From Styela clava (Eukaryota > Chordata > Ascidiacea > Stolidobranchia > Styelidae): a DNA stretch of 64,000 nucleotides. The notes under the pieces were generated by a model. It was not told the origin of the DNA, did no database searches, and saw only the letters and a list, made by a program, of their open reading frames with translations. Below are positions 1 to 64,000 of the stretch, in pieces (the first letter of the stretch is position 1; the number at the start of each line of letters is the position of its first letter). The stretch is from the NCBI RefSeq assembly GCF_964204865.1, contig NC_135258.1, positions 9,043,001 through 9,107,000 on the forward strand, given 5' to 3'. The translations under genes and the position numbers were made by a program.

Positions 1-884
1 ATTAAAACTGGAAAATTAGTGAAAAGTGATTTAAATATATATAATTGAAAAAGGGCAAGACGTTCTCTTCAGAGGTTCAGAGGTTCCTTCAGAGTTTTAT
101 TCGCTGTAAACATTTTTTATTTTCTTTTTCCATTTTCCTGTCAAATTACGATATGGTTGATTCCGTTTTGGGTATAGTGGTAAAAATATTAAAAAAAAAG
201 TATCAAGTTGAATTACGAATTACTCATATTAACATATAATAATAAATACAAGGATATTACTGAATTGATGAAATATAATACTGGACTCTGATTTGACCCA
301 TGATCCCCGTTTTACCCTTTGCACAACGTTTATTTCGGGTTATAGAAAGTGTACGACTTGACAGAATTGAACAAGCACAGCCTGTAACCCTATTTATGGT
401 ATTATATTGAAGCGGCAAAGGCACTTCCACAATCAGGCTACATTGTGGTTCACATAAAATGATTCGTAAACTTTATCCGGACGTTGTCTTTACTAACGAA
501 TGCAATGAGGTCATGTGTGGTACATGATATATATTGGCACTACTATTTCTATGAGAATCTTATGTATCAATATACCAATCACATTTATCCTTTTCTATAT
601 ATTCAGAAGAATTTTCAATATAGCTGCGGTGTACGTACAGTACAGTATAGAAAATGGTGCCCCTGGTTTAACCGTATTAAAACAATAAATTCAAAAGGGT
701 TTAAGAGAGGACAAGTGCCTTGTTTACGGATGTGACCGGGGCCTGATACGACGTGGGCACCATTATTAAACCGGGCGGTGAACAAAATTATTAACTGGGT
801 GAATGGGTTAAAAGTATTTCGCACATGGTAAAATAAATAAGCAGAATAGCAGAAAATAAAATCAGCCATAGGTTTGTTTTAACT
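1..884. other. AT-rich flank with a degenerate repeat copy
   Basis: No gene is supported here. Around 640-820 there is a badly decayed relative of the repeated unit at 885-1625 and 2466-4400: the run ATGGTGCCCC and the following tract ending near GTGACCGGG are recognisable, but the reading frame is broken. The rest is AT-rich sequence in which I see nothing coding. Confidence 0.4.
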
Positions 885-1625
885 TCCAAATAAATTGAAA
901 TGAAATTGAGATATTGTAAAATACAGATTGTAAAATTGAATCTATATGATTTTTGATATCAGTATATAGAAACAAAATATATAATCTATATATTACCGAA
1001 TCATAGAAAATTGGGTCATATAATATTATTTTTTTTTTACAGATTATAGGCAGTCAACAAGATAGGAGAAAATGGTGCCCCGGATGGCAATGATTCGGTC
1101 GCGTTAGAACAATAATTATGAAGGGATTTGCGAAAGTACAAGAGCCCTGTTTACGGAAGTGACCGGGTTCTGATACATTGTGAGCCTCCGGTGCCTTTTC
1201 TTAACAGGGTCGAGTACAAAATTATGACAAGGGTTAAACGTAGAAGCGAATGATAGCATTTCTGTTCAGATATTTTCCCACTACCGACAAAAAACATCGG
1301 AAATAGGCTGGAAATAATTTCTATAGGGCACATATTACTCAATTTGTTTTTCGATGTTCTAAATCTAAATGGTTGGTATCGAATGAATCCTGAAGTGACA
1401 AGGTATGGATTTCAAGATATCGAACTTTCAAATATTTGCTCACAAAACTAGTGGTACAGTTGCAACTATTTAATTCTGCCTTCATCATTGACATTAATCT
1501 AGTTTTATGAAGCTGTGCGTGTTGTCATGCTTGATATAACCGTTTTTAATTCTGCTACTATATTTTAACAGTCAGTACATATGTAAATACTACAACGTAG
1601 AAAAAATGGTAGTAGGAAGGTGAAT
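885..1625 (+). repeat. Duplicated unit, copy 1 (decayed coding-like segment)
   Basis: This segment is homologous to 2466-2910 joined to 4062-4400. It starts near a GAAATTGAGAT tract, contains ATGGTGCCCCGG at 1071, and ends near GTAGGAAGGTG. In this copy the frame open in copy 2 is interrupted by stops (for example TAG soon after the start), so it is probably a dead copy of an exon or short gene. I do not recognise a protein family. The second copy ends just before the TATA box of the antimicrobial-peptide gene, so the unit may be an old upstream flank of a duplicated gene. That last step is inference. Confidence 0.5.
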
Positions 1626-1919
1626 GCCACTTTCATCAATTTTAATTCATTTAAGTTCAAATAGGCAATAAAGAAGTCAATACTTTAATCTACTTTGTCG
1701 GTGTTGGCCTGACGTGGGCAAACAAAGGCCGGCTGGCCAAATCCGGCCAGTTTGTTGATTCAATTTGGCCCACCTGACACTGTCATAAAATTCTTTTAAC
1801 CAATTCTGCATTCTCTACATAGTTGTTGCTATTAAAATCTGTATGGTGCAATAGGCTTGTTAAATTAGGATTGTAGTATGTGTAAGTTGATATTTGTTTG
1901 TCACAGAATTTCATGTTAT
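1626..1919. other. Spacer, no gene seen
   Basis: Intergenic sequence. A GC-rich patch near 1695-1775 (GGCCGGCTGGCCAAATCCGG) resembles the end of a decayed DNA transposon, but no second end or target duplication was found. Otherwise nothing is supported. Confidence 0.35.
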
Positions 1920-2071
1920 GGGGACGTTAACAAAAATTTAAGTTTTCTTGCTCACTTCATTCGTCAGCGAGCTTTTCACACCACCTTATTTTGTCGCTTG
2001 CTCTTTTTATGGTCGGTCACGCGCCGCCTCGAATTTAAATTTAGTGCCCGCACATTTTTGTTAACGTCCCC
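1920..2071. mobile_element. 152-bp MITE with ~18-bp terminal inverted repeats
   Basis: The segment starts GGGGACGTTAACAAAAAT and ends with its exact reverse complement ATTTTTGTTAACGTCCCC. The interior is about 115 bp and non-coding. This is the form of a miniature inverted-repeat element. A clear target-site duplication was not seen, so the transposon superfamily is left open. Confidence 0.7.
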
Positions 2072-2465
2072 AAAACGCCCTCCTAACGTCTGTTCTTCGT
2101 CTTGTTCATAGCTTTGAGCATTCTTGCCATGTAATTTATTAGTCTATCGTTTCCAGATGGTTTTTAATGATCTGTACTCAAAAATTAAAAAGAATAGTCC
2201 CGTTGTCTAGAATGTCTAGATAGGTAATTTTAAGAAAGGTAAAATTTTATTTTTGTAGGGCTCTTGAATAGCCTACTTTGTTCCATGAAAGTACGAGATA
2301 ATTTAGATTTTATATAATGTGAAAAAATGGAGATTACAACTAGAAAATAAATACTTTTAAAAACTATTTTCTCGAAGCAAGATCACGAGAACTTACTCCC
2401 CGAGTGTGAGGTTATAGTGAGTCAGGAAAACATGCATTTGAAAAAAAAGATTGAAGGTTACTAAA
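2072..2465. other. Spacer, no gene seen
   Basis: AT-rich sequence between the MITE and the second duplicated unit. No open frame, RNA gene or repeat boundary is supported. Confidence 0.4.
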
Positions 2466-4400
2466 TTTCAAATGAACTGAAATGAAATTGAGATTTTGTA
2501 AAATTGATTCTATATGATCCTTGATGTCAGCATATAGAAACATGGGGGACCCTAATACTCTGAATACATGATATTACCGTATCATAGGAAATTGGGTCAT
2601 ATAAGATGTTTTTTCTTCTGCAGATTGTAGGCAGTCAACAAGATAGGAGGAAATGGTGCCCCGGATGGCAATGATTCGGCCGCGTTACAACAATAATTAT
2701 GAAGAGATTTGTGAAGAGGTCAAGAGCCCTGTTTACGGAAGTGACCGGGTTCTGATACATTGTGAGCCTCCGGTGCCATTTCCTAACGGGGTCGAGTACA
2801 AAATTAAAACAAGGGTTAAACGTAAAGACAAATGGTATCATTTTCGTTCCGATATTTTCTCACTACTAGCGGGAAACCTCAGAAATAGGCTGGAAATAAT
2901 TCCTATAGAGCAGTGGTTTCCAACAGAAAATAATATCATATATTAACGTAATATAATGCAATGCCTGGCACTCACTATGCTTCTATAATAAAAAATACAC
3001 TTCAAAACATTTCACATGAAGAGAATCAAATCATGTGCCGGCTAAAAAATGAAATGGTCGGAACATAAAATAATACACTATATTTGCGAAATTGTGCGTA
3101 AAAAGGCACACAGAAAACATCTCACATGGAAAAAAAACATGTACATGCCAAATTATGTACAAACACAATTAACTCTAGTGAGAATTTTGCTGCTGCTTTT
3201 TTCCAATATAGGATTGCAAACTAGGCTTTAAAGAAGTTTCTGCAACACGTCGCTCTGCAGCGGCGCCTCGTCGATTTCTCGGCTTCGTTTTAATTAAAGC
3301 TAGAGAAGTAACTGGTTGAAAATACGGACAACAGTTTGATTGCTCGATAACTTAACGATGATTATTCGTTATCAAAAGAAACAAGGCCTGTGGCAGTGAT
3401 TCTTTTTTAAATCTGGACTGTAAAGTAGAATCACAACTTTCATCAATCTTTTTCTTTTTTATCGGATTTTATCCATCTGCAGTTGATCGACGACCCGAAC
3501 AAAATAATTTAACATTGCAATGACAAAGTTGTCGGTAATTTGGCACCAGACTAAAAATCCTGCTGTGCATCACCTGGAGAAAATCTAAGCGGCTCATGCT
3601 TTTGTTTCGCGTCTCGTGACCATCTGTAGGGTCTAAACTAGTTCATATCTTGCTGGATGTCAGGGCGAAGCCCTGAAATATTAGACTGTTCTTTACTGTT
3701 ATCTGGTTTAAACAAAGAAATGTGCATAATCTTTTATTTGTATGGTCATATCAATCAGGAAGAGCATGCAAAACAGAAAACGCATGTGTGCGAGGTTTCC
3801 GAATCATGCGAGATTTGAGCGCTTTCCCGATGAATCAGAACTGAAAAGCGAAAAGTGTGATTACTCGGCGCCAAGATGTCGCCGGGCCGTTAATATTATC
3901 AAACAGCAATATGATGGCGAAAGAGAAATTGCATAATCAATCAACGCAACTTCGTCTTTTTGTCTTCGCTAAAGCAATTGAGACGGCAGAAAAGCAACAA
4001 AACAACGAAATTTCTCGCGGACCAGCACAAAACCTCGCGGACCGGCGACGGTCCGCCACTGCTATAGAGAGCACATACTACTCAATTTGTTTCTCGGGGA
4101 TCTAGATCTAAATGGTGGATATCGAATGAATCTTGAAGTGACAAGGTATGGAGATCAAGATATTGAACTTTCAAATAGGTTGCTTACAAAACTTGCTTAC
4201 AAAAGGGGTACAGTTGCACTTATTTTTTTTTTACTTTCCCCTCACCATCGACGTCAATCTAGTTTTATGAAGCTGTGCTGTTGTCACGCTTGATATAGCC
4301 GTTTTTAATTTTGCTACAATGTTTTTACAGTCAGTACATATGTAAACACTAGCACGCAGCGACGCAGAGAAAAAAATAGCAGTAGGAAGGTGCAACTCAT
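2466..4400 (+). repeat. Duplicated unit, copy 2, split by a hAT insertion
   Basis: The two halves 2466-2910 and 4062-4400 together match 885-1625; a transposon at 2911-4061 separates them. In the left half an ATG at 2653 opens a frame that runs 86 codons to the insertion point, with Cys and basic clusters but no family I recognise. Beyond the transposon the frame stops after about a dozen codons. A polypyrimidine-AG acceptor-like site lies just before the open part (near 2622), so this may be a remnant of a spliced exon. It is best read as a pseudogene-like remnant. Confidence 0.5.
2911..4061. mobile_element. hAT-type element with perfect 8-bp TSD
   Basis: The element begins CAGTGG and ends CCACTG, and is flanked on both sides by the identical 8-mer CTATAGAG (2903-2910 and 4062-4069). 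An 8-bp duplication with CAG...CTG-like ends is characteristic of the hAT superfamily. The element is 1151 bp. The only internal frame of any size (3742-3936) has no recognisable transposase feature, so it is probably non-autonomous. The empty site is visible in the paralogous unit near 1326, which confirms the insertion. Confidence 0.85.
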
Positions 4401-4471
4401 AATTTGATCCCAGATAGGCAATAGGTAGGAAATTATTAAAATATCACACAGCGTGGGAAGTATCCAAAATC

Positions 4472-4478
4472 TATAAAT
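4472..4478 (+). promoter_or_regulatory. TATA box of the antimicrobial-peptide gene
   Basis: The sequence CTATAAATAT contains TATAAAT, 54 bases before the start codon at 4532. This places a transcription start near 4500 and gives a short 5' leader, as is common for highly expressed effector peptides. No tissue or immune-response motif could be assigned. Confidence 0.65.
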
Positions 4479-4531
4479 ATGCCATTCATTTCCAGTCACA
4501 TATCTAAAATTCAAAATCTGACATATACAAG

Positions 4532-6215
4532 ATGAATACGAAAGCGGTGGTACTTGTTGCTTTATTGGCTGCGTTACTGATACAAGACACCCAAGGTTGG
4601 GGCTGGGTGAAAAAAACAGTCAGAACCGTACATCGTGTGTGGAGAAAATATCCGTAAGTAGATAAAAGACACACTATACAGAACTATTTGTCTGAATTTA
4701 TTTTGAATCATTTGAATTTACATTTCTAAAACTATCTAAGAAGTTTGCATCATCAATATCTCAATCTTCTCTATCCATCCAGTCTAGGCGATAGAAAAGT
4801 TTAATATGAATGCGTGTTGGATTTGATTTATTACAAATAAAAATTGGCAAAATCGAATTCAACTATTCAAAACTTATCAAGATGTTTCAAATAGACATCG
4901 ATTATATTTCTGCCACAAATGAATTTTCCTTTATTCAAAGACAAAAAAATTATCAATTTTGACACAATCATCTAAATATCAACTACCTGTTTTTTTGTGA
5001 AGAATTTAAAACGATATTTTTTACTGGTGTTTTTCAGCGTTGTCAGATACGTAGTCAAAAAAACGATTAAATCCTGGGATGGAATTAAAACTCTAAGAAG
5101 TATGGTAAGGTGCCCCTCAAAAACATTTCCGTATCCAAAGTCTATTTCTGCTTATTGTCCATTGTAGTTGTGCAAGTGCAAACAACAAAACCATCAAAAT
5201 TATAACCTCATTGATAACTATATGGTATATTGATTAAATTATTCCTCAACTCTAAGCTATTCAGTTCGATATGCAAAATTTCTAGGACGAAGCAGAATTC
5301 AGAAAGGCAATGTCCAAGATGGAAAATGATTTATCAGAAGAGCTGAGCGATGACACAGTTGCAGATTTCATGCAAGCAATTGAAGAAATTGTCAACTTGT
5401 CTGACGGTAACGAAACACATTGCAGTCATAATGTTAGATTTATTTAGAATGACAATGATAGGAAAACTTCAAACAAGAAAAATGAGATACAATAATGAAA
5501 TTTTGAAGTACTCTAGTACTGAATATCTCTTTTGACAACCTCGGTTGAGTAGGTCGGAAATTTGGTAATTGGACACCCAAATTGCGCAATATTATCCGAA
5601 GAGAAATAAATTCCAAAAGAAATTAGAAATTAAATATCCTAATAATTCTCACTAGTATACGGTGTAATAAATTGCGCAGTATAAGCCAGAAGGACATTTC
5701 ATGGTGAGAACATTTCTGAGTTATACGATTCTCTGTATGCATTTTCCGAAATTTACAAATATTTTCGGAGAAAATTGTTTATTAAATTATTGAGTATACT
5801 GCAATGAACAGACTGAATCAAGCAGTTTTAAATAACTGTATATTTATTTTCTATAAGCAAATGTTGAGCAATTTTATTTTTAAATTTTTTTTGTTCGATA
5901 TCAAATAGTTTTACACTCGTTCACTCCCAAACTCGCGTCACTCGTTCTGTTATACGCTGTCCTAAAACTCCTGCTATCGTCTTGTGTTTCTGTGCTTCAA
6001 AGTTTGAGCCAGTAGCAGTATATATTTTAAATTAAATCACAGTATTTACAGTAGACTTAATCTATGAAGAATGCGTCAAATTTAGTGCGTATACGTTTTT
6101 TTCATAAGCAGGTGAACTTCAACACGTGCTAAAGATGGAATCCGATACACAAGATGAAGACAGCGCTGACGTAGAATTAATGTTGGATTCTCTGCAACGC
6201 CACACATCACATTAA
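4532..6215 (+). CDS. Styelin-like cationic antimicrobial peptide precursor
   Basis: Predicted secreted host-defence peptide that would be cleaved to a membrane-disrupting cationic helix. Four exons join in frame: 4532-4653, 5038-5104, 5286-5406 and 6112-6215 (414 nt, 137 residues), all with GT-AG introns. Residues 1-22 form a signal peptide (MNTKAVVLVALLAALLIQ core, likely cut after TQG). Residues 23-63 are the mature region: four Trp (W23, W25, W37, W54), 12 Lys/Arg against one Asp, no Cys, with basic residues spaced for an amphipathic helix. Residues 64-137 are an acidic tail with 22 Asp/Glu and five Lys/Arg, as in propeptides that neutralise the cationic part. A GWG/WV start followed by KK resembles ascidian styelins; the tail is longer than I expect for that family. 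A TATA box at 4472 and AATAAA at 6226 frame the gene. Layout is seen; family name is inference. If intron 3 were retained, translation would end near 5446. Confidence 0.85.
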
Positions 6216-6225
6216 TCGATTCTCC

Positions 6226-6231
6226 AATAAA
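6226..6231 (+). terminator. Poly(A) signal of the antimicrobial-peptide gene
   Basis: AATAAA lies 11 bases after the stop codon at 6213-6215, giving a very short 3' untranslated region. The same hexamer is kept in the inverted partial copy at 11835-12172. Confidence 0.7.
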
Positions 6232-7499
6232 GTATAATTCAATGATGGCAAAACTGATTGAAATCAATTCTATCCAGTTGCCACGATTATACAACGACGA
6301 CATTTTGCTCATTCAAGGCTTCCTCTAATTTTTTTTATTTTTCCAACAATACCCAGATAAGAATATGTTTCATAAGAACTTATACTCGAGACAGTTAATT
6401 TGACGTATCGCCACACCATCGCTGTACTGGGGTCATCTCTCATGCAAAATATATCGTAAACATAGAATATCAGTTTCTTTATTATTATTGCAGAACACAG
6501 GGGTGTGTAGGTATGCAAACTGCGGCCTCGAAAAAATGTTGAAAATTGGCTCTTATAGGCGCTATGCTCTTTTACAGACTGAAACGATATCATACAAACT
6601 AAAAATGAACACCAAAAATACATCTTAATAGCGCCGTGAGAAGTAAAACATACTACCGCAGGCAATGCGGATAAAACGCAATAAATTGATAGTGCATGAT
6701 AAAAAATATATATATAAATACTGGGGTAGAATTCTCCTCGCGTCATTAAGATACAGCGACTGTATATATAAGGATAACAACATCAAGTAGTTTGAGGTAT
6801 ATTTGTTTCCAGTTACATTTTTAATAGTATTGCAGAAACGGTTCATTTTCATGATATAAATATTATTTCATTTGTGTTTGTGGTTGGAGAGTGGCCATAC
6901 GTGAACCATCGTCGTCAGCTTTTTACACCAAGTATACATATGATTCAGTTACAACTATTGACTGTTTTGAAAAAGATAAATTATCGAAAAAATTTACAGT
7001 AAAAGCATTTTTTCTGAAATGTATAATAAAATAAATACAAGAAAAGCATATCGAGAGGAAATTTACATCAAAGGCAAAGTTGAAGAAATGTAGGCCTATA
7101 AAAATTACAAAGAAAGCAAACAACAAATAAGAAAAATTGTTTACAACTAAAGCATTTCGGGAAAGAACACATAAAATATCTATATTGAAGTCCGTAAAAA
7201 TTAAAATAAATCGCAACGAAAATGGTCATCGAATTGTTGTCATTCAGATATAGAACTATTAGTGTAGCGGGTAGCATATTAGAATTAGACTTACACCTAT
7301 AGTTCGCTCTACTTTGCCTTGCAAAAAATGCTGGTATTGTGAAAAATAGCTTTTCAATGAATTTACAATTTTTCAAAACTTAATTAAAGATAGAGTAATC
7401 TCCATTGTCTATTACCAAGAATTGGGCCGATACTGTCGATACCGATACATCGATACATCTCTAGTCAGTATGTGGTGTTTTTGAAAAGATATAACAATT
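6232..7499. other. Intergenic stretch, no gene seen
   Basis: AT-rich sequence between the convergent antimicrobial-peptide gene and lectin gene. Its first ~200 bases (to about 6440) are repeated in inverted form at 11835-12030. Several short open frames are present but have no start context, splice sites or recognisable composition. Confidence 0.5.
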
Positions 7500-10400
7500 T
7501 TACTGGCATAAAGCACCAAAGCCTACTTTATGCCAATATCGATAAAGAATGAATGCTTGTCCATTTGATATTTTCATTACCACTCCGACATCTTTTTCTT
7601 CTGCTGGCAGATTAGGGTATTTTAACAACCAGTTGGGTTCGGTACCATCGATGAACGTCAGATTTTTAATCTGTAAATAAACAAACGGTTTGAAGCGAGT
7701 ATTGATTCCGCTGGTATCGTGTGTAATATCTTTATAACAAAGCATTGATTATCATTGAAAATAATTAAATATACAACTCGCATTAGGTAACATATTACTA
7801 AAATCATATTTTGTAATTTCTCAAGTATAAATTAATATTGCACCAATGAAAAATATCGAATTATCACTCAAAATTGAGGTATATTGGTCAATGTTAGTGT
7901 CGCAAATATTTTCTGACATGCCAGGATTTAAAATCAAGCAGTAGAGCAATCATCAGAACTCGACAAGATAAATATTTCGTTATTAGGATATTTCATGTAA
8001 ACTTTTGATATAAAATTTTGTTAGGATGCTGCTCGGAAATGCTAATAATGTCCACAAACGATTTTTTTAATTTGAGACAACGTCAAAGAGATACCATAAG
8101 CGTAATGTAATAATCCATAACATGTAATAGCATCAGTAAAATGAGCAAAAGTGCCGCATGCGAGTTGTTTACTTCAGTTACTAGAATGAACACTTTTCAT
8201 AATCCAATCTTATAAGTCAGCTCTGATACTGTTCAATATAAAACTTATTGATTCTCACCTCAGAACTGTATTTCATTCCAGTCCAAATAAAAAATGATTG
8301 ATTTTCATCCTCAGCTAACCACGGTTCCATGTAAGAGGCGATAAGATTATATTGCTTTCTACTTGTGATGTCGGCGAGTTTTCGACCAATCGTTTCACAA
8401 ACCGAGATAGCACCAGTAAAGTTTGTTGTTTTTTCACCAATCTTAATTGGCCAGGTACATTTACCGTTATGGTAGATCGGGCACGTTTCTGTAAAATATA
8501 ATTCATGACTGAGTATTTATCAAAAAAATTTTCTATATATTTCAATGTAATCTAACGATAGTTTATCGATAATCACATTTTTCTCATTGAATGAAAAGCT
8601 TCATGATACGTTTTGGCATTAGCCTATCAGGTAAAGTACAATGCATCAGTTATATAGAATAGATTATACTTTAGAATAAAAGGCAGAATAGAATTTTTAG
8701 GGCGCAAAAAATTCTTTGCACCCAATAATTTTTTTTTTTTGAATATAAATTATGCAGCTAACCTCCTTCTTTGGTCGCATCAACCTTTCTACGTAGTTGA
8801 GCAACAATATCTAAAATGAAAAACAATGTGGGATTAAATTTTCAAATCATATATGAAAAAAATTAGCAGGTTCGGGTTAAAAAAAAGTTTATATTTAAAT
8901 ATTATACGAATTTTGCTTTTGCCGATCCGAGAGATAGAAAATGGACGTATTGTTGCCATATCTCTAAAATTATGCGGCGAGTTTAGAAAATAGAAAATTT
9001 AGTTGATTTTACCAAACATAAGGTTGGTGCCTGATATCTGTAAGTCATACTATCTGTTTCTCATCTTTTTATTTTGAGATTTATTTAATAATTGATATAA
9101 ATATACAGAGGAAAACATCTCTCAGCGATTGGCCAGCTTGTTAACTATATTACACACTCATTTCACTTATATTAAATGCTTACTACATGGTTTAATTTTG
9201 ATCATAGCATTACCTTCTCCGTCAGGTTTTTCGCAATTTCCTTGAGAAACAAAATGTCCGTTTATGATTCTGGTAATACACGGACCTGAATCCCCTCTAA
9301 AGATAGACATCAGTTAATTTTATGGAATACATAATATTTCCATACTTGAAAATGCGGATCTGTCGCAATATTATCTAATTCAGGGGTCACCAAACTACGG
9401 CCCGCGGGCAGGATCCGGCACGTGGCGTCTTTCATACGGCCCGCGATAACACAAAAAATGGCGATTTTTTTTCCAATGAATTAGGCCGCGAGACGAGGCC
9501 GTTTATATTTCAGTTTCGTACCGCACATTAAGAACTACTTGGGAATGATTTTAAAATGTTCCTCAGAAATTAAATAACAAATAATACCTTGTTTCCATTC
9601 CCAAAAGTTGCACGTTTTACGAAAAAGACTCTTTTACTACAAAAAATAAGTGCTATACCCTCGGTCTCAAATTCTCTGCCATTTCGGCGACATTGGCCAA
9701 TGAACGCAGACTTCTACGTGACCTAACAATTAAAATGTTATCAGCTGTAGGCGGGCGGATGAATCTAACTTTGTACTTCTTTCTCTTGCGTTGAGTTGGG
9801 TAGCCTTTTCATTTTTTTTTTTAAGTTATTACTACTTAAGTTATGACGGTGACGGTGTTCAAAGGCATAAAAGCTATTTTTTGAAGATTTGTAGAACCTT
9901 ACCATAGTTACCAAAAGTTGAGCATTAACTGATATAACGTTGTTAAATAGGTACCGTTAACATTAAGGAAGGCTAGACCTCATCGGTATTCTCGTGCTAA
10001 AATGAACGTCGAACGCATTTTACAGGTCACGTTAACTTTTGTACTGCTTTCATTCAATTCTTGTGCTAACAGCTAACCTCAGGATAGCTGTCTATAAATC
10101 ATGCATATTTGTTCTGCAATGATGTTCTTGATCTATATTCTGCGATATAGAATTTAATATTCAAGCCTTCAGAAATGTAGAATTCATATTGTTGAAGAAA
10201 ATGAATGCATTTCCCAACTTTAGGGAATTTATTGTATCGCATTGACAAAAATAGGTGCTCCCGAAGTATGCGAACCAAGATGGCGGACATCGGAATATGC
10301 GAACCAAGATGGCGGACATCGGAACGTAACATGGGTAACAGGTTAGGGTTAGGCGATAATTTTTTTCCAATTTTCCTTATTTTAGTCCTATTATCAGTTC

Positions 10401-10926
10401 GAAGACTAGCCAAGAGCCTCCCGTAGTATTTATACCTAAAATCATGGCCTAACCCTAACCTAGTACACATATTACATTCCAATGTCCGCCATCTTGGTTC
10501 GCATATTCCGATGCCCGCCATCTTGGTTCGCATACTTCGGGAGCCCCCAAAAATATTTGTCCGGCCCGTTTCAACACAGTTTGAGTCAAACCTGGCTCGC
10601 GGTCAAATAAGTATTATGACTCCTGATCTGATTGATTGATTTTGTATAGTCGCCGATAATATAAATGCAATATTACATTTTCAAATACCATCTGTCTATA
10701 AAATAATTGTATTGATACATTTACAAGAACACCTTGCCCTGTACTGCTATTAATTGGTCAAAAAAAAAAAACTGTGTTTAAATACAATGAAGTCTGTCTA
10801 TAATAATAATGAATTCATGTTAAACGGGTGATAGTGTTTCAATAGTTACTATAATACCTTAGCTTGTATTGACATTATTAGGCCACAAGCAAATCCAATA
10901 ATGCTGATTATCATGTAGAATTTCAT
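7500..10926 (-). CDS. Secreted C-type-lectin-like domain protein
   Basis: Predicted secreted CTLD protein of 204 residues, possibly a pattern-recognition protein. Minus-strand exons in order: 10858-10926 (start ATG, signal peptide beginning MKFYMIISIIGF), 10725-10738 (14 nt, tentative), 9214-9296, 8763-8810, 8259-8488 and 7500-7670. All later junctions agree in phase; the mini-exon is proposed because exon 1 ends in phase 0 while the 9296 exon needs phase 2, and GGC..TT with flanking AG and GT fits. The 8488 exon holds the domain start (TCPIYHNGKC, later WTGMKY) and the last exon ends GALCQ-stop, the usual final Cys. An EPN triad follows GT near the start of the last exon, the place of the calcium/sugar-binding EPN loop. 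The second Cys pair (EDC...WNDxxC) and the WND motif are absent. It faces the antimicrobial gene tail to tail. A hAT element sits in the intron between the mini-exon and the 9296 exon. Confidence 0.72.
9381..10625. mobile_element. hAT-type element in the lectin gene intron
   Basis: The left end is CAGGGGTCACCAAACT followed by a GC-rich CGGCCCGCGGGC tract. The right end is GACTCCTG. Flanks are ATCTAATT (9373-9380) and ATCTGATT (10626-10633), a 7/8 match that fits an old hAT 8-bp target duplication. Length is 1245 bp and no transposase frame is visible, so it is non-autonomous. A different inverted-repeat element is nested at 10257-10544. Confidence 0.75.
10257..10544. mobile_element. Nested foldback MITE (AAGATGGCGGACAT family)
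   Basis: The element starts GCTCCCGAAGTATGCG and ends with the reverse complement. Each arm carries two tandem copies of a unit containing GAACCAAGATGGCGGACATC, and the inner part has TTAGGGTTAGG-like runs. About 65 bp at each end can pair, so it is a foldback element. It belongs to the same family as the elements at 35209, 41564, 43335 and 54155. Confidence 0.75.
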
Positions 10927-11834
10927 CGTCTCTGTGGCCTGGTCGTCAAACACTGACTTCAATTCTAACTGTTTAGTACAGTAATAATTTTACAGTGCAA
11001 AGAAGTACAGCAAAAACGACGAAAAATTTTGAAATTGCTAGAAATTCGAGTTAACATAATCAATAGATATGTTAATGCACCGCCACTTTTTTTTTTAAAT
11101 ATTTGCTACGAACGCTCAAACTTCATCATAATTCCTATATTGAAATGAGCAATAGCCTTTTCAGAAAATGCTCACTGCCGTGTTACAGCCCGTTAAAGTT
11201 ATTATAAAACTTCCAACATAATGGGATGCGATTAAAAATTGATAACAATGACTCAGTGCTTCCGATCGTTCACTAGAATCAGGGTATTTATGAAAATTTA
11301 GTAATACCACGCTCAACTACTGCTGAAATAACGTCACACAATTTTAGACGGAACTCACATTGTTATATCAATGATGAATGATGCAGAGTGGAACTGACTT
11401 TTATTCCAGTCCACGGTGGATACTGTTAAAAAGTACAGCCTATGCATTCTTCGAAAAGAATTTTCTGGTGTCATCTTTATAAAAGTGACAATTCGAATGA
11501 TAATCTATATGTCAATATAAAGTGATAAAATGGCAGTTATTTTAGTGTAAAATATCTGTTATTTCAGTCGAAATTTTTGTCTCGAAGAATGCTGATTTAT
11601 TTTGCAGACTTGTAGTCACAATTCATATTCTTGCTTGCGAACTTAGTAATAATAATAAATGACATTTATAATGAATATTAATTATAAAAAACATATCACC
11701 TTAGGGAAGATGGTATAATATAGGATTTCTGACACACACGTATGTCAAGTTGAAGGAGGTATGAGTACTCCAATACTCGCATTAATACACATTTATTCAG
11801 ATACCTGTCGCGGCGCCATTAGGACAAAATTTAT
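10927..11834. other. Upstream region of the lectin gene, no further gene seen
   Basis: This contains the 5' leader of the minus-strand lectin gene immediately after 10926, then AT-rich sequence. No second gene or complete repeat is supported. A core promoter could not be assigned with confidence. Confidence 0.45.
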
Positions 11835-12172
11835 GGTAGTACAGCGATGGTGTGGCGATACGTCAAATTAATCTGTCTTGGGTATAAGTTCCTATGAAAC
11901 ATATTCATATCTGGGTATTGTTGGAAGAAAAAGAAAATTAGAGGAAGCCTTGAGTTAGACTTTATTAGAGAATCGATTAACGTGATGTGTGGCGTTGCAG
12001 AGAATCCAACATTATTTCCACGTCAGCGCTGTTAATAATGTGATTCAATTTGAAAAATATTCCTTTACTGGTCCAGACATTGCAGCAAAGAAACATACGC
12101 TAGCAGATGGCGTTTCAGGAAAAAGGACTTTCACAGTGAGAGTGACGCGAGTTTGGGAGTGAACGAGTGTGA
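11835..12172 (-). pseudogene. Inverted, deleted copy of the antimicrobial gene 3' end
   Basis: Read on the minus strand, this matches intron 3 (from about 5917), the second half of exon 4 and about 200 bases of 3' flank of the antimicrobial gene (to about 6440), including the coding run around GCTGACGT, the region of the stop codon and an AATAAA. Roughly 110 bases are missing between the intron part and the exon part, which removes the splice acceptor and first half of exon 4. Exons 1-3 were looked for up to 13.3 kb and not found. It is therefore a non-functional fragment left by a duplication with inversion. Confidence 0.7.
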
Positions 12173-13354
12173 AACTTTTTATATCACACAAAAAAATCTC
12201 AAAAATAAAAATTTGCTAATATAAAAAATAATATAAAATTTATATAAATTTATTTTTTGCGATCTATCAATATAAACGTATAATTGGCTAAATACGCCAA
12301 AAAATTATGCTACTGTTTAACAAGAGATGGATGCTCAAATATATCGACAGGAAAGCCAAAACGAGGTAGTACAGGTTTGCAATTTGTCACGAGAGACTAC
12401 TGGTGCCGCGGTTTTTAATTCACGATTTCAACCGCTATAATGTGCACAATTTTTAATTTAGATAACGTAATGGCACACAAACAAACAAATTCCGGAGCCC
12501 AGAAATTTTTTGAAATAAATGAAAGTAATAGCCTTTTAGCGAAAAATACAATCTTTGACCATTGAGAATTTTAAAGCAATTGGACCAGTATAGTTTAAAG
12601 TCGTGTTTTAGTTGTTAGAGATAAAAGAGATATGAGTGAGTTTGTGCAAACAGATTAGGAGAGTTCTATGTCATTGGAGTTAACATGCTATCTTGCCTGC
12701 ATGTTAATCTAGGTCAATTGATATTAGGGCATCGAGTACAGATTGTTTGGTAAACGTCAATGACACTGAATGGACAAAAAGACTGGAAAAGTTTGCAGGT
12801 CAATGTAGATTGATCAAAGATTGTCAGTCGTGAAAGCTAGCAAAGCGACCGAGAGGTAGCCAGTAGTATTGACTGTTTGGCAAGAAAGCTAAATCGTGGT
12901 TTTGTATTTCGACCCTTATATACTGTGAACAATCGAAATATTTGACATGACAATGACATTTTTGATAATCGAATGCAAAAAATACGAGATGTATAAAGCT
13001 GTAAAATTTACAAACTTGCGTTTTTTACCTCTCAAAATCCCGTGTTAAAGTGCTTAATACGGTTTTAAACTTAAGATTATTGTAAACAAACAAAAAACGC
13101 TTATTACAAGTGAAGAAAAACAATTACATTTTATGTACATTTTTAGGTAAATCGAACAATTACTAATTCTGAAATGGCTTTGTTTGATAGGGTCTACGAA
13201 TGCATTTTTATCAGGTTTGTCACATATTTTATAGTTGGCTTTCTTTACGTGGATTTGTTTTATTAAAATTGTGATTGATTTCACGAGCAGCTGTTTTTAA
13301 GCACTGCGGTTTCCTGTTGTTTATGTGTTGTTCATGTTATTGTTTACAATCGCC
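12173..13354. other. Intergenic stretch with a dispersed repeat
   Basis: No gene is supported. Bases 13025-13255 are a diverged relative of 20290-20490: shared landmarks are AACGCTTATTACAAG, GTACATTT, AAATCGAACAAT-like, and ATGCATTTTTAT. Both copies are AT-rich and non-coding. The rest shows nothing recognisable. Confidence 0.45.
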
Positions 13355-14766
13355 ATGGCGGATTTTGATACTCAGGACATACTAGCAGTTGTAAGGGAAA
13401 GCGACCGAAAGGGTGAAAACGATGACGCATTTTTCTTGCACGTCGCAACACCTGGAAAGCCACCATCTGCATTGCATAGGAAAGTGATAGTTCCCTTCCT
13501 GAAGGATCATGGCTGGAGAAAAGTCAGCTATCAGAAAACTGGATTCAGGTATGTATTACTCACTTGCAAATTGATGCAAGTTTACGGGCTGTTTCAGTCA
13601 CATTGATGTATATAGCTGTGGGAAAAGCAGGCTTTTTAAATTGTGCTGGAACAGCATCCTGTTGTTTCCACCATTCACTAAGTTCTAATCTGTTTTCTTC
13701 AAATTCTAGTTAGCAAATTAGGTGAATGCCCCGCCTTTAACTAACATGACATAACCTGATTCAAAAAATACGCCGATACAAAGAAACTACCTCAGGGCAT
13801 TAGTGGCAGGATATTAATAGATGCAGCCATGGTTTCACGACTGAATTTGACATTTTAACAACATCAATAATATTTTAATGCAACAGAAAATTTCATTTTA
13901 TCCGGGGTCGGTCATGTTACCTGATTGGGACTACGTCTGGAATTGAACCTCCGATTTGAATCGTATTTACAAATAGAAAGGGCCATTCCGAGCACATGTT
14001 GAATTTCATCAATTTTTTTGAAAGTATAGTGAAAGTAATTTTTTTTGTATTTTTTTATATCAAAAGACATTGGAATTTTATTGGATTGCATTCATTTCAA
14101 CGAAAAAGTTTTTGATGGTTTATACAAAATGACCTGAAATGTCGAAATTTTGGTATAATTGACATATTTTGTGATGATTCGTGACACAAAGTGTTTGATT
14201 ATGCAAAACAGTTATTTGGTATGAAATAGACGCACTGGGCTTTGTACCCATGTGTTTTTGCGTTGACCGTTCAGTAAATTAGATCTTTGGGTCCCAAATT
14301 CCCAATAGCAGTAAACAGCAGATTTGCTCGATAATACATTTTTTCTAATGGTTTTGTGGCACACAACTTCTCTTCAAAAGGCAAGCAAACTGCGGATACC
14401 TTAATCCTCCACATCCAAACTTTACTGGGCAGTATTTTTAGTAATAAATAATGAACGAATACGTTACGCCATTATTTTATTGTTAACCATTTTAGAGCTC
14501 TTTATTTTCTGCGAAAAGAAAGCGACGAGACAACATACAACAACGGTCGTCAAAACCTGAAACAATTGAATATACACAAATCCAGTCCTTCGAATGCAAC
14601 ACAGCTGCTGGCAATGAATCATCGTTCGGAATTGAAACGTAGAATCGAGGATTACAAACGTCAACATAATTTAAGCTTCCATATTCATCTTATTCTTTCT
14701 CGACCTCTTGATTATGAAGAAGATTTTGCTGAAATTGCAAACAAACACGAAAATAATGGAGTTTAG
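13355..14766 (+). CDS. Unrecognised two-exon gene, 154-residue basic protein
   Basis: Exon 1 is 13355-13548 and exon 2 is 14496-14766, joined in phase 2 (AG|gtatgt ... tttag|A) to complete an Arg codon. The start at 13355 was chosen because its context GCCATGGCG is near-ideal; an upstream in-frame ATG at 13334 is weaker. The protein is soluble, begins MADFDTQDILAVVRESDRKG, has a Gly-Lys-Pro-Pro stretch near residue 35, a segment rich in Lys and Trp near residue 55, and a basic, possibly helical region near residues 105-120 (LKRRIEDYKRQ). There is no signal peptide or membrane segment. AATAAA at 14823 follows the stop by 56 bases. I do not recognise the family; the joined frame, start context and poly(A) signal are the reasons to call it real. 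Confidence 0.62.
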
Positions 14767-14822
14767 ATCTAATAGTTTGTTTGTGGGTGGTTTTGTCGAT
14801 GATATATGGTATGGAGACAATG

Positions 14823-14828
14823 AATAAA
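14823..14828 (+). terminator. Poly(A) signal after the two-exon gene
   Basis: AATAAA, 56 bases downstream of the stop codon at 14764-14766. It supports the gene model that ends there. Confidence 0.5.
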
Positions 14829-16251
14829 TGTCCCTATTGTACACGAACGGTGTTTCATCAATATATGAAAATCGGGAGAACTGTGAACCTATTTTCTTCC
14901 GTACAAGGTTAAAGATCAAATAAAGTAAGGCTTATGGGCGTATTTCGATTTTTTTTTCGGTTCAGAATAGGCATAAAGTTATAAATTGAATAAACAAAAT
15001 TTATCAAGTAATGCCATATTGTTGGAGACGCCCAAACAGAAATTGCTCAAATTGAGTAGATTGACTGTTTAATACTCCAAGACACGGTTTAGTAAATATA
15101 TCAGAATGAGCTTAGAATATTTATTGACATAGAAATTTTGCTTCTTTTCAACCCAACAGTCACGGAAGGGTGTGTTTATAAACGGACTACAAGATCCGCA
15201 TTTTATGCAGTTTTGTCGATTAACGAAATCGCAAATATCTCTCAATATCGATGTTGATTTGTGGTTAATCAACTCATCTAAACAAAATTCTCGATAGCGT
15301 TTGAAATGGTAAATAAACGATGATGTACCACGCCGGCGAACGTAATACTGAAAAATTCGGAAATTTACTAGCTCACTGCATAAGTTACTTGAAATACCCC
15401 TTGTTGTTGCCGAGGTATAAATGTTGTCAGGTAGTTATTGAACGGTTCAGTTTTCCAAAAAATTTACTCTAGATTGCGGCTCTCAAAGTTAATTCAACTC
15501 GTATTCATTCATTTCACTGCTGTTTATGAAATATACCTGGTGTGGCTCGGGAGTGCAATGACTCGACTCGGCTTAGGACTCAGACTTTTAAATTTGCTAG
15601 GAATCGTACTTGACTCATACTCAAATCATCCGTGACTGGCGACTCGACGCTTAGAAATAATACCTAACACTGCCTTTGATAAGACCAACCAAAATAGAAA
15701 ATAGTGCAATATTTGTCTTTTACCTTGTGCTGCTGGGCATGTGTATATGTGCATTACACAAAAGTCGACATAATTTCTATTACTTTGCAATGCATTTGTT
15801 TGATTAGTCATCAAGTCATGAGATCGTATGTTTGCTAAATAGTTCATCAAACCCAAGTAAACGCAGATAGTTATTTCGCTTCTCGGATAGGCCATTTAAA
15901 TTAAATGTAGAAACTCGCTGTTCGGAGGTTAAAGGTACGTTTATTTGTAATCTCTTTGCGCCTATTTTCCAGGGCCAAAATTTATCGAAATATTTCAGTA
16001 TTTGGCAAAGTTTGATTTTACATCAGTTAACTGATTAGCAATCCTTGAAATTCGACCCGGTAACTCGTTTATTAGGTAGCGGACTTTTTGTTGATAAGAA
16101 TTGGAAATTCAACAGTCCAAGACTTTAATTTTACGTTGAAATCTCAGGCAAAATCAAACAAGATTTATTGAATCAGACAGAATTGAAGAAAATCAAAGGT
16201 ATTGTAGCAAAATTGAAAACACGCTACAATCGAAGTCAATATAGCTATAGG
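14829..16251. other. Intergenic stretch, no gene seen
   Basis: AT-rich sequence upstream of transporter gene A. A short patch at 15540-15660 is rich in GACTCG motifs and may be a decayed repeat. No splice-consistent coding frame was found. Confidence 0.4.
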
Positions 16252-19200
16252 ATGATGGATGAATCAACAGATTCGTCAGAAAGCGGTTCAACGTTTACAC
16301 TATCATCGTCCATTATATCGGTATGAAATTTTATACTGACATATTGTAAAAATAGATCAATTCATAGATATAAAAAATTAATGAATAGATAAACTAGTGA
16401 ATGATATATATATATATATAATTCTAGTAATTACTAGAACCTTCAGAGAAAATACTTTTTGGCTCAGCAACACTGATTAAAATTAAAACCACATTCAATC
16501 ACGATCTGAAAGTTAACTTTGTGACCAAATAAAACAAATAAACCAAGTAGAAAAAAATCAATATCGTTAGTCCGATTGAAAAAATTTCAAAATAATATTT
16601 ATTCCAACAAGTTAGTTTAGACTACTAGACTGTACCCAGTTATAATATAGGTCATGACAATTATGTGTTGTTACAGAATGAAGATGAGAAAAAGAAATTT
16701 GGCGTAACGACAGCTGCATTGTTTATTGTTGGAACAATGTGTGGAACTGGAGTTCTGACTATTCCACAAGCCATAGTGAATAGCGGATACATTGGTGAGA
16801 AGTATTCAGTGTTCGTTCAAAAAGTGTTACATAGGTCGTTTTGATCATTATCCCGGGCGGCCAGGTCATCTTCAAAATTCCTCTAAACTACTTTCCACGA
16901 GAGAAGCACTTCTGTTTCGAGTAATACCATTGAAGCGCCGAATACATCGCCCATCTGGTGGTCTGATGGCTATTTAATACAATCTCTATTAACTATCCAT
17001 TTTCCAGTAAGTGATGTTAGTTGGATAAATGATATGAGAATGCACGTACGCGTGCCGTGGGGCACACAATTTAATACCACATCACATACTTTCAACAAAT
17101 TTCAAACTAGCAACAGTGGCAATGCTTGTGATGCTATACACTTACAGAATCACAGAATAGAAGATATAGTAAATTTTATATTACTAAACATACAGTATCA
17201 TAATATTTCACAGGACCTGCCCTTATCATTGTGTGCGGCACAGTGGCTTCATACACAGGAACTCTTCTCAGTGAATGTTGGACCATACTACGAGCTCGAT
17301 ATCCAGAATATGAAAGCGAAAGAATCCCCGACCCATATCCAACCATAGCTCACAGAGCTGGAGGACGATTTGCTGAAGTTGGTACCAGGATCTGTATCGA
17401 TTTTACCATGTTTGGAACAGGTATTTGGCATGTCAAAATAATTCTTTAACAAGCTGTAGGAGAGAACTAGATTGGGAGGAATCAAATTTAGAATGGACTG
17501 GCCAGGGTTTGAGATCTCTATCTTAAAATAGTTACCTTGGGGTCATGCTAAGACTAACTAGCTAACATGTAAATACATTTTTGAAGCGAACCGATTCAAC
17601 CTCAAGGAGTGATCCAATTAAATTCTTGTTATTATGAGGCTTAAATCGAGGAAGCGCAAAATATACAGCATTTATATTTTAGAATAAATAACCGGATAAT
17701 TGCTTAGATTTCACATTACCTGCATGGTTGATGATTGAACTGTTTTTGTTTCCCATTTTCAGAAGTAGTACTCCTTCTTCTGATATCAGGCAATATATCC
17801 AATTTAATTACCAACCTGGGACATGATAGTTTTCCTCTTTGTTATATTGTGATGATCACCACAGGATGTCTGATACCCCTTTCGTGGTTGGGCACACCAA
17901 AGGATTTTTGGCAAGCCGGAATTATTGCCGCGTGCACAAGTATCGGGGCTGCCTTCTTTGTATTCGGTAGTATGATTAAAGTAAGTGACAAAAATTCATA
18001 CTTTCTGGAATGCACACATGACATAATCCATTTATTTCTTTTATTTATTTGTCGTTAATTAACAGGCAACTTCAAATCATCCTCAACCTGAACGTGCAGA
18101 ACCTGAATGGTCAATATTTCTCAGTTCTTTAGGGACAATACTTTTTGCATTCGGAGGTGCTGGTTGCTTTCCAACAATTCAACTTGATATGAAACATCCT
18201 AATAAGTTTTCAACATCTGTGGTAATGGGAATTTCAAGTGAGAATATGTCTTTCTCGTTGAATAAAACTTTGTCAAAGTCGATCGCAAGTATTCCATGGA
18301 ACAACAAATTGAAACTAGAAATAAATTTTGAGACTTGCAAAGAAGATCAGATGAGTTTCTCGATCAGAATTATGCCTACTCATATGCTAGCGCTGCGAAC
18401 CAAAATGTAGCGTTTTTTTAGACGAGCATGCAATAATTCATGATTTGATGACAAAGATTAACAAGTACAATGTTATAAAGTACATAAAATATCAATTTCA
18501 ATTGAAATTATCACAACCAAGTTTTCAAAATCAATTTTAGACTTCAAACGTGGAACATATATATATAACTGGAATATTATATTCAGATAACTCTAACATG
18601 ATACATGGTACATGGCGGCACAATCATCTGGGAAAGTTTAAAAACATAATTAAAACTACTCAGATATACAATATTGTAAATTTGTTGATCAATTATCGAG
18701 TGAAAATCAAAATAATATATTTTTCAGCTGTTATCTCGGTGTATCTTCTTGTCGGAGTCACAGGGCTCGTCGTTCTCGGTGACAACATGAAACCAAATGT
18801 TCTCGATGCTCTTCCTGCCGGGTGGATGTCATACACGGTTAATATTTTAGTGACGTCGCATTTTCTCATGGCTTATCTCATCTTCAACAATCCTGTCAGT
18901 CAAGATATCGAAGGAATCCTCGGGATACCCAACAGTAGGTTTTCTTATTGTTATTTTACATATTAAACAAGTTAGCTTGAGGTAGTCCAGATACAAATAC
19001 CAACCGATATGTCATGAATAAATGGGAAAAAACATTTACTAATCGCGAGAAATGTTGTTACTGAGCTAATTTGTCTGCAATATATTAGTGAGTTCTAATC
19101 AAATAATCGCCACAAATTAGTTACCGGTCGACAACTCAAAGAACGAAACGAATTCTAGTTAAGTTTGAGTTTTATTACTTCACAAATATTTGAGACAATG

Positions 19201-19724
19201 CACTTTTCATTTATTATGCGAGTATCAAAGCTTACAGAACTCGCTTTTAAGTTATTTATTTGTTTACAGAATTTTGTCTCAGAAGAATCTTGTTTCGGAC
19301 AACTTTCGCCGGTGCCGTCTTGTTTGTGGCGTTGTCAGTTCCTCACTTCGACATAATACTTTCATTATTGGGTGGGACTACAATCGTTTTAATTTGTTTC
19401 ATTTTCCCACCGGTATACTATTTGTTGTTATCGAGACAGCGAATTCCTTCCGATGCACACGGTCCCCTACCCTGCCATCTAACACGAGGGAAAGAGTCAG
19501 AAACAAATTCAAACTCTTTAGTTACTCGGTCAGATGATAATACAAAGCATACTGGTTGGATTCAAGTTGATGTTGAATTACACACTAAAGTTATTTTAAT
19601 GGAAATCATAATATTTAGTTTTGTCGGAGGTGCATGTTCAACCTATTTTTCAATTGCCTCCCTTGTTAATGGACAGTCAGGATTTACTGCACCGTGTTAT
19701 ATTAATATTAGTGTTGGACTTTAA
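16252..19724 (+). CDS. Transporter A: AAAP-family amino acid transporter
   Basis: Multi-pass membrane protein of the AAAP/Aa_trans family (the family of SLC32, SLC36 and SLC38), predicted to move amino acids with H+ or Na+; substrate and membrane are not predictable. Exons: 16252-16320, 16677-16794, 17214-17420, 17763-17980, 18066-18237, 18728-18934 and 19270-19724 (481 residues). All introns are GT-AG and phases agree. The N-tail is Ser-rich. Exon 2 carries GTMCGTGVLTIPQAIV, the family's first transmembrane signature. Exon 3 gives membrane segment 2 and a loop with DPYPTIAHRAGG. Exon 4 has GTPKDFWQAG, exon 5 GGAGCFPTIQLDMKHPNKF, exon 6 GDNMKPNVLDALPAGW, and exon 7 segments 9-11. About 11 membrane segments are visible. 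It resembles transporter B most. AATAAA overlaps the stop (19724-19729). Confidence 0.88.
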
Positions 19725-19729
19725 ATAAA
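19724..19729 (+). terminator. Poly(A) signal overlapping the stop of transporter A
   Basis: The last coding bases read CTT TAA ATAAAT, so the hexamer AATAAA shares its first base with the stop codon. If used, the 3' untranslated region would be only about 20 bases. No other AATAAA was noticed within the next 200 bases. Confidence 0.4.
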
Positions 19730-19763
19730 TACTATTTTGCACTTCATAGCCAAAAACAAAGTT

Positions 19764-20279
19764 TTCCATTATTTCTTAATCACTTTATTGACATTCTTCT
19801 TACTGATATTGATCAACAATCGTATGGAACAACGCCAAATGAAACAATACATCTGTGAAAATTATCTTGACGTTTACGAGATAATGAACATAAATGCAAG
19901 GAAATGTGTAAACACATTTCCAATACAGACAACTTGCGTGTTCAGGGATGCTATAAAAAATCAGGATGATTTTCGATGTGTTTTTCTAAAACTTCGGTAG
20001 GCGAATATTTATTTCTTTATTTTCCATTATTTCTTAATCACTTTATTGCCATTCTTCTTACTGATATTGATCAACAATCGTATGGAACAACGCCAAATGA
20101 AACAATACATCTGTGAAAATTATCTTGACGTTTACGAGATAATGATCATAAATGCAAGGAAATGTATAAACACATTTCCAATACAGACAACTTGCGTGTT
20201 CAGGGATGCTATAAAAAATCAGGATGATTTTCGATGTGTTTTTCTAAAACTTCGGTAGGCGAATATTTCAAAATATTGA
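19764..20279 (+). repeat. Tandem duplication, 2 x 258 bp
   Basis: Bases 19764-20021 and 20022-20279 are near-identical direct copies, each starting TTCCATTATTTCTTAATCAC and containing ATCGTATGGAACAACGCC. Only a handful of differences were seen, so the duplication is recent. Each copy contains a 70-odd-codon open frame, but there is no start context or splice support. Position is just 3' of transporter A. Confidence 0.85.
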
Positions 20280-20579
20280 CTGGTACATCTACGTTCAGGT
20301 ATTTTACCTCGAAAATTGTACACAAACATAAAACGCTTATTACAAGCAAAGATAAACGTTTACAGTTTATATATATATACATTTCTAGTAAATCAAACAA
20401 TCACTATTTTTGAAATGCTTATTGTGTGATGTGGGGACTGTAAATGCATTTTTATAAGGTTTGTCAGATATACTATAGTTGCATTTCCTCATATTAAGTT
20501 TTTTTTTAGAAAAATGTATGTACATATAAGTGTACTGGATGATAATGGAATGAATGTAAATTTTGCGCACTAGCTTTTG
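20280..20579. repeat. Dispersed AT-rich repeat (second copy)
   Basis: Bases 20290-20490 are the second copy of the diverged repeat at 13025-13255. Nothing coding is seen. Confidence 0.4.
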
Positions 20580-20960
20580 ATACCCAAGGTATATTGATAT
20601 TCCGCTACACCCAGATAGCCGTGAAAAGTCTACAATTATTACACGATTCAACAAGGTCAAATGGAATGTCGTGCCTTTTGGCCTAATGAATTTCCAAGCT
20701 ACCTTGCAGAGGCTAATTGATGACTTTACAAGAAACCCGACTAAGTATTTGCATATGTCAATGACATGCTTGTTGATAGCAAAACTGAGGCCAAAATTAT
20801 TTGAATCTTTGAATGAGTATTAGTCAGTAGCAGACTCTATTCGGAGTCGATACCTTCATATTTTTAGGTTTCTTAGTTAATAGAAATGGTATTAAACCTA
20901 TGGAGTCCAAAGTTGAAGCTTTTCGAGAATTAATCTTTATGGCCAATTGATTGTTCTACG
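20580..20960 (+). mobile_element. Decayed Ty3/gypsy-type reverse transcriptase fragment
   Basis: Translated in pieces, this stretch shows the order of a Ty3/gypsy retrotransposon reverse transcriptase: a PFGL motif followed by a Q-x-x-L-Q-R-L-I-D-like run, a YVND box in place of YVDD, then an FLG-x-x-V-N-x-x-G-I stretch after about 40 codons. The pieces lie in different frames and are separated by stops, so it is a dead fragment. No long terminal repeats, protease or integrase were found nearby. Confidence 0.7.
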
Positions 20961-22755
20961 AAGGTGAATATTTGATTTCATAATTTGCGCTATTCATAAT
21001 ATGTAAAAACTGACTGATACAAGCCATTTCGATTAGATAGATTTCATTAACACTGAAATAGGGTTAAACTGGCTATTTTTATACTCTTTTGTCAGTAATG
21101 TGACTTTTAAAAGAGGATTCAAATGAATCACACTTTTGAACACTTATAGTATCGTTTATATACCACGGTACGTAAATTAGCTCGCCAATATATTCGTTGA
21201 ACACGTGCATATAATAACTATTTTTTGTGCTAAACAAATTTTTTACTTTTCAAAACCTAAAGATAGCATACTAGACTCATCGCAACAAGCGAATACTAAA
21301 AGCGCTTTTTTATACTTATATTTACCCGACGAGGGATTTTCAAAAATTGCCAACACGACCAATCGCAACATCGCGATAACATGAGAGATTAGTGTAACTC
21401 GGTGTAACGAAGCATATTGGATTCAAATATTAGTTTTAAAAGTCGAAATCAAATTTAAATAGTAATTTCTTTTCTAATCATATTCTTTTCTAATCTGAAA
21501 CTTTAACTTCATCCTATTTCCTTCTTATTTTTTAAATCTCCTCGTCCCATAATGTGTATTTTAATTTGTGGTTTGTGTCATTTTACTATTTTTCAATTTT
21601 TTTTAACTTCATGTATGTGAGGCGACAAATATGTTCAAAACCCCGATCCGATCAAAATCGGCGTAGATATTTAGGGATAAATTAGTTATTTTACCTAATA
21701 TTTATAAAAGTTTATAAAAGGACTAACATTTACTAATTAGAAATTCTTCGAATTGGAATTTAGATCGGCGAAAAACCCTTCTAAATTTGGAAGCAAATGT
21801 CAACCAAAAATATTAGATTGATAATGTACAACACATGTTGATTACTAATCAATAATGGAAAAGGTAGTTCACGAAAGGAGTATCGATTGCTCAATTATTA
21901 CATAATATATTATAACGCATATTATACACGAATATTCTCCGAAGACATATTGATCGCAGCACTAACGTATATAATCAGCTTTGATTTCGTGTCGTCTCGG
22001 TAAGACTCGTCTGGATCGTTGTCGTCTCGCCTCTAACTAACAAATACCTAAATACTAACTAATAATAATAAAAATATAAATATGTCCTATAGTAGGTGTT
22101 TTTGCTCGGTATTTTGACAATAAATTATTTCTCACCTTGTACACGAAGGCTGTATCGTTAATGTATGAAAATCGGAACTAAATGGAATGGCTGGTCAACA
22201 TTGCAAAACAATAACGGGTAAACCTGTCAAATAAACGGAGTTCGATCTGATTACTGCAATCTATTTGTTTGACAAACCATTCGTGCAAGTGTGTTTAAAT
22301 TAAAACCCCGTCATATCGCAAGCAAACCCAGTTATGGTCATAGAGTTTTGACATAGTTTCTTCCAAATTAAACAAACTCAGTCATTTGCTATAGTTCACC
22401 AGGTAATCATCCAGTTGTAGCTCGGTGAAGTAATTACTAAATAATACTGGCATATTGAGCAAAAGTTGTTAGGTCATACTGGTGAAAATGATTTTTACCT
22501 TTTAAGAAGAAACAATATTATCAAGACTTCTGTCTGATTTTATGTGGAGGTATGTTGGATAGCTTAAAATATTTGAAACACGTAAGAGTAGGAAAGGCTG
22601 AGTGTGGTGCAAAAACGAAGAGAAAATACTAGGAATTATTTTTAAATTAATATCTGAGAATTCATACAATTATTGAATTCTTAGGATTCAAGATATGCTG
22701 TTGTCATAGGTTAAAGTATTGTTATCATGTTCTGGAAGCCTAAAGAATAATTGGA
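20961..22755. other. Intergenic stretch, no gene seen
   Basis: AT-rich sequence between the retrotransposon fragment and transporter B. Bases 22120-22180 weakly resemble 14825-14880. No coding exon with splice signals was recognised. Confidence 0.4.
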
Positions 22756-25419
22756 ATGTATGGATCAACGGATTTATCTTTTCATGGTTCCACATTTTCA
22801 CTGTCGTCCAACAATTTGCAGGTACCGATAGCTAATAACATTATATATTTTTTTTTCATTACAAATAAAACGTCAAAGGTTCACAGAGGATAGTTAGCTA
22901 ATTCTTTTTATGATAAGATATATATCCCATCCCAAAAATTTGGATATTATTTTGAAAGTTGCATTTTATGCCTACTTATTTGTCAATAATTTATAATAAA
23001 ATTTCCACTCCAAGAGAAAAAATGAAGAAGACCGACTTGGAATTGCAACAACCGCATTGTTTATTGTCGGAACGATGTGTGGAACTGGTGTACTAACTAT
23101 CCCGCAAGCTGTCGTCAATAGTGGATACATTGGTACGTTTATTACATTGCTGCACGCGTTTTTTTCAAACAAGAATATCAAGGGGTCGCTCAGTTATGAT
23201 AAAATTTGAATCACATAATGCCTAAGCCGATATGCTTATATAGATAAGTTAACGCTTTAACGTTTGGTTCGGGTCCTCTTGGCCATATTCGATTAAATGA
23301 TAAAATGCCTCGTGATCCTGGAAGCCTACAAAATTTGTTCAATTTTCCTGTGTCTCAAATGTTCAAACATCTAAAAGACTTCAAAACTTCTGCTTTAGTA
23401 TCGTGTTATTGTATACAATTTTGCAGGACCAGCCATTATTCTTACGTGTGGTATTAAGGCCGCGTATACGGGAACGCTTCTTGGTAAATGCTGGACAATA
23501 CTACGTAATCGTTACCCAGAATATGAAAATGACAGAATTACGGACCCCTACCCAACTATAGCGCATCGAGCTGGAGGACGAGTTGCTGAAATTGCTACAA
23601 GAGTTTGCCTTGATATAACAATGTTTGGAACAAGTAAGAAATATTTTATATATTTGCAAAAATTTCACGAGTCAGTTATTTGCTACATATTACGCTGCTA
23701 TTTTGATATATCTCACACTGTATTCACAAAGTAATTATATTGTCTTTTCTTATTCTTAGAAGTTGTGCTTCTGCTTCTGATATCTAGTAATATATCTGAC
23801 TCTATATCCGACATAGGACATCATGATTTTTCTCTGTGTTATATCGTCATGATCACTACTGGAGTCTTGATTCCATTATCCTGGTTGGGAACACCAAAGG
23901 ATTTTTGGCAAGCTGGACTTATTGCCGCATGTGCAAGTATTGTGGCTGGATTTTTTGTGTTTGGGAGCATGATAACAGTAAGTTTTGGTATAAAAAAAAT
24001 TATGCTTATAAATTTTGCGTAGTTCAATATTTACTTTAAAATAAGCTATGCAAAAACAACTGGCACATTAATTCGGGTAAGGATTAATTCTTGTACTCGC
24101 CAACAGTCATAAATTGAAATGCTCTTGCTCATCGCCCTAAACAAAATCAGCACTTCCAACCTTGGCTTTTCAGAGCACTTCAAATCAATCAAGTCCTGAA
24201 CATGCGGAACCTCAGTGGTCCCTATTCATGAGTGCTGCAGGTACAATACTTTTTTCGTTCGGTGGAGCAAGTTGTTTCCCAACCATTCAGCTTGATATGA
24301 GACGTCCATCCAAATTTCCAATATCAGCGATCATCGGAATTTCAGGCAAGTATTATTTATTTATCTACTCCAGATATTTGTACGCATCAAACTCCATCGC
24401 ATAAAATATTGACATCTGTCACCATAGATGTACTGTAGGAAAAGTATTGCTACAATATATATGCACTTACTTTGATGATTGTAACTTCTTATTGTATGCA
24501 AAAGTATACCATTGTCTCAACTCATAATTTAAACAGTAACTTTTTTAGTTGTCATGTCGGTGTATCTTCTTGTCGGAATCACTGGGTTTGTGGTTCTCGG
24601 AGATAACATGAAACCAAATGTTCTTAATGCTCTACCTGGCGATTGGATGTCATACACGGTCAACATATTGGTGACATCGCATTTTTTCATGGCTTATCTC
24701 ATCTTCAATAATCCTGTCAGTCAAGAGATTGAGGGTATCTTAAAAATACCGGACAGTAAGTGTACCGAATTTATCTTTCATTTAACTATGCTGTTGATAA
24801 GGAATTGATCTTTTTGTAAAATCATAAAATGTTAAATTTGCAAAGGAATATTGCAACTGAATATGCATATACGACGATGAAATCCCCTTCAGTCTCATAA
24901 AATCGTAATATAGTCAATTTCTAAACAAACTTTTATCTATTTTTTTCAGAATTTTGCCTAAAAAGAGTATTGTTGAGAACAACACTTGCACTGACCGTAA
25001 TGTTTGTAGCTTTGACAGTTCCGCATTTTGACGTCATCCTATCTCTATTAGGAGGAACAACAATAGTTCTAGTTAATTTTGTGTTCCCGCCTATGTTCTA
25101 TATTATGTTATCAAAGCAACGAATACCTTCAGATGCCTATGGCCCACTTCCATCCCATCTTACTAAGCGAAAACAATCAGCGATCGATTCGACCTCTTTG
25201 GTTACTCAGTCTAGTTTTCAGTCTGAAGAAGATGTTTCAAATAATCCAGTTTGGACGCAAGTTCAAGTAGAACTACATGTTAAAGTTATTTTAATAGAAA
25301 TTATAATTTTTGGAATAGTAGGAGGCGGTTGCTCAACCTATTTTTCAATTGCTTCTCTTGTTAACGGAAAATCAGGATTTACTGTGCCTTGTTATGTTAA
25401 TACCAGCGTCGGGCTGTGA
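22756..25419 (+). CDS. Transporter B: AAAP-family amino acid transporter
   Basis: Second member of the array, predicted 485-residue amino acid permease. Exons: 22756-22821, 23015-23132, 23427-23633, 23760-23977, 24174-24345, 24549-24755 and 24950-25419. Exons 2-6 have the same lengths and phases as in transporter A. Exon 1 (MYGSTDLSFHGSTFSLSSN) aligns with the Ser-rich start of A. Family landmarks: GTMCGTGVLTIPQAVV, DPYPTIAHRAGG, GTPKDFWQAG, GGASCFPTIQLDMRRPSKF, and GDNMKPNVLNALP. About 11 membrane segments. Intron 5 (24346-24548) begins GCAAGT instead of GTAAGT; CAG|GCAAGT is the consensus of the rare GC-AG class, and only this junction keeps phase and exon length. The exon 2 start is set at 23015 by length; the acceptor there lacks a strong pyrimidine tract. 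Poly(A) signal AATAAA at 25545-25550. Confidence 0.87.
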
Positions 25420-25544
25420 ATATTTTTTTGACGAAACAGTATTCTTTTTAAAATATTATTGATCTATATTTTCAGGTACAATTCAGTTTTGTTGTTTTTA
25501 TATTTATATATTTCATTGTAGAAGTTAATAATGATGAAAAGTAA

Positions 25545-25550
25545 AATAAA
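25545..25550 (+). terminator. Poly(A) signal of transporter B
   Basis: AATAAA 126 bases downstream of the TGA at 25417-25419, in an AT-rich 3' untranslated region. Confidence 0.5.
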
Positions 25551-26328
25551 TTTTATGCAAAAAGCGATATGAGACTATAAGTTGTCGGGCAAAGTGATCA
25601 CGGTCGCAGTTGAGAATTCAGTAGAGTCGTGTTCATAATCAGTCAGCGTAGACTTTCGACCTATCTCAAATTCCTAACACTAACTAATATACAAGTATAG
25701 TATAGAAAAAATAATATTCTTATATGTTTCCTCGGATGCTCAATCTTAAAAATTCAATAGACAGTTTATTATTTTATTCTAATTTCCAATACACATTCAA
25801 AAGGTACACTGCCTACGCTCACACAGAAAGAATATCAAGAATTGTTGTGATAATTTCTTTAAAATATTTTTCACGACACACAAAACAAAATTTGATGATA
25901 GCTTGGAATTTAGTTGTCTAAGGGAAATTTCAGAAATGCCATTGAAGAGGCACTACGTCAGAGTGGCATTTTGACCCAACTTTCTGTTGAAATGGACGGA
26001 TATTCAGAGGGCGCTAAAAAGTAGAATTCATTTAAAATTGTATTATGCAATTGTTTACTGGATCAAGAGTATCAATTATCATTGTTGCACAAATGGAAAT
26101 AATGTCAATATAATACTAATAATAAGCATTACCTCAGAAACTTGGAAAGTTCCCGGTCGTCAGAAGGTTAAAATAAAAACAAAAAATGAAACTGAGAAAT
26201 AATATTATTAATAGAAATTTCATATTACTCAAAGTACTGCACTGAATGCAGACGCAGCGACTGCCCAGCAACAGAAACGTACATTTCGATCCGTGTCGTT
26301 GATGTTGAATATAACTAGTTCAAAATAT
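25551..26328. other. Gap between convergent transporters B and C
   Basis: The 3' ends of B (plus) and C (minus) face each other across about 900 bases. No gene is seen. Short open frames here have no splice or start context. Confidence 0.5.
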
Positions 26329-29300
26329 CTAGATTCCAACGCTCATGTTAACAAAACATGGAACTGTGAACTCGGATTGACCGTTGAATACAGAAGCAAA
26401 AGAAAAGTACGTAGACGAAGCTCCACCAAATGCACCAATCATAATAATTTCTATCAAAAGAACTTTGACATGCAGCTCCAGGTTTATTTGCATCCAACGA
26501 GGATGTTGACAATCTTCTTCTTTACTTTGTATATGAGTCCCTAATGAGCTCGAATCAGAAGCGTAATCTCTAGGGTTTGAGATATATGATGGGAGAGATC
26601 CGTACGCCTGTGAAGGAGTCCTCTGTCTTGAAAGTAAGAGATAGAATAGAGGCGGGAATATAAAATTTGTCAAGGCAATAGTCGATCCACCCAAAATTGA
26701 CAGTATTATATCGAAGTGAGGAACAGTCAAACCTATAAACATTGCCGCTAATGCAAGAAGCGTTCGAACCAATATTCTCTTCCAACCAAACCCTGAAAAA
26801 AAGTTGAAGGATGTGTTACAATATCATACAGTTCTGTTCTCGTACCTATGTCATAAAACTGATAAGCTTGGCGAAAAACAATATCGACGTCGATTCAATA
26901 CGGAAACCGAGGAAAGAGAACACATATAGTAGTGTTATATGGTCATTTGTCGTGTTACCTTAGTACAATTTTGTCTCTGTTTTCTTTCTATAATTTTTGC
27001 ATTAATGCCGCGACACTTTCTTTTAAATAATAAATAAGTAACTGTAAAAACATAAAAATCACATACTGTCCGGTATCTTTAGAAAGCCTTCAATCTCTTG
27101 ACAAACGGGATTATTGTTGATGAGATAAGCAAAAATTAGATGAGATGTGATTAAAATATTAACGGTGTATAATATCCATCCAGCCGGTAGAGCATTGAGT
27201 ACGTTTGCATCCATGTCATCCCCAAGAATCACAAATCCTGGTATCCCGACCAAAAGATAAACCAGCATCACGGCTGAAAACAATGATAACGGTATTATCA
27301 AGGTTTTAATCATGCTGCTGCTTTGGTATTTTTGTGCCCCCCATTCGGATACTGTACCTCCTCTTGATATTTGATAAAAAAGTAAAATAAGAATGTCCTT
27401 CATTAAATCTATAGATATAGGGCTATAGATATCAATTTTACTCTTTAGGTTTTCACTTCAGCAGTTTCCACGAATCAAATTGTTTCATCTGTGTCGCAGG
27501 AATAAACTTATAGATCTTAGTTGTCCAAAATCTTTACAAATTCTGTTTACAATACTATATTAGTATAACTCCGATGAAATAAGGACATTGCTTTGGACAA
27601 GCTGTATCTTTAATATATATGAATATATATTCCAAATTCTTACTTATGATTCCCAAGACAGCGGATACTGGAAACTTGTTGGGCTCTTTCATGTCCACTT
27701 GAATAGTCGGAAAACAGCTTGCCCCACTGTATGCATATAGTATCGTACCCAGGGCGCTAAAGAATAAGGACCACTGAGGATCTGCATGTTGAGGATTTGG
27801 ATTATCAGGGATTGCCTGGAACAAACACGAAACGTAAGAATAGGAGAAATGTGGCATCGGAAATTCATCAATTGCTGTTACTTACTGTAATCAAACTTCC
27901 TAATATGAAAAACGAAGCCACAATGCTAGTGACGGCTCCTATTATTCCGCCTTGCCAGAAATCTTTTGGTGTTCCAAACCAAGTAAGTGGGGTTATGACT
28001 GCAGTGATTATCAACATGAGGTAGCATATCGAAAACTGATGATGTCCGAGGTTAGTAATTAGGTTTGAGAGGTTTTCCGATATCAGCAACATGAAGACCG
28101 TGTCTGTAAAAATTAATGTTGTTAGGTTGAATGTTTATATATTAGTATTAGAATCATTTAAAACTGTTCCGATAGCTCTAATTTTTCATGTTTTATATTA
28201 TGAAAAATGCTATTTATGTATTTGTTATATTCCAAACTGATATGAGACAAAATCTTAGATTTTATTAAAATGCAGCAAGTAAGAATGTGGTAGTAATATT
28301 TCTTTCTTAAAATTCGGCTATGTCAGCTCCCCAGAAGTTTGGATGTAAAAAAATTTAATATTTACTATTGTACACAAATTATTCCTAAATTCGTGTTGTT
28401 GAAATTATTAGTGCTATTGAAGACAGCTCAGTAAATACCTACCGGCATATACGATATCGCAGTTTGGCCGCAAAATCTGCGTCATTATAGCCATCGGCGT
28501 ATTTTATATATATCTGTACAAAAACCATTTAGATATATTACACCTCTGGTATTTTGTACATGTACTGATGACGTACTAATTTGGGAAAATTTAAAAACAT
28601 TGCTTCTCTTTTTAACAAATTTTGAGTGCTTAAATATATTGTTGGAGCCACTAAAACAGCTATTTTTTTGTTTAGTTATTTTTCAAATTTCCCCTGAGTC
28701 CTATGGGACCGATATTTCATCTAAAAGTTTGCTGTTTCATATCAATTCATGGAAACGCATTTTGTGAAATATGGAAACACTTTATTCCGTCCCGCTTTAC
28801 AACAAACTAATTGCTCAGCCAGGGTGATACAGCACACCTTCGTAAATATATATTTTTAGCAGTACTCTTTTAATTTTAATTTATTCCCATGTAAACACAA
28901 ATTTGAGTATTACACAAAAAGAGTTGTCTTGGGCACATTTGTGTCAAAATTCAACTTTACCTGATCCAAATAATGTGATGTCAATGCAGACTCTTGTTGC
29001 AATTTCCGCAACCTTTCCACCAGCTCGATAAGCTATGGTTGGATACGGGTCTGTGATTCTGTCACTCTCATACTCTGGGTATCGTGTCCGAAGTATAGTC
29101 CAGCACCTCCCAAGCAGAGTACCAGTATAACATGACAACACCCCACACGCTACAACAATAACTGGTCCTGCAAATGGATAAAATAACCTTGCTCACATAA
29201 AAATTGATACAGCCCTGTGTAGCAAGCACAGCCACGAATAAAAAAAAACATTGAAATGTCTGGGTCCATTATTTGGCGCTCCAGAAGTGTGTGTACCAAT

Positions 29301-29914
29301 ATGGAAGTAACTAATTTTGTTCGCCAAAATTACATCAAGTTGTGTAAAGGGACTGAAGCCTATGATCACCTATGACCTGTTATTCTCTCAATTTATCTAC
29401 GAGCCACACTCACCAATGTATCCGCAATATACAATAGCTTGTGGAATAGTTTGCACTCCTGTTCCGCATATAGTGCCAACTATAAAAACAGCTGCTGTGA
29501 AAATACCAAGACCCTTGTTTTGCTGGTAATCAAAAATAAAAGAAAAAAAAGTTGAACAATGCAAAGACGAAGCAATAATTTTAAGTGACTAGCAATAGTC
29601 TATACCTAATTAACATATCGATGACTCTCGCCAATTTTAAAATGTGCCGCTGACAGAATAAGAAAAGGACACTGATATTCCTTGTCCTTTGCAGAAACAA
29701 TTGTAAATATTTGCATGATATTAAATATCGTTGGTTATTGTATTATATTATGTTTCTAGATACTATACATTGAGCTGTAGTCCAAGAGCCCACACACAAA
29801 ATGCAAACAATATCAAAGTTTTACTTTAGTGATAAGTATTATTCTTACCGCTTGTAAAACAGGTGGTGATAACGATTCGTAAGCAATGTCAGACTGTTGT
29901 AATATTTCTTGCAT
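26329..29914 (-). CDS. Transporter C: AAAP-family amino acid transporter
   Basis: Only intact transporter of the array on the minus strand. Exons in transcript order: 29849-29914, 29414-29522, 28961-29167, 27886-28103, 27644-27815, 27067-27273 and 26329-26792, 480 residues. Lengths of exons 3-6 match the other members exactly. Start MQEILQQSDIAYESL; first membrane segment GTICGTGVQTIPQAIV; then DPYPTIAYRAGG, GTPKDFWQGG, SGASCFPTIQVDMKEPNKF and GDDMDANVLNALPAGW. The GDDM and QVDMK spellings, plus RQRTPSQA before the last membrane segment, are shared with D rather than A/B, so C and D form a pair. Intron 4 (27816-27885) is only 70 bases. All introns are GT-AG. A partial MITE lies in intron 2 near 29274. 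Confidence 0.87.
29274..29372. mobile_element. Partial MITE (GGCGCTCCAGAAGT end) in intron 2 of transporter C
   Basis: The segment starts GGCGCTCCAGAAGTGTGTGT and continues like the left half of the element at 54155-54362, then loses similarity. The other end is missing. Confidence 0.5.
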
Positions 29915-31348
29915 GTCGATGATGTTTTAGGTGACCAACAGATATTTATCAGTAAGATTCTCACTCATAACATAACCCAGTATGTAGTTTCTGGTGTATT
30001 GTATACTTTTGGGCAGACAGGCTAACTGAAAGTTTTCCGCTAAAAATCTAATGTTAACTGAAACTACAAATCCCAGATTTAGTTTCCAAAAATACCTAAG
30101 CACTAATCAAATCAGCCACATAATAAATTAATGCTTGAACTGACTTATCATTTGCTGACCGCTTTTATGTGCCTACGCAATTTTATGTAATAAACTGTAT
30201 ATTTGCCATCACGTCACACTAATGATGAAATCATCGCATTGCAAAGATTACTTTGTCAATCGGACTGAAACAAATTTATCTCACCTATACATTTTAGCAT
30301 GCATAAAAATAAGGCTCCTAACCAGTAAAACATAAACTGGACTGGATGTAGAAACCGTAGCTATTAAAACGAAAGAGTTGTCAGTGCAACAGTAAATCTC
30401 TACTCCGTCTATTTTAAAACTACCTCATTTTACGATTTTCCTCAGAGCTCTGGTATTTAAAAGTCACTTCAAATAAAGCATCACCTATCGTTGGGTGGTT
30501 CAACAAACAGACGATCATGCAATGCACGCCTGAACTTTATCGAATATGTTTACACACTAATCCGTATCTCTGGTGAATTTCCCCAACTCGTCCGATGAAT
30601 AAAATAACCCGTGACTAATGCATATATAGAAAGAGGGAGATCTTCAAACACCAACAAATATTTAAGCAAGATGTGAAAATTTGTCCAGCTAATGAGATGA
30701 CAAAAATTACACATTTCATCACTTTGCTGATAACTAAAGTTGAGGTATTTCATCACTATGCCGATAACGAAAGTCGCGGTTTGATCGTGAAGAAACTAAT
30801 TATGTGTTGTGTTGCATTTAAACATGACTCATTTTCACTGCCTATATACAACCTGAGGTGTTCAAGTATACTAGTCCAGACGATGTTCATTTATATTATA
30901 TCTGACATTAGGAAAACATGAGCCATATAAAGCAATGCTAGCATATCGAATTCTTTTCCAACGAACTACGCCGCGACGAGTATCCCATTCAATATCACTC
31001 GATGAATGCAACGTATCGCTTTTGATTCTCTCAAAATTAATCTCATTGTCATGTGATGTGCGAGAAATTAAACTTATGGAATGAACAATGAAATGCAATA
31101 AAAATTTAAATATGCAGTAAATTGCATCGTGTATTCAGATGATATGTTCACATTGAACGGTTTAACGGTTGAACCGATTTATCTGTAGCAATGGGCAAAA
31201 TAATACTGGGGCGATAAGGACCCGTATTCACAAACATTGTGTTTTTCATGTCAGTAGCTTTCAAATATAATAAGATAAATCAATGCTTTTATTTTTATTT
31301 TTGTATTGCCTTTTTACAAGATTGATTTCTATATTTATGTTTTGATTA
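29915..31348. other. Region 5' of transporter C, no further gene seen
   Basis: The promoter of the minus-strand transporter C should lie in the first few hundred bases, but no TATA box could be picked with confidence. The rest is AT-rich with no supported gene. It ends at the outer breakpoint of the left inverted arm (31349). Confidence 0.45.
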
Positions 31349-31461
31349 AGCGTCATTCACTCCTCAACTTAGTAAGCCAAGTTGCTTGTTATCAAATATC
31401 AGTTACTTGCTTAGATGTATACAATCACAATTGACAGCACTGGCTCATTTTCCAAATTATT

Positions 31462-31850
31462 ACTTATCGATCTTAAGATCGGTAAGTATATTGATAGGTA
31501 TTTGTATGTATGTCTGTCTGTGTGTGTGTGTGTCTGTTAGATGCACGCGATATCTCACGAAAGCGGGATTGAATCTGCTCCAGATTTTGCATGTGCATTC
31601 ATCTTATCTCGGACCAGAATCCTATTGATTTTGGGCGAATTATGTCGTATAATTAGCGAGTTATCAATCAATTATTGATATAGTGATCTAGATTTTTGTA
31701 GAGCGAGAGAATTTTGAAACCCGCCGAGTGTGTGTGTGCGATGCGCAGTGCGCAAGTTACAAGAGCGGATGAATCGAAACTGCAGTTTCTGTTTTGGGGG
31801 ATCCCCTAACTATCGATCGATAAGTCTTCGGTTTCCAACCGATATTCTCG
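31462..31850 (+). repeat. Dispersed repeat R1 with TCTG/GT microsatellite
   Basis: This begins near TTATCGATCTTAAGATCGG, contains a TGTCTG/GT-rich microsatellite followed by TTAGATGCACGCGATATCTC, and ends near GTCTTCGGTTTCCAACCG. Further copies lie at 57701-58094 (minus, its inverted-arm partner) and 58413-58723 (plus). A non-coding, short dispersed element; class unknown. Confidence 0.7.
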
Positions 31851-31924
31851 TTTGAGCGTTATTCATAAATCGTCTCACTTTTTTTTAAATCAACTTCATC
31901 TTTTTACTCACTAACAATTCTTAC

Positions 31925-31987
31925 CTATACTTTTGTTCCGATTTCCAGCAACGGCGCAATAGCTTCATCTTGCATTATATTTGACAT
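31925..31987 (-). pseudogene. Orphaned exon 1 of transporter E
   Basis: A 63-nt minus-strand exon starting MSNIMQDEAIAPLLEIGTKV and followed by a GTAAG donor. It is the reverse-strand counterpart of exon 1 of transporter F (57579-57641). Its last codon is TAG where F has AAG, so translation would stop at the exon end. The matching exon 2 is on the opposite strand at 44253, so the two can no longer be joined by normal splicing. Confidence 0.8.
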
Positions 31988-32753
31988 TTATTTCAAAATT
32001 CTGAAAATGATATAGCATTGCAAACGAACACGTGAATCAAAATATATTTCCACAGAAGAAAAAATCTTGTGCGCAAAATGAAAGAATTACCTCCGTTAAA
32101 ATTGTTTGCTATCTAAATATTTTTAGATAACATTTTGATTACCAGTTTTAAGCGCAAAAGCAATACTTCTTATTTCTCAAGTTTCTAATATGAATTTCGC
32201 TTTGTTTGAGAATTGCTTCTTCAATATCAAATTGTTTAGCATGACTATAACTGATATTTAGCATTATTAGGCAATTTCTCATGAGGAAATGAAATTGAGT
32301 CAAGCTGCTTACACTTTCACTTTGGAAGTGTTTTCGATGGCTGGCGGTAAATTTTGTTTGTAAGACTGAGTTGCGCAGACACATCGCAAATGCGCCATAT
32401 TGCATCAGATATTACAAATAGAATTATAATGTGACGGAAAAGTCGATTTTATCTCAGGATAGCAACTTATTGTTCCAGATATACTTTTCATTTTATTATG
32501 GATAAGAAAATATGCTTACAGGATAAAAATAACGTTTTGAAATATGTGCTCACGGTCCTAACCTAATAGAGTTTCTATAGTTTAGTATTCTCATTACCCA
32601 CTTGTTATAAATGAAAGTTATTTAATTAGTTACAAATAGCGAGAAATGAAAATAAGTTTGAATTGAAAATAAATATATGCTCTGTCTACATAATATATTG
32701 AAATAATGGAATATAAACATCCATACTACTTAGATTTTCATAAAGTGAATTGA

Positions 32754-32830
32754 GTACTCCTGAAGTATGCGCACCAAGATGTCGCACAACCTGAACCCTA
32801 ACCTGGTACACAATCCGAGTTCAGGTGAAG
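32754..32830. mobile_element. MITE end in the left arm (AGTATGCGCACCAAGATG family)
   Basis: The segment starts GTACTCCTGAAGTATGCGCA, followed by ACCTGAACCCTAACC, the half-element pattern seen in full at 41564-41665. The mirror copy is at 56735-56806. Confidence 0.55.
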
Positions 32831-35208
32831 TAAAGTGAGTAAAATGTGCTGAAATCTTCAAAAATTTGGTTTTTGTTGAAAATATAAATTGTGCCCGAAG
32901 CGTGCATGCCTGTTTAGTCATGATGTCGATTTTGCAGACAATAATGGGGATTTCCATACGGTCATATTTTCATACTTAATATGTATAGGTACATATGGGC
33001 CGTGTTTATATGTCGTTCTTAAATATGTTCATGAAGGTTTTTTTTACAGAAAGAAGTAGGAGTCATCGTTACTCATAAGGTAGGCGTTCAAAAACAAAAT
33101 AATAATATTTTACGATCTATTTATGATCGCATTTCAACATGTCTGATATAATAGTTCTGAACAGACTTTCAACTCATGTGATGTTGTGTGAGTGATGTGT
33201 GGGAGGTTATTATGTCAGATAAACGTATTCAGTTACGAAATTGGTATTATTCAAAGATAAGAGTGAAAGTTCAAGATGTATGTAAATTGAAATTTGTAGT
33301 TGTGCAAGTTGTAACAGGCTCCAGAATTTAAACATTTCCTTGTATATTATATGAAATACAACTGCTCTAAAACTTGTAGACTGAAGAGTTATGGTAACAT
33401 CCGCGTTTTCCATTTTACTATTTTCATTCTCGCGATAATTACGAATGGCTAAAACTACTGTAAACCTATTAAATTCTTTACAAACCGAAAATTACCTAAA
33501 TGTACGTATGTAGCATTTCATTTTCTAAAATCGAAAGGAAAAGTGATTTATTCATTCTACCATTTGAATGTTGATGCGGTCTTTTGAAATGACAACACAT
33601 ACAAACACTATAACAGAAGTAAGATATGTAACATTTTTAGTATAATCTAATATTGAGCAACTGAGGAAGAGTCCTGCAGAGTGTTAACTCAGAAAAATTC
33701 AGCGTTTGTGTAAATAACTCAATGTTATCTGATAATAATCCAACGGAAAATATTTTTAAATGAATGGAAATTTTTTTTAAACTATTTTATTTTATTATAA
33801 AACAACCTGGCATATTGTTCTACATTTCTACGGTTCCTATACCACTAGCTGACAAATTTTACTTATTTTCCTCTTCTAACCCCTTCCAGCCATAAAAATA
33901 CTAACAATTCAAAATTTTCTGATTTAAACAAGCTGCAGCAGAAGTTACAACTGCACACTAATTGTACAGTCTGCACTATTAGTAGCTTTACACGTATTGC
34001 ATAATAATCAATGACATTTATCATTAGCGCGAATGATCATCTATGGCTATATATATCTTATGACAGCTACATCATGTGATAGTAATTTCTCATGAGAGAC
34101 TTGAACAGTAATGCTGAAAAGCAGACTCGTTCAACCGTTTTTGTTTGCACCAAATGTTTTGCCCAATGAATCGATTTTTATGAACTTTGTTTGAAATTTA
34201 ATGATATGTTTTACGCTTCAATGGAATACAGTAAATATGTGTTATTTCTGTCATGTAAATTTTCAGTTCAGTTTTTGTCACTGCTTATGATTACAAAAAT
34301 TCTATTTAACCATATTTATGTTTTTGGTAATTTGAAATGCAGCAAACACAGAAAAATGGAAATGTTGGTTAAAAAGAAATGTTAGTTATCTACAGAGGCA
34401 ATAGTATAACTTCTATTAAGACGACCTCTGACCTCTTTAAATAAAACGATTTTCATAACGAAGGTATAAGAAAAGTCCTCTTGTTTGTACATTTTGATTA
34501 ATAGAGATATTTTTCGCGTTGTGGATTGAACACCTACACCACTTTCGTACAAAGCAAAACGAAAAATATACTCAGATAGTATTTTGGGAAGAATTACTTG
34601 TAACTGTGCCAATTGAAGCAATTTGAATTCAATATAATGAATGTTTATATATGTATAAAACGCTCGCATGTAGTTTAAAATTGACTCTATAAATCGTTAT
34701 AGAGTTTTCAATGGTTACACGCTAAGATAAATTCAGTGTATATATATTTACTAAACCTTTGATACTTTATAATTATCTTGTTCATAGATGATACGTTTTT
34801 TTCTAGTTTTATCTGTAAGTTTCAACTTTACCAAATTTCACGTTGTTTTCATCTCCTTTATTTTTCATCTCGCGCTATCGTTCCGGCGCACGAGGTATCC
34901 TCACATTAGTACATCGACTTATCCAATAATTACTAAATTAATGGACATCTTCGTATTAAGAAACCGAGATATTAAATATGGCACGCTTCCATCTGAATAC
35001 AGTTATAATAATTCTGAAGGCTATATTCCTATGATGGCAAAGAAATATATTTTTCTTCTATTATTGATGGTATATATATAATATGAATACGATCAAATGA
35101 AAATACATGAAAAAAATAGACACGTTATGATTTAAATGGCCTCAGTTACTACGAATACGTCCTAGTTGCATGCCTGACCATGAATGTTTCTAGCAAGCAT
35201 AAAAAAAC

Positions 35209-35416
35209 GGCACTCCGGAAGTATGTGTACCAGGTTAGGCCATATTTTTATTCTAATTCTTATTGTTTTAGTTATATTACGAGTTCGGGAACAGTCTGTG
35301 TTAGCCACATAAATATATCCTCTGTCCATAGGTTTAAGTCCCTTTACACAATTTGACGTAAAATAGGCGAACAAAGTTAGTTACCTCCATATTGGTACAC
35401 ATACTTCTGGAGCGCC
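35209..35416. mobile_element. 208-bp MITE in the left arm
   Basis: The element starts GGCACTCCGGAAGTATGTGT and ends ACACATACTTCTGGAGCGCC, an imperfect inverted repeat. Its mirror-image copy occupies 54155-54362, so it was present before the arm was duplicated. It belongs to the same broad family as the elements at 10257, 41564 and 43335. Confidence 0.7.
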
Positions 35417-36000
35417 AAAAAAACTAACCAACCAAGGCAAATCTCGCACAATATTTATTCTGAAACAATGAATTTAGGAAACAAAATTTGTATATTTCAG
35501 TTCTGATCAACTTATTTCCATCTCGATAGGAAGAATAAGTTACGTGTTATTTCACGTTCTCCAGGCCATAAATTGACTTTGATCCTGAAATTCTAAATAT
35601 TACTAATTTTACATGCTCAAATACAAATTTAGGCGAGGTTTAATTTACAGAAAATTGGCGACATATCCCGATTCTAATAGGAGTTGAAAGCAATCAAAAT
35701 TATTTATATTATCATGCAATTTCGTATTCGTATATTATTATGAGTGTCCGACTGAAGTGTAAACGAAAAATGTCCTGCTTCTTCCGCCCAATTAGGTTTA
35801 AAATGTTGGTGGAGACAAAATATATCGATTCTTAAAGAAGTTGAAAGCAGTTTAAAGTCTTCATATTGTTATGCAATTTTGTACGCTTTTATGAGTAACG
35901 TAATGTAGCCTAAATGCAACATTATGCATATTTCACTCAATTGGTTTAAAATTTAAGTGGCGATGCCTTCGTTTTGGTCAAACTACGTTGATACGGAAGG

Positions 36001-36060
36001 TTAAGTAATCTCGTACTTGTGCCTTAGCCAACCAGGCCATCGCTTACCCAAGCCCCTTAA
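36001..36060 (-). repeat. Possible tRNA-derived SINE head
   Basis: On the minus strand the run TGGCCTGGTTGGCTAAGGC resembles an RNA polymerase III A box as found in tRNA-derived SINEs. No convincing B box (GGTTCRANNCC) follows. The same sequence is in the right arm near 53520-53575 on the plus strand. Confidence 0.25.
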
Positions 36061-37812
36061 ATGGAGTGACGAAAGTCGGTAAGATATGCTGAACAACGAA
36101 AATTCAAAAACCAACAACACCTTACATAACGTCTTCTGAGTGTGTGAACACTTTAAAAATCATTGCGCCTGATTATAACCCCGAAATCGAATTGTGAGGG
36201 ATTTTACTACTTTTTTAAAAGTGTAATTGTGTAAATTGTTCGTTCAATATTGTTCAAACAATACATGCAAGTATGCACCGGAGTTGCATTATTGGTGTCC
36301 AATTTATTGCATGCGCGAAACATTCTATTAATAATCAACAATTTGTGCTATTACAAAAATAAAAAATTCTACTAAAAGTTTTTAGTAATTTAAAACATAA
36401 TATTTGTGTGCTTTTTGAATAATATACAAAAAATAAGATTCAGATACTTCAAGTCTCATTCTTGACTCATATGTATTTATTATAACAATTTTGTTCCCAT
36501 ACGATAAATAACACGCACAGTGTAGCAATTTCATAAGTTTCGCAATAGTATAGGTTCATAGTATAGGTCACCTAAAAAATCATGTGACTGGAAAGTTAAG
36601 AGTTGATATGTGCCTGTTTACTACAACTTTAGCTGTCAGAAATAGTCTGTTCGATTTTGATATATGTTGCATTTGCAGTGGTCAGTATTGTTTGAGAATA
36701 TTTCCAGACAATTTCAGACAAGCGTATAACCTGATAGGTCAAACTATAGGCATGGTATAAGTTGAAAGACGCATTCAAGGACATACTAAAAAATGATATT
36801 GAAAGATAATTAGAGACACTTTGCCTTTCTTCGAATGAAAAAATAATTTTGATTGTAATATATTGCCATTTTATAACATCTCTCGCAGATTTAAATAGGG
36901 AAATTATCTTATAGGCAAGCTATCTATTCAATATGCCGTAACAGGTATACACGACTGTGTGCGTACGTGTTCAGTTTCAAATCTGAACTTATTGATTACG
37001 GATGACTTCGTAACGTATTTAGACAGTTCTTTTCATTAAATATATCATTTAATTAATAATGAAGCCCGCAAAGCGAGATATTAGCCAGCGTTAATGAAAA
37101 CTTTTGAAGTTGCAACCTCTCAAGATGTTTATAAGTTCAATAAAATGCAGGCATTTTGAGTTCATGAGAAAACAAATATTTTAACAGTATGGAGAAATAT
37201 ACAGTTGAGAGCGTAGATAAAATATGATATATGTCACGTGTTTGACTACTAGTAATGACACTACTTCTGAATTTTCGATCGGTTTCAGATTTCAATGAAG
37301 AAATATATGTATTTTTTAGACCATATCGATACTGGCATTTAATTTCATATAGTTTGGAAATATAATGAATTTAGAGAAATTTTTTTTAATATAGAATGAA
37401 ATTGTTGTAGCTTATACAAAATACTCAATTAATAGAGTATTGATGTTAATTAAAAGTCGGTTTCCTTTGAGGTCATACAATGGTTTCTACTATTTTGCTA
37501 TAACTATGTTTTGCGGTACAGGTTACAAGGATGCGAATACCAACGGTGATCATTGCAATTGGACATATTTATTGCTATTCCAGATTACAATCATGGTTTG
37601 TCTAGTGGAAGCCTATAATAACATTACCTAATCTGGGTGTGTACGAAATTAGGAATATGTGAGGAAAATAATCTTATCTTATCGGGTTATTATGCATGTC
37701 TTATTCAGAACAAATGTATGAAATATAATTAAGTTTACAATAAACTTGCTGAATTGGTAGAAGTGAAATGAATGTTCTGTAACGTAACTTCTGTGCTAGC
37801 GAATAGACAAAT

Positions 37813-40800
37813 ATGTCTGAAAAAACAGGATCGTCTCCACAAAGTTCTACATTCTCAATACAGGGAGAAGAGGTATGTTGAAAAAATTTCCCCGTGTTTG
37901 TTGTAAAATTGCGCTGTGTGTATCTGCGGCCGTTTAAAATTTATCGCTTTGATGTTCTAATAATAGAACCTTCAGCAAGCCACAACAGGTGTTCAACAGT
38001 ACAGTGTCGCTTAAGTTTCGAAAATTCTGTATTCTTTATCGTTGTGGTGAGTCATCAATAACATATATGGATGATGAACGAATGCATTGCAGTTATGCAA
38101 AAATCATTCAATTTTATTTTTTTTCTCACATAGAATCAACCACAAAGAAAGGGTCTTGGTGTAGTGACAGCTTCAGTGTTCATTGTTGGAGCAATATGTG
38201 GGAGTGGAGTATTGGCTGTCCCACAGGCTATCGTTAACATCGGATATATAGGTAAGTAGAATTGAAGAGTTATTTAGGAACGAAACTTTTATTTCACCGT
38301 TCTCATGTCTAGACGCAAACTCAAAATCTCCAGAAATGTTCAGTAAAGTTGGACCCATTATGAAACGTTTTAATAACCTACTGAAGTTGCTTTCATACTA
38401 ATATTTTTCCGTTTTGACTGATTCCTGTTCCAACAGGTCCTATCGTTCTCGTTGCCTGTGGACTTATTTCTTCATATACCGGCAGCATCCTCGGGAGATG
38501 TTGGACATTACTTCGTGCTCGATATCCCGAATATGAACACGAGAGAATTACTGATCCGTATCCAACCATAGCTCATAGAGCAGGAGGAAAAGTTGCCGAA
38601 ATTGCTACAAGAGTTTGCATTGATGTTACGTTATTTGGAGGAGGTAAAGTAAAAATGAGACGAATCACCGGAATTAAAGTGGCACATTTTTTTGTGCACG
38701 TATGCTGCAATTGTCTGAATACTTGCATTTAGACATAAAACTAAGATATATGTATCATGAATCCTTTTTTGAGTAGTATTAGAATAAACATAGGCGGCTT
38801 TAAATGATAATAACACTTTCGAGCAATCATGAGAAATTGACTATTAGAATATATGAAATAACAATTAATGAACGACAATTTAAACAAATACAAAAAAAAG
38901 AGTAAATATTAAAATATTTTGCAACATTCCGGCATATCTTAGATTCTTTTTGCGGTGAGAATATTATTACCACTTGTGCCTATTTTATTACTTATATCAC
39001 CCATGCAAGTCTGTCAAAGCAACTAGTTTATTTGCAAATCGGTATTGAATAACATTTTTTGCGAATTTTGACGAGTAATATTCGATATTAATGCATACAG
39101 TATGAAGTAATATTATGTATTTGTATTTCAGCCACAGTGTTCCTTCTGTTGATAGCGGGCAATATTTCAAATCTGATTGCTAATCTTGGCGATAAACAGT
39201 TTTCTCTTTGTTATTTATTACTTATTGTTACTGGAGTTCTTACTCCTTTCACGTGGCTAGGAACTCCAAAAGATTTTTGGCAAGCAGGAGTAGTGGCTGC
39301 ATGTACGAGTGTGATAGCATCATTTTTTGTATTTGGAAGTTTGATGACTGTAAGTATAAATTTTTCAATTTGTATCATAAAACAGCATTTTTCTGACAAT
39401 TGTTTTTAATTTTTCATAAGGCTATTCCAGACCTTCCGAATCCACAGCATGCAGCAACGCAGTGGTCTTTATTCTTTAGTGCATTCGGTACGATATTATT
39501 CTCATTTGGAGGAGCAAGTTGTTTTCCAACTATCCAAGTCGACATGAAACAACCAAATAAATTTCCCGTATCTGTTGTAATTGGAATATCAAGTAAGCAC
39601 GAGTCAAAGAAATTGTATAGTTAGTTTAAATGAATGTAAATAAGAGTTGAGCTGTTTTTCGGAACTTCTAAAAAACTAACCAACTAAAAATATTCTACGA
39701 ATTACACTTCTTTTAAACAAACTATCTGGCACATTGATCCAATAACAATGAAGCAAATCTTGATATATATAGTCTAGTTTAGCTATAATCGACGCGTGGC
39801 CCAATAAAGTACACGTATACTTGGAGCAATGACCTTTTGATCTGCCCTCGAAGTTAAATTTGTTATCATCGTGTTTTACTGAAACTTGTGCTTTTTTTTC
39901 TATTTTTTTTCTTTCTTGTAAAACTGGTATCGAAAATTTCAATTCAACCCACTGAACGTATAGAACAGTGTTTCCCAACCCGAGCCCGCGGTCTCAAATG
40001 AGTCCGCGGAGCGTTTGAATGATTCCGCAACGAGCCAGAAATTCAGCCACGTTGCGATTTACGTTAGAATTTACATAAAACATTAAAAAGCAAGTTTAGT
40101 AACATCACATTTATCGAGTCAATAATTACTGGTTACTGAGTATATCTGGGCATATATTCGAATATTCAACTATTGGAATAGCAATTTACTATTCGAAAAT
40201 TTGGTAACAGGTGACGCGATAGGTCACTTGCGCTCAATCAGACGATTGGATTTCACGGTGACCGTGCACTTGAACCCACGTACATTTGAACCCAGGTGTA
40301 TATCCACGGGTTCAATCTATATGCGGGTGCTAAAACCCATGGGTTAGGGTTAGTATGGGTTCAAATATCCGTAAAACAAAACAAAAAATTTCCTCAGGTG
40401 CAATAGTATGCAGGTGCAGTTGTCGTGGGTTCAAATGTACGTGGGTTTAAATGTAATGGAACCGGGTTTCACAACTCACTTGCGGATTTCCGACGAAAAC
40501 ACAAATCTCCACACGCTTCGATAAATACCTAAGTGGTGTTTCTCGCGAGTTCTCACAACGAGGAATAATTTTTTTTCTTATCTGGTTGGTGTGGCTGGCC
40601 CAAATTTTCTAAATGGAAAAGCGGCAATACAAAATACTAAAAATAAAACGAAGAACACCATAAGTTTTGTTTTATGATGGTCCGCGACCGATTAAAAACG
40701 CTTTTTCGACATTGCAAATCGCAAAATTTTGGATGCTACCGTACCAGGACATTTCCCCTTAGGATTCTTTGCTTTACTGCCGCCACATTGGTACACGTAC

Positions 40801-43288
40801 AGTACTGCCGTAGGCGTTGTACGAACAGCTCAGATTTGACGAATTCACAAAAATACGAATCAAAACAAAATATAATCGGGCACTTTACCACGCATTTTTG
40901 TGTCGTGAGTAGTATCGCTTTTATTTCGTCAACACAACCGCAGATTAAAATGATCACAATAAAATTAATAATAAACCATGGCGATGAATATGTATTTTTG
41001 ATTTACTAATATATATACTTTAAATATATTTTTAATGAGTACTAAATCAAGTTGCACTTTCTAAAAATTTATAGCAGACAGTAAGATTTTTCTAACGGCG
41101 ATAACAAATTAGCAAGATCGCAAAAAATATGTATCAAAACTAAGTATAATCGGACAATATATTCTCACATTATTATGTTCACCGATTGCCATTGTATTTT
41201 AGCGAAGTAATGCTTTCATCTTGTCATAATTCGACGCAACCGCGAATTATCATGAACACAATTAAGTTAAAATAGGAATACATCTTAAATTCTCGTCGTT
41301 GTCATGGTTGAATTTTGTGCGACAGAAAAGGCCATTGTTGAAATTCGTTAAAATTCTGTTGTGTTCGGTTTTATTGCCTGTTCACACAGAGTATACGGTT
41401 GTAATAAACGCACCTTGAGTCCGCAAAGGGTTTCGCCGGTGAGAAAATAGTCCGCGACCAAAAAAGGTTGGGAAACGCTGGTAAAGAATGAAGTTGGGGA
41501 TGATGTATTCAAAAATAAACGAATCAAAGATATACTCGCTAATGCAAATATAAATAAAGGGACCTCCTGAAGTATGCGCACCAAGATGGCGCACAACCTG
41601 AACTCAGGTTGTGTACCAGGTTAGGGTTCAGGTTGTGCGACATCTTGGTGCGCATACTTCAGGAGTACCAAATAAAGATTATTCTATTTAGTTTAAGGGT
41701 CTCGAATTAAATAGAATATTCATTTACACTCTTGCCACAGCATCCTTGCGTTATACACATACGGATCCACCTGCGCAAAGGCATAGAGCAAGGAAAAGTA
41801 GTTAGTTTCACGTAACCCCAACTGTTAGATAAATAAAGATACACTGGTTCAATTATTGGTAGTGGTTTGTGCGTAATAGAATTTGAATTACTCGCAGTAA
41901 ATTAATTAGGCTACAAACTAATTGAGTAATAATATATATATACTTTGTGACATACAGACTTCAAGCCAATGAAACCAATACTATCCAAAAGTTCTCCTTT
42001 AATCACCTGTAGTCACTCATTATATATATTTTTTATCAATAATTTCAGCCGTTCTGGCAGTTTATCTTCTTGTGGGACTCACTGGATTTTTTGTTCTTGG
42101 TGATGACATGGAACCAAATGTTCTCGATGCATTGCCTCCTGGATGGATGTCTTATACTGTTAACATTCTTGTTACATCACATCTTCTTATGGCGTTTCTT
42201 ATCGTAAGCAATCCTGTCAGTCAAGAAATTGAAGGATTTTTTAAGATACCAGACAGTAAGTTGTCTAATGAACATACGCGGAGAATAGTTGAAATTCTTG
42301 CAAAAAAATACGAAAAGCTCAAATCTTTTTCTGAAAACATGACTCATCTTTGTTCAGGTTTTGCATCAAAATAAAGTAAACATTAATATATGTTATGTGC
42401 AACTACAGAATTTCGATATATTAAAAATGAATTACCTAATATTCAAATCCCTCACTTCATAATAATATAGAAGTGGTCAGAAGACCTATATTATACTATT
42501 TTTAACTTTAATGATTTTGGTGGTAACTCAACATTTACTATTCGATTGGTCCCAGTTATTTTATTTGGAAAAAATGTCTGTGAGATTATGAGCAATTGAT
42601 TTAAACCAAACATAAAATAATAGTCAGTAACTGACATCATTATTTTCATTATTTTGTTCGTTTTTATTTATACTTTTCATATATTTTTGTTTAATATGTT
42701 AGATTGTAGAGCCATGATACAAATTAGGCCTTGTAGAAAGTCTTAAACTCTTATCAATATTATGAATATTGTTACAAAATAAACTAATCTGATCTCATTC
42801 TATGATTACTTTTCACAGAATTTGGCGTCAAGAGAATACTGGTTCGAACGTCGTTGTCTGGAATGGCAATGTTTGTTGGTCTCACTGTTCCCCACTTTGA
42901 CATTATTTTGTCGTTGTTGGGAGGTTCAACAATAGCTTTAACCAATTTTATTTTTCCGCCTCTGTTCTACCTTTTGTTGTCGAGACAAAGAACTCCTTCT
43001 GCCGCTCATGGTCCTCTTCCATCATACATACAGTCTTCAATAGAAACCACCTCGGATTCAACATCACTGCACCCTCAACCTCACGTTCAATCGAGAGAAG
43101 AAGATCCTGCACAGCCAAGTTGGATGCAAGTTGATTTAGAGTTGCATATTAAAGTTATTTTAATAGAAATCATATTGATTGGTATAGTTGGAGGTGTTTC
43201 TTCCACTTACTTTTCATTTGCTTCTCTCGTTAACGGAGATTCCGGTTTTACAGTTCCTTGCTACGTCAATGTAAGCGTTGGGTTGTAG
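37813..43288 (+). CDS. Transporter D: AAAP-family amino acid transporter
   Basis: Predicted 483-residue amino acid permease. Exons: 37813-37872, 38134-38251, 38437-38643, 39132-39349, 39421-39592, 42049-42255 and 42819-43288, all GT-AG and phase-consistent. Start MSEKTGSSPQSSTFSIQGEE. Landmarks: GAICGSGVLAVPQAIV, DPYPTIAHRAGG, GTPKDFWQAG, GGASCFPTIQVDMKQPNKF, GDDMEPNVLDALPPGW and RQRTPSAAHGPLP. About 11 membrane segments. Intron 5 (39593-42048) is unusually long because it holds a hAT element, a nested repeat and a small MITE. D is closest in sequence to C, which lies on the other strand; see the inversion finding. Its exon 1 begins only 145 bases past the inner end of the left inverted arm, so its promoter may lie partly in duplicated sequence. 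Confidence 0.88.
39966..41480. mobile_element. hAT-type element in intron 5 of transporter D
   Basis: The left end is CAGTGTTTCCCAACCC and the right end is GGTTGGGAAACGCTG, inverted repeats of about 15 bases with one mismatch. Flanks GTATAGAA (39958-39965) and GTAAAGAA (41481-41488) are a 7/8 match, the 8-bp duplication expected of hAT. Internally CCGCGG-type motifs follow both ends. Length is 1515 bp, no transposase frame. A separate repeat (R2) is nested at about 40265-40457. Confidence 0.8.
40265..40457. mobile_element. Repeat R2, inverted-repeat element nested in the hAT
   Basis: The arms carry tandem TTGAACCCACGTACATTTGA at the left and the reverse complement (GTACGTGGGTTTAAATGTAA) at the right, with CATGGGTTAGGGTTAG in the middle. 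A second copy in the reverse orientation lies at 45582-45783. This looks like a MITE; both copies sit inside or next to other transposon sequence. Confidence 0.65.
41564..41665. mobile_element. 102-bp palindromic MITE in intron 5 of transporter D
   Basis: The element starts CTCCTGAAGTATGCGCACCA and ends with the reverse complement. About 35 bases of each arm pair, including the AAGATGGCGCACAACCTGAA tract. Smallest complete member of this family in the window. Confidence 0.8.
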
Positions 43289-43334
43289 AGATGCAAGAAG
43301 CTTAACAAGCAAAACATATAAGCATTGAAATTTT

Positions 43335-43444
43335 GGTGCTCTAGAAGTATACGCACCAAGATGTCGCACAACCTGAATCCTAACCGGTACGCACCTACTA
43401 TGTTCAGGTTGTGCGCCATCTTGGTGCGCATACTTCTGGAGGTC
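43335..43444. mobile_element. 110-bp palindromic MITE 3' of transporter D
   Basis: The arms read CTAGAAGTATACGCACCAAG and CTTGGTGCGCATACTTCTGG. Same family as 41564-41665. It begins 46 bases after the stop codon of transporter D, so it may lie within the 3' untranslated region. Confidence 0.75.
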
Positions 43445-44252
43445 CGCAATTTTATATTTTAAACGTTGAATATTTGAACTTGACTGCAATACTAATATAA
43501 TATTTAACATTGTATTTCTTTTACCCTAATAACTATTATTATAAATTCAAAACACGTTTTTGTGATAACGTATGAGAGACTATGTTTTATGTTATCAAAA
43601 TCACAAGTGCTCACCCTGTCACCAGCACTGAACGAGGCAATAAAGTTGCAACGAGTTTTTGCAAATTTTTGAAGTTTTTCGTGAAAAAGTGTTTATAGCT
43701 GTCCAATGCGAAAGACGTAACAAGGCCTCTGCAGATGTCAGATATTTCCAACCCACTATTTAAAAAAAAGTAGGGTTATTTGACTTGAAGTCCATTGATA
43801 TTGTAACGTATATACTGAGTTTTTCAGTTTTATAGTTCACAGAATTAACGATGTTTCGAAGTTGATAACGGATTTTTGGATCTGTATAATTAGAAAGCAT
43901 GTCGAACAGTCATATTTGACAAATAAAATATCGTAAGCAAATCTATTCAGTGCAAGCGGAAAGAAAGTGACAATATCACTGGTGGGAAATTCGCAATAGA
44001 CCTAAAACGAACCAAGTTCCCATTGTGCACTATCTACTGCAGCAGATATCTGTTATGAAGAGATTTGAAAAAGTACAGCACTGCCAAGGACACAATAAGC
44101 TAGAACAGTCATCGAATAGGAGGCAATCAAAAGAGGGTTATTAAAAACAAAAACAGAGCAAAACTTTTGCGTGCTGACTTAAGTACAGATGTCATTTTCA
44201 TGAAGTCGACCATAATGCCACCTTTTCTTTTTGTGAATTGAATATATCTTAG
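43445..44252. other. Gap between transporters D and E, inversion breakpoint
   Basis: No gene is seen. An exon 1 for transporter E was looked for here and not found. Similarity to the region 5' of exon 2 of transporter F begins abruptly near 44190 (after GCGTGCTGACTT), which I take as the inner breakpoint of the proposed inversion. Confidence 0.55.
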
Positions 44253-44920
44253 GTCGACAAACGCTATGGGATTGGTAAGGCTGCTGTATTTATCATTGGT
44301 ACATTATGCGGAAGTGGAGTATTGGCAATACCACAAGCTATTGTAGATGGAGGATGGATAGGTTAATATTATTTAGATTTAATATAGATTTAATTTTATG
44401 TCTTTATTTCAATCTCAATGATTCACTCAAGTTGTGACCAATTAATTACCTTGTCTTACTATTGTATATACTAATCATGAATTCGTTGCCATACAGATGA
44501 GAAATAACTTCAACCGTATATACAATTTGTATATAATTCCCACTGTGTCAATGTTATTCAGTTCTCTGTGACTATCACATGAAAAACTAATTCTAATTAT
44601 AGTTCACGCAATCATGGAAAACCCTTCTATCTTTCTTGTAATCAATAGCACGTGACTAAATTCTAGGTTATACGTAAGTGGTTGTATTGCCAATTTATCA
44701 AAGTATTTGCCGCGTTTACGCTATTTAAATTAAAAAGGTTAGTTTTCATCAGCTGCAAAATTGCAGAACTTCGGTGCGACATGGTACTATTTCTACCGGC
44801 ATATCTTTAAAACCTTTTTTTGGTTTTAACCTAATTTAAGTATTTTTTTATTTATTTTTTTTTTTTTTTTTATTTATTTTATTTATTTGTACACGCCTTT
44901 AAAAACAGCAATAGGTATCA

Positions 44921-45092
44921 TTTTTTTTCTCATATCTCCACTATTGTTGTATTCATCTACCTTCTTAGTACGAAGCACAACCTTTATAGGTGGAGCGGGG
45001 ATGGGAGGGGGGGGGCTGAAAAAAACAAGCCTCACCTTATGTCTAATTCTGAAGTTAACTTCAATAAGGTATTGAAATACAAGAAAGTAAAA
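44921..45092. other. ~170-bp extra sequence in E intron 2 with G-rich tract
   Basis: Absent from the matching place in intron 2 of transporter F (near 59230). It contains GGGGATGGGAGGGGGGGGG near 44998, which could form a G-quadruplex, and follows a long T-rich run (44840-44880). No inverted repeats or target duplication identified. Confidence 0.5.
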
Positions 45093-45321
45093 TTGTGATA
45101 TCATATGAATCATACAAACAGCTGACATTCATAGCAATTAATTACTTACCAGTAGTTTAGTTTAGGATTTCAATGAAATGACCCCATGGCAAATATTATA
45201 CTCAGCATATTTCTTCTGTCAGCATTTCATGTGATTCAAGTGCACTCTCGGTCATAATGAACAAAGAACAATTTGCTACTGTATCATGGCTATACATAAA
45301 CTGAGTCTTGTTGGATTACAT

Positions 45322-46110
45322 CAGGGTCGTCCAACCCGCGGGCCACATGTGGCCCGCCGTAAGTTTCCGAGTGGCCCGCGCACTATTATTCGAATCCCAA
45401 TGTCTTTCACAAATCTAGGCGGCCATTATTGCAACCTCTGATAAAAAAATTATTCCTTGTCATTCAAACGTGCGAGAAGCCCCACTCAGCTATCGGAAGC
45501 TTATTCAAGTCCCATTGTAAGCGTTATTGCTGGAGAGGGATGTTTGAGTTTATTTTTATCGTGTGCCAGGTATTTCAATCGGTTCCATTACATTTGAACC
45601 CACGTACATTTGAACCCATGACAATTGCACCTGTATGCTATTGCACATATGGAATTTTTTTTGTTTCACGGATAGTTAAACCCATACTAACCCTAACCCA
45701 TGGGTTTTAGCACCCGCATATAGATTGAACCCGTGGATATACGCATGGGTTCAAATGTACATGGGTTCAAATGTACGTTCACCATTTCAATCTGTTTTCT
45801 GTCTTTTTCTTTGAAGCTAGAAGAGGCGGTTTTTATGATCTCAATATTTGACAGCATTTAGGCTACTTGTGGGAGCAAGTTTTTTGCTGATGAACCAATT
45901 CAAATCCCCCGTGAAATCACTAATTTCTAACAGTCATATGAAAAATTCGCTATGAATTGCTTCATCGTCCATCGCAGCAAATATTGACAAACTTATTGGA
46001 TAAAAGCGGTGTCATACTTGACAATAAAATATCTATGTTTTGTAAAAACTTTCGACTTAACTGTATCTTCATGTTTTTATAATTTTGGTGTTAGGGCTTT
46101 GTTTGTTGTT
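45322..46110. mobile_element. hAT-like insertion remnant in E intron 2
   Basis: Similarity between the E and F introns breaks at GGATTACAT. E continues CAGGGTCGTCCAACCCGCGG, a typical hAT-like left end with GGCCCGC repeats, while F continues with ~100 bases of other sequence. Similarity resumes near 46115. No matching right end was found, so the insertion is truncated or followed by deletion. A copy of repeat R2 lies inside. Confidence 0.55.
45582..45783. mobile_element. Repeat R2, second copy
   Basis: Reverse-orientation copy of 40265-40457: it begins TTCCATTACATTTGAACCCA and ends GGGTTCAAATGTACGTTC, with CTAACCCTAACCCATGGG in the centre. Confidence 0.65.
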
Positions 46111-49100
46111 TCATAAATCTAAAGTTTTTTTGTGTGTGTTTATACGACATGCCGTTGATATGATGATATCTTAAGCAACTCAAATGGAGTCAATTTTTGT
46201 TTAAAACCGGATTATTTCATGTCCGGTTTGTTACATACAGAAACTCACGGTATATATAAGTTTGCTTGCATATATGACGACCAAGTTTCAATTGCTGTTT
46301 TAAAATATTTTCTAACATGAACTATTGTTTTATTGTCAGCAATGCCTTTGCTTGTGGTATGCGGTCTCGTATCAGCATTCACCGGAACTCTTCTGGGAAA
46401 GTGTTGGATTATACTGCGAGAAAGATATCCTGAATATGAGGCAAATAGAGTTACCGACCCCTATCCAACAATTGCGTTTCGGGCAGCAGGAAAAGTTGGA
46501 GAATATGCAACAAGAGTTTGCCTATGGCTCTCTATTCGGAGGAGGTAAGATAAAACCAACAGAAAAATAAATTGCTTCAAAAAGTTGTGACCTAAACGTA
46601 GTAGGGCTAATAATCCTGTAATCGCACTGCTGTTTAAAAGGTTTGCCACATATATAACGGTTTAAATCACTAAGCGTATCGGGAACTGTTGTGGCTTTTT
46701 TTAAATAAACTACGTTAAGTTGCATTCAATCTGTAATAACTTCTACACTTTGTTGTTATCTATTTTCCATACCCAAATTGGATCAGTGACCGAACGAAAA
46801 ATCATATGGTTCTTCATATAATTAAGACTTCCTCTCGGCTTTATTATCGTTTAAAAAAAATATAATAAATATCTAATTCTACAGGTTAATAGTAATCACG
46901 GGCTCAAGTAACTTCTAATATACGCCATTTCCATCTTACTGTAGATCACAACTAACTTGTAGTCAGAACAACAGTTACTGTTATGTATGACAGCTATAGC
47001 TAGATTTTATATCTTTCCTATCAGGTACAGTTTTTCTTCTTTTGATTTCCGACAACACAACAAATCTTCTGCAGTCTATGGGTGGAATTCAATTTTATCC
47101 TTGCTACATGATGATGATAGTATTCTGCATACTTACCCCACTCTCTTGGATTGGAACTCCGAAAGATTTCTGGTATGCAGGTCTAATTGCTGCTGCAACA
47201 ACCACAATAGGAGCTTTGTTAATCGTAGCTGGAATAGTTCAGGTAAACTTCATCATTCAGCACATGATGAATATTTAAATCCGGTCTGAAATAATTTATT
47301 TTTGAAATTAGATTCATTCTTAAAACCTTTTCGTATTATTATCAGCGCCTTTTAACAAGTACAATTAAAACCAGTAGGTTGTACTTAAATATAAGCACAC
47401 TGCATTTTCAGAGAAACTCGATTTTTATTATCCCATCTTTCATAGGAGTTTGTTGGCCCAAATCCTTACTGATGTTTTAATATGAAAGAAAAATATCAAA
47501 ATGCCGAAATACTAACCTATTACAAAGTGAGATGCCTGAGTAACGACCGTCGCCGATTTTCATGTCTATTTGTTTAGGTTGTTTTGTTACTTGTTTCCCT
47601 TCTCTTTTGGTGGGTGAACACGTGTGATGCATTTTAAACTTATTTTTAAGTTTTGTTCATTCCCAGATTGGTCGCCTCAATTTTTTTGTGTGTGTATTAC
47701 TTTATTTTTGCAAATGTATCAAAATAAATTTTATCTATCTGATGCATTTCAGGATGCGCCCGATCATGTTGATTCATACAGACCAGAACCAACAGCCTCG
47801 TCGTTTTTCAATTCATTTGGAGTTATCGTTTATGCGTTTGGTGGAGCTAGTTGCTTTCCTACAATACAAGTTGATATGAAAAATCCAAATAAATTTAATA
47901 CAGCAGTTGGTTTGGGAATAATTGGTAAGTAGGTAACTAAATCATATACTCCGCTAAATGATGCTCTTCAGCCCTACACGTATTCCAGATGTTAAACTTA
48001 TAGCATTGAAATCGTAGCAAAAGAGCATAGCTCAAATTTCGTTAGGAGCGTTTCACCGTGGAAATTGGCGGACCGGTAATGACGGATCCGTTCAAACATA
48101 TTATAAAGTGGGTATGGTGAAATAATAAGTGTTCAATTCAAACTAAAATAAAACGGAATTTTTTGATGAAATATCGAGTCCGACCCAAAGGGAATTTTAA
48201 AAAATTGAAAGTACAATAGCTTGCTAGCGTTTCAACCATCTTTAATGAAATTGATTCGTTCATTCGTTTTGGTCCATTTGTGCCCAAAAACGTCTCAAAG
48301 GTACATTTAGTGCCCAATAACTAAGCACGAAAAGTTGCTAGTAGATTTTATGTGTCATTTGAAGCGACACTGATTTTAGCAAATAAGAATAACGCATGTC
48401 AAATCAAGATATATTTCGCAATTAACGTGTTCCATATTTTTGTTGTCAATGAAAAGAAATGGGTATGAAATTGTAAATTTCTCTATTAACAATTCAGTTT
48501 TATGTGCAAAATTCACGATTTCTGGAACTCAGAACCGTCGTCAATGTCAATTTTTTTTTTAATTTCTAAAAATCCTCAGGTGTAATCTTTCTCTATTTCC
48601 CTGCTGGAGCTGCCGGATATTTCGTATTTGGCAACGACATGAAACCTAACGTATTATCTGCTTTGTCCCCTGGATGGATTTCGTACACAATCAACATCTT
48701 GATTACATCACATCTATTAATGGCATTCGTTATTATTTCAAATCCAGTGACGCAAGAAATTGAAGGTTTCCTAAATATTCCAGAAAGTAAGTTTTATGTA
48801 TGTAAATAACAATCGGAATTGATAGATTTCACAACCTAATGATATTTACTCCAAACCATTGTCATTTCCCTAGGCATCCCATATATACAGCGTAAGAATT
48901 ATTGGAAATATTTTCTTTTTATTGAAAAACAGATAATTCACTTCACATGTACTTAGCAAAATAAGTGGAATAAAATCATAATTATGGTACTGCACTTGTG
49001 AATTTAAAGGTGATCTCCTCCAACCTATTACCTTTCCTAAATATCTGTTGAGAAAGAGACTTATTAGTATAAAATCACAGAATCGCTGAAACTTTGATAC

Positions 49101-49711
49101 TACATCGAACCAGACAGATGCTAAAAAATGAATGATGATATATTAATAAAATATATTTCCCAAATATTTTTTGTTTGTTTTTTTGTTACTAATTAAACTC
49201 GTGGAAGTGAGTGAAAAACATTATTTTTGGCAGAAAATTAGAATGTTTGTGATGCTATTATAACTAAATATAATTTTCAGAATTCACTTGGAAGCGTGTG
49301 ATGACTCGCACAATCTATATGCTTGCTGTATTATTCGTCGCTCTCAGCATTCCACATTTCAACGTTATACTTTCCTTAGTTGGAGGCTCTTTAATTGGCT
49401 GCACCTGTGTGGTCTTCCCGCCGTTATTTTACTACTTATTATCAAGGCAACAGAAGCCTGAAGACGCCTACGGGCCCTTACCGGAGCACATGCTGCATCC
49501 GCATAGACCAGCTAATAACTACAGAGCATTAGAATCAAATTACAATTGGAAGCAAGTGAACCTAAGTCTTCATATGAAAGTCTTCCTGTTTGAAATCATC
49601 ATTTTTGGAGTGGGTGCCGGTGTTTCTTCAACTTACTTTGCGATCCAGTCATTGGTAACAGGATCCTCTGGTTTCACTGTACCTTGTTATGTTAATGCAT
49701 CGGTAGGTTGA

Positions 49712-50350
49712 TTCGTGGTAGATTACTAAGAATGGTAAAACAACCTGTGAAACCAACTTTTTATGACTGTATTCTTAGGAAATGTTTGTCTGTAGCCACG
49801 GATATCATTTCCATTTGTATACTCTATGCTTCCAAAGCATTTTTATCACTCTGTATAAGAATAAGAATGTAAAAAATTTGAAATATCTCTAGCAGATGAC
49901 AAATATTGCTTAATAACAAACTAATGAACTTTCACAATTTTTCTATATATATTGCCTCTGAGGACAGTATATTTGAGTTATTTGTTATGGCGCGCTACGA
50001 AATTGTGGAAGTTTGTCTTTTTAAAAGCAAACTATAATGATCTAATAGTAATAATAGTATATTTATAGTAATTAATGTTGTCATATTCGGAAAATAGTTT
50101 TGTATCCGACATGACGAGAGGTTTTATTTTAGGTTTTCTGATACGCATGAATACACATTTCCTAAATTTTTATTCTGGAAGTAAAGTTCTTGAAATTAAT
50201 CTTGTAAAAACAACTCAGAATTCAGTATATTATCATTGACCCTAAAGACTGATTGAGTTGGATTTATGTAATTGAGGTTTATTTGAAGATAAACCTAATT
50301 TCAAAACACATTTCACTTAGCTACCTTTGAACACATATATCTTTATATTT
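49712..50350. other. 3' flank of transporter E, no gene seen
   Basis: The direct duplication with the region after transporter F continues for about 50 bases past the stop (to ~49760; the matching part runs to the window end). The rest is AT-rich with no gene supported. Confidence 0.45.
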
Positions 50351-50356
50351 TTTATT
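50351..50356 (-). terminator. Poly(A) signal of the minus-strand gene
   Basis: TTTATT on the plus strand, AATAAA on the minus strand, about 210 bases downstream of the stop codon at 50565. Confidence 0.4.
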
Positions 50357-50564
50357 GTGAAAATATTTTATCAAAAGAGAAAAACGTGCAATAAATAAAT
50401 AAACATAAAAAACGTAACTTTTGTAATAAGCCGATACTTCAACTCTAGTGCAGGAGTAAACTGTGCAAAAATCGTGACCGTTTTCAATCTTGATGTTTTG
50501 CTTAATCTTGTATTCTGCATTATTTCCTCTATATTTTTAACCTTTTTTGGTTTGTTTATGATCA

Positions 50565-51897
50565 TCAACTGACAGTTTTGGCTGACATAGATGATGAAAT
50601 ACGTTTGCATTTTGATTCTATATTACGCTTCTTGTTGACATCATTCAACCATTCTAGAATACGTTCTGTTTTTCCAGGATCACAAAAATTAATGTGGTCT
50701 GGCATGGATAGAATAGGCTGAAAATGTGTTGCGTGTGCGGACAATAATGTTGGAGACCTTGGAGAGTCCGGTAGCATAGAAGTTCTTGGAGAATGTGCTA
50801 AATTATTAATTTTTAAATCTAACGAAATGTATTGCACTGGTTGTTTTTGTGGTTGACCACTCAAAGGTACTGTTTGTCGATAGCTAACGGCAGAGTTTTT
50901 GTTGACTTTGACGATTGGCGCTCTCGCACTTGTAATTTTAGGAGGTTCAATAATATTTGTCTGTTTGCGTGCTCCATCGCTTCGATTCAACTTAGCAGAA
51001 TACGACATAAATGTTTTTCGTTGTTTTGGTGCTTGATCCGGAAAAGATGGAGAAATAATTGCCTGTTTGTTTTGTACATACTTAGATATAGGCATGATAT
51101 TTCCTTTCCTCGTGGGTCGAGCTGCGACGAAACCGGTCGCATTTCGTGTAGGAGGTCTTGAGGTCTGTACTTCCGATGGTGCATTTGCGTTTTCTGTGCT
51201 ATCGTGCGCTGTATTTTGCAAATTTACTGAATTACTGATAATCTTGGTTGCCAAATCTAAAATCTTCTGTTGCGAATATGGTTTTGTATGGACAGTTTTT
51301 ACTTGCTGTTGCGAAAGATTTTCACGTGTGTTTTGTTTTCTTGTTGTATTTTGCGCCTCGTAACAGTTACTCTTGTAATTGGGGACACGAAATTACTCGA
51401 ATCTTCTTCCTCGTCCAAATTGCTTTCATTTGGCGTAGCTTTTCTCTCGTTTTTGATTTCAATCTTGTTTTCCTTTGACTCATCGGCAGCTGCCCAGCCT
51501 TCTTTAACTCCACGTTGTAGCTTCTTGCTTACTGAGTGAAGAAGAGTTTGGACGTAGGGAGGTTCCTCCATTTTATCAGTTACAGCTGAACTGAAACGTA
51601 CGCGTTTCTTTTCTTGCTTGCCGTATGTTGATACGTGCTTTGCAGAAGCTCCAGGCCAGTCTGGCGAATTTGATCTCGAATACTTCAACGCACTCGGTGC
51701 TCTTTTTTCTGTGGTATTTTTCTCCAAAGCTTTTGATACTTCTTTTTGAAACGTCGTTCCATCTGGAGACGGAGTTTTAGTTTTCTTACTCGGCTTTTCT
51801 TTGGTTGGTGATTCTGCCTCGCTCGCGCCATCTCCTCGGCTACGATGCTCATAAAATGGAACGTAGTTTACGATAGTGTGATGAGGTAAATGTGTTC
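50565..51897 (-). CDS. Unrecognised Ser/Lys-rich protein, 3' exons, RVxF-like motif
   Basis: Two exons are visible: 51326-51897 and 50565-51266. They are joined in phase 0 across a 59-base GT-AG intron (CAC|gtgaaa ... gcaacag|AAG), which resolves an apparent frameshift. About 424 residues remain and the start is missing: the upstream acceptor at 51898 implies an earlier exon, but the inverted arm begins 20 bases further on. The protein is rich in Ser, Lys, Pro and Asn and looks mostly disordered, with no membrane segment. KKRVRFSSAV in the first exon fits the RVxF motif that docks protein phosphatase 1. The C-terminal part has a more ordered-looking stretch (ILEWLNDVNKKRNIE). I do not recognise the family. 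Alternatives are a pseudogene with a real frameshift near 51300, or a gene truncated by the duplication. Confidence 0.55.
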
Positions 51898-54154
51898 CTG
51901 ACGATATATTGTGTTTATTTCCTCATATATTCCTAATTTCGTACACACCCAGATTAGGTAATGTTATTATAGGCTTCCACAAGACAAACCATGATTGTAA
52001 TCTGGAATAGCAATAAATATGTACAATTGCAATGATTACTGTTGGTATTCGCATCCTCGTAACCTGTACCGCGAAACATAGTTATAGAAAATAGTAGAAA
52101 CCATTGTATGACCTCAAAGGAAACCGACTTTTAATTAACATCAATACTCTATTGATTGAGTATTTTGTATAAGCTATTTCATTCTATATTAAAAAAAATT
52201 CTCTAAATTCATTATATTTCCAAACTATATGAAATTAAAAGCCAGTATCGATATGGTCTAAAAAATACATATATTTCTTCATTGAAATCTGAAACCGATC
52301 GAAAATTCAGAAGTAGTGTCATTACTAGTAGTCAAACACGTAACATATATTATATTTTATCTACGCTTTCAACTGTATATTTCTCCATACTGTTAAAATA
52401 TTTGTTTTCTCATGAACTCAAAATGCCTGCATTTTATTAAACTTATAAACATCTTGAGAGGTTGCAACTTCAAAAGTTTTCATTAACGCTGGCTAATATC
52501 TCGCTTTGCGGGCTTCATTATTAACTAAATGATATATTTAATGAAAAGAACTGTCTAAATACGTTATGAAGTCATTCGTAATCAATAAGTTCAGATTTGA
52601 AACTGAACACGTACGCACACAGTCGTGAATACCTGTTACGGCATATTGAATAGATAGCTTGCCTATAAGATAATTTTCCTATTTAAATCTGCGAGAGATG
52701 TTATAAAATGGCAATATATTACAATCAAAATTATTTTTTCATTCGAAGAAAGGCAAAGTGTCTCTAATTATCTTTCAATATCATTTTTCAGTATGTCCTT
52801 GAATGCGTCTTTCAACCTATACCATGTCTATAGTTTGACCTATCAGGTTATACGCTTGTCTGAAATTGTTTGGAAATATTCTCAAACAATACTGACCACT
52901 GCAAATGCAACATATATCAAAATCAAACAGACTATTTCTGACAGCTAAAGTTGTAGTAAACAGGCACATATCAACTCTTAAATTTCAAGTCACATGATTT
53001 TTCAGGTGACATATACTGTAAACCTATACTATTGCGAAACTTGCCAGTTAGCTAGACTGTGCGTTATACTTATCGTATTGGAATACAATTGATATAATAA
53101 ATACATATGAGTCAAGTATGAGACTTGAAGTATCTGAATCTTATTTTTTGTATATTATTCAAAAAGCACACAAATATTATGTTTTAAATTACTAAAAACT
53201 TTTAGTGGAATTTTTTATTTTTGTAAGAGCACAAATTGTTGATTATTAATAGAATGTTTCGCGCATGCAATGAATTGGACACCAATAATGCAACTCCGGT
53301 GCATACTTGCATGTATTGTTTGAACAATATTGAACGAACAATTTACACAATTACACTTTTAAAAAAGTAGTAAAATCCCTCACAATTCGGGGTTATAATC
53401 AGGCGCAATGATTTTTAAAGTGTTCACACACTCAGAAGGCGTTATGTAAGGTGTTGTTGGTTTTCGAATTTTCGTTGTTCAGCATATCTTACCGACTTTC
53501 GTCACTCCATTTAAGGGGCTTGGGTAAGCGATGGCCTGGTTGGCTAAGGCACAAGTACGAGATTACTTAACCTTCTGTATCAACGTAGTTTGACCAAAAC
53601 GAAGGCATCGCCACTTAAATTTTAAACCAATTGAGTGAAATATGCATAATGTTGCATTTAGGCTACATTACGTTACTCATAAAAGCGTACAAAATTGCAT
53701 AACAATATGAAGATTTTAAACTGCTTTCAACTTCTTTAAGAATCGATATATTTTGTCACCACAAACATTTTAAACCTAATTGGGCGGAAGAAGCAGGACA
53801 TTTTTCGTTTACACTTCAGTAGGACACTCATAATAATATACGAATACGAAATTGCATGATAATATAAATACTTTTGATTGCTTTCAACTCCTATTAGAAT
53901 CGGGATATGTCGCCAATTTACTGTAAATTAAACCTCGCCTAAAATTTTATTTGAGCATGTAAAATTAGTAATATTTAAAATTTCAGGATCAAAGTCAATT
54001 TATGGCCTGGAGAAAGTGAAATAACACGTAACTTATTCTTCCTATCGAGATGGAAATAAGTCGATCAGAACTGAAATATACAAATTTTGTTTCCTAAATT
54101 CATTGTTTCAGAATAAATATTGTGCGAGATTTGCCTTGGTTGGTTAGTTTTTTT

Positions 54155-54362
54155 GGCGCTCCAGAAGTATGTGTACCAATATGGAGGTAACTAACTTTGT
54201 TCGCCTATTTTACGTCAAATTGTGTGAAGGGACTGAAACCTATGGACAGAGGATATATTTATGTGGCTAACACAGACTGTTCCCGAACTCGTAATATAAC
54301 TAAAACAATAAGAATTAGAATAAAAATATGGCCTAACCTGGTACACATACTACCGGAGTACC
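54155..54362. mobile_element. 208-bp MITE in the right arm
   Basis: Mirror copy of 35209-35416, with inverted ends GGCGCTCCAGAAGTATGTGT and CACATACTACCGGAGTACC. Same length in both arms. Confidence 0.7.
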
Positions 54363-56734
54363 GTTTTTTTATGCTTGCTAGAAACATTCATGGTCAGGCA
54401 TGCAACTAGGACGTATTCGTAGTAACTGCGGCCATTTAAATCATAACGTGCCTATTTTTTCATGTATATTCATTTGATCGTATTCATATTATATATAAAC
54501 CATCAATATTAAAAGAAAAATATATTTCTTTGCCATCATAGGAATATAGCCTTCAGAATTATTATAACTGTATTCAGATGGAAGCGTGCCATATTTAATA
54601 TCTCGGTTTCTTAATACGAAGATGTCCATTAATTTAGTAATTATTAGATAAGTCGATGTACTAATGTGAGGATACCTCGTGCGCCGGAACGATAGCGCGA
54701 GATGGAAAATAAAGGAGATGAAAACAACGTGAAATTTGGTAAAGTTGAAACTTACAGATAAAACTAGAAAAAAACGTATCATCTATGAACAAGATAATTA
54801 TAAAGTATCAAAGGTTTAGTAAATATATATACACTGAATTTATCTTAGCGTGTAACCATTGAAAACTCTATAACGATTAAGGGAGTCAATTTTAAACTAC
54901 ATGCGAGCGTTTTATACATATATAAACATTCATTATATTGAATTCAAATTGCTTCAATTGGCACAGTTACAAGTAATTCTTCCCAAAATACTATCTGAGT
55001 ATATTTTTCGTTTTGCTTTGTACGAAAGTGGTGTAGGTGTTCAATCCACAACGCGAAAAATATATCTATTAATCAAAATGTACAAACAAGAGGACTTTTC
55101 TTATACCTTCGTTATGAAAATCGTTTTATTTAAAGAGGTTAGAGGTCGTCTTAATAGAAGTTATACTTTTGCCTCTGTAGATAACTAACATTTCTTTTTA
55201 ACCAACATTTCCATTTTTCTGTGTTTGCTGCATTTCAAATTACCAAAAAAATAAATATGGTTAAATAGAATTTTTGTAATCATAAGCAGTGACAAAAACT
55301 GGACTGAAAATTTACATGACAGAAATTACACATTTACTGTATTCCATTGAAGCGTAAAACATATCATTAAATTCCAAACAAAGTTCATAAAAATCGATTC
55401 ATTGGGCAAAACATTTGGTGCAAACAAAAACGGTTGAACGAGTCTGCTTTTCAGCATTACTGTTCAAGTCTCTCATGAGAAATTACTATCACATGATGTA
55501 GCTGTCATAAGATATAGCCATAGATGATCATTCGCGCTAATGATAAATGTCATTGATTATTATGCAATACGTGTAGCGCTATTAATATTGCAGACTGTAC
55601 AATTAGTGTGCAGTTGTAACTTCTGCTGCAGCTTGTTTCAATCAGAAAATTTTGAATTGTTGGTATTTGTATAGCTGAAGGGGGTTAGAAGAGGAAAATA
55701 AGTAAAATTTGTCAGCTAGTGGTATAGGAAAAGTAGAACAATATGCCAGGCGGTTTTATAAGAAAATTAAAAAAAAAATAGTTCAAAAAATTTTTTCCAT
55801 TCATTTAAAAAAATTTTCCGTTGGATTGTTATCAGACAACATTGAGTTAGTTACACTAACGCTGCATTTTTCTGAGTTAACACTCTGCAGGACTCTTCCT
55901 CAGTTGCTCAATATTAGATTATACTAAAAATGTTACATATATTGCTTATGGTGTTTGTATGTGTTGTCATTTCAAAAGACCGCATCAACATTCGAATGGT
56001 AGAATAATTAAATCACTTTTTCTTTCGATTTTAGAAAATGAAATGCTACATACGTACATTTAGGTAATTTTCGGTTTGTAAAGAGTTTAATAGGTTTACA
56101 GTAGTTTTAGCCATTCGTAATTATTGCGAGAATGAAAATAGTAAAATGGAAAACGCGGATGTTACCATAACTCTTCAGTCTACAAGTTTTAGAGCAGTTG
56201 TATTTCATATAATATACAAGGAAATGTTCAAATTCTGGAGCCTGTTACAACTTGCACAACTACAAATTTCAATTTACATACATCTTGAACTTTCACTCTT
56301 ATCTTTGAGTAATACCAATTTCGTAACTGAATACGTTTATCTGACATAATAACCTCCCACACATCACTTACACAACATCACATGAGTTGAAAGTCTGTTT
56401 AGAACTATTATATCAGACATGTTGAAATACGATCATAAATAGATCGTAAAATATTATTATTTTGTTTTTGAACGCCTACCTTATGAGTAACGATGACTCC
56501 TACTTCTTTCTGTAAAAAAAACCTTCATGAACATATTTAAGAACGACATATAAACACGGCCCATATGTACCTATACATATTAAGTATAGAAATATGACCG
56601 TATGGAAATCCCCATTATTGTCTGCAAAATCGACATCATGACCAAACAGGCATGCAAGCTTCGGGCACAATTTATATTTTCAACAAAAACCAAATTTTTG
56701 AAGATTTCAGCACATTTTACTCACTTTACTTCAC

Positions 56735-56806
56735 CTGAACTCGGGTTGTGTACCAGCTTAGGGTTCAGGTTGTGCGACATCTTGGTGCGCATACTTCAGG
56801 AGTACC
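56735..56806. mobile_element. MITE end in the right arm
   Basis: Mirror copy of 32754-32830, ending CGCATACTTCAGGAGTACC. Only one inverted arm is present, as in the left copy. Confidence 0.55.
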
Positions 56807-57578
56807 CAATTCACTTTATGAAAATCTAAAAGTAGTATGGATGTTTATATTTCATTATTTCAATATATTATGTAGACAGAGCGTATATTTATTCTAAATT
56901 CAAACATATTTTTACTTCCCGCTATTTGTCACTAATTAAATAACTTTCATTTATAACAAGTGGGTAATGAGAATACTAAACTATAGAAACTCTATTAGGT
57001 TAGGACCGTGAGCACATATTTCAAAACGTTATTTTTATCCTGTAAGCATATTTTCTTATCCATAATAAAATGAAAAGTATATCTGGAACAATAAGTTGCT
57101 GCTATCTTGAGATAAAATCGACTTTCCCGTCACATTATAATTCTATTTGTAATATCTGATGCAATATGGCGCATTTGCGATGTGTCTGCGCAACTCAGTC
57201 TCACAAACAAAATTTATCTCGCACGTCATCGAAAACACTTCCAAAGTGAAAGTGTAAGCAGCTTGACTCAATTTTATTTCCTCATGAGAAATTGCCTAAT
57301 AATGATAAATATCAGTTATAGTCATGCTAAACAAATTAATATTTACGAAGCAATTCTCAGACAAAGCGAAATTCATATTAGAAACTTGAGAAATAAGAAG
57401 TATTGCTTTGGCGCTTAAAACTGGTAATCAAAATGTTATCTAAAAATATTTCGATAGCAAACAATTTTAACGGAGGTAATTCTTTCATTTTGCGTATAAG
57501 ATTTTTTCTTCTTTGGAAATATATTTTGATTCACGTGTTCGTTTGCAATGCTATATCATTTTCAGAATTTTGAAATAA

Positions 57579-60500
57579 ATGTCAAATATAATGCAAGATG
57601 AAGCTATTGCGCCGTTGCTGGAAATTGGAACAAAAGTGAAGGTAAGAATTGTTAGTGAGTAAAAAGATGAAGTTTACGATTTATGAATAACGCTCAAACG
57701 AGAATATCGGTTGGAAACCGAATACTTATCGATCGATAGTTAGGAGATCCCCCAAAACAGAAACTGCAGTTTCGATTCATCCGCTCGTGTAACTTGCGCA
57801 CTGCGCATCGCACACACACACTCGGCGGGTCTCAAAATTCTCTCGCTTTACAAAAATCTAGATCACTTAATCAATAATTGATTGATAACTCTCTAATTAT
57901 ACGACATAATTCGCCCAAAATCAATAGGAATCTGGTCCGAGATAAGATGAATGCACATGCAAAATCTGGAGCAGATTCAATCTCGCTTTCGTGAGATATC
58001 GCGTGCATCTAACAGACACACAGACAGACAGACAGACAGACAGACATACATACAAATACCTATCAATATACTTACCGATCTTAAGATCGATAAGTAATAA
58101 TTTGGGAAATGAGCCAGTTCTGTCAATTGTGATTGTATACATCTAAGCAAGTAACTGATATTTGATAACAAGCAACTTGGCTTACTAAGTTGAGGTGTGA
58201 ATGACGCTCAAGTACGGATGTCATTTTCATGAAGTCGACCACAATGCCACCTTTTCTTTTTGTGAAATGAATATATTTTAGGTCGACAAACGCTATGGGA
58301 TTGGAATGGCTGCTGTATTTATCATTGGTACATTATGCGGAAGTGGAGTATTGGCTATACCGCAAGCTATTGTAGATGGAGGATGGATAGGTGAGTTAAT
58401 TTTATGTCTTTATCAGTTATCGATTTTAATCGGTAAGTATGTTGATAGGTATTTGTCTGTTTATCTGTCTGTCTGTTTGTCTGTTAGATGCACGCGATAT
58501 CTCACGAAAGTGAGATTGGATCTGCTGAAAATTTTGCATGTCAATTCATCATATCTTGTACCAGTAGCCTATTGATTTTGGGCGAATTATGTCGTATAAT
58601 TAGCGAGTTATAAATTAATTAGTTATGGGATACAAGGTGTCACTATGGAGTAAGAGCGCTGTTTTGGGGAATCCCCTGACTTTCGATCGATAAGTCTTCG
58701 GTCTCTGACCGATATTCTCGTTTCAACCTCAATGATTCACTCAAGTTATGACAAATTGCCTTATCTTACTATTGTATATACTAATCATCATGAATTCGTT
58801 GCCATACAGATGAGAAATAACCTCAACCGTATATTTACAATTTGTATGTAATTCTCACTGTGTCAATGTTATTTAGTTCTGTTATTTAGTTAGACTATTA
58901 CATGAAATACTAATTCTCAATTCTAAATATAGTTCACGCAATCATGGAAGACCCTTCTTTATTTCTTGTAATCAATAGCACGTGACTAAATTCTAGGTTG
59001 TACGTAAGTGGTTGTATTGCCAATGTATCAAAGTATTTGCCGTGTTTACGCTTTTAAAATAAAAAAGATTAATTTTTATCAGCTGCAAGATTGCAGAACT
59101 TCGGTGCGACATGGTACTATTTCTACCGGCATATCATTTGAAACCTAACCTTTTTAAGTTTTTACCTAATTTAAGTTTTTTTATTCATTTTATTTATTTG
59201 TACACGCCTTTAAAACAGCACTAAGTATCATTTGTGATATCATATGAATCATACAAACAACTGACATTCATAGCAATTGATCACTTACTAATAGTTTCGT
59301 TTAGGATTGCAATGAAATGACTCCATGGCAAATAATATACTTAGCATATTTCTTCTGTCAGCATTTCGTGTGATTCAAGTGCACTCTCGGTCATAATGAA
59401 CAAAGAACAATTTGCTACTGTATCATGGCTAAACATAAACTGAGTCTTGTTGGATTACATAAACCAATACTATACAAAATAGGGCAGTAATGTAACTTGC
59501 ATACATTTTCTCGCAGAAGACATGAGTTCAAATGACGTCAGTAGCAGTAAAATTTGTTGTAAGTTTTTTTTTTGTGTGTTTTTACGACATGCCGTTGATA
59601 TGATGATATCTTAATCAACTCAGATGGAGTCAATTTATGTTTAGAACCGGATTATTTCATGTCCAGTTTGTTACATGCAGAAACCCACGTTATATACAAG
59701 TTTGCCTGCATATATGACGACCAAGTTTCAATTGCTGTTTCGAGATATTTTCTAACATACGCTGTTGTTGTATTGTCAGCAATGCCTTTGCTTGTGGTAT
59801 GCGGTCTCGTATCAGCATTCACCGGAACTCTTCTGGGAAAGTGTTGGATTATACTGCAAGAAAGATACCCTGAATATGAGGCAAATAGAGTTACCGACCC
59901 CTATCCAACAATTGCGTTTCGGGCAGCAGGAAAAGTTGGAGAATATGCTACAAGAGTTTGCCTATATGGCTCTCTATTCGGAGGAGGTAAGATAAAACAA
60001 ACAGAAAAATAAATTGCTTCAAAAAGTTGTGACCTAAACGTAGTAGGGCTATAATCCTGTAATCGCACTGCTGTTTAAATGGTTTGCCACATATATAACG
60101 GTTTAAACCACTAAGCGTATCGGGAACTGTTGTGGGTTTTTTTAAATAAACTACGTTAAGTTGCATTCAATCTGTAATAACTTCTACACTTTGTTATCTA
60201 TTTCCATACCCAAATTGGATCAGTGACCGAACGAGAAACCATATCGTCACGCTAATAACCGAATTGCGTAAGTCATTTTTGACGATTTTGAGTTTTTATA
60301 AAATAGGTATTTATGTAATGCTGCGCACCTGTCTGTTAACTCAGATTTTATTTTAAGAATTCCGAAACCCATAAAAATGGAGATTTAGTATGACATGCAC
60401 ATTTGTGCAATTGTTTCGTCATAATGAATTATCATTGTTATCGCAGGACTATTGTGACGTCACAACGGCAAAATAACCTCGGTGAAGTATTTTCGAGTTT

Positions 60501-63500
60501 TTGCATCTTGGATTCTAGCTTAGCGCGAATTAATTTGAATTTATACTACAGTATAGGAAGACGTGCACTTGTGATATTCACTGTCCGAGTCCAATTCACC
60601 TTGGTTGGCTTTTATATTGGGTGCATTGCTGTTTTATTCATTATATTTAATCTTAGTCTTATTTCGGAGGGTGTGCAGAACGTGTTATATTGATGAAATA
60701 TATATTTTGACACATAAAAAATAATGTAATTGAAATTGATTAGCTATTTTGGAGATTAGACATTGTAGATACTGAGAATTACATTCGATTTTGGAATGTT
60801 TAGTTTCCAGGACTGGTGCATATAGTGAAGTTGCAAAATTGCGTATGTCCCAAAGTCATAGACACATTTCTGCCTAAGTCACAATGCGCCATTATGACGT
60901 CACTTAACTGCGTCATACAAATTAACTTAAATCCGGCCACGATCAAAAAATTGAACCAGGGCAAATTATTGACTCTCAATGGCATAACAATATCATTATG
61001 AAGTTTTTTACGTTTTTCTCAAAACTGCTAAAAATGACTTACGCAATTCGGTTATTAGCGTGACGATATGGTTCTTCATATAATTAAGACTTCCTCTCGG
61101 CTTTATTAGCGTTAGAAAAAATATAATAAATATCTAATTCTACAGGTTGATAGTAATCACGGGCTCAAGTAACTTCTAATATACGCCATTTCCATCTTAT
61201 TGTAGATCACAACTAACTTGTAGTCAGAACAACAGTTACTGTTATGTGTGACAGCTATAGCTAGATTTTATATCTTTCATATCAGGTACAGTTTTTCTTC
61301 TTTTGATTTCCGACAACACAACAAATCTTCTGCAGTCTATGGGTGGAATTCGATTTTATCCTTGCTACATGATGATGATAGTATTCTGCATACTTACTCC
61401 ACTTTCTTGGATTGGAACTCCGAAAGATTTCTGGTATGCAGGTCTAATTGCTGCTGCAACAACCACAATAGGAGCTTTGTTAATCGTAGCTGGAATAGTT
61501 CAGGTAAACTTCATCATTCAGCACATGATGAATATTTAAATCCGGTCTGAAATAAATTATTTTTGAAATTAGATTCATTCCTAAAACCTTCTCGTATTAT
61601 TATCAGCGCCTTTTAACAAGTATAATTAAAAACCAATACGTTGTACTTAATTATAGAAACACTGCATTTTCAGAGAAACTCGATTTTTATTATCCTATAT
61701 TTTATAGGAGTTTGTTGGCCCAAATCCATACTGATGTTTTAATATGAAAGAAAAATATCAAAATGCCAAAATACTAACCTATTACAAAGTGAGATGCCTG
61801 AGTAACTACCGTCGCCGATATTCATGTCTATTTGTTTACGTTTGTTTGTGACTTGCTTTCCTTCTCTTTTGGTGGGTGAGCACGTGTAATGCATTTTAAA
61901 CTTATTTTCAAGTTTTGTTCATTCCCAGATTCGTCGCCTCAACTTTTTTTGTGTGTGTATTACTTTATTTTTGCAAATGTATCAAAATAAATTTTATCTA
62001 TCTGATGCATTTCAGGATGCGCCCGAACATGTTGATTCATACAGACCAGAACCAACAGCCTCGTCGTTTTTCAATTCATTTGGAGTTATCGTTTATGCGT
62101 TTGGTGGAGCTAGTTGCTTTCCTACAATACAAGTTGATATGAAAAATCCAAATAAATTTAATACAGCAGTTGTTTTGGGAATAATTGGTAAGTAGGTAAC
62201 TAAATCATATACTCCGCTAAATGATGCTCTTCAGCCCTACACTTGTTCCAGATGTTAAACTTATAGCATTGAAATCGTAGCAAAAGAGCATAGCTCAAAT
62301 TTCGTTAGGAGCGTTTCACCATGGAAATTGGCGGACCTGTAATGAAGGATCCGTTCAAACATATTATAAAGTGGGTATGGTGAAATAAAAAGCGTTCACT
62401 TCAAATTAAAATAAAACGGAATTTTTCGATGAAATATCGAGTCCGACCCAATAGGAATTTAAAAAAATTGAAAGTACAATAGCCTGCTAGCGTTTCAACC
62501 ATCTTTAATGGCATTGATTTGTTCATTCGTTTTGGTCCATTTGTGCCCAAAAACGTCTCAAAGGTACATTTCGTGCCCAATAACTAAGCACGTAGTGTTG
62601 CTATGTGTCATTTGAAGCGACACTGATTTTATCAAATGAGAGTAACGCATGTCAAATCAAGATATATTTCGCAAATAACGTGTTCCATATTTTTGTTGTC
62701 AATAAAAAGAAATGGGTATGAAATTGTAAATTTCTTCATTAACAATTCAGTTTTAAGTGCAAAATTCACGATTTCTAGAGCTGAGAACCGTCGTCAATGT
62801 CAATTGTTTTTTTAATTTCTAAAAATCCTCAGGTGTAATCTTTCTTTATTTCCCTGCTGGAGCTGCCGGATATTTCGTATTTGGCAACGACATGAAACCT
62901 AACGTATTATCTGCTTTGTCCCCTGGATGGATTTCGTACACAATCAACATCTTGATTACATCACATCTCTTAATGGCATTCGTTATTATTTCAAATCCAG
63001 TGACGCAAGAAATTGAAGGTTTCTTAAATATTCCAGAAAGTAAGTTTTATGTATGTAAATAACAATCGGAATTGATAAATTTCACAACCTAATGATATTT
63101 ACTCCAAACCATTGTCATTTCCCTAAGCACCCCATATATACAGCGTAAGAATTATTGGAAATATTTTCTTTTTATTGAAAAACAGATAATTCACTTCACA
63201 TATACTTAGAAAAATAAGTGAAATAAAATCATAATTATGGTACTGCACTTGTGAATTTAAAGGTGATCCCCTCCAACCTATTACCTTTTCTGAATATCTG
63301 TTGAGAAACTTATTAGAATAAAATCACAGAATCGCTGAAACTTTGATACCACCTCGACCAGACAGATGCTAAAAAATGAATGATGATATATTAATGAAAT
63401 ATATTTCCCAAATATTTTTTGTTTGCTTTTTTGTTACTAATTAAACTCGTCGAAGTGAGTGAAAAACATTACTTTTGGCAGAAAATTAGAATGTTTGTGA

Positions 63501-63959
63501 TGCTATTATAACTAAATATAATTTTCAGAATTCACTTGGAAGCGTGTGATGACTCGCACAATCTATATGCTTGCTGTATTATTCGTCGCTCTCAGCATTC
63601 CACATTTCAACGTTATACTTTCCTTAGTTGGAGGCTCTTTAATTGGCTGCACCTGTGTGGTCTTCCCGCCGTTATTTTACTACTTATTATCAAGGCAACA
63701 GAAGCCTGAAGACGCCTACGGGCCACTACCGGAGCACATGCTGCATCCGTATACACCAGCTAATAACTACAGAGCATTCGAAGCAAACTATAACTGGAAG
63801 CAAGTAAACTTGAGTCTCCACATGAAAGTCTTCCTGTTTGAAATCATCATTTTTGGAGTGGGTGCCGGTGTTTCTTCAACTTACTTTGCGATCCAGTCTT
63901 TGGTAACAGGATCCTCTGGTTTCACTGTACCTTGTTATGTTAATGCATCGGTAGGTTGA
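57579..63959 (+). CDS. Transporter F: AAAP-family amino acid transporter (intact copy)
   Basis: Predicted 468-residue amino acid permease. Exons: 57579-57641, 58282-58390, 59780-59986, 61286-61503, 62016-62187, 62833-63039 and 63529-63959; every junction is GT-AG and phase-consistent. Start MSNIMQDEAIAPLLEIGTKV. Landmarks: GTLCGSGVLAIPQAIV, EYEANRVTDPYPTIAFRAAG, GTPKDFWYAG, GGASCFPTIQVDMKNPNKF, FGNDMKPNVLSALSPGW and a shorter loop before the last membrane segment. About 11 membrane segments; the C-terminus is VNASVG. F diverges from A-D in the intracellular-looking loop (FRAAGKVGEYATRVCLYGS). Exon 1 lies in the inverted arm and exons 2-7 in the direct duplication. Intron 2 holds repeat R1 and intron 3 an 821-bp inverted-repeat element, both absent from E. 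Confidence 0.9.
57701..58094 (-). repeat. Dispersed repeat R1, copy in intron 1 of transporter F
   Basis: Mirror copy of 31462-31850. The microsatellite here is (CAGA)n at 58017-58046 rather than mixed GT/TCTG, showing independent slippage since the arm duplicated. Confidence 0.7.
58413..58723 (+). repeat. Dispersed repeat R1, copy in intron 2 of transporter F
   Basis: It begins TTATCGATTTTAATCGGTAAG-like, carries a (TCTG)n tract and TTAGATGCACGCGATATCTC, and ends GTCTTCGGTCTCTGACCG. Intron 2 of transporter E reads straight through this position (GTCTTTATTTCAATCTC), so R1 was inserted in F or lost in E after the duplication. Somewhat shorter than the other two copies. Confidence 0.7.
60245..61065. 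mobile_element. 821-bp inverted-repeat DNA element in intron 3 of transporter F
   Basis: The left end is CGTCACGCTAATAACCGAAT and the right end is its exact reverse complement; the inverted repeats extend about 36 bases, through TGACTTACGCAATTCGG. The matching intron of transporter E has only CATATGG at this point, so the empty site is known and the duplicated target is ATAT or shorter. Internal frames are short and show no transposase feature, so it is a large MITE or non-autonomous element of unknown superfamily. Internal TGACGTCA-like motifs occur twice. Confidence 0.85.
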
Positions 63960-64000
63960 TTCGTGTTAGATTTCTAAGAATGGTAAAACAACCTGTGAAA

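Follow-up and report, generated by a model that had tools for sequence, protein, structure and literature searches.

Botryllin, a peptide of Botryllus schlosseri that its authors call styelin-like (accession OP851480), is described as the product of a 158-residue precursor, in which the signal takes up 23 residues and the peptide (charge 11.2) another 37 (PMC9966394). According to the same account, morula cells carry its transcript, a synthetic version is lethal to bacteria and yeast, and antibodies, one against the propeptide included, label both morula-cell granules and released traps; a KHK motif is given there as common to styelins and botryllin. Styelins are described as being cut before Asp in a study of Ciona intestinalis (PMC7387483), whose screen covered precursors of 50-100 residues only. 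The Ci-MAM and Ci-PAP precursors in that description have a signal, a cationic amphipathic helix and, in 17 of the 22 listed candidates, an anionic helix, and the anionic helices listed are of 35 residues or fewer. Clavanin is described as a His-rich mature peptide of 23 residues (PMC2866484).

The gene considered here, A1, lies in a 64,000-nucleotide stretch of the Styela clava genome (hereafter, the window) on contig C10. A preliminary description had proposed that it encodes a styelin-like precursor made of a signal, a cationic peptide and an acidic tail, and this proposal holds, as true styelins in the same genome have a matching gene structure. Like the styelins (PF17562), A1 combines a signal, a cationic peptide that is linear, free of Cys and has Trp at or beside its first residue, and an acidic tail, spread over four exons, with introns 1 and 2 in the same places and phases and, if cut before Asp, a peptide of 31-32 residues. 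It differs from them in tail length (74 vs 24 residues), in intron 3 (phase 1 vs phase 0) and in the KHK motif, which is absent from the 137 residues of A1 and present in all three genomic styelins that we modelled. Compared by description, botryllin and A1 are both long precursors, and botryllin, unlike A1, keeps KHK. Its tail comes to ~98 residues by subtraction, longer than the 74 of A1; given the published lengths of the botryllin precursor, signal and peptide, a long tail is therefore not new, and the earlier view that the A1 tail is unusually long for such precursors is not supported, all the more as tails of 68-80 residues occur in six of the nine non-styelin models described below. With the Ci-MAM type of LCAMP, as described, A1 shares an anionic region after the cationic part, which is a common layout and not proof of common descent. 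The order of parts had also been likened to that of clavanins. On the two features compared with the published account, His-richness and length, A1 differs from clavanin: the cationic part of A1 has one His and a predicted length of 32 residues, not 23.

The window gene and its product

A1 consists of four exons, all with GT-AG junctions and in-frame joins, giving 137 residues with intron phases of 2, 0 and 1. The features of the locus are listed here, in window positions unless a contig is named.

4472..4479, + strand: TATA-box-like TATAAATA, matched by eye, 53 bases 5' of the ATG; the region upstream of the paralogue A2 has one too
4532..4653, + strand: exon 1, signal peptide (residues 1-22) followed by the N-terminal half of the cationic peptide; phase 2 at its end
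5038..5104, + strand: exon 2, C-terminal half of the cationic peptide, with the predicted cut before Asp55, between KSW and DGIKTLRSM; ends in phase 0
5286..5406, + strand: exon 3, conserved acidic tail module of 121 nt with two units of ~20 residues (from residues 63 and 83)
6112..6215, + strand: exon 4, variable end of the acidic tail, stop codon TAA
6226..6231, + strand: AATAAA polyadenylation-like signal, by eye, shortly 3' of the stop
11866..12210, - strand: broken partial copy (blastn, tblastn), made of an intron 3 piece, the second half of exon 4 and 3' flank, without the exon 4 start or acceptor
C10:9033807-9034304: broken partial copy in the other arm of the duplication

The junctions of A1 are supported by conservation. 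A second full copy, A2 (C10:9039249-9037855, 140 residues), lies 8.3 kb from A1 on the opposite strand and keeps all four exons open, with junctions and phases as in A1, which confirms the gene that had been proposed at these positions together with its reading frame. Assembly of the four exons by chance is out, because the same structure is found in A2 and in seven further non-styelin genes. The first genome pattern search for A1 returned short matches only, and a search for solved-structure relatives of the product gave a best E of 0.19 and no sensible match.

Recomputed from the translation, the charge by composition is +11 over residues 23-63 and -17 over residues 64-137, and Cys is absent downstream of the signal, so that the cationic-then-acidic, Cys-free product of the preliminary description stands. 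The signal (residues 1-22, cut site placed by eye) and the helix were read from the sequence. Within the cationic part, the helical moment peaks at 0.735 for an 18-residue stretch, a value that 61 of 5000 shuffles attain; the helical moment of the tail is within the shuffle range (879 of 5000 reach it). The cationic segment had been put at 41 residues, and its net charge holds over that length, but the mature peptide is more likely to comprise the 32 residues 23-54 (+10), the longer estimate being probably nine residues too long by the styelin rule of a cut before Asp. Applied to the first Asp of exon 2, this rule predicts peptides of 32, 32 and 31 residues in the three styelins and 32 in A1. 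A Gly precedes the cut in each styelin and could serve amidation; the A1 peptide would end in Trp (W54, before D55), and this lack of a Gly before the predicted cut suggests no amidation of the kind that the styelin genes indicate.

A1 lies within an imperfect inverted duplication of ~25 kb (C10:9032119-9056937, window ~1-13937), the arms of which are 80.7-93.2% identical among the pieces listed, and each arm holds one full gene (A1 or A2) and one broken partial copy. Such a setting, with two broken copies alongside, is what one could expect if A1 were itself an antimicrobial gene copy that has decayed or is not expressed. However, neither A1 nor A2 has a damaged junction or a broken frame, and exons 1, 3 and 4 diverge between them by 2.5%, 4.1% and 6.7%, as against 7.8-11.6% in the introns (9.0% in intron 1), and we regard decay as very unlikely. 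Taken together, the tail exons of A1 and A2 differ at 12 of 225 nt, with no indel. Exon 2 diverges by 19.4%, with a 9-base length change, and exceeds the introns. Exons 1 and 3 are conserved between the two genes, and exon 2, half of the predicted killing peptide, has diverged faster than introns. Positive selection on exon 2 is not concluded, as dN is 0.256 and dS 0.585, so that replacement of the exon is as likely; exon replacement or gene conversion fits equally. Elsewhere in this part of the window, an open stretch adjoining A1 (8217-8516, - strand) has a weak C-type lectin match (PF00059, E 0.03, below the cut-off), and the stretches 1045-1250 and 2620-2830 are near-alike by eye, probably a dispersed repeat.

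True styelins and a dispersed set of related genes

Searched genome-wide, PF17562 gave nine exon matches in the interval C10:16.31-16.34 Mb; eight exceed the cut-off, and together the nine make up three four-exon genes of 80-81 residues with phases of 2, 0 and 0. We take these three genes to be the Styela clava styelins. One of them, scanned as a positive control, scored 138.8 bits across all 59 model positions. The same genome-wide search reports neither A1 nor the other non-styelin genes. Against Pfam Styelin, A1 itself scores 14.7 bits (E 0.04, profile positions 1-56 of 59), which is under the curated cut-off of 27 bits, and a clearly irrelevant model, Spectrin_2, outscores Styelin slightly on the same protein (15.7 bits, E 0.017, below its own cut-off). 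A2 scores 10.9 bits (E 0.63, rank six of six), and six other non-styelin models, F being the one not scanned, have no Styelin match at E <= 1; none of the eight scanned members reaches the Pfam cut-off. A genome search with gene G, on contig C4, also matches exon 1 of a true styelin (E 0.009, 37%, residues 1-41), more than half of the match being signal peptide. As judged by the Pfam model, A1 is thus best classed as styelin-related and not as a styelin. The suggestion of a new member or family is right in that A1 is below the Styelin cut-off and belongs to a gene set that PF17562 misses, but what it appears to be is a longer-tailed relative of the styelins and not a new kind of molecule.

The nine non-styelin models come from genome searches with five proteins (A1, D, B, E and G) and a local scan, F, F2, H and A2 not having served as queries, and the genome match counts are lower bounds. 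They comprise A1, A2, B and H on C10, D, F and F2 on C3, E on C1 and G on C4. All 12 models (the nine and the three styelins) have a phase 2 intron 1 that interrupts the cationic peptide and a phase 0 intron 2 where the acidic part begins; intron 3 is in phase 1 in the nine non-styelins and in phase 0 in the three styelins. The third exon measures 121 nt in six of the nine (A1, A2, D, E, G and F2), 109 nt in F, 61 in B and H, and 57 in the styelins. The tail has 74 residues in A1 and A2, 75 in D, 68 in G, 76 in F and 80 in F2; the remaining three tails have 43 (E), 36 (B) and 36 (H) residues, and those of the styelins 24. The predicted cationic peptide ranges from 29 to 52 residues across the nine. 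The fourth exon of E has only 11 nt, which leaves the end of that model unsure, and G uses a GC donor at one junction.

Further matches were seen around these genes. Three B-like exon 1 matches at C10 8.84-8.91 Mb form, with B and H, a short-tail cluster (C10:8839759-8952323) about 95-210 kb from A1, and weak B-like exon matches lie at C4:4.85-4.97 Mb. Exons like those of G are found at C4:7121200 and 7125021, with weak ones at C3:16.14-16.15 Mb. On C3, an inverted partial copy of F2 is seen by eye just 5' of F2, head-to-head like A1 and A2.

Among the open-access matches listed, searched by title and the beginning of the abstract, we found no multi-locus long-tail styelin-like family in Styela. 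As far as we have searched, A1 is an ordinary gene that has gone undescribed, probably coding for a long-tail styelin-related host-defence precursor of a larger family.

Conservation and make-up of the acidic tail

Conservation of single exons was assessed with left-out profiles, each exon being scored against the profile of the same exon from other genes with 5000 shuffles. For A1 exon 3 against the profile of five other genes, 0 of 5000 shuffles reach the score (4979 scored). The corresponding counts for the other groups are 0/5000 in E, 0/5000 in D, 1/5000 in G and 64/5000 in F, where the likeness is weaker. By these profile scores, exon 3 is alike beyond shuffles in four of the five groups tested, making it an acidic module conserved across loci. 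The second exon of A1 is likewise matched by the profile of seven other genes (0/5000, 3839 scored), the first half of the peptide gives a score reached by 3 of 5000 shuffles, and exons 2 and 3 together stand out against the profile of the three styelins, B and H (0/5000, 4682 scored). Homology of exon 4 to genes other than A2 was not found (256/5000 and 2536/5000 shuffles).

The tail does not appear to be a simple internal repeat, the self-alignment of the A1 tail being weak (15 of 300 shuffles) and exon 3 against exon 4 giving 275/5000; the tail of gene B contains a plain 20-residue repeat (0/2000). Intron 2 provides a fixed register, and in it a profile of two styelins and B picks a unit at A1 residues 83-96 (4 of 20000 whole-tail shuffles, and 1 of 20000 when restricted to residues 77-137). 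Nothing stands out among units in exon 4 with the same profile (11171/20000 and 6493/20000). The Ciona tail helices resemble the 20-residue unit of A1, with the Ciona register set by hand. In a scan to which Ciona units and B exon 4 were added, with the register set by eye, none of 20000 shuffles reach the summed score of three units, and 44 of 20000 reach that of the third alone. Because of that register, we limit our claim to exon 3, which on the profile evidence appears to hold two acidic units of ~20 residues; units in exon 4 are not supported.

What such a module might do can be seen in two ways. The preliminary description had offered the tail either as a separate product or as a chaperone-like neutraliser, and of these the neutralising role fits our observations; nothing that we found favours a separate product over it. 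A working tail, or exon 3 module, could be an anionic helical peptide or a helper in granule folding and sorting, with the cationic part as one of two products. It would accord with an exon 3 that keeps its 121 nt in most of the non-styelin genes and its sequence between chromosomes behind a cationic peptide of varying length, with the A1-A2 tail substitutions (dN 0.040 vs dS 0.130) and with the labelling of released traps by the propeptide antibody in the published botryllin account (PMC9966394). However, this conservation is equally expected of a neutraliser, and exon 4, just 11 nt long in E, is not conserved beyond A2 in the tests made; we consider a working tail product rather unlikely. 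Counting against the neutraliser, charge matching between peptide and tail is not supported by the correlations: across 12 genes, r is -0.51 (976 of 20000 permutations), with one gene per group -0.55 (1836/20000) and without G -0.24 (4876/20000).

A proposed precursor with a neutralising tail

We propose that A1 is probably a styelin-like host-defence precursor, with a helical killing peptide of ~32 residues and a tail that acts as its covalent neutraliser. The 22-residue signal would direct the product into the secretory pathway, probably to blood-cell granules. Residues 23-54, WGWVKKTVRTVHRVWRKYPVVRYVVKKTIKSW (+10), would form a linear amphipathic cationic helix that disrupts microbial membranes. 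In the precursor, the acidic tail may pair with this helix and cancel its charge, keeping it harmless and soluble, until a protease cut before Asp55 would free the peptide. In favour of this reading are the gene model and its charges, the helical moment of the cationic part, the intron places and phases common to all 12 models, the fitting cut position, the match of exons 2 and 3 to the profile of the styelins, B and H, and the published account of botryllin. Against it weigh the sub-threshold Pfam score, with Spectrin_2 slightly ahead and A2 the only other scanned non-styelin model to match Styelin, the missing KHK motif, the lack of a Gly before the predicted cut, the ordinary helical moment of the tail and the failure of charge matching. 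Alternatively, the protein could be secreted and never cut, its cationic and acidic parts serving a structural or matrix role, for example in the tunic or in extracellular traps. Opposite charges in one chain may drive self-association, and botryllin is described in fibrillar traps (PMC9966394), but A1 has its gene structure and a suitable cut position in common with the styelins, which are described as cut before Asp (PMC7387483), and we hold an uncut matrix protein to be very unlikely.

What draws attention to A1 is its acidic exon, which stays constant across much of the family while the predicted killing peptides in front of it change. It is possible, and we put it forward only tentatively, that the dispersed family unseen by Pfam Styelin works as a "variable warhead, constant safety catch," one acidic exon neutralising killing peptides of varied sequence and length. 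If true, new killing peptides could evolve behind the same acidic catch. Can one acidic exon hold many different killing peptides safe? The question is a testable one, and the nine candidate precursors, each with a predicted cut (the end of E being unsure), may be of use for work on ascidian immunity and for peptide screening. They extend the styelin group beyond a handful of short haemocyte peptides, to a larger gene set on at least four contigs.
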